Part shown: one piece after another, positions 1 through 64,000 of the stretch
Layout of the letters: each line of letters opens with the position of its first letter
How positions within the stretch are numbered: position 1 is the first letter of the stretch
Origin: Comamonas suwonensis
GTDB lineage: Bacteria > Pseudomonadota > Gammaproteobacteria > Burkholderiales > Burkholderiaceae_C
Length of the DNA: 64,000 bases
Direction: 5' to 3'
Assembly: GCF_012844455.2 (NCBI RefSeq)
Contig: NZ_JABBCQ020000001.1
Span: 248,001 to 312,000 of the forward strand
Program-made: the position numbers and the translations under genes
Notes under the pieces: generated by a model
What the model was told of the DNA's origin: nothing
The model's database searches: none
The model's input: only the letters and a program-made list of their open reading frames with translations

Positions 1-894
1 GACGATCACCGAAGCCACACCGATCACGATGCCCAGCAAAGTCAGGCTGGTGCGTACCCGGTTCATGCGCATACCACGCCAGGCACTGCGTGCAGCTTCG
101 GAAATTTCAGCCACCCACGAAATTGCCGACGTTACGGTGTTGCGCTTCGAGGTCAACGGCGGAACCTCGCCACGGGCGTGATTGCCATCAGGAGCACTGT
201 CGTTGACGATACGTCCGTCGCTGATTTCGATGACACGTCTTGCCTGGGCGGCAACTTCGCGATCATGCGTAATCACAATGATGGTGTGCCCCGCATCGGC
301 CAGCTCGCGCAGCAAGGCCATCACCTCGGCGCCGCTATGCGAGTCAAGAGCCCCTGTCGGTTCATCGGCCAGGATGATGTGGCCACCATTCATCAACGCT
401 CGCGCAATGGACACACGCTGCTGCTGCCCGCCCGAAAGCTGATTGGGTCGATTGCTCAGGCGTGATCCCAGCCCCAGACGCTCAAGTAGGAGCTGAGCTC
501 TGTGCACCCGCTGCTCCTTGGGCAGGCCTGCGTAAATCGCCGGCATCTGCACATTCTCCGAAGCGCTTTCGCTGGAAATCAGGTGGTAGCCCTGAAACAC
601 GAAACCGAAGGCTTCACGACGCAACCAGGCCAAGGCATCCGAGTCCAGCGTGGACACGTCCTGCCCTTGAAATTGATAGCAACCTTCGCTTGCCTTATCA
701 AGGCAACCCAGGATATTCATCAAAGTGGATTTACCCGAACCTGAGCTGCCGACTACGGCCACATACTCGCCGGCGCGAATATCCAGATCGATGCCGTGCA
801 ACACAGTCACAGACGGCTGATCACCCACTCCGCCATAGTGCTTGCGAATGCCACGCAGCGAAATCAGCGCAACCGGCTCCATCGCACTCACCAT
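1..894 (-). CDS. macB: MacB-type ABC transporter, ATPase-permease (partial)
   Basis: Inner-membrane ABC exporter that works with a MacA adaptor and an outer-membrane channel. The visible 298 residues hold a full ATPase domain: Walker [10 protein letters not shown] at about 49-57, signature LSGGQQQR near 150, Walker B ILADEPTG near 170 and the switch His in VITHDR. The first membrane helix ([17 protein letters not shown]) is just reached at the window edge, so the periplasmic and remaining membrane parts are missing. The start ATG at 894 overlaps the macA stop by 7 bases, so the two are translationally coupled. An in-frame ATG at 882 is an alternative. MacB exports macrolides, peptides or, in the PvdRT branch, siderophores; the upstream iron genes make the last attractive, but this is inference. 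Confidence 0.93.
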
Positions 895-2075
895 TGCAGC
901 CACCGCAGACCGCCAGGGATCATGGTTTCACCGACGATGACACGCTCACCCTCGGCCACACCATCGAGCACCTGAACCTCATGGCGGCTTCGCACCCCCA
1001 GCTTCACGCTTCGCAGCTCTGGTTGCTGTTTGGATGTCAGCACCCGAACACTCTGCGACTGCTGGCCCTTCTGAGACTGCAGCGCGGTCAATGGAACCGT
1101 CAAGGCCTGCTGTGCACTACCGGTCACAAAGACCACCTGGGCCGTCATCTGCGGCAGCAACTCCGCATCCTTGTTATCCACGTCAAACAATGCCGTATAG
1201 GTCACAGCCTTGGTGGCTGCCGCGGGTGTCGCCGAATTGCCTGCAGCGGGTGCAACGCTGGCCGGAGGCGCAGGCAGTACCTGCCTGACCTTGCCGTTCC
1301 AGCGCCGGGCCTGTTCCTGACCCGCACTCCCCAGGGTGGTGAAGTAGACCGGCATGTCCGCAGTCACGCGTCTCACATCGGCTTCCGATACATCGGTCCA
1401 GACCGTCATGGCTGCCAGATCGGCAATACGCAAAATATTGGGTGTCTGGTAGGTGGCATTCAAGGTCTGCCCTTCACGCGCCTCCACAGAGACCACCGTG
1501 CCGGACATCGGCGCATAGATGCGGGTATAGCCCAGACGGGCTTCGTCCGCTTTGAGGCTGGCCTGCGTTTGCTGCATCTGCGCCTTGAGATGGTCAATGC
1601 GCGCCGCCGCCCCTGCCACCTGGGCCTCGGCAATCTGCACGTCCTCCTGCCTTGTGGCTTCTTCGGCTGCCATCTGCTGCTGTCGCTGCAATTGCTGGCG
1701 GGCCAGTTTCAGCTGCGCCTGCTGCTCTGCAATCTGGGCTCGCAAGCTTGCCAACGATGCTCTTCCCGCATCCACGGTGGCGCGCTGGACACTGGGATCA
1801 ATCTCCACCAGCAATGCACCCTTTTCGACTCTGGCTCCCGGGCTCACCAACAAGCGGGTAATCTGCCCTGAAACCTGTGCTCCTACATCCACATAAGTTA
1901 GGGGCTGCAAAGTGCCAATGGCCGTGACGGTGGATTCCACATCACCGCGCTGCACCGAAGCACTTTGGTACTCAATCCGTGACCGACTTCCCCACCACAG
2001 GGCAACGCCTGCAGCACAGACCAGCAGCAGCCCGAGGCCGCCCCAGCGTTTGAGTTTTCCCACCGTCATGAACAT
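888..2075 (-). CDS. macA: MacA-type periplasmic adaptor (HlyD/RND family)
   Basis: Membrane-fusion protein that bridges MacB to an outer-membrane channel. The start at 2075 is preceded by GGAAAG about 8 bases upstream; an upstream in-frame ATG at 2159 lacks this and adds an unlikely leader. The 395-residue product has one N-terminal membrane anchor (about 9-27), the lipoyl/barrel motif [11 protein letters not shown], a long Gln/Ala-rich coiled-coil hairpin (about 90-170) and a C-terminal beta-barrel part. No outer-membrane partner gene is visible here. It lies 103 bp after the DUF3325 gene and overlaps macB, so it may be transcribed with the iron genes. Confidence 0.9.
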
Positions 2076-2178
2076 CGCACTTTCCAGAAAACAATTCGCA
2101 GTCGCTGCTGAAACGCATGCGCAGGGCATGGGTTGGAGCGATTGAAGATCCAAAGCCAAACAGGCGCAGAGGTGGCCG

Positions 2179-2520
2179 TCACCAGAGGCAACTGACTGCG
2201 CCCAGCAGCGCCATCACGGCAGCAACCACCGCAAAATTCCGAGCCGACCAGGAGAGCCCTGCGACTGTCGCGAGCGCTCCCAGACTCCAGAAACCCAGCA
2301 CGAGCGCAGTACTAACCGTTGCACTCCAACTGCGAATGGCCGGTAGCCAGACGGCCAATAAAAGCAGCCCGCCCAGCACACGCAGCGCCATGCGATGTGC
2401 TGCAGGTACCTCGTCCAGTGGTTTCAATTGCGCGTAATGACGGTCCATGGCAAAGGCCAGCGCCGTCATTCCTCCCAGTGAAAGAGCCAGAGCCTGCAAA
2501 GATGATTGCCACAACGTCAT
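2179..2520 (-). CDS. DUF3325 small membrane protein of iron-uptake clusters
   Basis: A 113-residue, very hydrophobic protein with about three to four membrane segments and few charged residues. It matches the general form of DUF3325 proteins, which sit beside PepSY and DUF3649 genes in siderophore-uptake operons; their molecular role is not established. Its ATG overlaps the stop of the upstream PepSY gene (ATGA), showing translational coupling. The family call rests on context plus size and hydropathy, not on a profile search. Confidence 0.7.
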   Translation of the reverse strand: MTLWQSSLQALALSLGGMTALAFAMDRHYAQLKPLDEVPAAHRMALRVLGGLLLLAVWLPAIRSWSATVSTALVLGFWSLGALATVAGLSWSARNFAVVAAVMALLGAVSCLW

Positions 2521-4229
2521 GAGAGGCTCCCTTGCTTTGCGGCATCTGCGTCCACCACCGCAGACAAGTCTTTCGACACTTCACGAGGCATTTTTTTTCG
2601 CACAGCCTTCGGCCTGCGCATCCAGGCCAAGGCAGCCACAGCCGCCACCCCGACCACAATGGCAAAAAGCTCGACTCCTGCGCTTTCCCAGTCCCCCTCG
2701 AGAAGGTATGCAACAAGGTGATCTCCAGTGGTCAGGAAGTTCAGCACAGGCAGCAGAAGACACAGCACAGCCAAGGCCGTCATCTGGTCACGCCATGCTA
2801 TGGGCGGCGACCTCAATAACGCATGCAGAAGTGCCAGAATCCAGAGCGCAAAAAATGCCACCAGCTCCCATCTGGAGCGTTGTGAAAGCTCGATGGGGAG
2901 CAAACGATTAGCCCACAGGAAGCCCACGCAAGCGATGCCCAGCCCCACAATGGCGGCCACATTCACAGCCTCAATCATCCGGTAGACCGTCGAGGTGCTG
3001 GCACCAAACTCCCCCTGGTGCTTGCTGCGCCGCTTGACCATGAAGAGGATCGCCCCGGTCGCCATCATGGCGCTGCCAGCCAGGCCACAAACGAAGTAAA
3101 CCCACTTCAGCGGAAAACCGCCATAAGTGGCCATATGCAGCCCACCTATCACCGATTGCGTGAGTGAAGCCGCACCGCCACTCACATCTCCGGGCAGGCG
3201 CAACTGCTGCAGCTCTCCGGTGGCAGCCGAGAACATGGCCATGCCACTGGTGGAACTGAGGCGCTTGTTCAGATCGTCGGCGGCATTCCATCCATAAACG
3301 CCAACGCGTGCAGCCGCATCTCCAGGGTAATCAATCACCACCGCACGCACCGGTTGTCCGATCAGCTCTTGCCCGCGCAGCACCAAGGGTTCCAGATCCG
3401 GCACTGGCATGGGCTGCCCCGAGCGCTGTGGCTTGCCCGGTTCATTCAGCGCCACTTGAAACGACTTGAGGGCTTCGGCACTGCTGCCATAGTAGGCGGC
3501 AATACCTGCAGGCATGAAGGTCGAGCAAGATATGGCGATGCCTGTGTAGGCGATCATGAACTGGAAAGGCAGAGTCAGCACCGCCACGGCGTTGTGCATG
3601 TCCAGCCAGCTTCTCTGCCCTTTGCTGGAGCGAAAGGTGAAGAAGTCCTTGAAGATCCGTCTATGGGTGATCACTCCGCTGACCAGCGCTACAAACATGG
3701 CAAGCGCGGCGATGCCGACAATCCAGAGACCGACCTGACCCGCATGAAGCTGGTAATGGAAATCCACAAAATGATGGCCACCCTCGGTCTGACGCACCTT
3801 CGGAGCATCAGCGGCGTCCACGGCATTGCCAGACTTCGGATCGAGTTGCACCGCAGCGTACTGCCCATTGGCATCAAACCAGTAGACGCGTAAATCTCCT
3901 CCCCCTTGGACATCTGCAGGCCAAAGCTCCCACATCCCCGCACCCGGGTGCTGCCGCTTCATATAGGCCATGCCCCACTGCAGCCGCTGGCTCAGAGAAG
4001 ACTCCACTTCTTGCGCCGAGCCTGCGGACAGCGCCTCGGCTTGCTCATGTGCATGATGCTCCGGGGTCATCCAATGGGTGATCGGTTCCTCGAATACGGC
4101 CAGAGTCCCCGTCAGGAAAACGGCATACAGAAGCCAGGAGAACCACAAGCCACACCAGGTATGCAGCCAAGCCTGCGCCTGACGAAAACTGCCTTTGCCG
4201 GCCCCAAATTCATTCTTTGACTGCGCCAT
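2517..4229 (-). CDS. PepSY-associated membrane protein (PiuB-like), probable ferric-siderophore reductase
   Basis: A 570-residue inner-membrane protein. The first helix (WLHTWCGLWFSWLLYAVFLTG) with the early HTWCG and the later ALVSGVITHRRIFKDFF helix are typical of the PepSY_TM/PiuB family; a periplasmic PepSY-like part lies between helices and more helices follow at the C-terminus. Family members are linked to reduction or release of iron from siderophores at the inner membrane. The start at 4229 shares one base with the DUF3649 stop (TGATG), and its own stop overlaps the DUF3325 start, so three genes form one coupled unit. A longer in-frame form from 4364 would run deep into DUF3649 and is unlikely. 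Confidence 0.85.
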   Translation of the reverse strand: MAQSKNEFGAGKGSFRQAQAWLHTWCGLWFSWLLYAVFLTGTLAVFEEPITHWMTPEHHAHEQAEALSAGSAQEVESSLSQRLQWGMAYMKRQHPGAGMWELWPADVQGGGDLRVYWFDANGQYAAVQLDPKSGNAVDAADAPKVRQTEGGHHFVDFHYQLHAGQVGLWIVGIAALAMFVALVSGVITHRRIFKDFFTFRSSKGQRSWLDMHNAVAVLTLPFQFMIAYTGIAISCSTFMPAGIAAYYGSSAEALKSFQVALNEPGKPQRSGQPMPVPDLEPLVLRGQELIGQPVRAVVIDYPGDAAARVGVYGWNAADDLNKRLSSTSGMAMFSAATGELQQLRLPGDVSGGAASLTQSVIGGLHMATYGGFPLKWVYFVCGLAGSAMMATGAILFMVKRRSKHQGEFGASTSTVYRMIEAVNVAAIVGLGIACVGFLWANRLLPIELSQRSRWELVAFFALWILALLHALLRSPPIAWRDQMTALAVLCLLLPVLNFLTTGDHLVAYLLEGDWESAGVELFAIVVGVAAVAALAWMRRPKAVRKKMPREVSKDLSAVVDADAAKQGSLS

Positions 4230-4510
4230 CACAGCCCCTTCAGGTACAACAAGGCGACGGCGCCCGCGAGCATTACCAATATCAGAATGCTCAGCACGAT
4301 CCATATCCGTCGCGGTGAGGCCGGCGAGAATGCCCAAATCACGGCTGCGACATACCACAGCCAACTGGACTGCATGGCTCCCACAACCGCCTCAACACGC
4401 GCTTGACTCATGGCGCCACACAGGACGACCCAGGCGCTTGAGATGGCATAGCCCCCCAGCACCGCTGCAGCTACGCGCCCCCCCCACTCCCCAGGCAGAA
4501 TGCGATGCAT
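4229..4510 (-). CDS. DUF3649 small membrane protein of iron-uptake clusters
   Basis: A 93-residue protein with three predicted membrane helices (RVAAAVLGGYAISSAWVVL, the SSWLWYVAAVIWAF segment and the Leu/Val-rich C-terminus). DUF3649 proteins usually lie between a TonB-dependent receptor and a PepSY protein, which is exactly the position here: 25 bp after the receptor stop and one base overlap with the PepSY start. The molecular function is unknown. The call is by context and hydropathy. Confidence 0.7.
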   Translation of the reverse strand: MHRILPGEWGGRVAAAVLGGYAISSAWVVLCGAMSQARVEAVVGAMQSSWLWYVAAVIWAFSPASPRRIWIVLSILILVMLAGAVALLYLKGL

Positions 4511-4535
4511 CAGTTTGCGACATTGCTACGCCTCT

Positions 4536-6758
4536 TCAAAAACGGCCCTTGAGGGACAAAGTCACCGAGCGCTTTTCACCGTAGAAGTTGCCATAGCCCG
4601 CATAGCCAACCGTGCTGTAGTAGGTTTTGTCAAACAAATTGCCCACATTCATGGCAACGCTCCAATCCTTGTTGAAGGCATAAGCCACGCGAGCCGACCA
4701 AACGGCATAGCCCGGAGATGTGAAGTTGTAGGGCGTCCAGGCTCCGTCATAGCGACCTGTCGATGGGTTGTAAGCGCTAATCCCTGAAGCCCGGTAATTT
4801 GAGCTTTGCGCCACAACGCCACCACCAACGCTCCAGCCACGCAAGGCACCACTCATGCGGTAGTCCGCCCAGGCCTTGAGCAGATGACGGGGAGTCACCG
4901 TGCTGAACTGAGCGCTGTCTTTACGTCGATCTTCGTTGCTGTTGTAGGTATAGCCCACCGCCAGCTGCAGGTTGGGAGTGATTCGACCCGTCATCTCCAG
5001 GTCAATACCTTGGCTCAACTTGAAACCATCGCGGAAGTAGCAGCAGCCACCACGCCAGTCAGTCTGGGGATAGGCTGGGTCATACACTGCTTCGCCTTTT
5101 TTATCGGTACGAAACAAGGCTGCACTGGCAATCAAATTGGGAGTCAACTCACTCTTGATGCCCAGCTCGTAGGTGCGTCCACGAACCGGATCCAGCGGTG
5201 TTCCTGGCAAGGGAGCCGAAAACTTTCCTGCTTGAGACTGATAAATTTCCGCCGTGCTGAAGTACAGATTGGTCGACTTGGTCAGCTCATGCACCAAACC
5301 CATATAGGGCACAAAAACATTGGACTCGCGACTGTTCGCGGTGAGCGCTCCGTTCATGTCATGCTGTGTATTGCGATCCTGAAGCACATAGCGCCCGCCA
5401 AGCACAACAGCCCAGCGCTCTACTGGGCGCAAACGTACAGATCCATAGAAGCCGCTTTTTTGCGTTTTGGTATGTGATCCGCTGGTCCAGTCACCGAGCG
5501 GATAGCCAGGGTCCGCCGGTGGAACGCGATTAAAGACGTCAGCAGGACCCACTCGCGGCCACAGGCTTCGATAGGAATTGCTGGCTCGATGCTGATCGAA
5601 GCCCAGAATGACATCGTGCCGCTGGCCAAACGCATCAAAGCCACCTTGCAAGTTGATATCGAAGCTGGTTTCACGCTCGCGGGACTTGGCCTGATGGATC
5701 CACCAATCGGCGCCCTCCAGCGTGATGGGGTCTGGCGAACTTTCAATCTCCGCACCATTCACCCCCTCATTGAAGCGGGTGTGTCTCAGCTGGGTCTTGA
5801 GCAGCCAGTCGTTGCTGAGCTGGTGCTCCAGCTTGGCAAAGACAGTGGTGTTTTCGCGATTAATCCAGTTCCAAGGGGCACCAAAGTTGGTATTGCGCGG
5901 AAAGCCAATATCGGTGCCGTCGGCATACCGAGGAAGACTCGCATTGAAGCCCGTGTTTCTATCTTTTTGATAGCTAGCACCAAGCGTCGCGACTGTGCTG
6001 GAGGTCAAATCGAGCTCCATCGCGCCATACAGCATCTGCCGTTTGAGCTTGGATGGTTCAGCCATTTCCTTGCGGTCATGGTTCACGGCAACAAACCGAC
6101 CACGCAGGGTTCCGCTTGCGTTCAATGACCCCGTGGTGTCGATCTCGGCGCGATAGTTGCTCATCGTTCCACCGGAAAGCATCACTTGCGTCTGACGTTT
6201 GGCCTGTGGTCTTTTGTAGGTGAAGTTCAGAACCCCACCCGCTTCACCCGCACCAAACAGACCATCAGCCCCGCGCAGCACACTGACGCTATCGAATTGC
6301 GCCATGTCCAGGCTGCGACTCCCAGAACGGCTTGAGCTGGCCGCTCCGCCATCAAATCGGAAATTGGTGATGCTCATGCCACGGGAAAGATAGGTCGTAT
6401 CCAGCCAGCTCTCTTCGCGAGTGACCCCGGTGGTGTAGTTCATCACATCATCCAGCGTACGCATGGCCTGATCGTCCATGCGCTGACGAGTCACCACTGT
6501 CACTGACTGCGGAACCTCTTTCAAAGACTGGGCTGTCTTGCCTACTTCAACCCCACCGGCCACATAGGAGTCACTGGACTCCCCGTAAACATTGGGGATT
6601 GCCTTCTCCTGAACCGTCACTTCCGAAAGTGTGGGCGCGACATCCTGCTGCGCATGAGCAATGCAAGGCAGCAGACAGACCATACTGACTGCCAAGGATG
6701 TAGCGTGGAGACGAAATGGCAAAGCCCCACCTGCGGGGCAACAAGAGCGTTCTAGCAT
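4536..6758 (-). CDS. TonB-dependent siderophore receptor
   Basis: Outer-membrane receptor of 740 residues that imports ferric siderophore with energy from TonB-ExbB-ExbD. A signal peptide ends near AHA-QQ; a TonB-box-like stretch (PTLSEVTV) follows, then the plug with VPQSVTVVTRQRMDD and TLDDVMNYTTGV, then a beta-barrel ending in the C-terminal aromatic GRF. There is no extra N-terminal signalling (STN) domain, so it should not drive a FecI-type sigma factor. It resembles the FhuE/FpvA-like siderophore subfamily in the plug and in the YELGIKSEL barrel motif. The substrate cannot be told from sequence. The AraC gene lies upstream on the same strand. Confidence 0.93.
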   Translation of the reverse strand: MLERSCCPAGGALPFRLHATSLAVSMVCLLPCIAHAQQDVAPTLSEVTVQEKAIPNVYGESSDSYVAGGVEVGKTAQSLKEVPQSVTVVTRQRMDDQAMRTLDDVMNYTTGVTREESWLDTTYLSRGMSITNFRFDGGAASSSRSGSRSLDMAQFDSVSVLRGADGLFGAGEAGGVLNFTYKRPQAKRQTQVMLSGGTMSNYRAEIDTTGSLNASGTLRGRFVAVNHDRKEMAEPSKLKRQMLYGAMELDLTSSTVATLGASYQKDRNTGFNASLPRYADGTDIGFPRNTNFGAPWNWINRENTTVFAKLEHQLSNDWLLKTQLRHTRFNEGVNGAEIESSPDPITLEGADWWIHQAKSRERETSFDINLQGGFDAFGQRHDVILGFDQHRASNSYRSLWPRVGPADVFNRVPPADPGYPLGDWTSGSHTKTQKSGFYGSVRLRPVERWAVVLGGRYVLQDRNTQHDMNGALTANSRESNVFVPYMGLVHELTKSTNLYFSTAEIYQSQAGKFSAPLPGTPLDPVRGRTYELGIKSELTPNLIASAALFRTDKKGEAVYDPAYPQTDWRGGCCYFRDGFKLSQGIDLEMTGRITPNLQLAVGYTYNSNEDRRKDSAQFSTVTPRHLLKAWADYRMSGALRGWSVGGGVVAQSSNYRASGISAYNPSTGRYDGAWTPYNFTSPGYAVWSARVAYAFNKDWSVAMNVGNLFDKTYYSTVGYAGYGNFYGEKRSVTLSLKGRF

Positions 6759-7084
6759 GAGCGTTTCAATGAAAAACGAGGTTTTCTCTTCGGGCTAGGA
6801 ATCATCAACAGCCGAAGAACCAATAACGCTGTGGCTAGAACGGCGACGCCGTATGGGGGCTACCAGCAAATATAAATGCGAATAATTCTTTATTCGATTT
6901 CCGGGTATTGTAAATCTTGCGTAAAAAAATTCAACTGCTTTGTAAATTGGACAAGACCCACCGCAGCTTGCATGCGCCGGTGCTGGCGGTTGCCCAAGGA
7001 CGGGTTTTAGGTGAACAGTCGACAGTGGCAGTCAACTGCAGTGGAAGGTCCGCTATCACGGCTCACGAACAGGCATAGACCCAC
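6759..7084. other. Intergenic region upstream of the siderophore receptor
   Basis: A 326 bp AT-rich gap between the AraC gene stop and the receptor start. It should hold the receptor promoter. The only clear element is the perfect dyad listed at 6879-6896. No open reading frame worth calling was seen. Confidence 0.6.
6879..6896. promoter_or_regulatory. 18 bp perfect palindrome, candidate iron- or AraC-regulator site
   Basis: CGAATAATTCTTTATTCG: arms CGAATAA and TTATTCG with a 4-base centre, about 120 bp upstream of the receptor start. Its AT-rich, repeated AATAA-type content recalls Fur sites, but it does not fit the 7-1-7 Fur consensus well. It could also be the site of the adjacent AraC-type regulator. 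Confidence 0.45.
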
Positions 7085-7942
7085 TTAGCGGATATAGCCT
7101 TCTTCAACTTCTCTGGTGCCTGCAGCCGATGCCAGGAACTCAGATGGAGGGCAGCCAAAGGTCTTCTTGAATGCCACCGAGTAAGCGCTATGGCTTTCAT
7201 AGCCGCTTTCCAAAGCGACAGAGGTGATTGGCATTCCCTGCAGCAGCATCTCGATGGATTTCAGCAAGCGCATTTTTTGGCGCCACTTGCCAAAGTTCAT
7301 GCCTGTACTTTTCAGAAAGCGGCGATGCAACGTCTTGGAGGTGATCGCATGGTCTTGCGCGACCACTTCAGCGTTGCTGACCTGCGCAGGGTCACGCATC
7401 AGGCTTTCACAAATCTTGCCCATCAACCCATCGTTAGGCCAAGGCAGGTGAAACGGCAAATCCGCCACCGTTGTCAACTCTTCAATCAGCAATTGACCTA
7501 AAAGGACATCGCGCGCTTGAAACGGTGGCTGATGAGGCACCTTTACCAAGGCGGTGATGAGTTCACGCATCAAGGGCGATACATGCACCACGCAATCATT
7601 TCGCGCCAGTTGAGCGGTATAGCACTCAGCAACAAAGATGCCGTGTGCCGTGACCGCCGTCACGGCTGTGAGCTGATGTTGCACTGACGGGCACAGCCAG
7701 ACCGCCGTCGTCGGTGGCACTAGCCACTGTCCCGTTGAGGCCTTCACCAGCAGGACCCCGGTCGATGCATAAATCAAATGCCCGCGCGAATGGCTGTGTG
7801 GTGGAACGACATGGGCGGCAGGGTAGCGTTCCACCACGCCCGTCACCGGCAAGTCTGATATTTGTGCGTGGCGTAGATCGAGTGCGTGGCCGCCACGTTC
7901 CGGCGAAGCAAATCCCATGGAATGAATGTCCAAATTGATCAA
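7085..7942 (-). CDS. AraC-family transcriptional regulator with cupin domain
   Basis: A 285-residue regulator. The N-terminal half is a cupin-like sensor (AHVVPPHSHSRGHLIYASTG); the C-terminal 100 residues form the double helix-turn-helix (SKTLHRRFLKSTGMNFGKW and ITSVALESGYESHSAYSVAFKKTFG). It is divergent from leuA and upstream, on the same strand, of the siderophore receptor, so it could control either. The cupin type is the general AraC_binding type rather than a recognisable PchR-type siderophore sensor, so a role in iron control is inference from position only. The ATG at 7942 gives the whole cupin domain. Confidence 0.85.
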   Translation of the reverse strand: MINLDIHSMGFASPERGGHALDLRHAQISDLPVTGVVERYPAAHVVPPHSHSRGHLIYASTGVLLVKASTGQWLVPPTTAVWLCPSVQHQLTAVTAVTAHGIFVAECYTAQLARNDCVVHVSPLMRELITALVKVPHQPPFQARDVLLGQLLIEELTTVADLPFHLPWPNDGLMGKICESLMRDPAQVSNAEVVAQDHAITSKTLHRRFLKSTGMNFGKWRQKMRLLKSIEMLLQGMPITSVALESGYESHSAYSVAFKKTFGCPPSEFLASAAGTREVEEGYIR

Positions 7943-8068
7943 GAAAATGGGAATTTATTGATAGATCCCTCTTGGGTGGCAGTCTAAAGTCCTGGCATTG
8001 CTTCCCACAAGTCTTTTCCCGTGAACCTCTCGCACACGCTATCGCTATGCCTGCTAGCCCTGACATCT

Positions 8069-8130
8069 GGTCGGGGTCCGTACGCATGCGCTTGCGAATG
8101 GTCCCACGCTGGTTTCCCCAGACCCCGACC
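8069..8130 (+). promoter_or_regulatory. leuA leader with long-range inverted repeat
   Basis: In the 246 bp between the AraC gene and leuA, GGTCGGGGTC (8069-8078) is exactly complementary to GACCCCGACC (8121-8130). The 42-base loop and the 58 bases between the hairpin and the leuA ATG suggest a structured 5' leader. It could be an attenuator or a metabolite-controlled element; no Leu-codon-rich leader peptide is obvious. Confidence 0.4.
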
Positions 8131-8188
8131 TTAGCCAGCTCCTTGGAGCAGGGAAGCCAGCAGCCCCATTCCCGATATTGAGGTCTCC

Positions 8189-9856
8189 ATGCTGGCTCAC
8201 CCTTCCCAAAAATACCGTGCATTTCCCGTGGTCGATTTGCCTGATCGCCAATGGCCTTCGCGCACCCTGACACAAGCACCCGCCTGGCTGTCCACCGACT
8301 TGCGTGACGGCAATCAGGCATTGTTCGAACCCATGAACCGCGAGCGCAAGTTGCGTTTGTTCCAGGAGCTGGTGCGCATTGGTTTCAAGGAAATTGAAGT
8401 GGGCTTTCCGTCCGCCTCGCAAACCGATTTTGAGATCGTGCACCATCTGATAGACGCGCACTTGATCCCCGATGATGTGACGCCCATGGTGATCACTCAG
8501 TTGCGCGAGGACCTGATCACCACCACCGTGCAAAGCGTCGCCGGAGCCCGGCGGGTGATCGTGCATCTGTATAACGCGATTGCGCCTGCGTTCCGTGAGG
8601 TCGTCTTTGGCATGTCAGTGCCCCAGATCATCGCGTTGGTAGAGCACCATATCCAGTTACTTAAACGTCTGACGCAAGGCCATCCAGAGACCGAATGGGT
8701 GCTGCAGTACTCGCCGGAGACATTCTGTATGGCGGAGCTGGAGGTGTCTCTGCAAGTGTGCAACGCCGCCATCGCTGCCTGGGATGCAGGCCCCAAGCGG
8801 CCCATGATCATCAACCTGCCCACCACGGTGGAGGTTTCTACCCCCAATGTCTTTGCTGACCAGATCGAATGGATGGATCGCCGTTTGGCGAGGCGTGAAC
8901 ATATTGTCCTGTCTGTCCATCCCCACAACGACCGTGGCACAGGCATCGCCTGCGCTGAGCAAGCACTGCTCGCGGGTGCTCAACGTGTAGAAGGCTGCTT
9001 GTTCGGCAATGGGGAGCGCAGCGGCAACCTGGATGTGGTGACGCTGGCCTTGAACCTCTACACCCAAGGAGTCGATCCAGCCCTGGATTTTTCAGACATC
9101 GCAGCCGTTGCACGCATCGCGGAGGAGTGCACGGCTTTGCCGATTCACCCACGCCACCCCTATGTCGGAGATCTGGTGTTTACCGCATTCTCCGGCTCAC
9201 ACCAGGATGCGATTGCCAAAGGTTTCGCCGCGCAAAAACCGGATGCATTGTGGCGTGTGCCGTATCTGCCGGTGGACCCCAAAGATCTGGGACGCACCTA
9301 CGACAGCATTGTCCGCGTCAATAGCCAGTCGGGCAAAGGCGGGATCTCCTACCTGCTCCAGCGGGACTACGGAATCGTGATGCCCAGGCGCATGCAAGTC
9401 GAATTCAGTGCCATTGTTCAAGCCATGGCAGATGGCAGCGAAACGGAGTTGTCGAGCCAACAGATCTGGGATCTGTTTGAAGCCACTTATTTACACCCGG
9501 ACAAGACGGTGAACAACGCCCGATATGTCGGATATCGCTTGTTTGATGATGCGCAGGGGCAAGGCATTGAACTGCAATGGATGGGGTCCGAAGGGCAGTT
9601 GCAGACCCGCGTTGGCACAGGCAATGGCCCGATTGCTGCGACAGTCGCCGCACTGAATCTGCCATTGCGTATCGATAGCTATGAGGAGCGAAGCTTGGGC
9701 TCGGGAGCAGATGCCTGTGCGCTGGCGATCGTGGAAGCCGCGTGTCCGGGGCTTCCGGGTTCCAAGTTTGGTGTGGGTAAGGATGCCAACATCGTGACGG
9801 CCTCGGTGCTGGCTGTTTTGAATGTCGCCATGAGATTCAATCACTCCACAAATTAA
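8189..9856 (+). CDS. leuA: 2-isopropylmalate synthase
   Basis: Condenses acetyl-CoA and 2-oxoisovalerate, the first committed step of leucine synthesis, in the cytoplasm. The 555-residue length and sequence fit the long LeuA type 2 form. Motifs: LSTDLRDGNQAL (catalytic Arg and metal Asp), the metal His pair in SVHPHNDRGTG, ERSGNLD, and a C-terminal regulatory domain with SGADACALAIVEAA. The start has GAGGTCTCC just upstream. It stands alone, without leuBCD, and is divergent from an AraC gene, so it may be controlled through its structured leader. Confidence 0.97.
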   Translation: MLAHPSQKYRAFPVVDLPDRQWPSRTLTQAPAWLSTDLRDGNQALFEPMNRERKLRLFQELVRIGFKEIEVGFPSASQTDFEIVHHLIDAHLIPDDVTPMVITQLREDLITTTVQSVAGARRVIVHLYNAIAPAFREVVFGMSVPQIIALVEHHIQLLKRLTQGHPETEWVLQYSPETFCMAELEVSLQVCNAAIAAWDAGPKRPMIINLPTTVEVSTPNVFADQIEWMDRRLARREHIVLSVHPHNDRGTGIACAEQALLAGAQRVEGCLFGNGERSGNLDVVTLALNLYTQGVDPALDFSDIAAVARIAEECTALPIHPRHPYVGDLVFTAFSGSHQDAIAKGFAAQKPDALWRVPYLPVDPKDLGRTYDSIVRVNSQSGKGGISYLLQRDYGIVMPRRMQVEFSAIVQAMADGSETELSSQQIWDLFEATYLHPDKTVNNARYVGYRLFDDAQGQGIELQWMGSEGQLQTRVGTGNGPIAATVAALNLPLRIDSYEERSLGSGADACALAIVEAACPGLPGSKFGVGKDANIVTASVLAVLNVAMRFNHSTN

Positions 9857-10087
9857 AGTGGTTCTAGCTACCCTGTTTGGGCTCTCCTGAGCGGGTAGCC
9901 ACCTAACGACTGCTTTTAGCGGGCAGAACCAATTCGTACTCGCCGCCAATAGCTGCCTTTGAGCAGTTGGCTGATGCAAGTCTAATGAGCGCGGCCGGCC
10001 AGGAGCTGCCGGTAGTTGCGAGTCAAAGCGGTCGCTCAATGGAAAAGGTAAGCAGCCCGCCATACGCCGATTGGTTTGAGCGGCGGA

Positions 10088-10387
10088 CTAGAGCCAAGGT
10101 ACGTAGGCTGGAAAGTAGAAGATTGCTAGAAATGAAAAATAGATAACTGACAAGCCAAGCCAGATGAGGTTTCTAAAGCCCGAACGCGACGCCAAAATTC
10201 CGACAAAGCCCAATGCAGCCGCAATGAACAACCAACCACTCACGACTGCGCTCAACCCATAAGATGTGGAAACACCAAGCTTCCCCCCGGTTGTGAGTTG
10301 ATGCTCAGTGATGCCAATCCAACCAACGCTGGCACAGATTGCAGCCATGACACCACAGGCTAGAACAATAGATATCGGAGGTCTCAT
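10088..10387 (-). CDS. Small hypothetical membrane protein
   Basis: A 99-residue protein of unknown function with three predicted membrane helices (ISIVLACGVMAAICASVGWIG, SAVVSGWLFIAAALGFVGIL and LIWLGLSVIYFSFLAIFYF). The ATG at 10387 is chosen; an in-frame TTG at 10417 would add ten residues. No strong ribosome-binding site is seen. Hydropathy is regular enough to look like a true protein, and its composition is more AT-rich than its neighbours, so it may be a recent acquisition. It has no operon partner. Confidence 0.45.
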   Translation of the reverse strand: MRPPISIVLACGVMAAICASVGWIGITEHQLTTGGKLGVSTSYGLSAVVSGWLFIAAALGFVGILASRSGFRNLIWLGLSVIYFSFLAIFYFPAYVPWL

Positions 10388-10981
10388 CGATTTCAAATGT
10401 AATTTAGACCAATCCAAGCCTCAGGCCATGCAGCCTAAATTAGCATGAAAAGAACGCGAAAAGGGCTTGCAGCACAGCTGAGACGGCTTAGAACTTTGAG
10501 CTGAATGGCGGCTCAGGGCCGACATAAACTCGTCGCGGCGCGCAAAAACGATCCTTATGGCCTGTTGCGGTGAACCGCGCAATCGAGCGGCCAATTCCAA
10601 AAGGAAAGTGGCCATTCAGGAGAGACGGAGGTCAAAGGCTGGTGTTGGCGATTTCTGCCGCTCGGGCAACTGAAGCCTGAATGACTCAGATCAGCCGTCT
10701 AAAGCGGTCTATAGAAGACGGGTCGATTCACCGGCACCAAGCTGACCAAACTTGAGTCGTCTTTAAAGCCCAGTTTTTTGAATTTTTCTTGATCGCCCAC
10801 GTCATGGGCGATGCAACTTGGGTGCGAAGCATAAGCAGAGGGGAAACTTTGGGGTACGGGAGGATCTCAACTTACGCCCCCTCTCATACCCTCTCGCTCA
10901 TCCAGAAAAATCGTAAACCTTTGATTTTTAATAATATAAAATCTTATTCTTTGTAATCCGCTACAGGAATACCATGCGATC

Positions 10982-11012
10982 AAGCGCCAAACTGCTGTTG
11001 GGCGCTTTTTTG
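10982..11012 (+). terminator. Intrinsic-terminator-like hairpin in the leader of the YkgJ gene
   Basis: AGCGCC (10983-10988) pairs with GGCGCT (11001-11006) and a run of six T follows. It lies between the AT-rich promoter-like stretch near 10920-10950 and the chosen ATG at 11028, so it could act as an attenuator or end a short RNA. Confidence 0.55.
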
Positions 11013-11027
11013 TTGCTGAGAGAAATC

Positions 11028-11435
11028 ATGAAATCCTCCATCCGAATCGTCGATGTAGATCGACTCGAAACCTGGAGCCAGTACAAGGCGGGCATGTGCG
11101 ACAGCTGTGCCGCCAACTGCTGCACCATGCCGCTGGAAGTGCGCCTGCCTGATCTGGTGCGCCTTGAGCTGGTGGACCCGTTTGAGGTCGAGAACATTGA
11201 GCCCAAACTGATTGCCAAGCGCCTGATGAAAATGCGCTTGATTGACCACTTCAACCCTAAGCACGAGATCTTCACCATGGCTCGCCGGGCGGGTGGGGAC
11301 TGCAATTTTCTGGACAAAAAAACACGCCGTTGCACGGTTTATGACAAGCGCCCGGAAACCTGCAGATTGCACCCCAAAAAAGGCCCCAAACCCGGGTTCT
11401 GTGCTTATGGCAACAAGGCTCTTTCGCAGATTTAA
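11028..11435 (+). CDS. YkgJ-family cysteine cluster protein
   Basis: A 135-residue cytoplasmic protein with the UPF0153/YkgJ cysteine pattern: CDSCAANCC near the N-terminus, then a Cys in GGDCNFL, one in RCTVYDKRPETC and one near the C-terminus. The Cys set is thought to bind zinc or an iron-sulfur cluster; the function is not established. The start is taken as 11028 because the in-frame ATG at 10974 would place a terminator hairpin inside the gene and adds a Leu-rich leader unlike the family. The 10974 form does have AGGAAT upstream, so this is not certain. It is convergent with the sensor kinase gene, 16 bp away. Confidence 0.82.
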   Translation: MKSSIRIVDVDRLETWSQYKAGMCDSCAANCCTMPLEVRLPDLVRLELVDPFEVENIEPKLIAKRLMKMRLIDHFNPKHEIFTMARRAGGDCNFLDKKTRRCTVYDKRPETCRLHPKKGPKPGFCAYGNKALSQI

Positions 11436-11451
11436 TCAACGCTATAGATGC

Positions 11452-12852
11452 TCATACATCCATCACCGCAGGCAGCCAGATACGCGCCATCATGCCCGGA
11501 TGGCTGTTGTGAAAACTGAGCTTGCCACCATGCAGCTGAACGATGGCCAGCACGCTTGCAAGACCAAGACCATAGCCCTGCCTATCTGATTCGGCGCGGT
11601 AAAAACGCGTGGTCATGTGCTCCAGGGTCTGAGGGTCGGCACCGGGCCCGCGGTCCTGCACGGTGATCTCTACGCCCCAGGCACCGTCGCTGCCGCTATC
11701 CTGGGCCGGTCCTGCTCGCAACAGCACATCAGCACCATGAATATCTCCGGCTGACGCTCCGTATTTAATAGCGTTATCGACGAGATTGGAAACTGCGCTG
11801 GCGATCAAGTCTCCATCACCAAGGGCCTGTACACCAGCCTGTACATCCAGTCTCAGTGCACCACCTGCGTCTTCCACCAGCGGTTCATAAAAGTCCACCA
11901 CATCGACCAGCAAGGCCTGCAAATCCACAGGGGCAAAGCGCTTGCGGCTGGCACCGCTTTCGACCTCTGCGATCTGCAAAAGTTTTTCAAAAACCACACC
12001 CAGTTCGGCCACTTCTTCGGCGACAAGCGCCAGCGTAGCGGACTGCATTTCAGGGCTGGCCTGCTGTGCATTGCGAAGGCGCAGAAGAATGCGTGTGAGC
12101 GGTGTTCTGAGATTGTGCGCAATGCTGTTTGAGACATGGCGTATACCTTCCATCAGCTGCTCCAGGCGATCGAGCATGGCGTTGATATCGCGGTTAAGCA
12201 ACGTAAATTCATCGCCGCGCTGATCAACCGGAATGCGTTGACGTAAATCACCAGCCGCCACGCGCGACATGGTGCTGCGAATGGCGGCAGCGCGCTCATC
12301 CACCACGCGCCTGAAGACGATGGCACCAATCAGGGCCATAACGCAAGCGGCAATGGCGGCCAGCAAACTGGCCTGGCCAAACAGCTCTTCCATATCGCGC
12401 TGTAGCTGCATGTCGCTGCCAGCGGCCAGCAAGTTTCCATTGGGCATTTCGGCCACGGCAACACGCCCGACGACCAGCCTCCCACCGCGCTTGACAGTCA
12501 GCTCGCGCACACCCATGGTCGTAAGTTTTCGGTGTGGAAAAACCTCGGCATTGCTGACGATGGGTTCACCATCGCGGTCCATGAGAATGAGGATTTCCGT
12601 GTCGGTGTTCACGCCATCACGGATGGTCTGCAGAATCTCGTTTTCAAGCGCTCCGGGGCCGTATTTCGCGGAGTGCTCCATCAATCTGCGCACATGGTTT
12701 TCGGCCTGCTTGTCGAGCCGTACGCGCACCACGCCCACGGTCTGCACATAGAAAACAGAAAGCACGATGACCATGGTCAGCACCATGAGCCCGCCATAGC
12801 TGAGAGCCAGCCTGAAGGCCAGCGAACTCCAGGGTCTGGAGCCTCGCATCAA
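11452..12852 (-). CDS. Sensor histidine kinase of the metal-efflux operon
   Basis: Inner-membrane kinase of 466 residues: membrane helix 11-38, periplasmic sensor to about 160, second helix 161-182, HAMP to about 235, then a dimerisation helix with the phospho-acceptor His246 in IAHNLRTPLTR, and an ATPase domain with N-box SNLVDNAIKYG and G1 box VQDRGPGAD. The residue after the His is Asn where many homologues have Asp or Glu. Its start overlaps the response-regulator stop by 4 bases. Position after an RND efflux operon suggests that it senses periplasmic metal, like CzcS or CusS. Confidence 0.9.
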   Translation of the reverse strand: MMRGSRPWSSLAFRLALSYGGLMVLTMVIVLSVFYVQTVGVVRVRLDKQAENHVRRLMEHSAKYGPGALENEILQTIRDGVNTDTEILILMDRDGEPIVSNAEVFPHRKLTTMGVRELTVKRGGRLVVGRVAVAEMPNGNLLAAGSDMQLQRDMEELFGQASLLAAIAACVMALIGAIVFRRVVDERAAAIRSTMSRVAAGDLRQRIPVDQRGDEFTLLNRDINAMLDRLEQLMEGIRHVSNSIAHNLRTPLTRILLRLRNAQQASPEMQSATLALVAEEVAELGVVFEKLLQIAEVESGASRKRFAPVDLQALLVDVVDFYEPLVEDAGGALRLDVQAGVQALGDGDLIASAVSNLVDNAIKYGASAGDIHGADVLLRAGPAQDSGSDGAWGVEITVQDRGPGADPQTLEHMTTRFYRAESDRQGYGLGLASVLAIVQLHGGKLSFHNSHPGMMARIWLPAVMDV

Positions 12853-13553
12853 ATCACCTCAGGCAGGTCTTGTGGATGATCCGAGAGGCTGTAACCCACG
12901 CCGCGCACGGTGTGGATCAGCGGTGTTGGAAAACCTTTATCCACCTTGGCACGCAGGCGGCTGATGTGAACATCGATCACATTGGTTTGCGGGTCAAAAC
13001 GGTAGTCCCAGACCGATTCCAGCAACATGGTGCGCGTGACAATCTGGTGCGCGTGCTGCATGAGAAATGCCAGCAAACGAAATTCACGCGGTTGCAGCGA
13101 AAGCGGCTGCCCTGCACGTTCAGCGCTGCGCGAGATGAGGTTGACGCGCAGGTCAGCCAGATACATCTCGCGTGTAGGGGCGGGGATCTGTGCACGGCGC
13201 ACCAGCGCTTCAAGCCGGGCCGACAGCTCGGAGAAGGCAAAGGGCTTAGTCAGATAGTCATCGCAGCCGGCACGCAGGCCGCGCACTCTCTCATCTGTAG
13301 CAGACAGCGCGCTCAGGACAAGCACTGGCGTCTGTTTTCCCATGGAGCGCAGCGTCTGCAAAATCTGCAGTCCGTCAAAGCCATTGGGCAGCATGCGGTC
13401 GAGGATGATGACGTCCCAGTTCTCGCCCACCGCCTGTGCAATACCTTGCACGCCATCACCGCAGACGTTGACATGTGCACCTTGCTGGCGCAGCCCTTCA
13501 GCGATGTAACGCGCGTTGAGCGCATCGTCTTCGATGATGAGGTAGCGGTACAT
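12849..13553 (-). CDS. OmpR-family response regulator of the metal-efflux operon
   Basis: A 234-residue regulator with receiver domain (acidic pair at 9-10, phospho-acceptor Asp52 in VIILDRMLPNG, Lys in YLTKPF) and a C-terminal winged helix with DPQTNVIDVHISRLRAKVDKG. It is the partner of the downstream sensor kinase. The start at 13553 fits the domain boundary but lacks a good ribosome-binding site. An in-frame ATG at 13670, 14 bp after the TolC-family gene, would add a 39-residue low-complexity leader and has GAGAGTGAG upstream, so that form cannot be excluded. Confidence 0.9.
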   Translation of the reverse strand: MYRYLIIEDDALNARYIAEGLRQQGAHVNVCGDGVQGIAQAVGENWDVIILDRMLPNGFDGLQILQTLRSMGKQTPVLVLSALSATDERVRGLRAGCDDYLTKPFAFSELSARLEALVRRAQIPAPTREMYLADLRVNLISRSAERAGQPLSLQPREFRLLAFLMQHAHQIVTRTMLLESVWDYRFDPQTNVIDVHISRLRAKVDKGFPTPLIHTVRGVGYSLSDHPQDLPEVI

Positions 13554-13683
13554 GCGATATCGGTCTGCCGTTGGGGGATGAACACTATAAGCCGTGGACT
13601 CTCCCTCTGCATTGGATAAAACATCAGACAGCGCAGCAGCCGCAGGAGGTAGGGCCGGAATTTGCGCCATCTCAGGCTCACTC

Positions 13684-14991
13684 TCAGGGCTGAACCTGGG
13701 GCAGATCACCGCTGGCCAGACGCACTTCCCACTCGGCATCCAGCATGTCCTTGACCAGCTCAAGGTGCTCAAGCCTGTGCTCGTTAATGGAGCCCAGCGC
13801 GTCGATTAACTCCAGAATCGTGCCCTTGCCCAGTTTGTAAGCGTCTTGCGCCATCTGGTGCAACGGGGCGATCTGGGCCAGGCCTTCTTTTTCATAGTCG
13901 CGCACCGCTGTGCGGCGCAGCGACAGCTGCTGCAGCGCGCGTTGCAGTTCTGACTGGGCAGCAAGCACGGCGGCATCGCGGCGCAACTCGGCCTGATCGG
14001 CTTCTACCTTGGCTCGCTCGATAGGGCCTTGGCGACGGTCGAACAGTGGTATTTCAACGCTCACCCCGACCTGATTAAAACTGCCATCTACGCTGTTGCG
14101 GATGCGGGAAAGACCAAAGGATGGCGTGGGCAATGCCTCGCGCTGTTCCAGTTTGATTTTCTGGCGCGCACGGTCCAGCTCTGCCTGACTGGCGCGCAGG
14201 CTGGGCAACTGGGTTTGCGCAGTGCTCCAGAGCTGGTCATATGCGGGCGCTTTGCGCAGATCTGTCGCTTGCAAGCTGCCTTCCACACGCACCTTCCACT
14301 GAGGTAAGGCGGCAATGCTGGCTACGCGCGCTGCAGCATCACGCAAGGCGGCCTGCGCCTTGCTGACTTGCATGCTCATCTGGGCTTGCTGCAGGTTCAG
14401 GCGTGCACCGTCATAACGACTGCGTGTGCCGGCCTCAATCTGGCCTTTGACGATGAAACCCGCCTTATCCAGTTCATCACGGGCTGCCAGCCAGACTTGA
14501 TAGCGCTGCTGGGCCACCAGAAGCTCGTTAAACGCGTGCGCAGCATCGCTGAGCGTCGTTGCCACTGCGACATCCGAATTCGCAGCAGCGGCCTGCTCAC
14601 CGAGTCGCGCGTTCTCAATGCGCATGCCACGCTGGCCGAAAATGGGAATGGCCTGCTCCACCCCCCATTCCTTTTCCCCGCGCTTGTTGGAGTAATGGGC
14701 GACCGGGTTGGAAAAAGTTGCTGCCGTTTTGCTGTCGGCCTTGGCCAAATCCAGCTGCATGCGATCTGCTGCGAGCGCGGGCTGGTTTTGCACCACGATG
14801 CGCAGATATTCCTGCAAGGTCACGGGCTGTGCTGGAGCCGCCACTTGCCCGGCGATGCGCTCCGAGGCGGCACTCAAGGTCGGCGTTACAGCCGCATCGG
14901 CGGCATGACTGGTGCCGCTAAAAGCGCCGCAGCACAAGGCGGCGGCCATTGCAAGAGAGTGCCACTTAGTCATTTTGAGCGCCTTCATCAC
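13684..14991 (-). CDS. czcC: CzcC-type outer-membrane efflux channel (TolC family)
   Basis: Outer-membrane channel of the tripartite heavy-metal efflux pump, 435 residues. A signal peptide ends near SHA-AD; the alpha-helical barrel repeats are visible as long heptad-like stretches, with the typical VEQAIPIFGQRGMRIENARL in the first half and VSVEIPLFDRRQGPIERA in the second. Its start overlaps the end of czcA by 26 bases. The gene order B-A-C differs from the classical czcCBA. Confidence 0.88.
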   Translation of the reverse strand: MMKALKMTKWHSLAMAAALCCGAFSGTSHAADAAVTPTLSAASERIAGQVAAPAQPVTLQEYLRIVVQNQPALAADRMQLDLAKADSKTAATFSNPVAHYSNKRGEKEWGVEQAIPIFGQRGMRIENARLGEQAAAANSDVAVATTLSDAAHAFNELLVAQQRYQVWLAARDELDKAGFIVKGQIEAGTRSRYDGARLNLQQAQMSMQVSKAQAALRDAAARVASIAALPQWKVRVEGSLQATDLRKAPAYDQLWSTAQTQLPSLRASQAELDRARQKIKLEQREALPTPSFGLSRIRNSVDGSFNQVGVSVEIPLFDRRQGPIERAKVEADQAELRRDAAVLAAQSELQRALQQLSLRRTAVRDYEKEGLAQIAPLHQMAQDAYKLGKGTILELIDALGSINEHRLEHLELVKDMLDAEWEVRLASGDLPQVQP

Positions 14992-17900
14992 GTTCTTCCT
15001 GCGTCATCATGTTTTTGGGACCCAGCCAGGCATACAACACAGGCAGCAGCACCAGTGCCACCAATGGCAGCACAACCATGCCGCCAACGATGACCGAGGC
15101 AAAGGGGCGCTGCGTTTCGCTACCCACGCCAGTAGAAAGCGCCATGGGCAGCAAACCGAGCAGCGCCAGCAATGCCACCAGAATGATGGAACGCATGCGC
15201 TCTGCCGTGCCTTCGATGAGCGCCTGCATCAAAGGCATGCCCTGACGGCGTAAATCTTCTACCGCAGAGACCACCAGCAAGCCCGCCAGAGCCACCTGCC
15301 CCAGCAGTGCAATAAAGCCGATAGCCGCACTGATGGACAGCTCGATACTCGCCATATGCAGGGCCGCAATACCGCCGACCATGGCAAACGGAGCACATAG
15401 CAAAATGATGCTGGCACTGCGGGCCTGACCCAACGCACCAAACAGCAGTGCATAGACCACAATCAGTGACAGAGGAATCACCACCTTCAGGCGTGCAGCA
15501 GCGCGTTGTTGGTTTTCCCATTCACCACCCCACTGAGCGATATAGCCTTCGGGCAGCTTTACGTTCTGCTTGAAGGTGGACAGCGTGTCTTTCACCACCG
15601 AGCCGATATCGCGCCCTTCCACGTTAAATTTGAGCGCCATGTAGCGCGCATTACCTTCGCGAAAAATGGAGGAGTTACCGATCTTCATGCTGACCGTTCC
15701 AACCGAGCCCAGAGGGACAGAGCCACCATCCGGCAAAGGTATGGCGATATTGCGAATGCGCTCTTCATCCATGCGATCCACATAGGGCAGACGCACGCGC
15801 ACAGGAACCGGGTATTCGCCTTCCCACAAGGTGGTTGCGACATTGCCTGCCAAAGCAACTTCCAGCGTCTTCTGGGCGTCTTCCATGGCGATGCCCTGCC
15901 GAGCCAGGGCCTGGCGATCAAACTCCACATGTACCTGTGGTGCGGGGGCATCGCGGTACAGGTCCAGATCGACCACGCCATCAATGCCCTTCACCAGACC
16001 CTTGGTCTGCTGAAGAATGCCGCGCAGCGTCGGAATATCAGGGCCAAACAGCTTGAGAACCACCTGACCACGCGCACCCGATGTGGACTCTTCCACGCTG
16101 TCACGGATCGGCTGCGCAAAGTTAAAGGCCACCCCCGGAATTTCACCCAGCGTTGCACGCATTTCCTCGATCAGCGCGGGCTTGTTCAAGCCCTTGCGCC
16201 ATTCGCCATGCGGCTTGAGGCGTACCAGCACCTTGGCAAGGTTGAGCGTCTCGTTATCGGTGCCAGATTCAGGTCGCCCCTGCTCTGTGGTCACTGTGAG
16301 AACTTCAGGGAAGACCTTGAGACGCAGGCGTACATCGCGCAGCACTTCCTGGCCTTTTTCCAGAGAGATGGAAGCAGGCATTTGCACCAGCACATAGGCA
16401 TCGCCTTCATCCAGCTCAGGCAAAAATTCGGTGCCCAGCCATTTGGCAGAAAAGCCAGCCACCACCAGCACGCTCACAAACACGGCGATCACTGCGGTGC
16501 GGCTTTTGGCGGTGCTCAGAATGCGGCCAATCCAGTGCTGATAACCGTGGTGCGCACGGTCAAAGATCTTGGGTTCTTCCACCATCACATGCTTGGGCTT
16601 GAGCAGCAGCGCGCACAACGCTGGCACCAGCCCCATGGCAAACACCAGCGCACCCAGCAGCGCAAAGCTGTAGGTCATGGCCAGCGGACGGAAGATACGA
16701 CCTTCAATGCTTTGCAGCGAGAACACTGGGATCAGCGCAGCAATCACGATCGCCATGGCAAACAACGTGGGCTTGGCCACGGCAACGGCCGAGTCCACAA
16801 TGATGTGGCGCATATCATTCGCCGTCTGCGGTTTTCGCAGCCGCGCATTGCGAAGTATGTTTTCCGCCAGCACCACCGCTCCATCCACCATGATGCCGAA
16901 GTCGATCGCGCCCATCGAAATCAGATTAGCCGGCATGCCCAGCGCATGCAGGCCGATAAAGGCGACCAGCAACGACAAAGGAATCACCGTCGCCACGATC
17001 AGAGAGCCACGCAGGCTGCGTAAGAAGAGCCACAGCACAGCCACGATCAGCGTGGCACCAAACAGCAAATTGTGCTGCACAGTTTTAAGGGTGTGGCCCA
17101 CCAGGTCAGAGCGGTCATAGTTCGTGACCATCTTCATGCCTTCAGGCAGGCCACCACTATTGAGTTCTTCCACCTTGGCGTGAATGTCATCGAGCACGAT
17201 GGAGGGGTTGGCTCCGCGCTTGAGCAGCACAATGCCCTGCACCACATCGTTCTGATCATCCATGCCCACAGAGCCCTGACGTGGTGTGTGCGACTGCACT
17301 ACACGCGCCACATCACCAATCGTCACAGGAGCCTTGCCACGCATGGCAACCACCACATCCTGAATCTCTTGTGGAGTGCGCAACAAACCAATGCCGCGAA
17401 TGATGAAGGACTGCTCGCCACGGCGCATCAGACCACCACCCACGTTGCGGTTGGACTTGGAAAGCGCGTCGCTCACATCATCCAGGCTCAGACCCAGGCT
17501 GTAGAGTTTTTCAGGGTCTACTTCCACGTGGAATTCTTTGACGAAGCCACCAATACTCACCACATCAGCCACGCCCTGCACTTGCTTGAGCACGCGCACT
17601 ACATGCCATTCTTGCTCGGTGCGAAGCTGCGCCAGCGTGTGTTTGTCGCTTTGCAAGCGGTAGTAAAAAACCTTGCCCAACGGCGTGTAGTCAGGCGCCA
17701 TTTCTGGCGTTACACCATTAGGCAAATTGGCCTGTGGCAAACGCTGGGAAACCTCGGCACGCGAGTTAAAGCTATTGGCATTGTCATCAAAGACAAGGTT
17801 GATCATGGAGAGGCCGAAATAGCTCTCCGATCGCAGTGCCGTCAGCCCCGGCGTGCCGTTCAACTCCCGCTCCAGCGGCTGCGTGATCTGGCGCTCTACT

Positions 17901-18079
17901 TCTTCGGGGGCAAGCCCCGGTGCCTGGGTAATCACACCCACCTGCACATTGGTCACATCGGGGTAGGCCTCGATGGCGGTCTGCAGATAGGCGTACACGC
18001 CATAGATGGCGATGGCGAGGGTGACGCTCAGCGCCACCAGACGTCGATGAACGACGAATGAAATAAACGAACGCAGCAT
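14966..18079 (-). CDS. czcA: CzcA-type heavy-metal efflux RND transporter
   Basis: Inner-membrane proton-driven pump of 1037 residues, the normal size for HME-RND proteins. It shows the first helix (VALSVTLAIAIYGVYAY), the early YPDVTNVQV, the helix 4 motif DFGIMVDGAVVLAEN with acidic residues of the proton relay, and two large periplasmic loops. The DFG...VDG...EN form is that of the divalent-cation group (Zn, Co, Cd, Ni) rather than of Cu/Ag pumps; the exact metal is inference. Adaptor, channel and two-component genes are in the same operon. Confidence 0.92.
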   Translation of the reverse strand: MLRSFISFVVHRRLVALSVTLAIAIYGVYAYLQTAIEAYPDVTNVQVGVITQAPGLAPEEVERQITQPLERELNGTPGLTALRSESYFGLSMINLVFDDNANSFNSRAEVSQRLPQANLPNGVTPEMAPDYTPLGKVFYYRLQSDKHTLAQLRTEQEWHVVRVLKQVQGVADVVSIGGFVKEFHVEVDPEKLYSLGLSLDDVSDALSKSNRNVGGGLMRRGEQSFIIRGIGLLRTPQEIQDVVVAMRGKAPVTIGDVARVVQSHTPRQGSVGMDDQNDVVQGIVLLKRGANPSIVLDDIHAKVEELNSGGLPEGMKMVTNYDRSDLVGHTLKTVQHNLLFGATLIVAVLWLFLRSLRGSLIVATVIPLSLLVAFIGLHALGMPANLISMGAIDFGIMVDGAVVLAENILRNARLRKPQTANDMRHIIVDSAVAVAKPTLFAMAIVIAALIPVFSLQSIEGRIFRPLAMTYSFALLGALVFAMGLVPALCALLLKPKHVMVEEPKIFDRAHHGYQHWIGRILSTAKSRTAVIAVFVSVLVVAGFSAKWLGTEFLPELDEGDAYVLVQMPASISLEKGQEVLRDVRLRLKVFPEVLTVTTEQGRPESGTDNETLNLAKVLVRLKPHGEWRKGLNKPALIEEMRATLGEIPGVAFNFAQPIRDSVEESTSGARGQVVLKLFGPDIPTLRGILQQTKGLVKGIDGVVDLDLYRDAPAPQVHVEFDRQALARQGIAMEDAQKTLEVALAGNVATTLWEGEYPVPVRVRLPYVDRMDEERIRNIAIPLPDGGSVPLGSVGTVSMKIGNSSIFREGNARYMALKFNVEGRDIGSVVKDTLSTFKQNVKLPEGYIAQWGGEWENQQRAAARLKVVIPLSLIVVYALLFGALGQARSASIILLCAPFAMVGGIAALHMASIELSISAAIGFIALLGQVALAGLLVVSAVEDLRRQGMPLMQALIEGTAERMRSIILVALLALLGLLPMALSTGVGSETQRPFASVIVGGMVVLPLVALVLLPVLYAWLGPKNMMTQEERDEGAQND

Positions 18080-18099
18080 GGTTAAGACTCCTGCCAGGA

Positions 18100-19263
18100 C
18101 TACAGAAGCTGGCTGGCTGCGCCGTCAAGCAGCAGACCACCACGCACCACAATTTTTTCACCCACCTTGAGGCCAGAGATCACCGGCACCATGCCGCGCG
18201 ATGGACGCCCCAGAGTCACCTTGCGCGCCTCGAACTGGTTGTTCTCGTGCTGCACATAGACCACGCTAAGACTTTCATCCTTGATAAGCACGGCGCTCAC
18301 GGGGATCAGCATCTCTTGCAGGTTGGAAAGCTGCACACCCACCTTGGCCTGCATGCCAGGGCGCAGCACGGGGTTCTGCTCGCTCAGCTCCACCACCACT
18401 GCTGCACGGCGCGATTCTTTATCCAGTGTTGCACCCAGATGGCGCACCACCCCCTTGATGGGCTTGGCCAGTTGCGGTACTTCAACCTGAACAGCGCTAC
18501 CCAGGCGAATGCCGGGCAAGTCCGATTCAAACACCTCGGCCACCACATTCATGGCCCGCGGGTCACCAATCATGAACAGTGCAGCACCTGGGTCAGCCGC
18601 ATTACCCACCACGGCCTTGCGCTCGGCGACGATGCCTGCACGCGGAGCACGCAGTTCAATGCGATCGCCACCGCCAGAGCCCAGCAGCGCAGCGGTGCCT
18701 TGCGCACGACCCAGCTCTTGCGTTGTTTCACGCAGCTTGGCCTGAGCAGCGCGCAGATCGACTTCAACGCCCACGCCTTTGTTCACCATGTTTTGCTGAC
18801 GCTGGGCTTCAACCACTGCCACATCGTGGGCGGTCTTGGCTGCTGCCACGTCATAGCGGGTACGCAGAGCATCGGGGCTGACCAGCGTGGCCAGCAAGTC
18901 ACCGGCCTTGACCATATCGCCCACATGCGCGTTGACGGTGACCACGCGTGCCGAGATGGGTACAGAAGCCGATGCCACACGATCTTCCACAAACGCCACA
19001 TGCGCAGGAGCCCAGGCCATTTGCAAGCCTTGAGGGTCTGTCACCGCTGCAATCTCCAGCATCTTCACGGACTCAGGCTTGACCTGCAAAAAGCCTTTGG
19101 GCAGGGCCGTCGCAGTGTTGTGCGCGCCCTCTGTCGCTTTCGAGGCGTCGCATCCGCTGAGCAAGCCAGCCACAGCAACGACCACAGCCGCCACTGACAG
19201 CTTTGCCACTGTCTTGGTTGGTAAATGCGCCGCTGCCGGCAGTCCCACAAGGCTCTTGTTCAT
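18100..19263 (-). CDS. czcB: CzcB-type periplasmic adaptor (lipoprotein)
   Basis: Membrane-fusion protein of 387 residues linking CzcA with the outer-membrane channel. The N-terminus has a lipobox LLSGC (Cys38), so it is probably lipid-anchored in the inner membrane. Barrel/lipoyl segments VNAHVGDMVKAGDLLATL and LRAPRAGIVAERKAVVGNAADPG are typical. No extra His-rich metal-binding leader is present. It is the first gene of the operon; 20 bp separate it from czcA. The promoter must lie in the region above 19264. Confidence 0.9.
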   Translation of the reverse strand: MNKSLVGLPAAAHLPTKTVAKLSVAAVVVAVAGLLSGCDASKATEGAHNTATALPKGFLQVKPESVKMLEIAAVTDPQGLQMAWAPAHVAFVEDRVASASVPISARVVTVNAHVGDMVKAGDLLATLVSPDALRTRYDVAAAKTAHDVAVVEAQRQQNMVNKGVGVEVDLRAAQAKLRETTQELGRAQGTAALLGSGGGDRIELRAPRAGIVAERKAVVGNAADPGAALFMIGDPRAMNVVAEVFESDLPGIRLGSAVQVEVPQLAKPIKGVVRHLGATLDKESRRAAVVVELSEQNPVLRPGMQAKVGVQLSNLQEMLIPVSAVLIKDESLSVVYVQHENNQFEARKVTLGRPSRGMVPVISGLKVGEKIVVRGGLLLDGAASQLL

Positions 19264-19520
19264 CGTTCACCCTTTTTCGATGGCTGGGAAGTGAAGAGCT
19301 TCAGCACCGCTTCTCTTCCAGTGATGGCGCCATGCTAGGAACAGCGGCAAGCCTCTTGGGTGACGCACGCATTACGGTTTGGTAAGAGAGAGGCAGTCGC
19401 AGCAATCCAGTCCAGGCGCTCCTCACGCAGAGCAGAACCCTCCGTCAACGCTGAGCACGTAACAGCACTGATTTGCCTGTTTTTTCATCAAAACAAGGTA
19501 CACATGCCTGATTCGCCTAA

Positions 19521-19566
19521 AAAACAGGCATTCCGCCTGTTTTCTCATGTTATTTCTCATACATGA
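19521..19566. promoter_or_regulatory. Two consecutive hairpins upstream of the czc operon
   Basis: AAAACAGGC (19521-19529) and GCCTGTTTT (19535-19543) form a perfect 9 bp stem with a 5-base loop. Directly after it CTCATGT and ACATGAG (19544-19566) form a second dyad. They lie about 260-300 bp upstream of czcB with no gene between. They could be a terminator pair, an operator or part of a small RNA. Confidence 0.4.
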
Positions 19567-19690
19567 GTACTAAAAGTATCTAGATACTGTCAGATCAGAT
19601 CGATAGCTGGCTCAACTCTTTTTTCAGGAAAAGTGCTATCAATCCCTTCTATAGCCTTGGATATCTACTATTAAAAACAGAGCAAATGAC

Positions 19691-20096
19691 TTATCCATTC
19701 GGTGGATAAATTGAAGACCCATGCCTCTGTTTTTCAGGAAATCAACACAAAAGGCAGATCTGGCATACAGATCATGTTTTGAGCAGCGACAGAAGGAAAA
19801 CTAACTGGGATAAAACGTATGAAATAACGCGCTTCATAGCTGTGGATAAATTACATGTTCTTCCGTCTTACAGAGCCACAATAAGCGTGAACAACCTTAA
19901 CCACAGCACTTGAAAACTGTTCATTTTTCACTCTTCAAGAGAATTTTCAAATTCTAGAAAAATCTATTTATTCATAAAAATTTAACAAACTTATCAACAG
20001 CAATAGCTACAAAGTTATATCCAGGATACAAACAGGTTCTATTAGCGTCGTTTCTGTGGATAAGTTTCTTGAAAACTACGCTTCAGACAATCCACA
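19691..20096. other. Left DnaA-box cluster
   Basis: Two exact copies of the DnaA box in the TGTGGATAA orientation lie at 19841-19849 and 20055-20063. Single-mismatch copies are GGTGGATAA (19701-19709), TTAACCACA (19897-19905) and TTATCAACA (19991-19999). Weaker ones are TTATCCATT (19691) and CAATCCACA (20088). The surrounding DNA is AT-rich. This may be an auxiliary DnaA-binding part of the candidate origin on the other side of dinG. Confidence 0.55.
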
Positions 20097-20295
20097 ATTA
20101 CAATGAACAAGTCCTCCGTAAGTGGTGGAAAAGATTGCTCACATACACGTCTGAGATACATCTGTAGAACATACAGAAATCATCGATTTGTATGCTGTAT
20201 TGCATAAGAAATTCAATCTTATTTAATACATATCTCTGTACGAATACTTATAAAACGCTAAAGCACAGTGCCTATGCGTCTCGAAAAGCGCTGAA

Positions 20296-22470
20296 ATGCA
20301 CGAAAAAAAGTGGGCTGAAGAGGCCCTGAATTCCTTTGATGCCGTCGTTGGAGCCATGCCAGGATTTCGCAGCCGTGAAGGACAGCGAAAAATGGCGGCT
20401 CAAATCGCAAAAACGCTGAGCGAAGCCCAGCTCGGAAAAGTCGATGAAGACGATCCAGAACCCCGCAGGGCGATTGCCGTGGTTCAGGCTGGTACGGGCG
20501 TTGGAAAGTCGCTGGCCTACAGCATCCCAGCCATCCGCATGGCGTTGTCGCGTGGCACGCGTGTGCTGATATCCACGGCAACGGTGGCACTGCAGGAGCA
20601 GCTGGTAAACAAGGATTTGCCGGCGCTGGCCGCCAAGCTCGATCAGCCCTTCAAATTCGCGCTGGCCAAGGGGCGTGGCCGTTTTGTCTGCAAACTCAAG
20701 CTAGAGCGGCTTGCCAGCACGGGCGAAGCGCAGGATGAGGAAATGGACGATCTGTTTGGCGACGAAAAGGCCCAGACCAAGATCCATCGGCCTCAGCACG
20801 AGCTGCAAGCCCGCATGCAGTTCTACAAATCCATGGCGGATGCGCTGGCAACCGAGGCATGGAGCGGCGACCGCGACTCGCTAGAAACGCCGCCAGAGGC
20901 CGAGGCATGGAGTCCCGTGGCAGCCGAGTCATCGTCTTGCACGGGCAAGCACTGCCCTGCTTTCAGCAACTGCGTTTATTACGAGCGCCGCAAGGACCTG
21001 GTGGCCGCGCAAGTCATTGTGGCCAATCATGATTTGCTGCTTTCCTCACTCGGCTCCAAGCTGCTTCCGGATCTGGATAACTGTCTGCTGATCCTTGATG
21101 AGGCACACCACCTGCCCTCCACCGCTCTGGATCGATTTGCGGGCGAGATGGACCTGAGTCGCCTGACCTGGATCGACAAACTGGCCAGCCGCGCGCTGCG
21201 CGTGAACCAGGTCGCGGAAGTGGAAGAGTTGGCCGATGTGCCCAAGCATGCAGGTCAGCTGCGCCTGCAGATGCAGGAGCTGGCCAGACTCGTCATGGAG
21301 CAGTACGGAGAGGCCCTTAAATCGCAAAAAGACAGCTATGGGCCAGCCAGGGTAAGGGCGACCCGCGGAATGCTGCCTGAGGCCCTTTTAGAGCCTCTGG
21401 GCCTTATTGCTCACCATGCCGATGGCTTTCTGGATGCTTTGCGTGCGGTTTCCAAAGCGCTGCGTGCAGAAATCAAGGACAAGCCCGAGGAAGCACAGCG
21501 CCTGTCCACCATTTATGCGCAGGTCGGGGCACTGGCACCGCGACTGGAAGCCATCTCCAACACCACGCAATTGCTTTTGCAGCACAGCGGGCCGGACGGC
21601 GAAAGCACGGCGGTACCCAACGCCAAGTGGTTCACGTTGGAGATGGACGGGGAATTCATTGCCGTCAAGGCTCACGCCAGCCCCATTCAGCCGGGCTCCA
21701 CCCTGCGCCGGCATTTGTGGTCGCAGGTCAGAGGTGCGGTACTCACCTCTGCCACGCTGGCCAGTTGCGGCCATTTCGACTTCTTTTTGCGTGAGGCTGG
21801 CTTGGTCAATGACCCATCAGTCACTACGCTGGAAGTCCCCAGCCCCTTCGACTATGGCCGCCAGGGCACGCTAGTAGCCCGGGAAACGGCCGCAGACCCG
21901 CGTGAGGCGGCTCGCTTTACCGAGGAAATGGTCGAAGCCTTGCTGAACGATCTGAGCCGTATACAGGCCGGTGCGCTGGTCTTGTTCACATCCCGAGAGC
22001 AAATGCGGCAGGCGGTGGATGCGCTATCCACCAGCATGCGCAACCAGGTACTGGTGCAAACCGCCCTGCCCCGCCAGACATTGCTGGCCCGCCACCGCGA
22101 AGCCGTGGAAATGGGCGAGCCATCCATCATTTTCGGCATGCAATCTTTTGGTGAAGGGCTGGATCTGCCCGGTGCGCTGTGCGAGTCGCTATTCATCACC
22201 AAGCTGCCTTTTTCCCCACCCGACGACCCGGTGGGTGAAGCAAGAGCTGAATGGCTGCGCAGCAGCGGCCGTAATCCCTTCAACGAACTGGTAGTGCCTG
22301 CTACGGCCATTCGTTTGGCACAGTGGGTAGGACGCGCCATTCGAACAGAAGAAGACCAGGCCCATGTGTACTGCTATGACCGCCGCCTGACAAGCACCAG
22401 CTATGGCCAATTGCTCATCAAAAGCCTGCCACCATTCGCCCTGCAACGCAGACCCGTTCAGGCGGCCTGA
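20296..22470 (+). CDS. dinG: ATP-dependent DNA helicase DinG
   Basis: An XPD-like 5'-3' helicase of 724 residues that unwinds R-loops, D-loops and forks. Walker A AGTGVGKS (about 65-72), four Cys for the 4Fe-4S cluster (one in FVCKLK, three in CTGKHCPAFSNC), Walker B DEAHH near 267 and the C-terminal helicase motifs (IIFGMQSFGEGLDLPG and WVGRAIRTEEDQ) are all present. The start lacks a clear ribosome-binding site. Its place between two AT-rich DnaA-box regions is notable because it acts on replication barriers. Confidence 0.95.
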   Translation: MHEKKWAEEALNSFDAVVGAMPGFRSREGQRKMAAQIAKTLSEAQLGKVDEDDPEPRRAIAVVQAGTGVGKSLAYSIPAIRMALSRGTRVLISTATVALQEQLVNKDLPALAAKLDQPFKFALAKGRGRFVCKLKLERLASTGEAQDEEMDDLFGDEKAQTKIHRPQHELQARMQFYKSMADALATEAWSGDRDSLETPPEAEAWSPVAAESSSCTGKHCPAFSNCVYYERRKDLVAAQVIVANHDLLLSSLGSKLLPDLDNCLLILDEAHHLPSTALDRFAGEMDLSRLTWIDKLASRALRVNQVAEVEELADVPKHAGQLRLQMQELARLVMEQYGEALKSQKDSYGPARVRATRGMLPEALLEPLGLIAHHADGFLDALRAVSKALRAEIKDKPEEAQRLSTIYAQVGALAPRLEAISNTTQLLLQHSGPDGESTAVPNAKWFTLEMDGEFIAVKAHASPIQPGSTLRRHLWSQVRGAVLTSATLASCGHFDFFLREAGLVNDPSVTTLEVPSPFDYGRQGTLVARETAADPREAARFTEEMVEALLNDLSRIQAGALVLFTSREQMRQAVDALSTSMRNQVLVQTALPRQTLLARHREAVEMGEPSIIFGMQSFGEGLDLPGALCESLFITKLPFSPPDDPVGEARAEWLRSSGRNPFNELVVPATAIRLAQWVGRAIRTEEDQAHVYCYDRRLTSTSYGQLLIKSLPPFALQRRPVQAA

Positions 22471-22583
22471 GGAAATTGGCGAAGAGACTTTTCAGGCTTC
22501 TTCGCGCCATTTTTTTGGTGTTTTTCAGCCTCTTAGCCTGCTGTGCCAGCCACCTTTTTCATGCCTGATAACGGCATGAGCAC

Positions 22584-22618
22584 AAGCCTTTTTGCGCCAA
22601 AAGGCTTTTGTAATTTTT
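22584..22618 (+). terminator. Intrinsic terminator after dinG
   Basis: AAGCCTTTT (22584-22592) pairs with AAAAGGCTT (22599-22607), loop of six bases, followed by TTTGTAATTTTT. It lies 114 bp after the dinG stop. Confidence 0.7.
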
Positions 22619-23209
22619 CTAACACTTGAGGGACTGGAGTTGCTGGAGGATCAATGACTTCAGTCTCCCGGCTTTCCAGTACTCCGTTCGTTGTGCTCTT
22701 GCACCAGTCGCTCAGCGCTTGCGCTGTGATTAACCGCGGATGTTCATCAGTCACGATGAATCAGCATCACTTCGCAATGAGTACGGCTTCGCGCGACGCT
22801 GCCATCCGCCACTTCTTTGCTTTTGACCTGTAACGGTAAACAGGGCTGCTGACGAGCAACTAAAGGCATTTTCAGAAAAATCGTTTGAAAACAATGGTGT
22901 AAAGACCATTGAATTTTTTTGAATGCATTGCTATCGCCTGCCTGCAATGGGCAGTGTGGCTTCATGGAATGGTTACCCCCAGCTGTTCATAACATTCTGT
23001 GGATAACCATCTTTCCCAAAGCCTGGATATAGAACTTTATCCCCAACTCTTGACGTTGAGGCTGCGCATCTTACGCCAAATTTTTGAGCTCTGACGCGTC
23101 AATTTTTCTAAAGCCCTTTTTTCCGGCTATCTCCCTCTGTAGAGAGGCTTTGAGACACCTGATTGACGGAGGTTCAAACCTGCACACATTGCGGAATCTT
23201 GGGTTTAGC

Positions 23210-23426
23210 TTTAGTTGTTCTTTAGAGTTTTTATAAATATTTAGTGGTAGTAGTAAAGATGCCATATTCCTGTTGATAACTATCAAAAGTTGATAAAAAT
23301 CAACCATCTTTGGTACTGATAAACATGGAGACAGGTGATTGCTGCTGCTGTCCTCCATTCATGAATAACTTGCAAGTTTTCGAAATTTCTGTGGACAACC
23401 TCGAAGTTGATATGTCGTTATCCACA
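23210..23426. repeat. Origin-like module, copy 1
   Basis: Shares a nearly gapless, 429 bp offset match with 23638-23855. Shared landmarks: TTTAGTTGTT (offset 428), the triplet run, the 14 bp spacer and box, CTGCTGTCCT (23345), GAATAACTT (23363), TTTCTGTGGA (23386), and the terminal TTATC box. The triplets read TAG TGG TAG TAG TAA; the box beside them is TGTTGATAA. Confidence 0.7.
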
Positions 23427-23637
23427 GAAATTCATATTTCATGAATAAATAAGAAAACCTCTGCTGATCAAGCAAATACAGGCGTTATTAGCTATGTTTT
23501 TTATAGTGAATAACTAAAAAAGCGGATCTTGAACACATCAGGTTTGAAAGATGTGAAGTATCCCGAGGCCCTTCTCAACCATCTGAGCAACCCATTTTTT
23601 TATTCAATGCGTGCATGTATGCTGTGCAAACTTTGGC

Positions 23638-23867
23638 TTTAGTTGTTATTGCTAGTCTTATATTTTTACTTAGTAGTAATAGTAAGTACCTCACTTAATT
23701 GTGGATAAGTTAAAAATAACATTAAAAATCAATTACTTAAAGTTTGTTTAAGTTTGTGGCCGAAGGTCAACTCCTGCTGTCCTTGATTTGGGAATAACTT
23801 TTTCAAACTGGGAATTTCTGTGGAAAACATGAAAATTTCTTGGCTTTTATCACCATGTTTATACACA
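23638..23867. repeat. Origin-like module, copy 2
   Basis: Diverged duplicate of 23210-23426. Landmarks at the same offset: triplets TAG TAG TAA TAG TAA (23671-23685), exact box TGTGGATAA (23700), CTGCTGTCCT (23774), GAATAACTT (23792), TTTCTGTGGA (23815). The terminal box is degraded to TTATCACCA at 23847 but TTATACACA follows 12 bp later. Confidence 0.7.
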
Positions 23868-23892
23868 GGTAGGTCGGCCTGATGGCAGACAT

Positions 23893-23917
23893 GAAAAAGC
23901 CACCCCTAGGTGGCTTT
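23893..23917 (-). terminator. Intrinsic terminator of the PagL-like gene
   Basis: AAAGCCACC (23896-23904) and GGTGGCTTT (23909-23917) form a stem with a 4-base loop. On the minus strand it is followed by T residues, 25 bp after the stop of the deacylase gene. Confidence 0.75.
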
Positions 23918-23941
23918 GCCTAGTTGCAGTTGTCTGGCTGC

Positions 23942-24505
23942 CTAGAAGTACCGCGCATATCGGAGCTGGAGAAAGTTAGTGCCTGGGTTGGGTTCCTTGA
24001 TGCCTGCATTGGAATGGTGCTCCAGCCGCAGGCTGATTTCATTTTTCCGCTGCTCTCCAAACAGGTAACCGACCCCCAAGTGGCTTGCAAAGTTGTAGCG
24101 CGTTGAGAACTCTTTGTGGTCTGTGATGTAGCGGTGGTTGGTGGCATAGCTCACACCTAGCCCTGCTTGCAGAAACCAGGGCGATTGGCCTTGTGCGGGG
24201 TGCCAGCGCAGTGTGGGTTGTGCTCCCAGAACCCAGGTCGAACGATTTCCGCCTTGGTAATCAGCCGACCAGCGGCTGACTGAGAGATCCCAGTAGCCTG
24301 TCAGCTTGCCCGAGCCCAGTGCGTAGCTCCAGTTCCAGGGGAGCATGACGCCGCCGGACCAGCTGTCTGTGCCATGTTCTGCGCTGCCGTATTGCAGGTA
24401 TACGCCTGTGGCAGGGTTCTGCACAGACTGTGCAAGGGCTGGAAGACTGGGCAACACTGGAGCCAGCAACATGACAAATGTTCTTGCTATCTGCAGCTTT
24501 TTCAT
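23942..24505 (-). CDS. PagL-type lipid A 3-O-deacylase (acyloxyacyl hydrolase)
   Basis: Outer-membrane beta-barrel enzyme that removes the 3-linked acyl chain of lipid A. The 187-residue product has a signal peptide ending near ALA-QS and ends in the aromatic RYARYF. The catalytic His-Ser pair of PagL is seen in LEHHSNAGI, followed by the NPGTNFLQL stretch. The start at 24505 has GGGAGG upstream; an in-frame extension to 24682 is not a plausible secreted protein. It is a single gene with its own terminator. Confidence 0.85.
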   Translation of the reverse strand: MKKLQIARTFVMLLAPVLPSLPALAQSVQNPATGVYLQYGSAEHGTDSWSGGVMLPWNWSYALGSGKLTGYWDLSVSRWSADYQGGNRSTWVLGAQPTLRWHPAQGQSPWFLQAGLGVSYATNHRYITDHKEFSTRYNFASHLGVGYLFGEQRKNEISLRLEHHSNAGIKEPNPGTNFLQLRYARYF

Positions 24506-24668
24506 GGCGAAGATCCTCCCTGTGGTCGGACTATGGGGCGTTACAGATCTGCTGAAGGGTCTGAATTTCTTACGCTCCGTGGAAATGAATCTAGATCTTT
24601 GTGAATAAAGGTTCTGTCGGCAAGCAATTGCGCTTGTAGTCAGCCAATGGATATCGTGCAAAAAGAAA

Positions 24669-24698
24669 AAGCCCCCGGTCATGACGACCGGGGGCTTG
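24669..24698 (-). terminator. Intrinsic terminator of the Spy-like gene
   Basis: AAGCCCCCGGTC and GACCGGGGGCTT form a perfect GC-rich stem. It lies just past the stop of the gene at 24719 and could also stop transcription from the other side. Confidence 0.75.
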
Positions 24699-24718
24699 TT
24701 GGTTGCAGTCAGCTTGGC

Positions 24719-25276
24719 TTACTTGGCGGCGGGAGCAGGCGCTGAAGGGCGTTCCTGACCGGGTTTGCCGCCATGGTGGCCATGATGGTGCTCACCGCGC
24801 TGGTGATGCATGCGCAGCGAGGCCGCGTCAAAGGTTTTTTTCTGCTCTGCATCGAGCTGACCGTAGAAGGCCTTGGTGGCGTCGGCACGGCGGTCCATTT
24901 CCGCATCACGCTTGGCGCGCATTTCACGCATCTTGTCGATGCGCTGGGGTGTGGTCAGCTTGGCAAATGCGTCACGGTCGCCGCGGGCAGGGCGCTCACC
25001 GGGCTTCATGGCCTCGGTATAGGTTGTCCAGGCACCTGCCTGAGCAGGGGTTAGCTTCAGGTCGGTCTTGAGCTTTTCCATGCGTTTTTTCATGTGCTCC
25101 ATGCGATCACCACCGCGCTTTTGATCATGGTGATGCTTATGGTGCTCAGGGGCTTTTTGGGTTGCTGCTGGCTGCTCTGCAGGGGCTGCAGTCTGTGCGA
25201 AGCTGGGCAGGCTCAAAGAAGCGAGCAGGGCCGTGGCAACAGCGGCGCCGGTGATGGTTTGGCGAAAGCGGGTCAT
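24719..25276 (-). CDS. Spy/LTXXQ-family periplasmic protein
   Basis: A 185-residue secreted protein with a signal peptide ending at SFA-QT. The family motif appears as LKLTPAQAGAW and again as LTTPQRIDKM. The N- and C-terminal parts are rich in His (HHKHHHDQ and HHGHHGG), which could bind metal ions. Spy/CpxP relatives act as periplasmic chaperones or stress sensors; the His runs might tie this one to metal stress. The helical, Met/Arg/Lys-rich middle matches the family. It is monocistronic. Confidence 0.82.
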   Translation of the reverse strand: MTRFRQTITGAAVATALLASLSLPSFAQTAAPAEQPAATQKAPEHHKHHHDQKRGGDRMEHMKKRMEKLKTDLKLTPAQAGAWTTYTEAMKPGERPARGDRDAFAKLTTPQRIDKMREMRAKRDAEMDRRADATKAFYGQLDAEQKKTFDAASLRMHHQRGEHHHGHHGGKPGQERPSAPAPAAK

Positions 25277-25537
25277 GTCATATTCCTTTTCAGTTGAAGT
25301 GGAAGAAGTGGCCGCTCGGTCTGCGTCTTGAAAGGCATTCGGCAGCGGATGAATGAAGTGTGGGGCTCTGATGTTTCTGTCGCGTGAGGTTTTGCAGCCG
25401 CTCTGTAAAGTATTGAGAAGATTAGGTGGCTCTGACTGCGCAACAATGCATGCATGGGCTGCTTTGGCAGCTGATTTTTTTCCGTGAGACTCCGCTGCGG
25501 GATCTCACGACGATTGAAGGTTTAGCAAAGGTTTTTG

Positions 25538-26572
25538 ATGTTCAAGAACATGATTGTTTATCGCATTGCCGAAAGCTGGCAGGGCGATCTGCAGGTGCTG
25601 GAAGATGCGCTGCAAAAGACGGTGTTTACCGAGTGTGGCGCGACGCAGGAACGCTCGGTCGGCTGGATGCCGCCGCGTGGCGAGCAGCATGGCCCGTTGG
25701 CCGAATCGGTGGCCGGGCAATGGGTGATGCGCTTCATGAGCGAGTCGAAGATGCTGCCCGCCAGCGTGCTCAACCGCAGGGTTAACGAAAAGGCTGCGCA
25801 CATTGAGGCGACGGAAGGCCGCAAGCCGGGCAAGAAAGAGAAAAAGGACCTGAAGGACGAGGCCAAGCTGGACCTATTACCCATGGCCTTTACCAAGCAA
25901 GGTGCCATGTGGGTCTGGATTGACCCGCAGGCGCGTACGCTGGTGCTCGATACCAGTGCGCAAGGCCGTGCCGATGAAATCGTGACGCTGCTGGTCGAAG
26001 GTCTGCCCGGTTTTGCGCTGGCGCTGGTGGATACACAGACCAGCCCGCAGGCCGCCATGGCCCACTGGCTGATGACGCAGGAGCCGCCCGCAGGCTTTGC
26101 GGTGGACCGCGAATGTGAGCTGAAGGCTGCCGACGAATCCAAGGCCGTGGTGCGCTACGCACGCCACCCGCTGGATATTGACGAGGTGCGCCAGCACATC
26201 GAGCACGGCAAGATGCCCACCAAGCTGGCCATGACCTGGGACGACCGCGTGAGCTTTGTGCTGACCGAAGGCCTGCAGATCAAGAAAATTGCGCTGCTGG
26301 ATGCGGTGATGGATGGCCAGTCGCAAGACGATGGCGGTTTTGATACCGATGTGACCATTGCCACAGGCGAGCTGTCACGCCTGATTCCTGATCTGATCGA
26401 GGCGTTGGGCGGTGAAGGCCGTACCGGTCTGGGCGAGGGGCTGCCGGCTTCTTTGCGCGCCACGCCTGCTGAAACCTTGCCCGTGCGACTGGCCCAAGGC
26501 CGTAGCCAAGGCACGGTGACCGGTCCGGCTGCGGCACCTGCGGATACCGCACCCGAAGAAGCACCGTTCTAA
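25538..26572 (+). CDS. rdgC: Recombination-associated protein RdgC
   Basis: DNA-binding protein of 344 residues that forms a ring on duplex DNA and restrains RecA. The N-terminus MFKNMIVYRI is diagnostic, as are WVMRFMSESKMLP, ALNRR-like NRRVNEKAA, and LTWDDRVSF-like MTWDDRVSFVL. The ATG at 25538 is the family start; the TTG just before it is not needed. The C-terminus carries an Ala/Pro tail. It stands alone, between the Spy gene and a convergent thiolase gene. Confidence 0.96.
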   Translation: MFKNMIVYRIAESWQGDLQVLEDALQKTVFTECGATQERSVGWMPPRGEQHGPLAESVAGQWVMRFMSESKMLPASVLNRRVNEKAAHIEATEGRKPGKKEKKDLKDEAKLDLLPMAFTKQGAMWVWIDPQARTLVLDTSAQGRADEIVTLLVEGLPGFALALVDTQTSPQAAMAHWLMTQEPPAGFAVDRECELKAADESKAVVRYARHPLDIDEVRQHIEHGKMPTKLAMTWDDRVSFVLTEGLQIKKIALLDAVMDGQSQDDGGFDTDVTIATGELSRLIPDLIEALGGEGRTGLGEGLPASLRATPAETLPVRLAQGRSQGTVTGPAAAPADTAPEEAPF

Positions 26573-26584
26573 TGCTATTGAAGG

Positions 26585-26666
26585 TATAGCTGCTTGCGCC
26601 TTCTAAACAAGGGTTTGAAAATGTTTTGATGCTGAAACATTGAAATAACAAGCGCAAGAAGCTATC
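26585..26666. repeat. Intergenic AGCTGCTTGCGC inverted repeat, copy 1
   Basis: ATAGCTGCTTGCGC on the left pairs, with one mismatch, with GCGCAAGAAGCTAT on the right, around an AT-rich middle that is itself dyad-rich. It follows the rdgC stop by about 13 bp. Related elements are at 44786 and 54638. Confidence 0.65.
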
Positions 26667-26675
26667 AAAAAATGC

Positions 26676-26712
26676 AAAAAGGCCTGCCAGAGTAATCTGG
26701 CAGGCCTTTTTT
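26676..26712. terminator. Bidirectional terminator between rdgC and the thiolase gene
   Basis: AAAAAGGCCTGCCAGA and TCTGGCAGGCCTTTTTT form a 16 bp stem with a GTAA loop. T runs on both strands serve both convergent genes. Confidence 0.9.
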
Positions 26713-26742
26713 GTGGGTCGCTTAAGGCGGTTGAAACAGTGA

Positions 26743-27930
26743 TTACACGCGCTCAAAAATCGCTGCAATGCCTTGGCCGCCGCCGATGCACATGGTCACC
26801 AGCGCGTAGCGGCCACCGGTGCGGTGCAGCTCGTAAATGGCCTTGGTGGCGATGATGGCTCCGGTTGCACCCACAGGGTGACCCAGCGAGATGCCAGAGC
26901 CGTTGGGGTTGACCTTGGCGGGGTCCATTCCCAGCTCCTGAATCACGGCACAGGCTTGGGCGGCGAAGGCTTCGTTCGCTTCGATGACGTCCATGTCCTG
27001 GATCTTCAGGCCGGTGCGGGCCAGCACCTTTTGTGTGGCGGGCACGGGGCCAATACCCATGTATGCAGGCTCTACACCGGCGTGGGAGTAGCCGACCAGA
27101 CGGGCCAGAGGCTTGGCACCCGAGGACTTCAGCGCCTGCTCGCTCATCATCAGCACGGCGGCAGCGCCGTCATTGATGCCGGAGGCATTGCCGGCGGTCA
27201 CGGTGCCGCCTTCCTTCTTGAACGCGGGCTTCATGCCGGAGAGGGTCTCCAGCGTGGTGGCGGCGCGCACATGCTCGTCGGTGTCAAACAGCACCACGCC
27301 CTTGCGGGTGGCGATTTCGATGGGAACGATCTGTTCCTTGAAGCGACCGGCTTCAATGGCGGCAGCGGCGCGCTGCTGGCTGAGCACGGCCAGTTCATCC
27401 TGCATGGTGCGGCTGATGTTGTAGCGCTCGGCCACGTTTTCAGCGGTGATGCCCATGTGCATTTTTTGCCATGGGTCGTGCAGGATGCCCAGCATGTAGT
27501 CAATGCTCTTGGCGTCGCCCATGCGTGCGCCCCAGCGCGAAGCCATGTCGAAATAGGGGCCGCGGCTCATGGACTCGGAGCCGGCACCAATCGCCACTTC
27601 GCAGTCGCCCAGTGCAATGGATTGCGCCGCTGAAACGATGGCCTGCAGACCTGAGCCGCACAGGCGGTTGACGTTGTAGGCGGGCGTTTCGATGGGGCAG
27701 CCAGCATCCACAGCGGCCACGCGGGACAGGTAGGCGTCGCGGGTTTCAGTGGGGATGACGTTGCCCATGACGACGTGGCCGACGGTGTCGGCCGCAATGC
27801 CCGCGCGCTCAATCGCGGCTTTGACCACGGTGGTGGCCATTTGTGCATTGGGAACGTCCTTGAGGCCACCGCCAAAAGTACCGATGGCTGTGCGCGCTGC
27901 GCTGACGACGAAGATGTCTCGGGTGCTCAT
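26743..27930 (-). CDS. Acetyl-CoA acetyltransferase (beta-ketothiolase)
   Basis: Condenses or cleaves acyl-CoA thioesters in the cytoplasm (acetoacetyl-CoA for PHB synthesis or fatty-acid and aromatic degradation). The 395-residue product has the nucleophile Cys in NRLCGSGLQ, the GHPVGATGA His box and the CIGGGQG second Cys. The start at 27930 has GGAGGAG upstream; the ATG at 27948 lies before that site. It is similar in length and motifs to BktB/PhaA; the chain-length preference cannot be told. It is not next to phaB or phaC here. Confidence 0.94.
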
Positions 27931-28091
27931 GTTGTTTGTCTCCTCCATTGCGAGAGCAATGGTTATTGGCCTATGCGTGAATGGTCTTGAAGTGAATGAG
28001 AGTGTTCACATCCATTTCATCGCCTATTTTGCAATAAATGTTGCGCTGCAACATGTCTCATAGTTGACGACTACCGTCGAAAAATAAGGCG

Positions 28092-28107
28092 GGTTTCACG
28101 TGAAACC
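28092..28107. promoter_or_regulatory. parS: parS site 1 (ParB-binding)
   Basis: GGTTTCACGTGAAACC, 14 of 16 to TGTTTCACGTGAAACA and part of a perfect 20 bp palindrome (28090-28109). It is in the gap between the thiolase gene and cueR. Confidence 0.8.
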
Positions 28108-28135
28108 CGGACCAGGCGTTTTCGGGGACTTTTTC

Positions 28136-28642
28136 TCAGGCCGCAGCCTTGTTGCGGCGCTTTGGCGTGGGGGCAATGGGCTCGTGATGAGTCGGTGACA
28201 GATCGGTGTCGGCGCTGGCCAAATCGTCGAGGATGGGGCAGTCGGGCCGGTCATCGCCATGGCAGCAATGCACCAGTGTCTGCAACGTGCGCTGCATGGA
28301 TTGCATGGCGGCGATGCGCTCGGCCAGCGCGGCAATGTGCTTTTGCGCAATGGTCTTGACCTGACTGCTGGCACGGTCCTGGTTTTGCCACAGGCCGAGC
28401 AGAGTGGCGATCTCATCCATGGAAAAGCCCAGATCACGCCCGCGGCGGATAAAGCGCAGCGCGTGCACATCGGCCTCGGTGTACTGGCGATAACCGCTGT
28501 CTGTGCGGTGAACGGGTGCCAGCAGGCCCAGTGACTCGTAGTGGCGCACCATGCGCGGCGACACCCCGGCGCGGCGCGCGGCTTCGCCGATGACAACAGG
28601 CCAGTTCTGAGCGATTTTTTGTGTTGATGGTTGGCTAGGCAT
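28136..28642 (-). CDS. cueR: CueR-like MerR-family copper-responsive regulator
   Basis: A 168-residue activator. The N-terminal winged helix reads VIGEAARRAGVSPRMVRHYESLGLL; a long dimer helix follows; the metal loop has two Cys in CCHGDDRPDCPIL, matching the Cys-x7-Cys of Cu(I) sensors. The C-terminus is Lys/Arg-rich. It lies 77 bp after the copZ-like gene on the same strand, probably one transcript from the dyad promoter at 28974. A copper ATPase is not next to it. Confidence 0.85.
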   Translation of the reverse strand: MPSQPSTQKIAQNWPVVIGEAARRAGVSPRMVRHYESLGLLAPVHRTDSGYRQYTEADVHALRFIRRGRDLGFSMDEIATLLGLWQNQDRASSQVKTIAQKHIAALAERIAAMQSMQRTLQTLVHCCHGDDRPDCPILDDLASADTDLSPTHHEPIAPTPKRRNKAAA

Positions 28643-28719
28643 GGTGTTCCCTGGAAAAACGCGCCAGCGGCCCTTTGATGACTTGTATGAGGCGCTGGCG
28701 CTGTGGTGCGAGAGCTGGC

Positions 28720-28914
28720 TCAGGCGACCTTGTAGCCTTCTTCGGCAATGGCGGCTTGCAGTGCATCGCGGCTGGCGCTGCTGTCCACCTCAACGCGGTT
28801 GGCGGAACGGTCGATCTTGATCTGGGCCTGGGCGTTAACGCCTTGAATGGCATGGGTGACAGCGCGTTCGCAGTGGCCACAGGTCATGCCTTGAACTTCA
28901 AAAACTTGTTGCAT
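28720..28914 (-). CDS. copZ: CopZ-like heavy-metal-associated (HMA) chaperone
   Basis: A 64-residue cytoplasmic ferredoxin-like domain with the metal motif GMTCGHC (Cys12 and Cys15), the normal size for a free-standing copper chaperone. It hands Cu(I) to CopA-type ATPases or to the CueR sensor. It is the first gene of a two-gene unit with the regulator and has a MerR-type promoter upstream. Mercury binding (MerP-like) is less likely because there is no signal peptide. Confidence 0.88.
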   Translation of the reverse strand: MQQVFEVQGMTCGHCERAVTHAIQGVNAQAQIKIDRSANRVEVDSSASRDALQAAIAEEGYKVA

Positions 28915-28966
28915 GGATCAGCTCCTTCATGGGTGAGCCACCGGGCTGGTGGACTCTATGGCTTGA

Positions 28967-28997
28967 ATGGTCAACCCTAACATCATGACAAGGTCAA
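28967..28997 (-). promoter_or_regulatory. MerR/CueR-type promoter-operator of copZ-cueR
   Basis: The dyad ACCCTAACATCATGACAAGGT is at 28974-28994. On the minus strand a TTGACC -35 (28997-28992) and a weak GACCAT -10 (28972-28967) are 19 bp apart, the long spacing that MerR-family activators correct. Confidence 0.65.
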
Positions 28998-29181
28998 GCG
29001 CTTTTCAAAATATGAACACAGGCAGGCTTGATAAGCCGCAAAGCGTGCCGATAAGAACTTGTCATATTGCAGATCGCCATGGTGCAGGCGCTTTGGTCAT
29101 GGCTTTTTGTTTGCTGACAATTTGAAACAATTGCTCATTCTGGTGTAAAAGATGCCGGTCGTTCAAAGTCGAGAGGGATTC

Positions 29182-30867
29182 ATGAGTCTGTTGGAAATGA
29201 TGCGGGGCTTCACCATCCGCACACGCATGCTGGGCGCCATTGGTGTGGTGATGGTCTTGCTGGGATTGCTGGGAGGCGCGGGCATGCTTGGCATGTCGCG
29301 CATTCAGGATATGAGCCAGGATTTTCGGAACAATGTCTTTGCAAAATCAGGCCATATGGCGCAATTGCGCATAGAGCTGGGCGGTATTCGCGTCAGTGAA
29401 AAAGACATGGTCATCCAGTATGAGAGGCCTGAGGAGGTGATCAAGGCCAATCAGCAGTGGAGCAAGTTCATCGACCAATCCAAGGCCACGCTGGGCAAGT
29501 TTATGACGGACCAGAGCGCAGAAGATGCGCTGCTGGCCAAGAGCATCACTGAGCGCATCGACAACTACCGCAAGCTGTTTGAACCGGTGGCACGCCAGCT
29601 GGAGGCCGGTGGCTATGACTCGGCCACAACGGCCAACCGTATGAGCGGCAAGGCGCTGGCCGAAATGGCCGAGGCCGACAAGCTGCTGGCTCAGCTCGAC
29701 AGCTTGCTGCGTCAGCAGTCAGATGCGCTGGCTGCGGCTGAGAGCAAGGTTTCTGAGCAGACACGCTGGCTGTTTATCGCTGCAGTGGTGCTGGCGCTGG
29801 TGGTGGTGATTCCGCTGACCTTGCTGAACATGCTGTCCATCTGCCAGCCGCTGGAAAGCGCCCGCCAGATGGCCTTGACGATTGCCGGCGGAGATCTCTC
29901 GCGCAAGGCGCATGTCAGCGGCAAGGATGAGCTGACGGATTTGCAGCAGGCGCTGGATGAAATGCAGCAATCGCTGAGCAGCACGGTAGCCCAGGTGCGC
30001 GACGCCAGCGGCAACATTGCCACGGCCAGTCAAGAGATTGCGACGGGCAACCAGGACCTGTCGGCCAGAACCGAGCAGACGGCCAGCAACCTGCAGGAAA
30101 CCGTGGCTTCTCTGGCCCAGTTGACGGCTACGGTGCAGCAGACGGCATCGTCGTCGCAACTGGCCAATCAGCTGGCTTCTTCGGCATCGTCCACCGCCGT
30201 GCAAGGCGGTCAGATCGTGAGTCAGGCCGTGAACAGCATGCAGGAGATTTCAGGCTCCAGCCGCAAGATTGGCGACATCATCGGGCTGATTGATTCCATC
30301 GCCTTCCAGACCAATATTCTGGCGCTGAATGCGGCGGTAGAAGCCGCTCGCGCAGGCGAGCAAGGCCGCGGTTTTGCCGTGGTGGCATCGGAGGTGCGTA
30401 GTCTGGCCAAGCGCTCGGCCGAAGCGGCCAATGAAATCAAGACGCTGATCAACACCAGCGTGCAAAGCGTGGATGTGGGCGCGCGCCAGGTGGAGAGCGC
30501 GGGCAAGGCCATGCAGGACACGGTGGACAGCGCCAAGCGCGTGGGCGACATCATTGGCGAGATCACTGCGGCGTCCAGCGAGCAGTCGCTGGGCATTAGC
30601 CAGGTGAATCAGGCCGTGGGCGATATTGATCGCATGACGCAGCAAAACGCTGCGTTGGTGGAAGAGTCTGCCGCCGCCGCCTGCTCGCTGCGCGAGCAGG
30701 CGGCAAGACTGGCGCAACTGGTCAGCCAGTTTCAACTGGCGGGTGGTTCTGTTCATGCTGCGATGCGTGCCGGTCCAGGGCCGCGCCGGAGTCCACCTCC
30801 GGCAGTTACGTCGGTCGGAAAGGCTGCCTTGCCTAAGCAAAAGTCACCGTTGCTGGAGCATGCATAG
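29182..30867 (+). CDS. Methyl-accepting chemotaxis protein
   Basis: Inner-membrane chemoreceptor of 561 residues. GAGAGGG precedes the ATG at 29182. It has a first membrane helix (about 14-36), a four-helix-bundle type periplasmic domain, a second helix near 190-212, HAMP, and the signalling hairpin with [41 protein letters not shown] (shown in part: [19 protein letters not shown]). The C-terminus ends PLLEHA, so it lacks a CheR/CheB pentapeptide. The ligand is unknown. No che genes are near. Confidence 0.94.
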
Positions 30868-30926
30868 GCGTTAAATCACGCCCATAAAAAGGCCCCCAGC
30901 TTGCCCTGGGGCCGCACGGCGGCAAT

Positions 30927-30963
30927 AAAAAAGCCCGGTTGCAGGAATGCACCGGGCTTTTTT
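30927..30963. terminator. Terminator between chemoreceptor and OYE genes
   Basis: AAAAAAGCCCGGT and ACCGGGCTTTTTT form a 13 bp stem with an 11-base loop; both strands have T runs, which suits the convergent genes. A second GC-rich stem (GGCCCCCAG/CTGGGGCC) lies just before it. Confidence 0.85.
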
Positions 30964-31019
30964 GCTTTCAATTCAGTAGCTGTTCGCGCAATCAGCGAAT
31001 GCGCTGGAAGCGGTTTTGA

Positions 31020-32138
31020 CTATGAATGGGCGACTGACGGGTAGTCGGTATAGCCGTCTTCGCCACCGCCATAAAAGCGTTTGCTGTCCCACGCGTTGAG
31101 CGGCAGATTGGCCTGCAGTCGGTGCACCAGATCAGGGTTGGAGATAAAGGCTTTGCCAAAGGCCACAACGTCGGCATAGCCGCTTTCAACGGCTTTCACT
31201 GCCATCTGGCGGTCATAGCCGTTGTTGACCATCCACGCGCCCTTGCCACCTGCGGTGCGGTAGGCCTGCTTGAGTGCGTGGTAGTCAAACGGCCTGTCCA
31301 CCAGCTCGCGCGGGCCACCGGTCGAGCCTTCAATTACGTGGATATAAGACAGGCCCAGTGGCGCCAGCACGCGCATCAGATACTCAAAAAGCGCTTGCGG
31401 GTTTTCGTCCGTAATGTCGTTGGCCGGGGTGACTGGCGAGATACGTATACCCACCTTGCCGCCGCCAATGGCATCGGCCACAGAGAGCATGCATTCGCTC
31501 ACCAGACGGCAGCGGTTTTCGATGCTGCCGCCGTAATCGTCGGTACGGTGATTGGTGCTGGTCTTGAGGAATTGATCGAGCAGATAGCCATTAGCGGCAT
31601 GCAGCTCCACACCATCAAAACCGGCTGATTGAACGGCCTCAACGGCAGCAACGGTGAAGCTGTGGACGATGCCTGGCAGCTCTTCAGACCGAAGTGCGCG
31701 CGGTGCAGAGGTGGGGAGGAAGTGACCCTCTCCAGTCTTTGGATCGATCACATAGGTCTTGGACTGGGCAGTCAAGGCCGATGGCGCAACAGGCGCGTGG
31801 TTGCCGGGCTGTAGTGTCGTGTGAGAAATACGGCCGACATGCCAGAGCTGAGTGACGATGCGACCGCCTTTTGCATGTACAGCCTGGGTCACTTTTTTCC
31901 AGGCCTGCAACTGCTCCTCACCATAGAGGCCGGGAACGTCAGAGTAGCCCTGAGCCTGTGCACTGATGGCCGTGCCTTCGCTGATCAGCAGACCTGCCGA
32001 GGCGCGCTGTGCGTAGTAGGTCTGCATTGCTTGTGTGGGCACCGCCTGGGGCGCCCGGTTACGCGTCAGTGGCGCCATGGCAATGCGGTTGGGCAGGCGC
32101 AGGCTACCGGCTTCAATCGGATCAAACAAAGAGGGCAT
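31020..32138 (-). CDS. Old-yellow-enzyme family alkene reductase (NemA-like)
   Basis: FMN-dependent, NAD(P)H-using reductase of activated alkenes, maleimides or nitro esters, 372 residues, cytoplasmic. Seen: the N-terminal RIAMAPLTRNRA, the substrate His-Asn motif in VELHAANGYLLDQFL, SIENRCRLV, and the C-terminal YADVVAFGKAFISNPDL phosphate site. It is downstream of the glutathione-transferase gene but separated by a terminator, so it is probably transcribed on its own. Neighbouring GST and FMN reductase suggest a general electrophile or redox-stress defence group. Confidence 0.92.
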   Translation of the reverse strand: MPSLFDPIEAGSLRLPNRIAMAPLTRNRAPQAVPTQAMQTYYAQRASAGLLISEGTAISAQAQGYSDVPGLYGEEQLQAWKKVTQAVHAKGGRIVTQLWHVGRISHTTLQPGNHAPVAPSALTAQSKTYVIDPKTGEGHFLPTSAPRALRSEELPGIVHSFTVAAVEAVQSAGFDGVELHAANGYLLDQFLKTSTNHRTDDYGGSIENRCRLVSECMLSVADAIGGGKVGIRISPVTPANDITDENPQALFEYLMRVLAPLGLSYIHVIEGSTGGPRELVDRPFDYHALKQAYRTAGGKGAWMVNNGYDRQMAVKAVESGYADVVAFGKAFISNPDLVHRLQANLPLNAWDSKRFYGGGEDGYTDYPSVAHS

Positions 32139-32153
32139 GCAAGGCTCCAGATG

Positions 32154-32184
32154 AAAAAAGCCCGAGAAATAATCGAGCTTTTTT
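32154..32184 (-). terminator. Terminator after the GST gene
   Basis: AAAAAAGCCCGA and TCGAGCTTTTTT form a stem with one mismatch and a 7-base loop; a T run follows on the minus strand, between the GST stop and the OYE start. Confidence 0.75.
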
Positions 32185-32203
32185 GTGAACAGATGCAGAA
32201 AAC

Positions 32204-32812
32204 TTACTTGATCAGGCCTTCGGCCTTCATGGCTGCCTGTACCGATGGGCGGGCCAGAATGCTCTCGCGGTAGGCGGCAAGATGCTTGAGGCTGGAGATG
32301 TCCAGACCCACAAATTGGGCCCAGCCTGTCACGGTAAACAGATAGGCATCGGCCACGGTGAACTGGTCACCCATCAGAAAGGATTTGTTGGCCAGTTGCT
32401 CATTGATCCAGTTCAGGCGCGTGAGCACATTGGCACGCACTGTGGGCTTGAAGTCTTCAGGAGTTGTCGGATTGAAGAGCGGGCTGAAAGCCTTGTGCAC
32501 CTCGGTGCTGATGAGGTTCAGCCACTCCTGCAAGTGGTAGCGCGCCATGGTGCCATTGGCGGGTGCTAGGTTCTTTTCGGGGACCAGATCCGCAAGGTAC
32601 TGCACGATAGCGGGACCTTCGTGCAAGGTGTCTCCGTTATCCAGCACCAGAAAGGGCACATAGCCCAGAGGATTGATGCTGTAGTAGTCAGTGCCATCCT
32701 GGAGCTTGTGGCTCTTGGTGCTGACCATCACGGTCTCATGCTGCAGGCCTGCTTCATGCAGCACGATGTGCGGAGACATTGAGCAGGCGCCGGGGCTGTA
32801 GTAAAGCTTCAT
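32204..32812 (-). CDS. Glutathione S-transferase
   Basis: Cytoplasmic 202-residue enzyme that joins glutathione to electrophiles. The thioredoxin-like domain begins MKLYYSPGACSMSPHI, the beta-class N-terminus with the Cys10 site; the glutathione contacts YVPFLVLDNGDTLHEG(P) lie near 52-68; an alpha-helical domain follows. The start at 32812 is the family start. The upstream in-frame extension to 32920 is not protein-like. Confidence 0.93.
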   Translation of the reverse strand: MKLYYSPGACSMSPHIVLHEAGLQHETVMVSTKSHKLQDGTDYYSINPLGYVPFLVLDNGDTLHEGPAIVQYLADLVPEKNLAPANGTMARYHLQEWLNLISTEVHKAFSPLFNPTTPEDFKPTVRANVLTRLNWINEQLANKSFLMGDQFTVADAYLFTVTGWAQFVGLDISSLKHLAAYRESILARPSVQAAMKAEGLIK

Positions 32813-32913
32813 GGTGAGTGGCTTTCGTTCAGTTGAAAAGACAAGCCGCCATGCTAAACCGGATACGCTTGAGCGACATGCAAGAGGCTGACAGTGATCC
32901 GTCTCCAGGTGGG

Positions 32914-33318
32914 TCAACAAAGATCCAGACTGGGCAAGAGATCGTTCAGGTAAAGCAAGGCGTCGTTGCCATTGGCTGTGGACATCTGCGCCAGAGATAT
33001 TTCCTCATCCACTTCGGCATATGCGATGGACCAGCCTTTGAATTTGCGCTCTCCATGCATGGGGCCGTGCAGCTGTAGCTTTACATCCTTGTGTCGCTGA
33101 TCTTTTTTGATGCTGGTCAGTACATCATTCAGTTCTTGTGCCGGGCCTTCCAGGTACTGGCAAAAACGGGAACCATCGAAAATCAGAATGCCGGTCAGTC
33201 CTAAATGCTGGTTCTTTTCCCGCGAAGTGCGAACGATGTCGCCCACGCACTCAGCAGACTGGGTCGGATCGAAAACACTGCAGTACAGAAATGCGTGAAG
33301 TGCGGAGGGTATAGACAC
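32914..33318 (-). CDS. BLUF-domain blue-light photoreceptor
   Basis: A 134-residue single-domain flavin photoreceptor. Key FAD and signalling residues are in place: Tyr12 in FLYCS, Asn36 in KNQHLGLTG, Gln54 in FCQYLEGP and Trp96 in FKGWSIAY. There is no ATG near the domain start; GTG at 33318 gives the usual domain length, while longer frames reach 33531 and collide with the FMN reductase gene. There is no effector domain (EAL, GGDEF or other), so it must work through a partner protein. The stop lies 101 bp before the GST gene, which may be co-transcribed. Confidence 0.85.
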   Translation of the reverse strand: MSIPSALHAFLYCSVFDPTQSAECVGDIVRTSREKNQHLGLTGILIFDGSRFCQYLEGPAQELNDVLTSIKKDQRHKDVKLQLHGPMHGERKFKGWSIAYAEVDEEISLAQMSTANGNDALLYLNDLLPSLDLC

Positions 33319-33409
33319 GGTCAATCTTGATAGAGGCTGATATGGCGTGATCGTAGAGGATGAAACCCATTGATTGGGTAAAAAGTGTTCCGCGATTATC
33401 AGTTTGCCC

Positions 33410-33985
33410 TTATTGAAACCGTCGTGCTGCCCATAGAACTTGCTCCACCAAGGCCTGCATGGCCTGTTGATCTTGGCTGCGCTGCAGTTGGTTTTGCATA
33501 TCAAATGCATCAGCAGCATGCGCCACGGCATGGCAGCGCGGTGTAACCCAGCACTGCAGATTCAATAGCAATGGGGCGAGGTGTGACTGGGCGCGCAGTC
33601 CACCCATGCCTCCAGGCGAAGCACTGGCCATGCCCACTACTTTGTTGCGAAAGGGCAGAGTGCCGTCAGACCACAGGGCATCGCCCTTCACGGGGCTGGA
33701 CGCCCAGTCGATGGCATTTTTAAGCAGAGCAGGATAGCTGCCGTTGTACTCAGGGCTGCAGATAATCCAGGCCGCATGGCTGTGCATGGCCTGCTTGAGC
33801 CGGATGACATCGGCAGGTGTGCCGCGCGCTTCAAGATCAGCGTTGTAGAGCGGAATATCGAAGTCCGCAAGTTCCAGCAAGGTAGCTTGTGCACCTTGCT
33901 GCTCTGCAATGGCCGCCGCCGCCTTGGCCAGCTTGCGGTTGTACGATTCCTGGCGGGTACTTCCCGCAAAAATGAGGATGTTCAT
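33410..33985 (-). CDS. NADPH-dependent FMN reductase
   Basis: A 191-residue flavodoxin-like reductase (ChrR/SsuE/ArsH superfamily). The FMN phosphate loop is AGSTRQESYNRKLA at 7-20; the flavin-binding SPEYNGSYPALLKNAIDW is typical of quinone/chromate reductases. It forms a cluster of redox genes with the downstream BLUF, GST and OYE genes on the same strand. A supply of reduced flavin or quinone detoxification is likely; the true substrate is not visible. Confidence 0.9.
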   Translation of the reverse strand: MNILIFAGSTRQESYNRKLAKAAAAIAEQQGAQATLLELADFDIPLYNADLEARGTPADVIRLKQAMHSHAAWIICSPEYNGSYPALLKNAIDWASSPVKGDALWSDGTLPFRNKVVGMASASPGGMGGLRAQSHLAPLLLNLQCWVTPRCHAVAHAADAFDMQNQLQRSQDQQAMQALVEQVLWAARRFQ

Positions 33986-34051
33986 GCTGTCATTGCAGCA
34001 CAGGGCAAGCGCATTTTTCCTTCAAAAATATGCCTCTCAGGGCAAACGCCA

Positions 34052-34067
34052 GGTTTCACGTGAAACA
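34052..34067. promoter_or_regulatory. parS: parS site 2
   Basis: GGTTTCACGTGAAACA, 15 of 16 to the parS consensus, in the leader upstream of mnmG. Confidence 0.88.
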
Positions 34068-34230
34068 CCTGCCTCAACCCTTGCCTAGGCATTGTTGCGT
34101 CAATGGTGGGAAAATTGCGGGTTCCCCGCAGGGCAGAACATGAGGTGAACACCTGTCTGCCTGCCATGAGAGCCGAGGCATGGTTGCTTCGTGCAGGGGC
34201 AAGGGCCGGGCGAGGCCCCGGAGCAAGAAC

Positions 34231-36195
34231 ATGTTGTACCCACAGGAATTTGATGTGATCGTGGTCGGTGGCGGCCATGCCGGCACCGAGGCTGCGCTGG
34301 CCGCTGCGCGTATGGGCAGCAAAACATTGCTGCTGACCCACAATATCGAAACCCTGGGGCAGATGAGCTGCAACCCCAGCATCGGCGGTATTGGCAAGGG
34401 TCATCTGGTCAAAGAGGTTGATGCGCTGGGCGGTGCCATGGCACTGGCCACTGACAAGGGCGGTATTCAGTTCCGTATCCTGAACAGCTCCAAAGGTCCC
34501 GCTGTACGTGCCACACGTGCTCAGGCTGACCGTATTTTGTATAAGGCAGCCATTCGCGAGATTCTGGAGAACCAGCCTAATCTCTGGCTGTTTCAGCAGG
34601 CCGTTGATGACCTGATGGTTGAGGGTGACCGTGTAGTCGGTGCCGTGACTCAGGTAGGCCTCAAGTTCCGCAGCCGCACCGTGGTGCTGACGGCTGGGAC
34701 TTTCCTTGACGGCAAGATTCACGTGGGTCTGAACAATTACGCGGCTGGTCGTGCTGGTGATCCTCCCGCAGTGTCACTGTCTGCTCGCTTGAAGGAGCTG
34801 AAGCTGCCCCAGGGCCGCCTCAAGACCGGCACGCCTCCTCGCATTGATGGTCGCTCCATCGACTTCAGCCAGTGTGACGAGCAACCAGGTGACGGCATGC
34901 CCGGAGGTGTGAACGAGGGTGAAGTGCCCGTGTTCAGCTTCATGGGCAACCGCGCCATGCATCCCAAACAGATGTCCTGCTGGATCACGCATACCAATGC
35001 ACGCACCCACGAGATCATTCGCAGCGGCTTTGATCGCAGCCCCATGTTCACCGGCAAGATCGAGGGCGTGGGCCCACGCTACTGCCCTAGCGTGGAAGAC
35101 AAAATCAACCGCTTTGCCGACAAGGAAAGCCACCAGATTTTTCTGGAACCCGAAGGACTGACTACCAACGAGTTCTATCCCAACGGCATCTCCACCAGCC
35201 TGCCATTCGACATTCAGTACGAACTGGTGCGCAGCATGAAGGGCATGGAGAACGCGCACATCTTGCGACCTGGTTACGCCATCGAGTACGACTACTTTGA
35301 CCCTCGCTCGCTCAAGAGCAGCTTTGAGACCAAGCAGATTCAGGGCCTGTTTTTTGCGGGCCAGATCAATGGCACGACTGGCTATGAAGAGGCAGCAGCA
35401 CAAGGTTTGTTTGCCGGGCTGAACGCCGCGCTGCAATGTCGTGGTGAAGGTCCATGGATGCCCGGGCGTGATGAAGCCTATCTGGGTGTTCTGGTCGATG
35501 ACCTGATTACCAAGGGGGTGAACGAGCCCTACCGCATGTTCACCAGCCGCGCAGAGTTCCGTCTGCAACTGCGCGAAGACAATGCCGATATGCGTTTGAC
35601 CGAAGTTGGCCGTCAGATGGGTCTGGTCGACGACGCGCGCTGGGACTCCTTCAGCCGCAAGCGCGATGCTGTTTCACGTGAAACAGAGCGCCTCAAGTCC
35701 ACCTGGGTGAACCCCCGCGTGGTCTCGGCCGAAGAGGCTGAGCGCGTGCTGGGTAAGGCCATGGAGCGCGAATACAACCTGTTTGATCTGCTGCGTCGCC
35801 CCGGTGTCGATTACGAAAAGCTCGCCAGCATGAACGAAGGCAAGTTCGCAACTGCCTCTGTACAGCCTGAAGCGCTGGGTGAGTTGAGTGCTTCGGTCAT
35901 TGAGCAGGTGGAGATTGCGGCCAAGTACTCCGGCTATATCGATCGCCAAAAAGATGAGGTGGAGCGTGCTGCGCATTTTGAGCGTCTGCGCCTGCCTGCG
36001 GACTTTGACTACATGTCGGTCTCAGCCCTGTCTTTTGAAGTCCGTCAGACACTGCAAAAACATCGCCCTGAAACACTGGGACAGGCATCCCGCATGTCCG
36101 GAGTGACACCTGCGGCCATCTCGCTGCTCCTGGTCCACCTCAAAAAAGGCGGCTTCAAGGGCTTTGCGGCACAGAATGAAGAGGCATCGGCATGA
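34231..36195 (+). CDS. mnmG: tRNA uridine-5-carboxymethylaminomethyl modification enzyme MnmG (GidA)
   Basis: FAD enzyme that, with MnmE, makes the cmnm5 side chain at U34 of tRNAs. The 654-residue product starts [21 protein letters not shown] with the dinucleotide-binding GGGHAGTE and has the [15 protein letters not shown] motif and the C-terminal helical domain for MnmE. The start at 34231 fits the family; the ATG at 34180 is upstream of it in a GC-rich leader. A perfect parS site lies inside the gene, coding for Ala-Val-Ser-Arg-Glu-Thr. The stop overlaps the rsmG start by 4 bases. mnmG is often origin-proximal. Confidence 0.97.
35670..35685. promoter_or_regulatory. parS: parS site 3, inside mnmG
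   Basis: TGTTTCACGTGAAACA, a perfect 16 of 16 match and full palindrome, in the coding sequence of mnmG. Confidence 0.95.
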
Positions 36196-36851
36196 GCCAA
36201 GCATTGCGTACCCAACTCGAACAAGGCATTCAGGCGCTGAAGCTGGAGCTGGCTCCGGCACAGGTTGATCTGCTCATGTCCTTCATGGATCTGCTGCAGA
36301 AGTGGAACAAGGTCTACAACCTGACCTCGGTGCGTGACCCGCAGGAAATGCTGACGCATCATTTGCTCGACAGTCTGGCTGCTGTCCCCGCTCTGCTGCG
36401 CCATGTGAATACGCTGCCGGTAGAAGAGGGCAAACGACTGCCTTTGCTGGACGTTGGTTCGGGCGGTGGCTTACCCGGCGTGGTATTTGCCATCTGCTGC
36501 CCGCAGATCAATGTGAACTGTGTGGACACAGTGGGCAAGAAAGCGGCCTTCATTCAGCAAGTGGCGGCATCGCTGCGCTTGCCCAATCTGCACGGCATTC
36601 ATGACCGAGTGGAAAACCTCAAGACCCAGTACCCTGTCATTAGCTGCCGCGCGTTTGCATCTCTGGTGGACTTCACCACCTGGTCGCGCAAGGCACTGGC
36701 CGACGGCGGCATCTGGTTTGCCATGAAGGCCAAACACCCCGATGAAGAGATTGCAGCCCTGCCTGCCGACGTGCAGGTGTTTCACGTGGAACCTTTGCAA
36801 GTTCCTGGCTTGGATGTCGAGCGCTGCGTGATCTGGATGAAAATCAAGTAA
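36192..36851 (+). CDS. rsmG: 16S rRNA (guanine527-N7)-methyltransferase RsmG (GidB)
   Basis: SAM-dependent enzyme of 219 residues that methylates G527 of 16S rRNA. The SAM-binding loop [17 protein letters not shown] and the family motifs [19 protein letters not shown] and SCRAFASL are seen. The ATG overlaps the mnmG stop. A parS-like sequence with two mismatches (TGTTTCACGTGGAACC, 36778-36793) is found near its 3' end. Confidence 0.97.
36778..36793. promoter_or_regulatory. Weak parS-like site inside rsmG
   Basis: TGTTTCACGTGGAACC, 14 of 16 to parS but with the palindrome broken on the right arm. It may bind ParB weakly or may be a decayed site. Confidence 0.4.
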
Positions 36852-37075
36852 CCGCCCCGAGCGGCTGTGCCGCTTGTCCCTGAGAGGGAGGTGATTTCTT
36901 CGCCGCCGAGCGGCCTTTGCTCGGCGTCCCTGATCTGGGGCGATAGCGTGTCAGTCGCAGACAGGCGGCCGCAAAATGGTTTTTTACACACTGAAGCAAG
37001 CAACCTATGTGCAATGCAGATGCGTTAGTGATGGCCCTCGCATAAACTTGCTGTTTTCCATCGCGCAGGGTTTGA

Positions 37076-37687
37076 ATGTTTGGCATCTCTGATTACGGCG
37101 CTTTTGCTGCGGCCGTCACCGTTTTCTTGCTGATACCAGGACCCGGTAATCTGGCGTTGATTACCTCCACAGGCAAGGGCGGATGGCGGGGCGGTATCGC
37201 ATGCTGTCTGGGTGTGATGGCGGCCGATCAGGTGTTGATGTGGCTGGCCGTTGCCGGTGTGGCGGCAGTGCTGGCGGCCTATCCTGCGGCGTTCAATGCG
37301 GTGCAATGGGTAGGGGCAGCTTATTTGGCCTGGCTAGGCTACAAGCTGCTGACGGCCAAGCCCGGTGATACGCCGGCTATTGATATTCAGCCGCGCCAGT
37401 ATTTTCGCCAGGGTGCGCTGATCACCTTGATGAACCCCAAGGCCATCGTGTTCTACATGGCATTTTTTCCCATGTTTGTGGACCCCACAAAGCATCAGGG
37501 TGTCGTCACCTTTGGCGTGATGGCTGCCACGGTTGCAGTGATTACGTTGATTTACAGCATCATCGTGGTGACGCTGACGAAGGTGCTGGCAGAGCGTTTG
37601 CGAGCCAACCCTGCGGTGGTGAAGTGGCTGGAAAAAACAGCCGGAGTGTTTCTGATCGGTTTTGGCCTCAAGCTGGCCGCCAACTAA
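37076..37687 (+). CDS. LysE/RhtB-family amino-acid exporter
   Basis: Inner-membrane exporter of 203 residues with about six helices. The N-terminal LIPGPGNLALITSTGKGGWRGG motif is the family hallmark; TLMNPKAIVFYMAFFPMFVDP is the second one. The substrate (homoserine, threonine or other amino acid) is not visible. It lies 224 bp after rsmG and 13 bp before parA, an insert in the par cluster that I believe is common in this bacterial family. Confidence 0.93.
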   Translation: MFGISDYGAFAAAVTVFLLIPGPGNLALITSTGKGGWRGGIACCLGVMAADQVLMWLAVAGVAAVLAAYPAAFNAVQWVGAAYLAWLGYKLLTAKPGDTPAIDIQPRQYFRQGALITLMNPKAIVFYMAFFPMFVDPTKHQGVVTFGVMAATVAVITLIYSIIVVTLTKVLAERLRANPAVVKWLEKTAGVFLIGFGLKLAAN

Positions 37688-37700
37688 AAAGAGAAGTTCA

Positions 37701-38471
37701 ATGGCCAAAATTTTCTGCGTTGCCAATCAAAAGGGTGGAGTGGGCAAGACCACCACCACGGTCAATCTTGCCGCTGGCTTGGCCAAAGTCGGCCAGCGTG
37801 TGCTGTTGATTGACCTGGACCCGCAGGGCAATGCCACTATGGGGTCAGGCGTGGACAAGCGCGCACTGGAGCTGACGGTTTATGACGTGCTGCTGGAAAA
37901 CGCCAGCATCAAGGAAGTGGCGATCCGATCCGAGCAGGTGGGCTATGACGTGCTGGGCGCCAACCGCGAGCTATCGGGTGCCGAGATTGAACTGGTGTCG
38001 CTGGAGCGCCGCAACGACCGCCTCAGGACCGCGCTGCAAAGCGTGAACGCCGATTACGACTTTGTTTTGATCGACTGCCCGCCTTCGCTGTCCATGCTGA
38101 CCTTGAACGGGCTGTGCTCTGCCCATGGCGTAATCGTGCCCATGCAGTGTGAATACTTTGCGCTGGAAGGCCTGACTGATCTGGTCAACACCATCAAGCA
38201 GGTGCATGCCAATATGAATCCTGATCTGGAGATCATCGGCCTGCTGCGCGTGATGTTCGACCCGCGCACCACGCTGCAGCAGCAGGTCAGTGACCAGCTC
38301 AAGGAACACTTTGGCGACAAGGTGTTCGACACCGTGATTCCGCGCAATGTGCGCCTGGCCGAAGCACCCAGCTACGGCCTGCCCGGCGTGGTGTTCGATG
38401 CATCGGCCAAGGGCAGCAAGGCCTTTGTCGAGTTTGCGGAAGAAATGGTGCATCGCATCAAGAAGAAGTGA
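37701..38471 (+). CDS. parA: Chromosome-partitioning ATPase ParA (Soj)
   Basis: Nucleoid-bound Walker ATPase of 256 residues that moves ParB-parS complexes apart. The deviant Walker A KGGVGKTTTTVNLAA is at about 11-25, with the signature Lys, then LLIDLDPQGNATMGSG and the FVLIDCPPSLS Walker B. There is no N-terminal DNA-binding extension, so it is a chromosomal type Ia-short/Soj form. The start at 37701 gives MAKIFCVANQ, with AGAGAAG upstream. A parS site follows directly after the stop. Confidence 0.97.
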   Translation: MAKIFCVANQKGGVGKTTTTVNLAAGLAKVGQRVLLIDLDPQGNATMGSGVDKRALELTVYDVLLENASIKEVAIRSEQVGYDVLGANRELSGAEIELVSLERRNDRLRTALQSVNADYDFVLIDCPPSLSMLTLNGLCSAHGVIVPMQCEYFALEGLTDLVNTIKQVHANMNPDLEIIGLLRVMFDPRTTLQQQVSDQLKEHFGDKVFDTVIPRNVRLAEAPSYGLPGVVFDASAKGSKAFVEFAEEMVHRIKKK

Positions 38472-38487
38472 TGTTTCACGTGAAACA
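38472..38487. promoter_or_regulatory. parS: parS site 4, directly after parA
   Basis: TGTTTCACGTGAAACA, a perfect 16 bp palindrome beginning at the base after the parA stop codon. Confidence 0.95.
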
Positions 38488-38522
38488 GCTTTCAACCCCA
38501 TACCAATCAAGCGCTTGCAGCT

Positions 38523-39071
38523 ATGACATCTGAAGCATTGAATCCGCAGGATGTCTGGCTACTGCCCGGCTGGCAGAACTCGGACGCAGGCCACTGGCAA
38601 AGCCTGTGGCAGCAGCAGTTCGGCTATCAAAGGCTGGAGCAGCACAACTGGCAGCACCCACTGCGCGGTGACTGGAGCATTCGCCTGCAAGAGACCGTGC
38701 TCGATGCCCCGGGTCCTGTAACCCTGGTTGCACACAGCCTGGGCTGCATCTTGGTGGAATGGTGGGCGGCGCATTCTCAGGTCGCGAAGACCAAGGTGCG
38801 CGGCGCTTTGCTGGTAGCCCCCGTCGATACGGAACTGGAAAGCCTGCGCGGCGCGTTGCCAAGCTGGTCACCCGTGCTGCTGCACAAGTTGCCCTTCCCG
38901 TCGATACTGGTGGGTAGCGAGAACGACCCGAATTGCTCTCTGGCGCGTGCGCAGGCCATGGCCGATGGCTGGGGCAGCCGCTTTGTGAATGCAGGTGCTG
39001 CGGGCCATATCAACACCGCCAGCGGATTAGGACTCTGGGATGACGGCCTTGCGCTGCTCAAGACCCTTTAA
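38523..39071 (+). CDS. RBBP9/YdeN-family serine hydrolase
   Basis: Small alpha/beta hydrolase of 182 residues. Motifs: LLPGW near the start, the nucleophile Ser in VAHSLGC, the Asp in GSENDPNC and the His in GAAGHINTASG, a complete catalytic triad, followed by the family LGLW. The substrate is unknown. It is placed between parA and parB, 15 bp before parB, so the three are probably transcribed together; a role in segregation is not implied by the family. Confidence 0.9.
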   Translation: MTSEALNPQDVWLLPGWQNSDAGHWQSLWQQQFGYQRLEQHNWQHPLRGDWSIRLQETVLDAPGPVTLVAHSLGCILVEWWAAHSQVAKTKVRGALLVAPVDTELESLRGALPSWSPVLLHKLPFPSILVGSENDPNCSLARAQAMADGWGSRFVNAGAAGHINTASGLGLWDDGLALLKTL

Positions 39072-39086
39072 GGAAAGATTTCAGCA

Positions 39087-40019
39087 ATGGTGACTAAGAA
39101 ACCCAAGGGCCTGGGACGTGGTCTGGAAGCCCTGCTGGGCCCCAAGGTCAGCGAAAAAGAAGCAACGACGACTTCCAGTACTGCTGCAGCTAATTTGCCC
39201 AGCACGCTGGCGCTCAATGTGATGGTAGCCGGCCAGTACCAGCCGCGCACGCGCATGGACGAGGGTGCGCTGTATGAACTGGCCGAAAGCATCAAGGTAC
39301 AGGGCATCATGCAGCCCATTCTGGTGCGCCAGCTCGACAAGGGCGAACATTCGGGCAAGTACGAAATCATTGCCGGTGAGCGCCGTTTCCGTGCCGCACA
39401 TATCGCGGGTCTGAGCGAGGTGCCGGTGCTGGTGCGCGAGGTGCCCGATGAAGCCGCCGCTGCCATGGCGTTGATCGAGAACATTCAGCGCGAAGACCTG
39501 AACCCGCTGGAAGAGGCGCAAGGCCTGGCTCGCCTAGTCAAGGAGTTTGGCCTGACCCATGAGCAAACTGCACAGGCTGTGGGCCGCTCGCGCAGTGCTG
39601 CCACCAACCTGCTGCGCTTGCTGAATCTGGCAGAACCCGTGCAGACCATGTTGATGGCGGGTGATATCGACATGGGCCACGCCCGTGCGCTGCTGGCGCT
39701 GGACCGCGCCACGCAGATCACGGCGGGCAACCAGATTGCCGCCAAGAAAATGTCGGTGCGCGAGGCGGAATCGCTGGTAAAAAAGATCTCTGCCGAGTTC
39801 AATCTCACGCGCCAGAAGGTCAAGAAAGACGGCAAATCACGCGACGTAAAACGCATCGAAGAAGAGCTGTCTGACCTGCTGACTGCCGATGTGGAAGTGC
39901 GCATCAAGAAGACCGTGCGCCGCCAGGGCAAGCTGCATGAAATGGGCGAAATTGCCATTCAATTTGGCTCGCTGGAAGAGCTGAACGGCATTATCGAAAA
40001 GCTGCGCGGCGAAGTCTGA
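39087..40019 (+). CDS. parB: Chromosome-partitioning protein ParB (Spo0J)
   Basis: CTP-dependent DNA clamp of 310 residues that loads at parS. The N-terminus GLGRGLEALLG may stimulate ParA. The CTP-binding motifs are seen as GIMQPILVR and GERRFRAA; the helix-turn-helix is LTHEQTAQAVGRSRSAATNLLRL; a C-terminal dimer domain ends the protein. It follows the hydrolase gene by 15 bp and has a strong terminator behind it. Its target sites lie at 28092, 34052, 35670 and 38472. Confidence 0.97.
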   Translation: MVTKKPKGLGRGLEALLGPKVSEKEATTTSSTAAANLPSTLALNVMVAGQYQPRTRMDEGALYELAESIKVQGIMQPILVRQLDKGEHSGKYEIIAGERRFRAAHIAGLSEVPVLVREVPDEAAAAMALIENIQREDLNPLEEAQGLARLVKEFGLTHEQTAQAVGRSRSAATNLLRLLNLAEPVQTMLMAGDIDMGHARALLALDRATQITAGNQIAAKKMSVREAESLVKKISAEFNLTRQKVKKDGKSRDVKRIEEELSDLLTADVEVRIKKTVRRQGKLHEMGEIAIQFGSLEELNGIIEKLRGEV

Positions 40020-40036
40020 CTGGGGCTTAAAAAATA

Positions 40037-40067
40037 AAAAAAGAGCATCCTCACGGATGCTCTTTTT
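40037..40067 (+). terminator. Terminator after parB
   Basis: AAAAAGAGCATCC and GGATGCTCTTTTT form a perfect stem with a TCAC loop; it can serve parB and the convergent aldolase gene. Confidence 0.9.
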
Positions 40068-40085
40068 GCATTCAGCAGCTGCGTC

Positions 40086-40862
40086 TTAACAGCTGTAGCC
40101 GGGGTCCATCTTATGGAGTTTGCGCAGCAGGGCAGGCCACGCAAACTGGCCGCCCAGCCCACCGGTTTGGACTTTCATCGCATGGGCCACACCTTCAATG
40201 ATTGGTGGATGAACCTGCGTCAGTTCACCACCACCAGACTGGGCCGCAATTTGAATCTGGCAGGCGGATTCAAACACGTACATCGAGAGAAATGCATCGG
40301 CAATCGTGCTGCCGCAGACCAGCAAGCCGTGGTTGCGCAGCATGAGGAAATTGGCCATGCCCATGTCTGCGACCAGCCTGGGCTTTTCCTCCTCGCGGAA
40401 GGCCACGCCTTCATAGCCGTGATAGGCCAGCGAGCCCAGCACAAACGTGCTTTGCTGGCTGATAGGCAGCAGACCATTTTTCTGCGCCGCGACGGCTACG
40501 CCGGCACGCGTGTGGGTGTGAATCACGTATTGCGCATCGGCCCGCGCCTCATGCACGGCGCTGTGAATGACGAAGCCCGCAGGGTTTACGGGGAAGGGCG
40601 AGTCCATGAGTTTGTTGCAGTCCAGGTCCACCTTGATGAGTGATGAGGCCGTGATCTCATCAAACATCAGCCCGTAGGGGTTGATGAGAAAGTGGTGCTC
40701 AGGTCCCGGCAGCCTGGCGCTGATATGGGTGAAGACCAGATCGCTCCAGCCATACAGCGCCACCAGCCGGTAACAGGCCGCGAGGTCCACGCGCAGTTGC
40801 CACTCCTCGGGGCTGACCAGATGCTGCACGCTGGGGATGTTCAGGCTGGGTGCGGATGTCAT
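40086..40862 (-). CDS. Class II aldolase/adducin family protein
   Basis: A 258-residue zinc aldolase-like protein. The metal ligands are in VIHTHTRAG and the later MLRNHGLLVCG; the substrate loop is WSDLVFTHISARLPG. Members split sugar phosphates (fuculose, ribulose) or act on other hydroxy-ketones; this long hydroxyacyl-like variant, common in proteobacteria, has no firm substrate. It has no sugar-utilisation neighbours. It is monocistronic with convergent parB. Confidence 0.88.
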   Translation of the reverse strand: MTSAPSLNIPSVQHLVSPEEWQLRVDLAACYRLVALYGWSDLVFTHISARLPGPEHHFLINPYGLMFDEITASSLIKVDLDCNKLMDSPFPVNPAGFVIHSAVHEARADAQYVIHTHTRAGVAVAAQKNGLLPISQQSTFVLGSLAYHGYEGVAFREEEKPRLVADMGMANFLMLRNHGLLVCGSTIADAFLSMYVFESACQIQIAAQSGGGELTQVHPPIIEGVAHAMKVQTGGLGGQFAWPALLRKLHKMDPGYSC

Positions 40863-41023
40863 GGCGGCTCTCTTTCATCATTGATGCCTTGAATGTAGAG
40901 ACTCGCCGGGCTGCAGTCTGTTGGCTAGGTGACAGAAGCGGTAATGAGGCGACTGACACTCGGCCTGGGGCGCAGGAATCAGAGCGCGGCAGTTTTCAGC
41001 CACTGTGCATTGCGCCCGCCCAT

Positions 41024-41054
41024 AAAAAAGGAGCTTGCAGTGCAAGCTCCTTAG
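41024..41054 (-). terminator. Terminator after the M20 peptidase gene
   Basis: GGAGCTTGC and GCAAGCTCC form a stem with a 3-base loop; on the minus strand six T follow, about 65 bp after the peptidase stop. Confidence 0.75.
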
Positions 41055-41119
41055 GATTTTGAGATCGCTTTAGGCTTGAAATCAATACAAATCAAGCACT
41101 GATTGCTATCAAAAAAGAC

Positions 41120-42394
41120 TCACTTGATCTGGCCTTGCGACAGGTCCTGAATCATGCGCGCTGCGAGATACAGACGAGGGGCGATGGTGCTGATCTGCAC
41201 ATATTCGGCATCGTTGGAGTGCGCGCCGTAACCTGACAGGCCAAAGCCTTCAATCACACCGCCCTTGGCCTTGAGTGCGGCAAAGGCTGCATCTGTGCCG
41301 CCGCCGGTGGCCTTGTCCATGACCTTCATGGGCAGCTGCAGTTCCTTGTCGTAAATGCCTTGTGCGTGCTTGGCCAGCTTGAGCGCGACGGCATTGGCCT
41401 CCAGCGGTGGGCGGCGCACTTCAAACTTCAGCTCCACCTTGCTGGCGGGCAGCAGCTTGTGGCTGATCTTCTCGCGCATGGCCTTTTCCAGCGCGCCAAA
41501 GTCTTCGACGCGCAGTGCGCGGGCATCGGCCTGAGCGGTGGCTTCTGCGGGGACCACATTGCGATTGGTGCCGGCTTTGGAGACGGTCCAGTTCAGCTTG
41601 AGCCCTTGTTCGGGCTTGGACAGGTCCTTCATCTGCAGGATCTGGTGCGAGATTTCGTAAAGAGAATTCACGCCGTCTTCGGGCTTGGCACCTGCGTGCG
41701 ACGCCTTGCCAATCACCTTCAGATAGGCCGAGCCAATGCCGCTGGTGGCCAGACGCAGGCTGCCGTCGGTGCCGCCGCCTTCAAAGCTGAACACGGCATC
41801 TTGTTCAGCACCCAGTCGCGTGATGGTGTTGCGTGCGCCGGGCGAGCTGATTTCTTCATCGCCGTTGATCAGCACGGTCAGCGTGCCGTAGTTGTCTATG
41901 CCCAGTTTCTTGAGCAGCGGGGCGATATGCATGATCAGCGCCACGCCTTGTTTGTCGTCGGCAATGCCCAGGCCGTAGGCCTTGTCGCCGTCAACGCGAA
42001 ACGGCTGGTCTTTGAGCATGCCGGGCAGATAGACCGTGTCCATGTGCGCAATCAGCATGATGCGGCTGGTGCCCTTGCCCTTGAATTCGGCGTGCACCAT
42101 GGGGCCGACTTTCTCGGGTGTGTCATCCAGTCGGTAGATGTCGGTGGGCTCGATCACCTCGGCCTTGGCTCCCTGTGCGCGCAGCTTGCCGGCGATGTAT
42201 TCAGCAATCTTTTTCACGCCTTCCACATCCTTGCTGCCAGACTCGATGTGCACCAGATCACGCAGCGTATCCAGATAGGGTTGCTGCTCTTTTTTGGCCT
42301 GCTCCAGTAGCTCGGCCTGAGGTGCGGCGTGGGCTGCACCAAAGGCCAGTACAAGCGCCAGAGGCAGGGTGCGCAGCAAGGGGGAAGAGGGCAT
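41120..42394 (-). CDS. M20-family metallopeptidase, glutamate-carboxypeptidase type (secreted)
   Basis: A 424-residue zinc exopeptidase with a signal peptide ending near AHA-AP. Metal motifs: RIMLIAHMDTVY (first His), IADDKQGVA (bridging Asp), INGDEEISSPGA (Glu pair), FEGGGTDGS and the C-terminal GYGAHSNDAEYV His. This is the carboxypeptidase G2-like group, which removes C-terminal glutamate from folates or peptides. It should be periplasmic. The real substrate is inference. Confidence 0.92.
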   Translation of the reverse strand: MPSSPLLRTLPLALVLAFGAAHAAPQAELLEQAKKEQQPYLDTLRDLVHIESGSKDVEGVKKIAEYIAGKLRAQGAKAEVIEPTDIYRLDDTPEKVGPMVHAEFKGKGTSRIMLIAHMDTVYLPGMLKDQPFRVDGDKAYGLGIADDKQGVALIMHIAPLLKKLGIDNYGTLTVLINGDEEISSPGARNTITRLGAEQDAVFSFEGGGTDGSLRLATSGIGSAYLKVIGKASHAGAKPEDGVNSLYEISHQILQMKDLSKPEQGLKLNWTVSKAGTNRNVVPAEATAQADARALRVEDFGALEKAMREKISHKLLPASKVELKFEVRRPPLEANAVALKLAKHAQGIYDKELQLPMKVMDKATGGGTDAAFAALKAKGGVIEGFGLSGYGAHSNDAEYVQISTIAPRLYLAARMIQDLSQGQIK

Positions 42395-42497
42395 GAAAAG
42401 TCTCCTGAGGTCTATGAATAGTGCGAATCAGCTTAGCAGCCGATTAGCGTGTTTTGAGAAGTTGCGTACTGGGATATACGCTAGGCAGGACGGGTGC

Positions 42498-42530
42498 AAA
42501 AAAGCCCTGCAGCGTTCGCGTACAGGGCTT
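42498..42530 (-). terminator. Terminator after the MFS gene
   Basis: AAAAAAGCCCTG and CAGGGCTT pair around a 13-base loop; the T run is on the minus strand, just beyond the MFS gene stop. Confidence 0.75.
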
Positions 42531-42553
42531 GTGGGATGCACCGGACCGGTCAA

Positions 42554-43831
42554 TCAGGCTGCGGGTGCCAGAGCGGCCTTGCTTTTTTTGCTGATGCCAT
42601 CACCCACGATGACGGCTGAGACCACGGACAGCATCAGCGCAATGGCCGAGCCGTAGAACACGGCGTTGGTCATTTGATGGTCAAGCATGTAGCCAAACAC
42701 CGGGGCGGCCAGACAGAAGCCCAGATCCAGACCCGAATACACCGTGCCATAGACGCGGCCTGTCGCACCGGGGGGCGCTGCGCGCTTGATGAGCATGTCT
42801 CGTGATGGGCCTGCAAGGCCGGTGCCCAGACCCGCCAGCGATGCGACCACCACGGCCACCATGGCGGGCAGCCAGCCCGTGCCGACGATGAACAGCAGCA
42901 GGCCTGAGCCCAGCATGCAGACCGAGATCACCGTCTCCAGTCGCTTCACGCGGCCCACCAGAAAGCCGCCAACCACCATGCCGGCTGCGCCGCAGAGCAT
43001 GTAACCGGTGACGATCAGTGCTGTGACCGACAGCGGCAGGCCGTACATGGACTGCATGGCGGGGCTGGCAAAGGTCTGGATGGCGCTGAGCGCGCAGGTG
43101 CTCCAGAAGAAGAAGGAGAAGCACAGCCACACCGATGGCAGCTTCATGAAGGCCATGGGGTGCTCTTGCGGGGCCGCAACGGCGGCGGCGGGCTTGTCTG
43201 CGGTTTTGATGGCGTCAGCGCGGTCATCCAGTGCATCGCGGTTGATCACCATGATGACCAGCACCACCAGTGCCCACATGGCACCGCAGAAGCAGGCCGT
43301 GCGCCAGGAGCCTGTGGCGGTGGTGATGCCCGCCATGAACAGCGGTGCCAGTGCCCAGCCGATATTGCCCGACAGCCCGTGTACCGAGAAGGCATGGCCG
43401 ATGCGCTGCTGCGATACGCGCTTGTTCAGAATGGTGAAGTCCACCGGGTGGAAGGGCGCGTTGCCCAGACCCGCAAAGAACGACGCGGCCAGCAGCATGG
43501 CATAGCCCTGTGCCGTGCTGGCGATCAGACCCGCGACCGTGAAACTGCCCAGCGCGGCAAACAGAATGGGGCGCGCGCCAAAGCGGTCTACCGCAAAGCC
43601 GGCCAGCGCCTGCCCGGTGCCCGAGACAATGAAGAACAGCGAGACCAGCACGCTGAGTTCTGAATAGCTATAGCCAAAATCCTTGATCAGCCATGGGAAC
43701 AGCGGTGGCAGCAGCAGGTGAAAGAAGTGCGAGGAGCCGTGAGCAAGGCCGATGAGGCCAATCGTGCGCGCATCGCTGCGCAGCGTCTCTGGCGCCTGGT
43801 TTTGAGGTGTTGTCGAGGCAGGGCGGGTCAT
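42554..43831 (-). CDS. MFS transporter, fosmidomycin-resistance-like
   Basis: A 425-residue inner-membrane protein with about 12 helices and the opening AHGSSHFFHLLLPPLFPWLIKDFG, which resembles the Fsr-type group; the cytoplasmic motif FAVDRFGARPILFAALG is the MFS loop 2-3. The start at 43831 removes an improbable upstream leader (ATGs at 43840 and 43882). It is divergent from an AraC regulator with about 75 bp between start codons, so that regulator probably controls it. The exported compound is unknown. Confidence 0.9.
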   Translation of the reverse strand: MTRPASTTPQNQAPETLRSDARTIGLIGLAHGSSHFFHLLLPPLFPWLIKDFGYSYSELSVLVSLFFIVSGTGQALAGFAVDRFGARPILFAALGSFTVAGLIASTAQGYAMLLAASFFAGLGNAPFHPVDFTILNKRVSQQRIGHAFSVHGLSGNIGWALAPLFMAGITTATGSWRTACFCGAMWALVVLVIMVINRDALDDRADAIKTADKPAAAVAAPQEHPMAFMKLPSVWLCFSFFFWSTCALSAIQTFASPAMQSMYGLPLSVTALIVTGYMLCGAAGMVVGGFLVGRVKRLETVISVCMLGSGLLLFIVGTGWLPAMVAVVVASLAGLGTGLAGPSRDMLIKRAAPPGATGRVYGTVYSGLDLGFCLAAPVFGYMLDHQMTNAVFYGSAIALMLSVVSAVIVGDGISKKSKAALAPAA

Positions 43832-43905
43832 GTGTCGCATCTTAGGTAGAAGGCTTGCGTCTTGTATGCGATAGTCTGCCAATTGCTATCGCAGGTAAGC
43901 CAACC

Positions 43906-44790
43906 ATGATGACCAGCCTTCAAGCACCCGAGCCGCTGCGTGCGGGCAAAGCCACCGCCTATGTGGAGACGCTGACACCGCATCTCTATGTGCCAACGGC
44001 AGAACGCCCGGTGCGTGCCAAATGCCGCTGGCTGGAGGCGGACACCCAGGTCAAGCCGCATCGCCACCCCTGGGGGCAACTGGCCATCTCCACCACAGGC
44101 ACCATCCGGCTCACGGTGGCGCAAGGCACATACATCGTGCCGCCATCACGTGCGCTATGGGTGCCGCCTGGCATAGAGCATGCGGTGACCATGGTGGAAA
44201 GCGCCGATCTGCGCACCCTGTACTTTTTCCAGACCCATGGCCGCTGCGGCCCGGATGTGGGGCCGGAGGAAGAAACCGCCTGGCGGCAATGCCGGGTGCT
44301 CAATGCCTCAGAGCTGCTGCGCGCCGTGGTGCGCGAGCTGCCCACGGTGCCCGATGACAGCCTGAACCTGTCTGAGCAGGACAAGGCGCGCGAGCACCAT
44401 TTGAGCGAGCTGCTGCTCGATGAACTGCGCCGCGCCAGCGCCGTGCAACTGGGCGTGAACCTGCCGCAGGACAAGCGCCTGCGCCTGCTGTGCGAGGCCG
44501 TGCTGGAAGACCCCACGCGCTTTGAGACGCTGGAAGACTGGGCACGTGATACAGGAGCCAGTCCGCGCACCGTGGCGCGTCTGTTCCGTCAGCAGCTGGA
44601 GTGCAGTTTTACCCAGTGGCGTCAACAGGTGGTGCTGGCCCATGCCGTGAGTCTGGCGGCGCGCAACTGGCCGATTCAGCGCATCGCGGCCGAGCTGGAC
44701 TACAGCCCCAGCGCCTTCAGCGCGATGGTGCGCCGCACGGTGGGTATGCCGCCTGCCCAGTTCTTTGGCATGCATACGCAAAAGTTATAG
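43906..44790 (+). CDS. AraC-family regulator divergent from the MFS gene
   Basis: A 294-residue regulator: cupin domain with PHRHPWGQLAIS and VPPSRALWVPPGIEHAV, then the AraC double helix-turn-helix (DWARDTGASPRTVARLFRQQ and IQRIAAELDYSPSAFSAMVRR). This cupin type is typical of regulators located beside MFS efflux genes. The ATG at 43906 (or 43909) is used; the upstream TTG has no support. The stop codon lies within copy 2 of the AGCTGCTTGCGC repeat. Confidence 0.9.
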   Translation: MMTSLQAPEPLRAGKATAYVETLTPHLYVPTAERPVRAKCRWLEADTQVKPHRHPWGQLAISTTGTIRLTVAQGTYIVPPSRALWVPPGIEHAVTMVESADLRTLYFFQTHGRCGPDVGPEEETAWRQCRVLNASELLRAVVRELPTVPDDSLNLSEQDKAREHHLSELLLDELRRASAVQLGVNLPQDKRLRLLCEAVLEDPTRFETLEDWARDTGASPRTVARLFRQQLECSFTQWRQQVVLAHAVSLAARNWPIQRIAAELDYSPSAFSAMVRRTVGMPPAQFFGMHTQKL

Positions 44791-44850
44791 CTGCTTGCGC
44801 TTGATAGAGCTGGGCTGGAAGTCTTTTTGAGATGAATTCCTGTGCCGCAG
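44786..44850. repeat. Intergenic AGCTGCTTGCGC repeat, copy 2 (one-armed)
   Basis: TATAGCTGCTTGCGCTTGAT overlaps the stop codon of the AraC gene. It equals the left arm of the elements at 26585 and 54638, but the right arm is not clearly preserved, so it looks partial. Confidence 0.5.
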
Positions 44851-44908
44851 CTCAAAAATATTTGCAGCGGCATGGAATGAAAGCGGCGGCCGTGCGCTCA
44901 TTAGCACC

Positions 44909-45478
44909 ATGATCTTCTCCGCCGAGTCGCGCTACAACCAGTGGGTACGCGAGCATTACCGCTTTTTGCTGCGCAGCGCCTGGGCGCTGACGGGCTCGCG
45001 CGCCACGGCCGAAGACGTGGTGCAGGACTGCTTCACCAGCGCATGGCGCTTCAGGCACCAGCTGCGTGACCAGAGCATGGCCCGTGCCTGGTTGTTCCAG
45101 ATCATGCGTCGCCACGCCTTTCGCCACTTTGATCCTGCGCAACTGAGGGCCCAGCCGCTGGATGAGTCGAACGAAGAAAGCGTCAACCACCACGATGCGC
45201 TGGATGCGCAGCTGGACGTGGTCAAGGCCTTGTCTCGCATCGCTCCCATTCACCGTGAAGTGCTGGTGCTTTACTACTTTGACGACATGCCCACGGCGCT
45301 GATGGCCGAGGCGCTGGATATTGCCCCAGGTACCGTGCTCTCGCGTCTGGCAAGGGCGCGTGATGCGCTCAAAGCCGCGCTGCAAGAGCCTGCGCGCGCT
45401 GCCGTTCCCCGCCATGACGATTCTTCTTCCGCCTCCGCTGCGGCCAGCGTGATTCCGCTGAGAAAGCGCACACCATGA
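44909..45478 (+). CDS. ECF-type RNA polymerase sigma factor
   Basis: A 189-residue sigma-70 family protein with region 2 (RFLLRSAWALTGSRATAEDVVQDCFTSAWRF) and region 4 (LSRIAPIHREVLVLYYFDDMPTALMAEALDI). Its stop overlaps the anti-sigma ATG by 4 bases. By position it should control its own operon and the sulfite dehydrogenase genes that follow; this is inference. The C-terminal 30 residues are low-complexity Ser/Ala. Confidence 0.9.
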   Translation: MIFSAESRYNQWVREHYRFLLRSAWALTGSRATAEDVVQDCFTSAWRFRHQLRDQSMARAWLFQIMRRHAFRHFDPAQLRAQPLDESNEESVNHHDALDAQLDVVKALSRIAPIHREVLVLYYFDDMPTALMAEALDIAPGTVLSRLARARDALKAALQEPARAAVPRHDDSSSASAAASVIPLRKRTP

Positions 45479-46053
45479 AACACCAAGATCGTCCCGACGA
45501 CTCCGCCTTTGACCTGCGTGCCCGAGCCGAGCTGGCGCTGGCCTTCGAGCCCGGTGAGGCCCCTGCGCACCTGCTGCGCCACACCCCGTGGTACTCGCAC
45601 AGCGGCGTGAAGCGCATGCTTGCGGCGCTGCTGGTGGGGGGGACTGTCACTGGTGGCGTGTTTGCCATGCGCCCGCCGGAGATGGTGCGCTCGGCCATTG
45701 AGCATGAGTACTACGAGCGCACGCTGCGCGGCCAGTTCATCCCAGAGGCCGAGATCGCCAGACACATGGACTGGCCTGCAGACCAGAAGCTGCCCGGCTA
45801 CACCCAGCTGATGCGCCCCTGCGATATCGATGGCAGCCGGGCGTACCACCTGACGACCTTCTTTGAAAAAGGCGGCATCGTCACCGTACTGGCCTTTGAG
45901 CAACCCCCGCAGCTTGCCGACGGGCAGGGCTGGTGGGCCAACACCTACTGGCAGGTAGTGCGCTCGCGCGAGGGCCGACCGCTGGTGCTGATTGCCCAGA
46001 AAAAGCAGGCGCTGGCCGTGGCATCGCGCGCGCTGGGACAGGCCGATAGCTGA
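45475..46053 (+). CDS. Probable membrane-bound anti-sigma factor
   Basis: A 192-residue protein with one membrane helix (MLAALLVGGTVTGGVFAM, about 48-65), a short cytoplasmic N-terminus of about 45 residues and a periplasmic C-terminal domain. The N-terminus lacks the zinc His-Cys motif of ZAS anti-sigma factors. Coupling by overlap with an ECF sigma gene is the main evidence for the role. The periplasmic part could sense the redox or sulfite state; no match to a known sensor was recognised. Confidence 0.7.
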   Translation: MKHQDRPDDSAFDLRARAELALAFEPGEAPAHLLRHTPWYSHSGVKRMLAALLVGGTVTGGVFAMRPPEMVRSAIEHEYYERTLRGQFIPEAEIARHMDWPADQKLPGYTQLMRPCDIDGSRAYHLTTFFEKGGIVTVLAFEQPPQLADGQGWWANTYWQVVRSREGRPLVLIAQKKQALAVASRALGQADS

Positions 46054-46101
46054 GCCGTATTCATTCGCCCCACTCTTAACCATAAGCACCGAGGAGACAC
46101 C

Positions 46102-47313
46102 ATGCAACAACCCACATCTCTGCCGCGCCGCCACCTGCTCGCTGGTAGCGCCAGCGCTTTGGCCGCAGCTGGTCTGGCCAGCTTCCAGAGCCAGGCCATG
46201 GCACAAGCCGCAGCGCCTGCCGCCAAGCCTTTGCCCGGCTATGCCAGCTTCAAAAATGCAGACGCTGTGATCGTGCACAGCTCCACCACCATCGAGACCA
46301 AGCGCAGCGCGTTTGGCTCCAGCGTGGTTACGCCGACCAACCAGCTGTATGTGCGCAACAACCTGCCCACACCGCCTGAGTCCATCGTGGCTGACCGCGA
46401 TGCATGGCCCGTGCAGATTGATGGCGTCAAGAAGCCCAGGCAACTGACGGTGCGTGAGCTCAAGACCATGGGTCTGGAGACGGTGACCATGGTGCTGCAA
46501 TGCTCGGGCAATGGCCGCGCCTTTTTCCCCAGCAAGCCCAGCGGCACACAGTGGACCGTGGGCGCTGCAGGCTGCGTGGTCTGGAGTGGTGTGCCCGTGC
46601 GTGATGTGGTGAAGGCCCTGGGCGGCGTGGCCGATGGCATGGTCTACATGACCGGCACCGGCGGCGAAGTGCTGCCTGCAGGTCTGGACCCCAAGAGCGT
46701 GATCGTAGAGCGCTCCGTTCCCCTGGCTGCTCTGGAAGATGCGCTGCTGGCCTGGGAGATGAATGGCGAGCCCGTGTCGCTGGCCCACGGTGGCCCGCTG
46801 CGCCTGATCGTGCCCGGCTACACCGGCGTGAACAATATCAAGTACATCAAGCAGCTGGCTTTCACGGCCAAGGAAAGCGAAGCGCACATCATGTCGCACG
46901 GTTACCGCATCTCGCCCCCCGGCAGCAAGGGCGACCCTAGCCAGCCTTCGGTGCAGGAGATGAGCGTCAAGTCGTGGATCAACAGCCCCATTCCTGAAGA
47001 CGGCAACCCGGCCGCTGGCACGGTGCAGATTCAGGGGGTTGCCTTTGGTGGCATGAACGCCGTCAAGGGTGTTGAAGTCTCTATCGACGGCGGCAAGACC
47101 TGGAAGCAGGCCCGTCTGGTGGGCCCCGATATGGGCAAGTTCGCATGGCGTCAGTTTGTGCTGCAGGCACAGCTGCCCAAGGGCACTTACCAGCTGGCCA
47201 GCCGCGCGACTGACGTCAAGGGCAATGTGCAACCCGAAACGCGTGGTGAAAACCAGAGCGGCTACAACAACACCAGCTGGGCCGATCACGCAGTGACCGT
47301 CACTGTGGCCTGA
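46102..47313 (+). CDS. sorA: Periplasmic sulfite dehydrogenase, molybdenum subunit (SorA/SorT-like)
   Basis: Molybdopterin enzyme of 403 residues that oxidises sulfite to sulfate and passes electrons to a cytochrome c. A Tat-like leader (LPRRHLLAG and an Ala-rich core) ends near AMA-QA. The single Cys ligand of molybdenum is in VLQCSGNGR; the Moco-dimer C-terminal domain begins about residue 280 (KSWINSPIPEDG, VEVSIDGGKTWKQA). The ribosome-binding site GAGGAG precedes the ATG. It follows the sigma/anti-sigma pair by 48 bp, and the cytochrome gene follows. Confidence 0.92.
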   Translation: MQQPTSLPRRHLLAGSASALAAAGLASFQSQAMAQAAAPAAKPLPGYASFKNADAVIVHSSTTIETKRSAFGSSVVTPTNQLYVRNNLPTPPESIVADRDAWPVQIDGVKKPRQLTVRELKTMGLETVTMVLQCSGNGRAFFPSKPSGTQWTVGAAGCVVWSGVPVRDVVKALGGVADGMVYMTGTGGEVLPAGLDPKSVIVERSVPLAALEDALLAWEMNGEPVSLAHGGPLRLIVPGYTGVNNIKYIKQLAFTAKESEAHIMSHGYRISPPGSKGDPSQPSVQEMSVKSWINSPIPEDGNPAAGTVQIQGVAFGGMNAVKGVEVSIDGGKTWKQARLVGPDMGKFAWRQFVLQAQLPKGTYQLASRATDVKGNVQPETRGENQSGYNNTSWADHAVTVTVA

Positions 47314-47401
47314 TCGCCGCGTCTGTAACCGTCATGCCTGGCCGCTATCTGTGGCGCCGGGCATGGATTCAGCCACCGATGAAATGCATTTCCCAAAAAC
47401 A

Positions 47402-47737
47402 ATGATGAAGACGACCTACACCCTCGCTGCCCTGATGTTGACTGCCTTGGCAGGCACAGCGGCACATGCCGATCAAGCGGCCCAGATGGCGCGCGGCAAA
47501 GAGCTGTTTATGACGGCTTCCGTTCCTGCCTGCGCCGTGTGTCACACCCTGAAGGATGCTGGTGCCGAAGGCGCTATCGGCCCCGTGCTGGACGAGCTAC
47601 AGCCCGATGCCGCCCGTGTGGCCCGCGCGCTGAAGGATGGCATTGGTGCCATGCCTTCTTTCAAGGCAACCATGAGCGAAGCCGACATTGCCGCAGTGGC
47701 CCTGTACGTGAGCAAGGCCAGCGGCGGCGCGAAGTAA
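47402..47737 (+). CDS. sorB: Cytochrome c subunit of sulfite dehydrogenase (SorB-like)
   Basis: A 111-residue secreted monohaem cytochrome: signal peptide ending AHA-DQ, haem motif CAVCH and the distal Met in GAMPSF. It should accept electrons from SorA and pass them to the respiratory chain. The start at 47402 (or the next ATG at 47405) is taken; the longer frame from 47351 adds a poor leader. It sits 88 bp after sorA. Confidence 0.88.
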   Translation: MMKTTYTLAALMLTALAGTAAHADQAAQMARGKELFMTASVPACAVCHTLKDAGAEGAIGPVLDELQPDAARVARALKDGIGAMPSFKATMSEADIAAVALYVSKASGGAK

Positions 47738-47744
47738 GACCGTG

Positions 47745-48497
47745 TCAGCCGCGCTCTGCGCCATCCAGCGGCATGGCGTAGATCCACACCTTGTGGCGGC
47801 TGTTGCCTTCGAGGCAGGCCGTAGCCTCCACTCCCGGCAGCTTGAAGTCCAGGCTGACCAGCCAGCTGCCGGGCTGCATCTCGGTCGCCGCCTTGACGGC
47901 TGCGCGGCCCATGCTTTCGGGCCGCTGGAACAGATAGACTAATTTGTAGCCGCTCCAGTCCGCCAGCCAGATATCGCCGCGCCGCACGCGCGCCCAGGGG
48001 CAGCGCAGAGCGCAGGCCAGCGTTAACGGCCAGCTCCATTCAAGACCTTGCAGGCGCGCATCTGGCAGCTCGCTGCGCAGTGCACGCAGGCCATCTCCCA
48101 TTCCGCAGCCTGCATCCAGCACCAGCGCTTGCTGCGGCAGCTTCACCACTGCTGCCAGCCCCTGCAGGGCCCGTGCGGGCGTGGGAAAGACCGGCGCGTC
48201 ACGCCAGGCGTTGAGCGGATAGATCAGCAGCAGCAGGCCCAGCGGCAGCAGCCAGCCCCAGGCGGGCAATTGACTGGCACTGAGCACCAAGAAAGATAGC
48301 GGAAACCCCGCTGCAATGATGAGTCTGCGCCACCAGTTGAGTCCCCAGAGACTGGCTGCGGTGCTGATGCCGCAGGCGAGCAACAGGGCCAGCCACCAGG
48401 GAAACACACGCGCCAGGCCAGCAAAAAGCATCCAGGCCAGCAACCACGTGAGCAGCGCGGGTAGAGGCCACGCCAGAGAAAACCATCTTTTGACCAT
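47745..48497 (-). CDS. Membrane-anchored SAM-dependent methyltransferase
   Basis: A 250-residue protein with three to four N-terminal helices (residues 5-25, 28-50, 60-92) and a C-terminal class I methyltransferase fold whose SAM loop is ALVLDAGCGMGDGLRAL; the later acidic position is RRGDIW. The link of methyltransferase to Trp-rich membrane helices is known from uncharacterised proteins of betaproteobacteria; substrate unknown. It is convergent with sorB, 8 bp apart. Confidence 0.8.
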   Translation of the reverse strand: MVKRWFSLAWPLPALLTWLLAWMLFAGLARVFPWWLALLLACGISTAASLWGLNWWRRLIIAAGFPLSFLVLSASQLPAWGWLLPLGLLLLIYPLNAWRDAPVFPTPARALQGLAAVVKLPQQALVLDAGCGMGDGLRALRSELPDARLQGLEWSWPLTLACALRCPWARVRRGDIWLADWSGYKLVYLFQRPESMGRAAVKAATEMQPGSWLVSLDFKLPGVEATACLEGNSRHKVWIYAMPLDGAERG

Positions 48498-48695
48498 GAG
48501 TTTTTATGTGTATCTGCCGTCAATGTTTGCATAGACCTTGGCGTGCGGGCGAAGGCCATCTCGAACATTTGCATTTTGTGCGAGATACCCCTCCGGGGTG
48601 GGGTATGCATGCTGTCAATTTGTCGTAAAAATTACCGATTTTTGCTTATGTATACTTTTCGGCTTTCTGCAGCCAAAAATCCAAAGGAGACATCC

Positions 48696-49298
48696 ATGCG
48701 CCTGCTTGCCCCCACTTTTTCCTTGGTGGCTCTTGCATTGACGGCATGCGCGGTACAGACACCGCAGGAGCAGTTAGCACCTGCTTCGCCCACCGTACGC
48801 CTGTGTGAAGGCAATAACTGCTCGGAGCTGCCGCGCAATGTGGCGACTTTCCGTGGCGAGCCCGTCAATCCCGAAGCCGAGCGCCGCCTGGCTGCTTTGG
48901 TGCAAAAAGCCGAAGCCGATCCCCGTGCCGCCTATGACCTGGGTCTGCGCTATCTGCGCGGCGATGGTGTGGAGCGCAACAGCTATCAGGCAATTGAATG
49001 GATGCGCAAAGCTGGTGATGCGGGCCATGGCGCTGCCCAGTTTGCGCTGGGACGTCTCTATCTGCTGGGGTTTGAGGAGATGGGGCCAGACCCCGCCGAA
49101 GCCGAGGCCTGGCTGTCGCGCGCTGCGGCCAAGGGCTTCAAGGAAGCCAAGCGTCTGCTACCTCAGGCACAGGCCGCCAAACAGAATGCTCACGCACGCT
49201 ATCAAGCCATCGAGGACGAACGCAAGTCCTGGAACAGCTGGTATGTGGGCGCGCCCTACTACATGGTGTGGGGTTCGTCGGGTTGGTATTACCGCTGA
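48696..49298 (+). CDS. SEL1-repeat lipoprotein
   Basis: A 200-residue protein with a lipoprotein signal (lipobox LTAC, Cys16-18 region) and at least two SEL1-type repeats (AAYDLGLRYLRGDGVERNSYQAIEWMRKAGDAGH and GAAQFALGRLYLLGF, shown in part: RYLRGDGVERNSY). SEL1 repeats are scaffolds for protein contacts. AAAGGAGACATCC before the ATG at 48696 fixes the start; the 48543 frame has no such site. The C-terminus is Tyr/Trp-rich and of unknown role. Likely in one unit with the next gene (49 bp gap). Confidence 0.85.
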   Translation: MRLLAPTFSLVALALTACAVQTPQEQLAPASPTVRLCEGNNCSELPRNVATFRGEPVNPEAERRLAALVQKAEADPRAAYDLGLRYLRGDGVERNSYQAIEWMRKAGDAGHGAAQFALGRLYLLGFEEMGPDPAEAEAWLSRAAAKGFKEAKRLLPQAQAAKQNAHARYQAIEDERKSWNSWYVGAPYYMVWGSSGWYYR

Positions 49299-49347
49299 TG
49301 TGCTTTGAGCGCGTCGGCATTTTTTATTTGCATAAGAAAGCATTTCT

Positions 49348-50175
49348 ATGTCCAAGAAGACAACGCTGCGTCTGGCAGCCATCGCATCCGCACTGGCACT
49401 GGGGGGCTGTGTGACTCCTGGTGGCGGCACCATTTCGACCGGCACAGCGCCCACAGCGGCAACCGGTGCTGCGGGCGGCGCAACCAGCGTGAATGCCAAC
49501 CCATCGCTGGAACGTTGCGATGCACCTTTGGGCACGCTGGCGGTGGATGATGGCCGCGGCAAGGAGTGGTACGCCAGCTTTGGCGCTGCGACCAAGATCA
49601 CGACCATTGAGCCGCTGATCCGTCTGGCCGTGCAGCAGTCCAACTGCTTTGTGATCACCTCCGTCGGCAACAACCGCACGGAAAGCAAGATGTCCGCCAT
49701 TACCGACAAGCAGCGCAACTCCGGTGAGTTCCGTGCCGGTTCGCGCCAGCAAAAAGGCCAGCGCGTGGCTGCCGACTACTACATGGAGCCATCCATCATC
49801 ATCGACAACGATGCCACAGGCCAGTTGATGGCTGGTGTCGGCGGCTTGTTCGGCAGCGTGGGCTCGCTGGTGGGCGGTGCCATGCAGAGCAAGGCTTCGG
49901 TGGTGACGCTGAGCATGTTCGACATCCGCTCCGGTGTGCAGATCTCGATTTCTGAAGGCAATGCCACGGCCACCAACTTTGGTGCGGCCATGGGTGCGTT
50001 TGGCGGCGGTGCCGTGGCGGGTCTGGGCGGCTTCTCGCGCTCGCCTGAAGGCAAGGCGACCGTGGCCGCTTTCATGGATGCGTACAACAACATGGTGATC
50101 TCTCTGAGCAACTACAAGGCGCAGGAAGTCAAGGGCGGCCTGGGCCGTGGCGGCCAGCTCAAGGTCGGCAAGTAA
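49348..50175 (+). CDS. CsgG/HfaB-like lipoprotein
   Basis: A 275-residue protein with a lipobox LGGC (about residue 21). The part from FGAATKITTIEPLIRLAVQQ through VADYYMEPSIII follows the CsgG/HfaB fold (subunit of an outer-membrane pore or assembly lipoprotein). The Gly-rich stretch GVGGLFGSVGSLVGGAM may insert in the membrane. No curli or holdfast genes are near, so the partner is unknown. LpoB-like peptidoglycan-synthase activator is an alternative class. Confidence 0.7.
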   Translation: MSKKTTLRLAAIASALALGGCVTPGGGTISTGTAPTAATGAAGGATSVNANPSLERCDAPLGTLAVDDGRGKEWYASFGAATKITTIEPLIRLAVQQSNCFVITSVGNNRTESKMSAITDKQRNSGEFRAGSRQQKGQRVAADYYMEPSIIIDNDATGQLMAGVGGLFGSVGSLVGGAMQSKASVVTLSMFDIRSGVQISISEGNATATNFGAAMGAFGGGAVAGLGGFSRSPEGKATVAAFMDAYNNMVISLSNYKAQEVKGGLGRGGQLKVGK

Positions 50176-50188
50176 GCTCGCTTTCGCA

Positions 50189-50224
50189 ATGAAAAATGGC
50201 CTGCAAATGCAGGCCATTTTTCAT
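50189..50224. terminator. Bidirectional terminator
   Basis: ATGAAAAATGGCCTGC and GCAGGCCATTTTTCAT form a perfect 16 bp stem with an AAAT loop between two convergent genes. Confidence 0.9.
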
Positions 50225-50260
50225 GGTTTGCGCTTGTCCAGAAAGCGCAGTTCGCTCTGC

Positions 50261-51688
50261 TTACTGAAGCTGAAAAATCTTGCCGGGGTTGAGAATGTTC
50301 TTGGGGTCGAGTGCCTGCTTGATGGCACGCATCATCTGCACCGCGCCCGCACCGGCTTCTTCAAGCAAAAAATCCTGCTTGTGGATGCCAATGCCGTGCT
50401 CGCCCGTGCAGGTGCCGCCCAGCGCAATGGCGCGCGCGACCAGTTGGTGGTTGAGCTGCTCGCCCTGCTGGCGCTGGACATCGTTATCGGGATCGATCAG
50501 ATAGCCGAAGTGGAAGTTGCCATCGCCCACGTGGCCCACCAGGAAGTAGGGAATGCCGCTGGCATCAGCCTCGGTCACGCACTCCAGCAGTGCATCGGCC
50601 AGACGGCTGATGGGAACGCAGGCATCGGTGGTGATGCAGCGGCAGCCGGGGACGCTGGACACGGCGGCAAAGTAGGCGTTGTGACGCGCCGTAAACAGGC
50701 GCGTGCGGTCTTCGGGACGTTCGGCCCATTCAAAGGCATTGCCACCAAATTCATTGGCAATGTCCTGCACCATTTCCGCTTGCTCTTTCACGCCCGTGGG
50801 CGAGCCGTGGAACTCCATCAGCAGCATGGGCTCTTCACGCAGATCCAGCTTGCTGTAGGCATTGACCATGCGCACGGAATTCACATCCACCAGCTCCACG
50901 CGAGCGATGGGAATGCCCATCTGAATGGTCTGAATCACGGTGTGTACCGCGTTCTCGATGCTGGCAAAAGAGCAGATGGCCGAGCTCACCGCTTCAGGCA
51001 GCGGATAGATGCGCAGCGTGATCTCGGTGAAGATGCCCAGCGTGCCTTCGCTGCCCACCATCAAGCGCGTCAGGTCGTAGCCTGCGGCGCTTTTCTTGGC
51101 GCGGTTGCCGGTGCGAATGATGTCGCCATGGGCCGTTACCACCTCGAGAGCCAGCACGTTCTCGCGCATGGTTCCGTAGCGCACGGCATTGGTGCCGCTG
51201 GCGCGGGTGGAGGTCATGCCGCCAATCGATGCATCAGCACCAGGATCAATGGGGAAGAAGAAGCCCGTGTCTTTGATCGCATCGTTGAGCGCCTTGCGCG
51301 TGATGCCGGGCTGCACCGTAATTGTCAGGTCTTCGGTGTTGACCGAAAGCACCTGCTTCATGCGACTCACATCGATGGTGATGCCGCCTTGCACGGCCAG
51401 CAAATGGCCTTCCAGCGACGAACCAGCACCATAGGCAATCACGGGCACGTTGTATTGCTCGCAGAGCTTGACGGCGTCTTGTACGTCCTTGGTGGACTCG
51501 GCAAACACCACGGCAGCCGGTGGTGGCGCGGCAATCGAGCCTTCATCGCGGCCATGCTGCTCGCGTACCGCCAGAGCGGTAGAGCACTGGCCGCCAAAGT
51601 GTGTGGACAGGGCTTGCAGAAATTCTTCAGGAATCGGGCGCTGTACAAATTCAGGCTGCAGCGCGGTAGGGGCAAGAGGTGCGTTCAT
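50261..51688 (-). CDS. FAD-linked oxidase, GlcD/D-lactate dehydrogenase type
   Basis: A 475-residue flavoenzyme of the FAD_binding_4 family that oxidises 2-hydroxy acids (D-lactate, glycolate or D-2-hydroxyglutarate). FAD motifs: VIAYGAGSSLEGH, GADASIGGMTSTRASGT(N) and GSEGTLGIFTEITL; the C-terminal substrate domain carries HVGDGNFHFGYL and GTCTGEHGIG. Glycolate-oxidase partners GlcE/GlcF are not adjacent, so a single-subunit D-lactate dehydrogenase type is favoured. It is divergent from the Bug-protein gene. Confidence 0.9.
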   Translation of the reverse strand: MNAPLAPTALQPEFVQRPIPEEFLQALSTHFGGQCSTALAVREQHGRDEGSIAAPPPAAVVFAESTKDVQDAVKLCEQYNVPVIAYGAGSSLEGHLLAVQGGITIDVSRMKQVLSVNTEDLTITVQPGITRKALNDAIKDTGFFFPIDPGADASIGGMTSTRASGTNAVRYGTMRENVLALEVVTAHGDIIRTGNRAKKSAAGYDLTRLMVGSEGTLGIFTEITLRIYPLPEAVSSAICSFASIENAVHTVIQTIQMGIPIARVELVDVNSVRMVNAYSKLDLREEPMLLMEFHGSPTGVKEQAEMVQDIANEFGGNAFEWAERPEDRTRLFTARHNAYFAAVSSVPGCRCITTDACVPISRLADALLECVTEADASGIPYFLVGHVGDGNFHFGYLIDPDNDVQRQQGEQLNHQLVARAIALGGTCTGEHGIGIHKQDFLLEEAGAGAVQMMRAIKQALDPKNILNPGKIFQLQ

Positions 51689-51987
51689 CAGGGTCTCCAG
51701 AGGAGAAAAAGAATACCACTGGAGCTGCGCGGGCGTTGTACGTATTGCGTACTAGAAAGAGTGTGCTCAAGTCTGCGCAAGTGCCGATCTGCATGCCTGT
51801 CGGGACTGGCTGGTAGTGCGTTTACGCGATGGCCTAAGCGGGTGGCTGTTGGCTCATAGATAAGTTTTGCCCTAGCTAATGAGAAATGACTGTTTAGCGT
51901 TTGAGGGGCACATGCCTATATTGGGAAGCCTTATGGCGTGCGCTGCAGAGCTCGCTTCAAACTACAAGCAGTTCGGAGGGCGGAGCT

Positions 51988-52986
51988 ATGCGCGATACAG
52001 GTCGCAGATCTTTCATACAAGGGCTTGCCAGTGCGTCGGCGGCATGCGTTTTTGGCGGTGCCATGTCTGCTCGAGCGGTACAGACGCAGCCCTGGCCCAC
52101 GCGGCCTATCAAGCTGGTTGTGACCTTTCCACCCGGTGGTTCCAGCGATATCGTGGCGCGCGTTCTGGCACCGCTTCTTTCCGAGAAGCTGGGGCAGAGC
52201 ATCGTCATTGAAAACAAGCCCGGAGCCGGCTCCTCCATCGGGGCGCAGATCGTGGCGCACAGTGCCAATGACGGCTACACGCTGCTGGTCTCCAACTCGG
52301 CGGCGCTGTCGATTGCCCCTTCGTTGCTGCAAAGTCCCGGTTACGATCCCGTGCGCAGCTTTGAACACCTGGCTTATATCGGGGCCGTGCCCACGGTGTT
52401 CGCCGTCCATCCATCGGTGCCTGCCAATACCTTGAGGGAGCTGGTGAGCTGGATCAAGGAGCAGCCAGCCCCCGTGGCCTTTGGCAGTGGTGGCGCGGCC
52501 TCGGTTGGGCATCTGGTGGGTGAGCAGTTTGCACAGACACTCAAGCTGTCCATGGAACATGTGCCCTATCGCGGTGCCGGTCCCATGCGCGCTGATCTGC
52601 TCAGTGGCCATATCAAGATCGCAATTGATGCGTTGCCTCAGAACATCGCGCTGCAAAAGCAGGGGCGGCTCAAGCTGCTGGCCTTGACCTCGCCACGCCG
52701 TGTTGCGCAAGCTCCCGCCGTGCCCAGTGTGGCCGAGCTGGGGCTGGCGCAGCTGGTGTCGGAAAACTTTGTCGGCATATCGGCCCCTGCTGGATTGCCC
52801 AAGGCACTGGGCGAAAAAATCGCCACCGCCGTGCGGCAGATCAGCGCCCGCGCCGACTTTGCGCAGTCGCTTGAAACACAGGGTTTTGTGATGCGCGACA
52901 TGGAAGCATCCGCCTTCAGCAAATTGATTGCTGAACAGCATCAGGCATGGGCAGGGATTGCCAAAAAAACCGGTGCTCGACTTTAG
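51988..52986 (+). CDS. Bug-family (TctC) tripartite-tricarboxylate solute-binding protein
   Basis: A 332-residue periplasmic binding protein. The leader TGRRSFIQGLASAS has a twin-arginine form. Family motifs: WPTRPIKLVVTFPPGGSSDIVAR, then ENKPGAGSSIGA and HVPYRGAGPMRADLLSG. Bug proteins bind carboxylates or related small molecules. The start at 51988 has GGAGGGCGGAGCT just upstream. No TctA/TctB permease is adjacent; it is followed 15 bp later by the BMP-like gene, probably the same transcript. Confidence 0.92.
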   Translation: MRDTGRRSFIQGLASASAACVFGGAMSARAVQTQPWPTRPIKLVVTFPPGGSSDIVARVLAPLLSEKLGQSIVIENKPGAGSSIGAQIVAHSANDGYTLLVSNSAALSIAPSLLQSPGYDPVRSFEHLAYIGAVPTVFAVHPSVPANTLRELVSWIKEQPAPVAFGSGGAASVGHLVGEQFAQTLKLSMEHVPYRGAGPMRADLLSGHIKIAIDALPQNIALQKQGRLKLLALTSPRRVAQAPAVPSVAELGLAQLVSENFVGISAPAGLPKALGEKIATAVRQISARADFAQSLETQGFVMRDMEASAFSKLIAEQHQAWAGIAKKTGARL

Positions 52987-53001
52987 AAATGAGAAAAATC
53001 G

Positions 53002-53967
53002 ATGACCAATAAAAAGCAAACTTCTCCTCGAAAACCGCGCTACGCCGTGGTGCTTTTCGGGCCTGAAGGACAGGGCAGTTTCAATGAATCCGGCCTGCAG
53101 GGGGTGCGCAAGTCCAGGCTTGCAGGGTATGAAGTCGATGTGTTGTGGGTGGCTGGCCAATCCGCACAGCAACGGGCCGAGGAAATGAGCGTGCTGGGCG
53201 GTGCCAGCTTCGACCTGATTCTGGCCCACGGCGGTCAGGGCGATGGCCCTGTGCAGATACTGGCCGAGCGTTGGCCCGCCCAAGCTTTTGTGGTCACCCA
53301 GGGCAGCTGGAGCGCCACCAATGTGGCGCGCTATGAGGTCTTGCAGGAGCAGTCCGCTTTTTTGGCCGGAGTGCTGGCCAGCCAGTGGAGCCAAACGGGC
53401 AGCGTAGGGCACTTTTCCGGTGAAAAAGTGCCACCCGGCTTGCGTGGCCGTGCGGCTTACGCAGATGGCCTCAGAAGCGCGGGTTTCCATGGCGATCTGG
53501 CCACGCTGTTCTGCGGTCATCAGCATCGGCCTGGTTGGGCGAAAACCTGCGTCTCGCAGATGATTGAGCAGACGGATCTGGACATTGTGTTTGCCATGAT
53601 CGACGGCGGTCGCCCCGGTGTCACGCAGGCCTGCCGCGAGCATGGCGCAGCGCAGATTGGCAATGTGCTCGACTGGGTAGAGCGTGATCCTGAGGTGTTT
53701 GTCGCCTCGGCCATTTGCGACTCGGGCGAGGCCTTGTTTCGTGCGATTCAGGATTATGAGATCGGGGTGCTGCCACTGGGCGGCTACCGGGCGTTTGGGC
53801 TGGAAGAGCCGGAGCTGGTAAGGCTGGAAATGGGAGCGCGTGTTGCAGCCAAACAGCGGGCCATCGTTGAGGAATGGGCGCATAAGCTGGTGAGTGGTCA
53901 GCACCTCATCGAGCTGAGTTATAGCGGTGCCGAGTTTCCCTTGCCGAAAGCAGAGTTGGCGAGTTGA
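53002..53967 (+). CDS. BMP/PnrA-family protein without signal peptide
   Basis: A 321-residue member of the basic-membrane-protein (Bmp/PnrA) purine-binding family: YAVVLFGPEGQGSFNESGLQGV at the N-terminus, then ILAHGGQGDGPVQILAERWP and the FVVTQGS strand, YADGLRSAG, and VFAMIDGGRPGVTQA. Unlike usual Bmp lipoproteins it lacks any signal peptide or lipobox: the start MTNKKQTSPRKPRYAVV is hydrophilic. So it should stay in the cytoplasm, perhaps as a sensor of a nucleoside or as an enzyme-like protein. It is linked to the Bug gene. Confidence 0.8.
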   Translation: MTNKKQTSPRKPRYAVVLFGPEGQGSFNESGLQGVRKSRLAGYEVDVLWVAGQSAQQRAEEMSVLGGASFDLILAHGGQGDGPVQILAERWPAQAFVVTQGSWSATNVARYEVLQEQSAFLAGVLASQWSQTGSVGHFSGEKVPPGLRGRAAYADGLRSAGFHGDLATLFCGHQHRPGWAKTCVSQMIEQTDLDIVFAMIDGGRPGVTQACREHGAAQIGNVLDWVERDPEVFVASAICDSGEALFRAIQDYEIGVLPLGGYRAFGLEEPELVRLEMGARVAAKQRAIVEEWAHKLVSGQHLIELSYSGAEFPLPKAELAS

Positions 53968-54046
53968 TTGGCATGCTTGAGGCGAGGGTGTTCCATCGGT
54001 CAAGCACAATCAAGGCCTGCACCGCATTGATTCAAAAGGACGACTT

Positions 54047-54619
54047 ATGGGCAACCGCCTCTCGCAAATCGCCACTCGCACTGGCGACGATGGAACCACC
54101 GGCCTGGGTGACAACACCCGCGTATCGAAGAACAGCGGCCGCCCGCACGCCATGGGCGATGTGGACGAGCTGAACTCTCATATCGGTCTGCTTCTGTGCG
54201 AGAGCCTGCCTCAGGATGTGCGCGACCTGCTGGTTGAGGTACAGCACCAGCTGTTCAATCTGGGAGGCGAGCTGTCCATGCCCGGCTACGAGCTGCTCAA
54301 GGACGATGCGCTTTTGCAGCTTGATAACGCGCTGGCCCACTACAACGCCAACCTGCCGCGCCTGCTGGAGTTCATCTTGCCCGCTGGCACACGCGCAGCA
54401 TCGCAAGCCCATATCTGCCGCACGGTAGCCCGCCGCGCAGAGCGCCATGTGGTGGCGCTGGAGCAGGCAGAAGCCATGCGCCCCGCACCGCGCCAGTATC
54501 TGAATCGCTTGTCTGACTTGCTGTTTGTTCTGGCCCGTGTGCTGAACCGTGTGGACGGTGGCGACGATGTGTACTGGAAGAGCGAGCGCCTGGCCAAGAG
54601 CCAGGCCGAATCTGAATAA
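54047..54619 (+). CDS. Cob(I)alamin adenosyltransferase, PduO type
   Basis: Transfers adenosyl from ATP to cob(I)alamin, 190 residues, cytoplasmic. The N-terminus RTGDDGTTGLGDNTRVSK is the ATP loop of the PduO/MMAB family; the helical bundle has FILPAGTRAASQAHICRTVARRAER and LNRLSDLLFVLARVLNR. The family form is clear; the gene is called pduO, cobO or mmaB in different genomes. No other B12 gene is near. A large inverted repeat follows the gene. Confidence 0.92.
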   Translation: MGNRLSQIATRTGDDGTTGLGDNTRVSKNSGRPHAMGDVDELNSHIGLLLCESLPQDVRDLLVEVQHQLFNLGGELSMPGYELLKDDALLQLDNALAHYNANLPRLLEFILPAGTRAASQAHICRTVARRAERHVVALEQAEAMRPAPRQYLNRLSDLLFVLARVLNRVDGGDDVYWKSERLAKSQAESE

Positions 54620-54637
54620 TTGACTGCTATTTAATTC

Positions 54638-54719
54638 GAAGCTGCTTGCGCTCGTTATTCATTGGTTTCAATGTATTTATTGCCTGAAACCAATGAATGA
54701 AGAGCGCAAGCAGCTTCTG
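54638..54719. repeat. Intergenic AGCTGCTTGCGC inverted repeat, copy 3 (large hairpin)
   Basis: GAAGCTGCTTGCGCTC pairs with GAGCGCAAGCAGCTTC, and inside them TTCATTGGTTTCA pairs with TGAAACCAATGAA. The long hairpin lies between the convergent adenosyltransferase and boxA genes, so it may also stop transcription from both sides. Confidence 0.75.
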
Positions 54720-54736
54720 TTTTAAGAGCAAATCAT

Positions 54737-56047
54737 TCAGTAGGTTTCGAGGTGCAGGCGTCCTTCGCGCTTGAGTTTTGTGCCCAGCTCCTCCCAGCCA
54801 AGGCCTGCTTGCTGCGCCACATCACGCAGGGCCAGCACCACGCCTTCTTCCATGCTTTTGAGGCCGCAGACATAGATGTGCGTGTTGTCATCGCGTAGCA
54901 GCTCCATCAGGTCGGCGGTGCGTTCGCTCATGGCGTCCTGCACATAGCGCTTGGGTTGACCTGCGATGCGTGAGAAGGCGAAATTGCTGTCGATGAAGTC
55001 CTTGGGCAGGCTTTGCAACGGGCCGAAATACGGCAATTCCTGCGGCGTGCGTGCGCCAAAAAACAGCAGCAATTTTCCGCCTTCAAACTTGCCGCTCTTG
55101 CGCAGTCGGCGACGCCACTCTGTCATGGCCCGCATGGGCGCACTGCCGGTTCCGGTGCATATCATCACGATGTGCGAGCGCGGATGATTGGGCATCAGAA
55201 AGCTGCTGCCAAACGGACCTATGACCTGCACCTTGTCACCCACCTGCAAGTCACACAGATAGTTGCTGGCCACGCCGCGCACCGCTACGCCCTGGTGATC
55301 TTCAACCACGCGTTTGACCGTCAGCGCCAGATTGTTGTAACCGGGGCGCTCGCCATTGCGCGCACTGGCAATCGAGTACTGGCGTGCCACATGCGGCTTG
55401 CCGCTGGCATCCACACCAGGCGGAATAATGCCCAGAGACTGGCCTTCAAGCACAGGAAAAGGCATGGCGCCAAAGTCCAGCACGATGTGGTGCGTCTCGT
55501 TGTCAAAACCCGCTTCTGTGCAGTTGAGATTGCCGACCACGGTGGCCGTCACCGGAGCCTTGGGTCCGTGCAGATTGGTGTAGGCATGGGCTGCAGACCA
55601 GGGGGGTGAGGTGGCCCCGTAACTGGCTGCGCGAAATGCATCGCTGTCGACACTGTTTGCACCGCTGGCGGCAAGGCCAGCCGCTGCGGCAATTACGGCC
55701 TGTGCCTGGCTTAAATCATGTACCTCGGCCGCATTCTCGCCACCTTGTGCTGCAGCCAGTGCATCGCCTGAAAGCTCGGCGGGAAGGCTCTCCCAACCCA
55801 GTTGCTCTTGCACGCGATAGGGCTTGCTGACGGGCACCAAGCGCCAGTTGTCGATGGAGCCTGTGGGGCAGGGCGAAATGCAGTCCATGCAGCCATTGCA
55901 CTTGTCGGCCATGACGACGTAGTTGGTGTCGTCATGCGTGATGGCGCCTACCGGGCAGGTCGCCTCGCAGGTGTTGCAGCGAATGCAGATTTCCGGGTCA
56001 ATCAGGTGCTGTTTCAGGATGCCGTTCTCAACCAGTGTGGTGCTCAT
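54737..56047 (-). CDS. boxA: Benzoyl-CoA 2,3-epoxidase reductase subunit BoxA
   Basis: NADPH-dependent iron-sulfur flavoprotein of 436 residues that feeds electrons to BoxB. Two 4Fe-4S motifs are in the N-terminus ([12 protein letters not shown] and [12 protein letters not shown]), then a linker and a ferredoxin-NADP reductase domain with FAD site RQYSIAS and NADPH site [14 protein letters not shown]. The C-terminal LETY is normal for this group. It is the last gene of the box unit, 42 bp after boxB. Confidence 0.95.
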
Positions 56048-56089
56048 CTTCTTCTCCTGACATGGCGTAAAACTGGCGCGATCCAGAGC

Positions 56090-57517
56090 TTAGTTAAACC
56101 TGACGTAATCAAAGTCCACCGGCTGGCGATTGATGCCCATGACGGGCGGTGCGATCCAGCCTGCAAACTTGCCGGGTTCCAGGCATTGTTTCATCAGCGA
56201 TGACACATAGTTTCGGTCGTCATTGGTGGCCAGCCATTCGTCTTTTTTGACCTGCCATTCCTGCTCGTTCACCGGGCGGCCGTCAGGGCTGATGCGCACG
56301 CCAGCCAGAGCACCAATCTGGCGGTTAAAGGCTTTGTGCGGAACCGTCAGGCGGAAGTCGATTCCGGCCTTTTCCATCACCTTGTTCCAGCGGCCCACAC
56401 CCGCATTGCTGTCCTTGATGTAGTCATCGCGCAGCACCTCGTTCAAGGCGTTGAGCATGGGGACTTCTTTCTCCTGCAGCTTGCCGTCCACCACCTCCAG
56501 AACCTTGTAATTCTGGTCGTGCAGCTTGTGGTCGTCTTCGCGTTTTCCTTCTTCATAGCGGCCCTTCAAACCCGAGCTGTAGAAGGTTGCGGCATTGCTC
56601 GACTGGTCTGCGCCAAACAGGTCAATCGTCACGCTGTAGTGAAAGTTCAAATAGCGCTGAATTGTGGGCAGATCAATGACGCCTGCATTGCGCAGCTTGT
56701 TCACATCGTCGGTCTTGAGTTCGTTCATCACCTGGCAGGTGCGAGCCAACACGCGCGACACGCCGGACTCGCCCACAAACATGTGATGGGCCTCTTCGGT
56801 CAGCATGAATTTGGTGGTACGTGCCAGTGGGTCAAAGGCGCTTTCCGTCAGAGCCGCGAGCTGGAATTTTCCGTCTCTATCGGTGAAGTAAGTAAACATG
56901 AAAAACGCCAGCCAGTCCGGTGTTTTTTCATTGAAGGCACCCAGAATGCGCGGATTGTTTTCGTCGCCGCTTTGGCGCTCCAGCAGCGCCTCGGCTTCTT
57001 CGCGTCCATCACGGCCAAAATGCTTGTGCAGCAGGTAGACCATGGCCCACAGATGGCGGCCTTCTTCCACGTTGACCTGGAACAGGTTTCGCAGGTCATA
57101 CAGCGATGGTGCGGTCAGGCCCAGATGACGTTGCTGCTCCACCGATGCAGGCTCGGTATCGCCCTGGGTGACGATGATGCGGCGCAGGTTGGCACGGTGC
57201 TCGCCGGGAACGTCTTGCCAGACTTTTTCACCCTTGTGATCACCGAAATGGACGTTGCGATTTTCATCGGCGGGGTTGAGAAAAATGCCCCAGCGATAGT
57301 CGCGCATTTTCACGTGACCAAACTGCGCCCAGCCTTGTGGATCAACGCTGACGGCGGTGCGTAGATACACATCGTGATTGGTTGATCCTTCGGGGCCCAC
57401 ATCGTCCCACCATTTGATGAAATTGGGCTGCCAGCTTTCCAGCGCGCGTTGCAAGGTGCGGTCGCTGCTGAGGTCCACGTTGTTGGGAATCTTCTGGCTG
57501 TAGTCGATGCTGCTCAT
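56090..57517 (-). CDS. boxB: Benzoyl-CoA 2,3-epoxidase oxygenase subunit BoxB
   Basis: Di-iron oxygenase of 475 residues that forms 2,3-epoxybenzoyl-CoA with O2. Iron ligands are visible in the helix pairs: VNVEEGRHLWAMVYLL and MLTEEAHHMFVGESGV, each with Glu and His. The start at 57517 gives MSSIDYSQKIPNNVDLSSDR, a form typical of BoxB; the longer frame from 57547 would overlap the boxC stop. The gap to boxC is 26 bp. Confidence 0.95.
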   Translation of the reverse strand: MSSIDYSQKIPNNVDLSSDRTLQRALESWQPNFIKWWDDVGPEGSTNHDVYLRTAVSVDPQGWAQFGHVKMRDYRWGIFLNPADENRNVHFGDHKGEKVWQDVPGEHRANLRRIIVTQGDTEPASVEQQRHLGLTAPSLYDLRNLFQVNVEEGRHLWAMVYLLHKHFGRDGREEAEALLERQSGDENNPRILGAFNEKTPDWLAFFMFTYFTDRDGKFQLAALTESAFDPLARTTKFMLTEEAHHMFVGESGVSRVLARTCQVMNELKTDDVNKLRNAGVIDLPTIQRYLNFHYSVTIDLFGADQSSNAATFYSSGLKGRYEEGKREDDHKLHDQNYKVLEVVDGKLQEKEVPMLNALNEVLRDDYIKDSNAGVGRWNKVMEKAGIDFRLTVPHKAFNRQIGALAGVRISPDGRPVNEQEWQVKKDEWLATNDDRNYVSSLMKQCLEPGKFAGWIAPPVMGINRQPVDFDYVRFN

Positions 57518-57543
57518 GGGGTGTCTCCTGAATGCTTTGCTGA

Positions 57544-59202
57544 TCAAACGCGATTGAAGTCGAAGCCGGCTTTCTGGCCTGTTCCGTACAACTTCAAAGC
57601 ACCTTTCTCACCCACGGCATTGGGGCGGTTGAAGATCCAGTTCTGCCATGCGGAAAGGCGGCCAAAAATGCGTGTGGCCATGTTCTCGCGGCTGGCAAAG
57701 CGCAGGTTGGCTTCAAGGCCGGTGAGGGCATCGGGTGACATGGCGGCACGCTCTTCCATGGCGATGCGAATTTCGTCTTCCCAATCGATATCGTCCAGCG
57801 ATGCGGTCACCAGGCCTAGCTGCTGTGCCGCATCGCCGTTGAGCGCTTTTCCGGCGGCAGCCAGAGCCGCTTCAAGCGGAGCCGATTCTTCGTAAAAGCG
57901 GCGTTGCAAACGGCTCTGGTCATTGACCAGCGGCAGCAAGCCAAAGTTGAATGCGTCAAGCTGAATGACGGGTTCACGCTCTGCATCATCGGGCAGCACC
58001 AGCATATAGGCACGGTCGGCGCAGAAGGCCAGCTCGGCCAGCATGCCGGCAAAGCAGGAGCCGGGTTCAATCAGTGCAAACAGCGAGCGTGACGAGACAT
58101 CGAGGCGCGCAAAGGTGCGGCGCAGCAGGCCCAGCGTTTGCTGCACCAGCCAGTGGTCTTTGTGAGCGATCAGGATCTGGTCTGTGGCCAGCACGGTGGC
58201 GGCATCGCCTTGGGTTTTGAGAATCCAGGTGCCCACATCCAGCTCGTTGGTGCGCAGGTGCAGGATGGCGTCATCCAGCTCGCGGCCCATGGCCAGCGGC
58301 CACCATGTGGCACCTGCGTTTTCAATCGCTTCAATGCTGCTGGGCTGCGCCCCCTGGGGTGCTTTGATGGTGAGGGTAGCGCTGCGCTTGCTGCGGTCAA
58401 TCTGCACGCTGACATGGGTGTAGTTCAGTGCGTCAGCAGACTCTTGTCGCTGCAGTTTTGTGAGCTGTATTCCTTTGCCAGATGCGGGGCGGGAGCTTTG
58501 TTCACTCAAAGTCGCTGCGCGCTGGTTCACGGTTTCTGCAAACTGCGCGGGCTTGGCGATTGCGTCCACCAGTCGCCAGTCCACCGCGCGCTGTCCGCGC
58601 ACGCCTTCTACGCTGGTGCAGAAGATGTCGGCGAGGTCATGGCGTACATGGCGCTTGTCGGTCACACGGGTCAGCCCGCCAGTGCCGGGAAGCACGCCCA
58701 GCAGCGGCACTTCGGGCAGCGATACGGAAGAGGAGCGGTCGTCGATCAGCACGATGTCATCGCAGGCTAGAGCCAGCTCATAACCGCCCCCGGCGCAGGC
58801 GCCGTTGACGGCGGCAAGGAACTTGAGCCCGTCATGCTTGGAGCTGTCTTCCATGCCGTTGCGCGTCTCGTTGGTGAACTTGCAGAAGTTCACCTTCCAT
58901 GCGTGGGATGAGACACCCAGCATGAAGATGTTGGCGCCTGAGCAGAAGATGCGATCTTTGCCGCTGGTGACGATGACGGTGCGCACCTGCGGTTGCTCGA
59001 AGCGGATGCGGTTGAGCGCGTCGTGCAGCTCCACATCCACGCCCAAGTCATAGCTGTTGAGCTTGAGCTTGTAGCCGGGGCGTATGCCGCCGTCTTCGGC
59101 AATGTCCAGCTTGAGCCGGGCCATGTTGCCTTCCACTTCAAACGACCAATGCCGGTACTGGCTGGGCTCGGTGCGGTAATCGACGACGGGTTGCTGCTGC
59201 AT
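57544..59202 (-). CDS. boxC: 2,3-epoxybenzoyl-CoA dihydrolase BoxC
   Basis: Crotonase-fold enzyme of 552 residues that opens 2,3-epoxybenzoyl-CoA to 3,4-dehydroadipyl-CoA semialdehyde and formate. Oxyanion-hole segments: IFCSGANIFMLG and VNGACAGGGYELALACD; the length is that of BoxC, twice that of usual crotonases. The ATG at 59202 is preceded by AGGAG. It is the first gene of the boxC-boxB-boxA unit. BoxD (aldehyde dehydrogenase), benzoate-CoA ligase and BoxR are not in this cluster. Confidence 0.95.
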   Translation of the reverse strand: MQQQPVVDYRTEPSQYRHWSFEVEGNMARLKLDIAEDGGIRPGYKLKLNSYDLGVDVELHDALNRIRFEQPQVRTVIVTSGKDRIFCSGANIFMLGVSSHAWKVNFCKFTNETRNGMEDSSKHDGLKFLAAVNGACAGGGYELALACDDIVLIDDRSSSVSLPEVPLLGVLPGTGGLTRVTDKRHVRHDLADIFCTSVEGVRGQRAVDWRLVDAIAKPAQFAETVNQRAATLSEQSSRPASGKGIQLTKLQRQESADALNYTHVSVQIDRSKRSATLTIKAPQGAQPSSIEAIENAGATWWPLAMGRELDDAILHLRTNELDVGTWILKTQGDAATVLATDQILIAHKDHWLVQQTLGLLRRTFARLDVSSRSLFALIEPGSCFAGMLAELAFCADRAYMLVLPDDAEREPVIQLDAFNFGLLPLVNDQSRLQRRFYEESAPLEAALAAAGKALNGDAAQQLGLVTASLDDIDWEDEIRIAMEERAAMSPDALTGLEANLRFASRENMATRIFGRLSAWQNWIFNRPNAVGEKGALKLYGTGQKAGFDFNRV

Positions 59203-59508
59203 GCTCGGCTCCTGCTGAGATGAAAGATAGTGCAGTTGTTGAATCGGTGTTGGCACAATTATGCAGATTCAATCCAGAATTGCACGCGCATTTAGGCACT
59301 ATGTTGCATGTTTTGCGATTTCTAAGGGAAATCCTTAGCGCGGTACATCTCCCCGCCCCCAAACAGAATTTCAAGTGTTTTTGGCCCCTAGTGCTTGCTA
59401 ATAAATCGCTAACAGCTATCAATAAATGAGTGGTTCGACGCATGGCGGAAAAATGATTGAACCCAGTACATGCGATGGGTGATGCGCTGCTTGCACAATG
59501 GCTTCACC
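59203..59508. other. Divergent promoter region of boxCBA and threonine dehydratase
   Basis: A 306 bp gap with the box promoter on the minus strand and the ilvA promoter on the plus strand. TGCA words recur (near 59261, 59281 and 59307), but no dyad that I could confidently call a BoxR operator was found. Confidence 0.5.
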
Positions 59509-60708
59509 ATGCTGACCTATGCAGATATCCAAGCCGCCGCCCAGCGCCTGAACGGCGCAGTCCTTCAAACCCCTTGCGTGGAATCACGCACGCTCTCGCA
59601 GATTACGGGTGCGCAGGTCTATCTCAAGTTCGAGAACCTGCAGTTCACTGCATCCTTCAAAGAGCGCGGTGCGCTCAACAAGCTGCTCATGCTGACCGAT
59701 GCCGAGCGCGCCCATGGCGTGGTCGCGATGAGCGCTGGCAATCACGCCCAGGGCGTGGCCTATCACGCACAGCGACTGGGCTTGCGTGCCGTCATCGTCA
59801 TGCCGCGCTTTACGCCGGGCGTGAAGGTGGAGCGCACACGGGGTTTTGGCGCCGAGGTGGTGCTGCATGGCGACACGCTGGCCGAGGCCCGCGCCCATGC
59901 CTATGAGCTGGCACAGGCGCAGCAACTGACCTTTGTCCATCCTTATGACGATGAGGCCATTGCCGCAGGCCAGGGCACGCTGGCACTGGAGATCTTGAAG
60001 GCCCAGCCTGATCTGGACACGCTGGTGGTGGCCATTGGCGGCGGCGGACTGATTGCCGGCATTGCCACGGCGGCCAAGGCCATCAAGCCCGGGATTGAAA
60101 TTGTGGGCGTGCAGACACAGCGCTTTCCCTCCATGTTTAACGTGCTGCGCCACAGCGACCTGCCCATGGGTACATCGACGATTGCCGAAGGCATTGCCGT
60201 GACGCAGCCCGGCGTGATCACCCAGGAGGTGGTGCAGCGCTGTGTCGACGATCTGCTGCTGGTGGATGAGGGCGATATCGAGCAGGCCGTGCTCATGCTG
60301 CTGGAGATTGAAAAAACGCTGGTCGAAGGTGCGGGCGCGGCGGGCCTTGCGGCTTTGCTACGTCATCCTGATCGCTTCAAAGGCAAAAAAATTGGACTAG
60401 TGCTGTCGGGCGGCAATATCGACCCGCTGCTGCTGGCCGCCATCATCGAGCGTGGCATGGTGCGCTCTGGCCGTCTGGCACGCATCCGCGTTAGCGCCCG
60501 TGACATTCCCGGCGTGCTGGCCCAGATCACGGCCACCGTGGCCGGTGCGGGTGCCAATATCGAAGAGGTGCACCATCAGCGTGCCTTTACCATGCTGGCC
60601 GCGCAGAACGTGGAGATTGAATTTGTTCTCCAGACCCGTAACCAGCCCCATGTGGAGCAGGTGCTGCAGGCGCTGCGGGCCGCAGGCATGGAGGCGGCCC
60701 TGACGTGA
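59509..60708 (+). CDS. ilvA: Threonine dehydratase (short catabolic/biosynthetic form)
   Basis: PLP enzyme of 399 residues that turns threonine (or serine) into 2-oxobutyrate. The PLP lysine is in ASFKERGALNKLL; the phosphate loop is GGGGLIAG; SAGNHAQGVAY is the substrate loop. A single ACT domain follows (IRVSARDIPGVLAQIT). With one ACT domain it is the shorter IlvA/TdcB-like form found in many betaproteobacteria. The start at 59509 fits the family; the 59470 ATG adds 13 odd residues. Confidence 0.93.
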   Translation: MLTYADIQAAAQRLNGAVLQTPCVESRTLSQITGAQVYLKFENLQFTASFKERGALNKLLMLTDAERAHGVVAMSAGNHAQGVAYHAQRLGLRAVIVMPRFTPGVKVERTRGFGAEVVLHGDTLAEARAHAYELAQAQQLTFVHPYDDEAIAAGQGTLALEILKAQPDLDTLVVAIGGGGLIAGIATAAKAIKPGIEIVGVQTQRFPSMFNVLRHSDLPMGTSTIAEGIAVTQPGVITQEVVQRCVDDLLLVDEGDIEQAVLMLLEIEKTLVEGAGAAGLAALLRHPDRFKGKKIGLVLSGGNIDPLLLAAIIERGMVRSGRLARIRVSARDIPGVLAQITATVAGAGANIEEVHHQRAFTMLAAQNVEIEFVLQTRNQPHVEQVLQALRAAGMEAALT

Positions 60709-60724
60709 GTCTGGCCGCTGCCAT

Positions 60725-61495
60725 TCAGGCTTGCAGGGGAGCGACTCTCTTGAGCAGTGGCGTCAGCAGATCCATGGGCAAGGGGAACACCACGGTCGTG
60801 TTCTTGTCCGCACCGATCACGGTCAGTGTCTCCAGATAGCGCAGCAGAATGGCCTGAGGTTCCTGGGCCAGAACCTTCGCCGCCTGCGAGAGTTTTTCCG
60901 AGGCCTGCAACTCGCCCTCGGCATGGATCACCTTGGCGCGGCGTTCGCGCTCAGCCTCGGCCTGGCGCGCAATGGCCCGGATCATGGATTCGGTCAGATC
61001 GACCTGTTTGATTTCGACGTTGGAGACCTTGATGCCCCAGGTGTCGGTTTGCGCGTCGAGCGCCTGCTGAATGTCCTGGTTCAGCGATTCGCGCTCCGCC
61101 AGCATCTCGTCGAGCAGGTGCTTGCCCAGCACGGAGCGCAGCATGGTCTGCGCCAACTGGCTGGTGGCCTCCAGATAGTTGACCACCTGGATGACCGCTT
61201 TTTCGGCATCCACCACGCGTAGATAAATCACGGCATTGACCTTGACCGAGACGTTGTCGCGCGAGATCACATCCTGCGCCGGAACCTCCAGCACCACGGT
61301 GCGCAGATCCACCCGCACCACCTGCTGAACGGCGGGAATGATGAAGATCAGCCCCGGCCCCTTGACCTTCCAGAAGCGCCCCAGCGTAAAGACCACGCCG
61401 CGCTCGTATTCACGGAAAATCCGGATTGAGACAGACAGCAGGGCGATCAGCAGCAGCAGGGCAGCTGGCCAGAACAAAAAAGATGCAGTCAGCAT
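60725..61495 (-). CDS. Slipin (stomatin/prohibitin, SPFH family)
   Basis: Membrane-scaffold protein of 256 residues: N-terminal hydrophobic hairpin ([21 protein letters not shown]), SPFH domain with [20 protein letters not shown] and [20 protein letters not shown], then a coiled coil rich in Glu/Arg ([20 protein letters not shown]). The start at 61495 has AAAGGA nine bases upstream; the ATG at 61504 lies right at that site. The usual partner NfeD is not adjacent. It may stabilise membrane proteases or lipid domains. Confidence 0.9.
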
Positions 61496-61808
61496 ATCGA
61501 CCATCCTTTCGGCTATGGAGTTCGGTGCCGCAAGCTGGCGTTGAACTGCCCGCGCTGGGCATCGAATCATCCACGGATTCAGCATATTCCTATGTATCGC
61601 AGTGCGCATCTATCTGTACATGGCCGACATCGAAGCAGTGCTGTTCGCCCTTGCGGATGTCCCCGGAATGTGGGCGAAGTCGCTCGTATCAGCCTCCACG
61701 GCGCTTGTGCGGCTATGGCTTTCCCTGAGCATGGCCCCAAGGGCTGTGCCTAGAATGGACGCAGATATTGCTTGTTTCAACGCCAGCTTCAGGAGGAGCA
61801 TTGATCAC

Positions 61809-61946
61809 ATGTCAGATGATTCCGCAGTGAACCACGAACCACTGGATGCGGCGGAAGCCGTGGTGCCCTATATCCCTATCATCATTCCCGCCGCTGGCGC
61901 CGTGATGATGTTTCTGCTGGCCTTCATCGCCGTGAACATGGCCTAG
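61809..61946 (+). CDS. Small single-helix membrane protein (45 residues)
   Basis: MSDDSAVNHEPLDAAEAVVP, then one hydrophobic segment (IPIIIPAAGAVMMFLLAFIAV) and a short tail. AGGAGGAG lies ten bases before the ATG and a strong terminator lies 23 bp after the stop, so it looks like a true gene. The acidic N-terminus and single helix resemble small subunits or regulators of membrane complexes, but no family was recognised. Confidence 0.65.
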   Translation: MSDDSAVNHEPLDAAEAVVPYIPIIIPAAGAVMMFLLAFIAVNMA

Positions 61947-61968
61947 CCATCCAAACCTTCCAGTACAG

Positions 61969-61992
61969 AACCCCGCATGGCGGGGTTTTTTT
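61969..61992 (+). terminator. Terminator after the 45-residue gene
   Basis: AACCCCGC and GCGGGGTT form a stem with a 3-base loop, followed by seven T. Confidence 0.88.
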
Positions 61993-62289
61993 ATGGCTGC
62001 ACAGATCATGGATGGATACATGTGCGCATATTTTGATGCTCAAAATGCATAGTTATTGCCAGTGAGTTGATGACAAATCGATGACCTCTCCCTAAAATCG
62101 ATCTCCCGCTGTCTTATAAAACAAGGCAGTTTTGACTATTTCAGACGGATTTCAGCTACTGACAAGCATTCAGTAAGTGCTAGGAAAGTCAGCGAGACGC
62201 CTTCAAAAGCCTTTTTTCAAAGACGCAGTCGCCACAGTCCACAGGACTGCTTCTTTGAAAAACTGGTTTTTTAATTGAAGGACTTCCCC
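61993..62289. other. pckG promoter and leader region
   Basis: A 297 bp non-coding stretch that includes a TAAAAT-type -10 candidate near 62092 and the leader hairpin at 62213-62262. Confidence 0.55.
62213..62262 (+). promoter_or_regulatory. Leader hairpin upstream of pckG
   Basis: TTTTTCAAAG (62213-62222) pairs with CTTTGAAAAA (62253-62262) and GCAGTC (62225-62230) with GACTGC (62245-62250), with a 14-base loop. ACTGGTTTTTT follows, so it might act as a terminator/attenuator before the pckG ATG 28 bp downstream. Confidence 0.6.
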
Positions 62290-64000
62290 ATGAACGCCGC
62301 TGTGCAAAGCCTGAACATTCAGGCTCCTGAATACGTCAAGAACCCCAAGCTTATCGCCTGGGTGGCCGAGATGGCTTTGCTGTGCAAGCCCGCCCAGATT
62401 CACTGGTGCGACGGCTCGCAAGCCGAATACGACGCTCTGTGCCAGCAGCTGGTGGACGCAGGTACCTTCAAGCCCCTGGCCAAGCGCCCCGGCTCTTTCC
62501 TGGCCTGGACCGATCCTTCGGACGTGGCCCGCGTGGAAGACCGCACCTACATCTGCTCCGCCAAGAAGGAAGATGCCGGTCCCACCAACAACTGGATGGA
62601 ACCTGCGGACATGCGTGCCACGCTGAACCCCTTGTTCGACGGTTGCATGGCCGGTCGCACCATGTACGTGGTGCCTTTCTCCATGGGCCCGCTGGGTTCG
62701 GACATTGCCCATGTCGGTATCGAGCTGTCTGACAGCCCCTATGTGGCCGTCAACATGAAGATCATGACCCGCATGGGCAAGGCCGTGTATGACGTGATCG
62801 GGACCGACGGCGAGTTCGTGCCCTGCGTGCACACCATTGGCGCCCCCTTGGCCGCTGGCGAGAAAGACGAAACCACCTGGCCTTGCAGCAAGACCAAGTA
62901 CATCGTTCACTACCCCGAAACCCGCGAAATCTGGTCCTATGGTTCTGGCTACGGCGGCAATGCGCTGCTGGGCAAGAAGTGCTTTGCACTGCGTATTGCC
63001 TCGACCATGGGCCGCGACCAGGGCTGGTTGGCCGAGCACATGCTCATCCTGGGCGTGACGAATCCTGAAGGTAAGAAGTACCACGTGGCTGCCGCCTTCC
63101 CCTCGGCTTGCGGCAAGACCAACTTCTCTATGCTGGTACCGCCCAAGGCCTTCGATGGCTGGAAGGTCACCACCATTGGCGACGACATCGCCTGGATCAA
63201 GCCTCAGGCCGACGGCTCGCTGCGTGCCATCAACCCCGAAGCCGGTTACTTCGGCGTGGCTCCCGGCACCAATATGCTGACCAACCCCAACTGCATGTTG
63301 AGCTTGGACAAGAACGTGATCTTCACCAACGTGGCGCTGACCGATGACGGCGATGTGTGGTGGGAAGGCATGGAAAAGGACCAAGGCAAGCTGCCCGATC
63401 ACCTGATCGACTGGCAAGGCAAGGACTGGACGCCCCAGATCGCCAAGGAAACCGGCGCCAAGGCCGCTCACCCCAATGCCCGCTTCACCGTGGCTGCCAT
63501 CAACAACCCCGCGCTGGACGAAGCTTGGGACGACCAAAAGGGCGTGAAGATCGACGCCATCATTTTTGGTGGCCGCCGCTCGACCACCGTGCCTCTGGTC
63601 ACCGAAGCGCTTGACTGGACCGAAGGCGTGTACATGGCTGCAACCATGGGCTCTGAAACCACCGCTGCCGCCTTTGGCGCGCAAGGCGTGGTGCGTCGCG
63701 ATCCCTTCGCCATGCTGCCTTTTGCTGGCTACAACATGAGCGACTATTTCCAGCACTGGCTGGATCTGGGTGCCAAGATTGAAGGCCAGGGAGCGGCTCT
63801 GCCCAAGATCTTCACGACCAACTGGTTCCGCAAGAACGCCGACGGCAAGTTCGTCTGGCCCGGCTACGGCGAAAACATGCGCGTGCTGAAGTGGATGATT
63901 GACCGCCTGGAAGGCCAGGCCGAAGGTCAGCCAACTGCTTTCGGCATTGCTCCTCAGTACGCCGAAATCAACTGGACCGGTCTGGACTTTGACGCAGCCC
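62290..64000 (+). CDS. pckG: Phosphoenolpyruvate carboxykinase (GTP), partial
   Basis: Converts oxaloacetate and GTP into PEP, the entry step of gluconeogenesis. The first 570 residues are present of about 615 expected; the 3' end is outside the window. Seen: the [16 protein letters not shown] substrate region, the P-loop [13 protein letters not shown] with the hyper-reactive Cys, and [12 protein letters not shown]. The GTP type is clear from the kinase loop. The start ATG at 62290 follows a structured leader. Confidence 0.96.

Follow-up and report, generated by a model that had tools for sequence, protein, structure and literature searches.

The window analysed here, a stretch of 64,000 nucleotides, corresponds to positions 248001-312000 of contig 11 of Comamonas suwonensis, the genome of which (4.72 Mb) is distributed over 67 contigs. 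It contains dinG, the product of which is 93% identical to that of C. testosteroni strains, the closest named relatives, and 97-98% identical to that of two further members of the genus. Between the end of dinG and the pagL-like gene no open reading frame of at least 120 amino acids was found, and this gap harbours the AT-rich region that is the subject of this study (Table 1). Neither structured RNA (at the gathering score) nor tRNA was detected in the window. At a distance of 4-16 kb on the right side of the region stand mnmG, rsmG, parA and parB together with parS-like sites, five of which were observed against 0.14 expected from shuffling; such mnmG/rsmG/par/parS surroundings are typical of proteobacterial origins. 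The sole dnaA of the genome (contig positions 239473-240954), with dnaN and then gyrB downstream of it on the same contig, is located 7 kb past the left window edge and 30 kb to the left of the region, hence the initial annotation was right that dnaA is missing from at least 23 kb on the left and 40 kb on the right, and the adjacency to dnaA that is usual, but not defining, for an oriC is absent.

Table 1. Features of the predicted oriC and its surroundings, in window coordinates
Feature	Position	Strand	Remarks
Second DnaA-box cluster	19701..20063	.	upstream of dinG; 2 exact boxes, AT-rich, no trio run
dinG, ATP-dependent helicase	20296..22470	+	lies between the two DnaA-box clusters
Predicted oriC	22998..23867	.	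non-coding, AT-rich, 8 DnaA boxes (3 exact), two predicted unwinding modules
Two extra DnaA boxes left of the modules	22998..23045	.	22998 exact; 23037 one mismatch
Exact TTATCCACA boxes	22998, 23418, 23700	-, +, -	
TTATACACA box	23859	+	
Other single-mismatch DnaA boxes	23037, 23271, 23390, 23819		
Cumulative GC-skew minimum	23137	.	in 320 kb of own contig; inside the region
Left module	23214..23426	+	GTTGTT 23214, trios, R1-like box, IHF-like word, box 23390-23398, R4-like 23418-23426
Left trio-like triplets, five	23242..23256	+	TAG TGG TAG TAG TAA
Left R1-like DnaA box TTATCAACA	23271..23279	-	14 bp from left trios
Left IHF-like word	23298-23310		2 mismatches to consensus
Right module	23642..23867	+	GTTGTT 23642, trios, R1-like box, IHF-like word, box 23819-23827, R4-like 23859-23867
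Right trio-like triplets, five	23671..23685	+	TAG TAG TAA TAG TAA
Right R1-like DnaA box TTATCCACA	23700..23708	-	14 bp from right trios
Right IHF-like word AATCAATTACTTA	23727..23739	+	no mismatch; 18 nt past right R1-like box
pagL-like lipid A deacylase gene	23942..24682	-	right flank of predicted oriC
mnmG	34180-36195	+	
rsmG	36192-36851	+	
parA-like gene	37662-38471	+	
parB	39087-40019	+	
Five parS-like sites	28092, 34052, 35670, 36778, 38472 (span 28092..38487)	+	0-2 mismatches

Architecture of the DnaA-box region

All of the DnaA boxes which the initial annotation had listed (three exact, one TTATACACA and at least four single-mismatch boxes in about 870 bp of AT-rich non-coding DNA) were found to be present. 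The three exact boxes, and the eight with at most one mismatch, stand within 870 bp of 36% GC; 1000 dinucleotide shuffles gave means of 0.011 and 0.30, respectively, and none of the 1000 reached either observed count, consequently the region contains a non-coding DnaA-box cluster beyond chance, as is looked for in an oriC. It is also the densest 900-bp cluster of DnaA boxes in the 320 kb of its own contig that were examined (contig positions 110001-430000).

The two runs of five trio-like triplets, each described earlier as standing 14 bp from a DnaA box on the same side, were confirmed to the nucleotide, and the duplicated DnaA-trio module proposed from them is real and conserved. The modules have the same orientation and are 429 bp apart. 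In both of them GTTGTT stands 57-58 nt ahead of the R1-like box and is followed by the five triplets, the 14 bp, a TGTKGATAA box, 18 nt and the IHF-like word; distally, GAATAACTT comes about 92 nt on, and then a TGTGGAMAA-type box and the R4-like box, which stands at +147 in the left module and at +159 in the right one. A scan of both strands of the 320 kb for five trio-like triplets with a box returned four matches, namely the two modules and two register variants of the right one. Words matching the IHF consensus without mismatch, such as the one in the right module, occur nine times on both strands of the whole 320 kb. When 80-bp windows of the 320 kb were ranked by calculated duplex stability, both trio sites were among the five weakest (ranks 1 and 5), and the weakest of all starts at 23659, at the right trio site; an easily melted AT-rich element beside the boxes, as expected of an oriC, is thus found here.

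The runs also agree with the rule derived for the basal unwinding system (BUS), where at least three NAN triplets stand within 16 bp of a DnaA box and the spacers peak at 10-13 bp with 16 as the limit (PMC8287927). The middle base is A in four of the five triplets of the left run, the last three being contiguous, and in all five of the right run, and the spacer of 14 bp is within the limit in both.

Position of the GC-skew minimum relative to dnaA

Cumulative GC skew was computed locally, each stretch measuring 40-320 kb. On contig positions 110001-430000 it falls as far as the minimum given in Table 1 and rises afterwards, and dnaA is situated on the falling flank without any turn of the curve; the skew check suggested in the initial annotation, run on these 320 kb around the region, consequently placed the minimum inside it, where an oriC is expected on such local stretches. 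In nine of nine relatives (G001, G002, G004, G019, G022, G023, G028, G030 and G033; stretches of 60-120 kb) the minimum was located 0.6-1.4 kb downstream of dinG, at the module element, and dnaA was 17-83 kb from the element and, in G022, on the opposite strand. Four further members of the genus (G008, G014, G018 and G032), with 70-71% DinG identity, have their module 129-269 kb from dnaA; the skew minimum is at most 0.4 kb from the module in G008, G014 and G032, and G018 has its lowest point 9.6 kb away, the curve dipping almost as low at the module itself. Altogether, the local minimum coincided with the element in 12 of 13 relatives in the genus, with dnaA 17-269 kb away. An origin at dnaA was rejected, since neither a skew turn nor a trio-box site is present there.

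The distance from dnaA was regarded in the initial annotation as the unusual feature of the locus. The distance itself is real, but it is less surprising than was thought, because displacement of the origin from dnaA recurs in all four genomes of other genera in which the origin could be placed (G080, G172, G196 and G093, where 0.2-2.3 kb separate the skew minimum from a module and 39-191 kb separate it from dnaA) and has been reported for CHR1 of Cupriavidus metallidurans, where the skew turns about 90 kb from dnaA and three perfect DnaA boxes stand in 213 nt (PMC2864759). The latter shares the dnaA-distant skew turn and the boxes with our region; the part of that report on which we draw contains no description of trios, IHF sites or twin modules (PMC2864759).

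In G149, G156 and G219, family genomes without a match to the module pattern, the lowest skew was found 41-53 kb away from dnaA, but this point stood close to or at the end of the stretch used, as did the minimum of G079 in its 40-kb stretch. Five genomes of the order outside the family (G040, G043, G051, G056 and G058) had no module by the pattern used, and their skew was mixed; among these the minimum was 2 kb from dnaA in G051 and at the stretch edge in G040.

Conservation and distribution of the modules

In an alignment of 14 Comamonas/Delftia sequences both trio runs, the 14-bp spacers and the R1-like boxes are kept amid poorly conserved DNA: the left trios and their spacer are retained in all 14, likewise the right ones, and the distance between the two R1-like boxes is 428-430 bp in every sequence, variant right boxes being seen in L041 and G001. 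The right IHF-like word, 18 nt after R1, has no mismatch in 13 of the 14 and one in the remaining sequence, and its left counterpart has 0-2 mismatches to the consensus (two in 9/14). The flanking elements vary more than the trio-R1 core, since the simple R4-like pattern was unseen in Delftia and in some other modules, and GTTGTT is absent from some modules.

When the two modules were compared without gaps over 165 bp anchored on R1, they were 53% identical in the window and 46-54% identical across the 14 sequences, against means of 25-27% (sd about 0.035) for random anchors; among roughly 3,800 random pairs per sequence, no more than one matched the left/right identity. Free alignment of the units gave the same base in 69 of the 77 columns conserved in both, a flattering number given that the alignment was optimised. 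The two units therefore look like diverged copies of each other.

The sample of 53 genus genomes seems to take in Delftia as well, judging from members at 84% DinG identity, which is the value of the Delftia loci. The strict pattern TAGTARTARTAD-N12-16-TGTKGATAA was found once each in 24 of the 53, and its reversed control had no match among them. The looser TAGTARTAR-N9-18-TGTKGATAA matched in 50: as pairs on one strand, 417-437 bp apart, in 29, and at one place only in 21, the other three having none. Among the single-match genomes and loci that were scored, a relaxed score revealed a partner in G001, G004, G022 and G033 at a distance of about 426-439 bp, and in three C. denitrificans-type loci at 365-368 bp; in the four genomes G008, G014, G018 and G032 it revealed no second module. 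Twin modules need not be indispensable in the genus, as judged from these four genomes and from the three without a match. In each of the same four genomes the DnaA boxes form two dense clusters of 8-10, separated by about 1.4 kb, with one recognisable trio run.

At least one module was present in 22 of 55 named dinG loci, and a pair in 15, within the flank stretch examined; the paired loci include C. kerstersii, C. aquatica, Delftia and two unclassified Burkholderiaceae (R1-R1 distances of 451 and 435 bp), and in the C. kerstersii/aquatica-type loci the modules stand 3.5-7 kb beyond dinG. The gene dinG was rejected as a component of the origin, since the other 33 loci show no module in the flank examined (26 of them are titled Acidovorax, Giesbergeria or Simplicispira, and one is Comamonas granuli); it looks like a neighbour rather than a part of the origin.

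Across the family sample, the loose pattern occurred in 20 of 150 genomes (18 of 148 outside the genus). Same-strand modules with wider spacing were seen in G093 and G199 (about 3 kb) and in G172 (0.27 and 3.3 kb). Among 18 scored modules outside Comamonas/Delftia-type loci, 11 have an IHF-like word with at most two mismatches at 18 nt (five with at most one), and nine have an R4-like box at 146-148 or 158-159, which suggests, on the basis of the sequence patterns, that the left and right module types are old. A stricter pattern, trio-14-R1-21-CAA, had six matches in 399 genomes of the order, all in this family and none in the 382 outside it, a count that maps that exact spelling and not the absence of twin origins.

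Three further genomes had their own arrangements. In G196 (C1:4504508 and 4515756) and G090 (C1:2495910 and 2507367), which belong to one genus, the pattern search placed same-strand modules about 11 kb apart, and the skew minimum of G196 is at the module nearer dnaA. G080, from another genus of the family, has three trio-box modules in the same orientation (C1:40083, 49283 and 69351) at intervals of 9 and 20 kb; they stand near its skew minimum, and all three carry the box variant TGTGGACAA.

Comparison with known origins and possible modes of unwinding

The region is very probably the chromosomal oriC with a doubled module anatomy, because independent lines of evidence (the skew, the boxes, the weak helix, the par/mnmG neighbourhood and the conservation of trios and boxes) point to it; the skew minimum in 12 of 13 relatives supports the oriC reading given in the initial annotation. 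On sequence grounds this is where the origin is located and how it is built, and from these we infer DnaA binding, IHF binding, melting and a division of labour between the modules. A plasmid-type origin was rejected, since a comparison with 72,556 plasmid records gave no similar DNA at the sensitivity used.

Each module resembles the oriC of E. coli. The latter lies between mnmG and mioC, hence on the mnmG side as the region does here, and has an AT-rich element, R1 (TGTGGATAA), an IHF-type word (ATCAACAAC) 18 nt after R1, which is the same offset as in our modules, and boxes as far as the R4-like TTATCCACAG; the IHF site of E. coli has two mismatches to the strict consensus used here and was missed by it. 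In E. coli too, dnaA is not adjacent to oriC. However, E. coli has one module with R4 at +180, whereas here two tandem modules have nearer R4-like boxes and clear trio runs. The BUS of B. subtilis is similar in its repeated 3'-GAT-5'-type triplets that run outward from a DnaA box (PMC8287927). It differs from the two BUS-like units of the same orientation described here in number: the published survey, in the part consulted, kept a single candidate in more than 99% of the genomes, therefore a second unit would go unlisted (PMC8287927).

A course of initiation can be proposed. DnaA would bind the R1-like box of each module, and its filament would extend from there onto the adjoining trios and open the duplex. 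The IHF-like word, 18 nt behind R1 and clear only in the right module, might bend the DNA and so bring the R4-like boxes at the distal end round, as happens in the orisome of E. coli. Both modules would most likely melt, the right one first, as it has the weakest helix, the best IHF-like word and exclusively TAG/TAA trios; the longer open platform could then allow the loading of two replicative helicases and thus bidirectional replication. The conservation of both trio-R1 units speaks for activity of both modules, and we lean slightly towards melting at both.

It is also quite possible, although we consider it somewhat less probable, that the region is oriC and unwinds at a single module, probably the right one, its partner being an old copy that has been retained as an array for DnaA binding or for regulation; this concerns the mechanism and not the location. 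The left module has the weaker IHF-like words; its R1 in the window carries one mismatch, and one of its triplets there is TGG. One module may suffice, since the left IHF-like word is weaker and four genomes have one recognisable module, and in B. subtilis and H. pylori the unwinding element is in one of two subregions (PMC8235120). Nevertheless, the left trios and their spacer are kept as faithfully as the right ones, the left trio site is among the five weakest helices of the 320 kb, and trios would be needless for mere titration of DnaA.

Melting at both modules would be compatible with a bipartite origin as well, in which the cluster upstream of dinG and the region are looped over this gene, in the manner of oriC1-dnaA-oriC2 in H. 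pylori and B. subtilis. H. pylori likewise has a second DnaA-box cluster across a gene and trios in one subregion, but there the intervening gene is dnaA instead of dinG, and here the trio-bearing subregion is itself doubled (PMC8235120). The two exact boxes upstream of dinG recur in 11 of 11 named loci of the C. testosteroni/terrae/kerstersii/aquatica type, one 80-bp window in the cluster ranks third in weakness over the 320 kb, and 8 of 13 aligned sequences retain the AT-rich block beside a box; the cluster may be an accessory subregion. However, the block is missing or different in the other five, the three Delftia loci examined, and likewise the three of the C. denitrificans type, have no exact box there, and a fixed loop is not conserved, since the distance between dinG and the modules grows to several kb in the C. 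kerstersii/aquatica-type loci, which makes the bipartite arrangement rather unlikely.

The least probable reading, a datA/DARS-like site regulating DnaA with the true origin at dnaA, would account for the dense boxes, the IHF-like word, the distance from dnaA and the four boxes of at most one mismatch in the dnaA region, but it is very improbable, because boxes and an IHF site away from the origin are not what is seen: the region coincides with a clear local skew minimum, the curve has no turn at dnaA, the minimum tracks the element and not dnaA across relatives with differing dnaA distances, the dnaA region has no trio-plus-box match, and parS-like sites cluster to the right of the region.

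Returning to the twin-module oriC, we tentatively extend it, with a little less than even confidence, to Comamonas and Delftia and probably to the ancestor of much of the family, as an origin of two E. coli-like modules of the same direction, both unwinding. The pair would be about 429 bp apart in most Comamonas/Delftia and would have drifted to 0.3-20 kb apart in some genera elsewhere in the family, perhaps as separate mini-origins on a single chromosome, with dnaA tens to hundreds of kb off.

A literature search of titles and abstracts, with most subscription papers and supplements outside its reach, found no description of a Comamonas/Delftia oriC or of a twin-module origin. The exact origin of Burkholderia cenocepacia is called unclear in the part of the report consulted (PMC4948915), and a paper on Acidovorax citrulli, as far as its consulted part goes, used OriFinder and marked the origin in a figure. 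What looks new is the anatomy of two modules in the same orientation, the distance from dnaA having precedent. It is an open question how a bacterial origin loads two helicases from seemingly one-sided melting, and a naturally doubled, evenly spaced origin offers a direct genetic test of it. Furthermore, where a genome of the genus is numbered from dnaA, the numbering does not start at the origin, and origin finders keyed on dnaA can miss such an origin.

The interval between gyrB and oriC (contig 11, 245-271 kb) contains efflux and siderophore-receptor genes in the organism of the window, and may be an insertion hot spot. The interval between dnaA and dinG ranges from about 15 to 145 kb among the genus genomes that have both on one contig, and the two genes share a contig, less than 100 kb apart, in at least 11 genomes of the family sample outside the genus.
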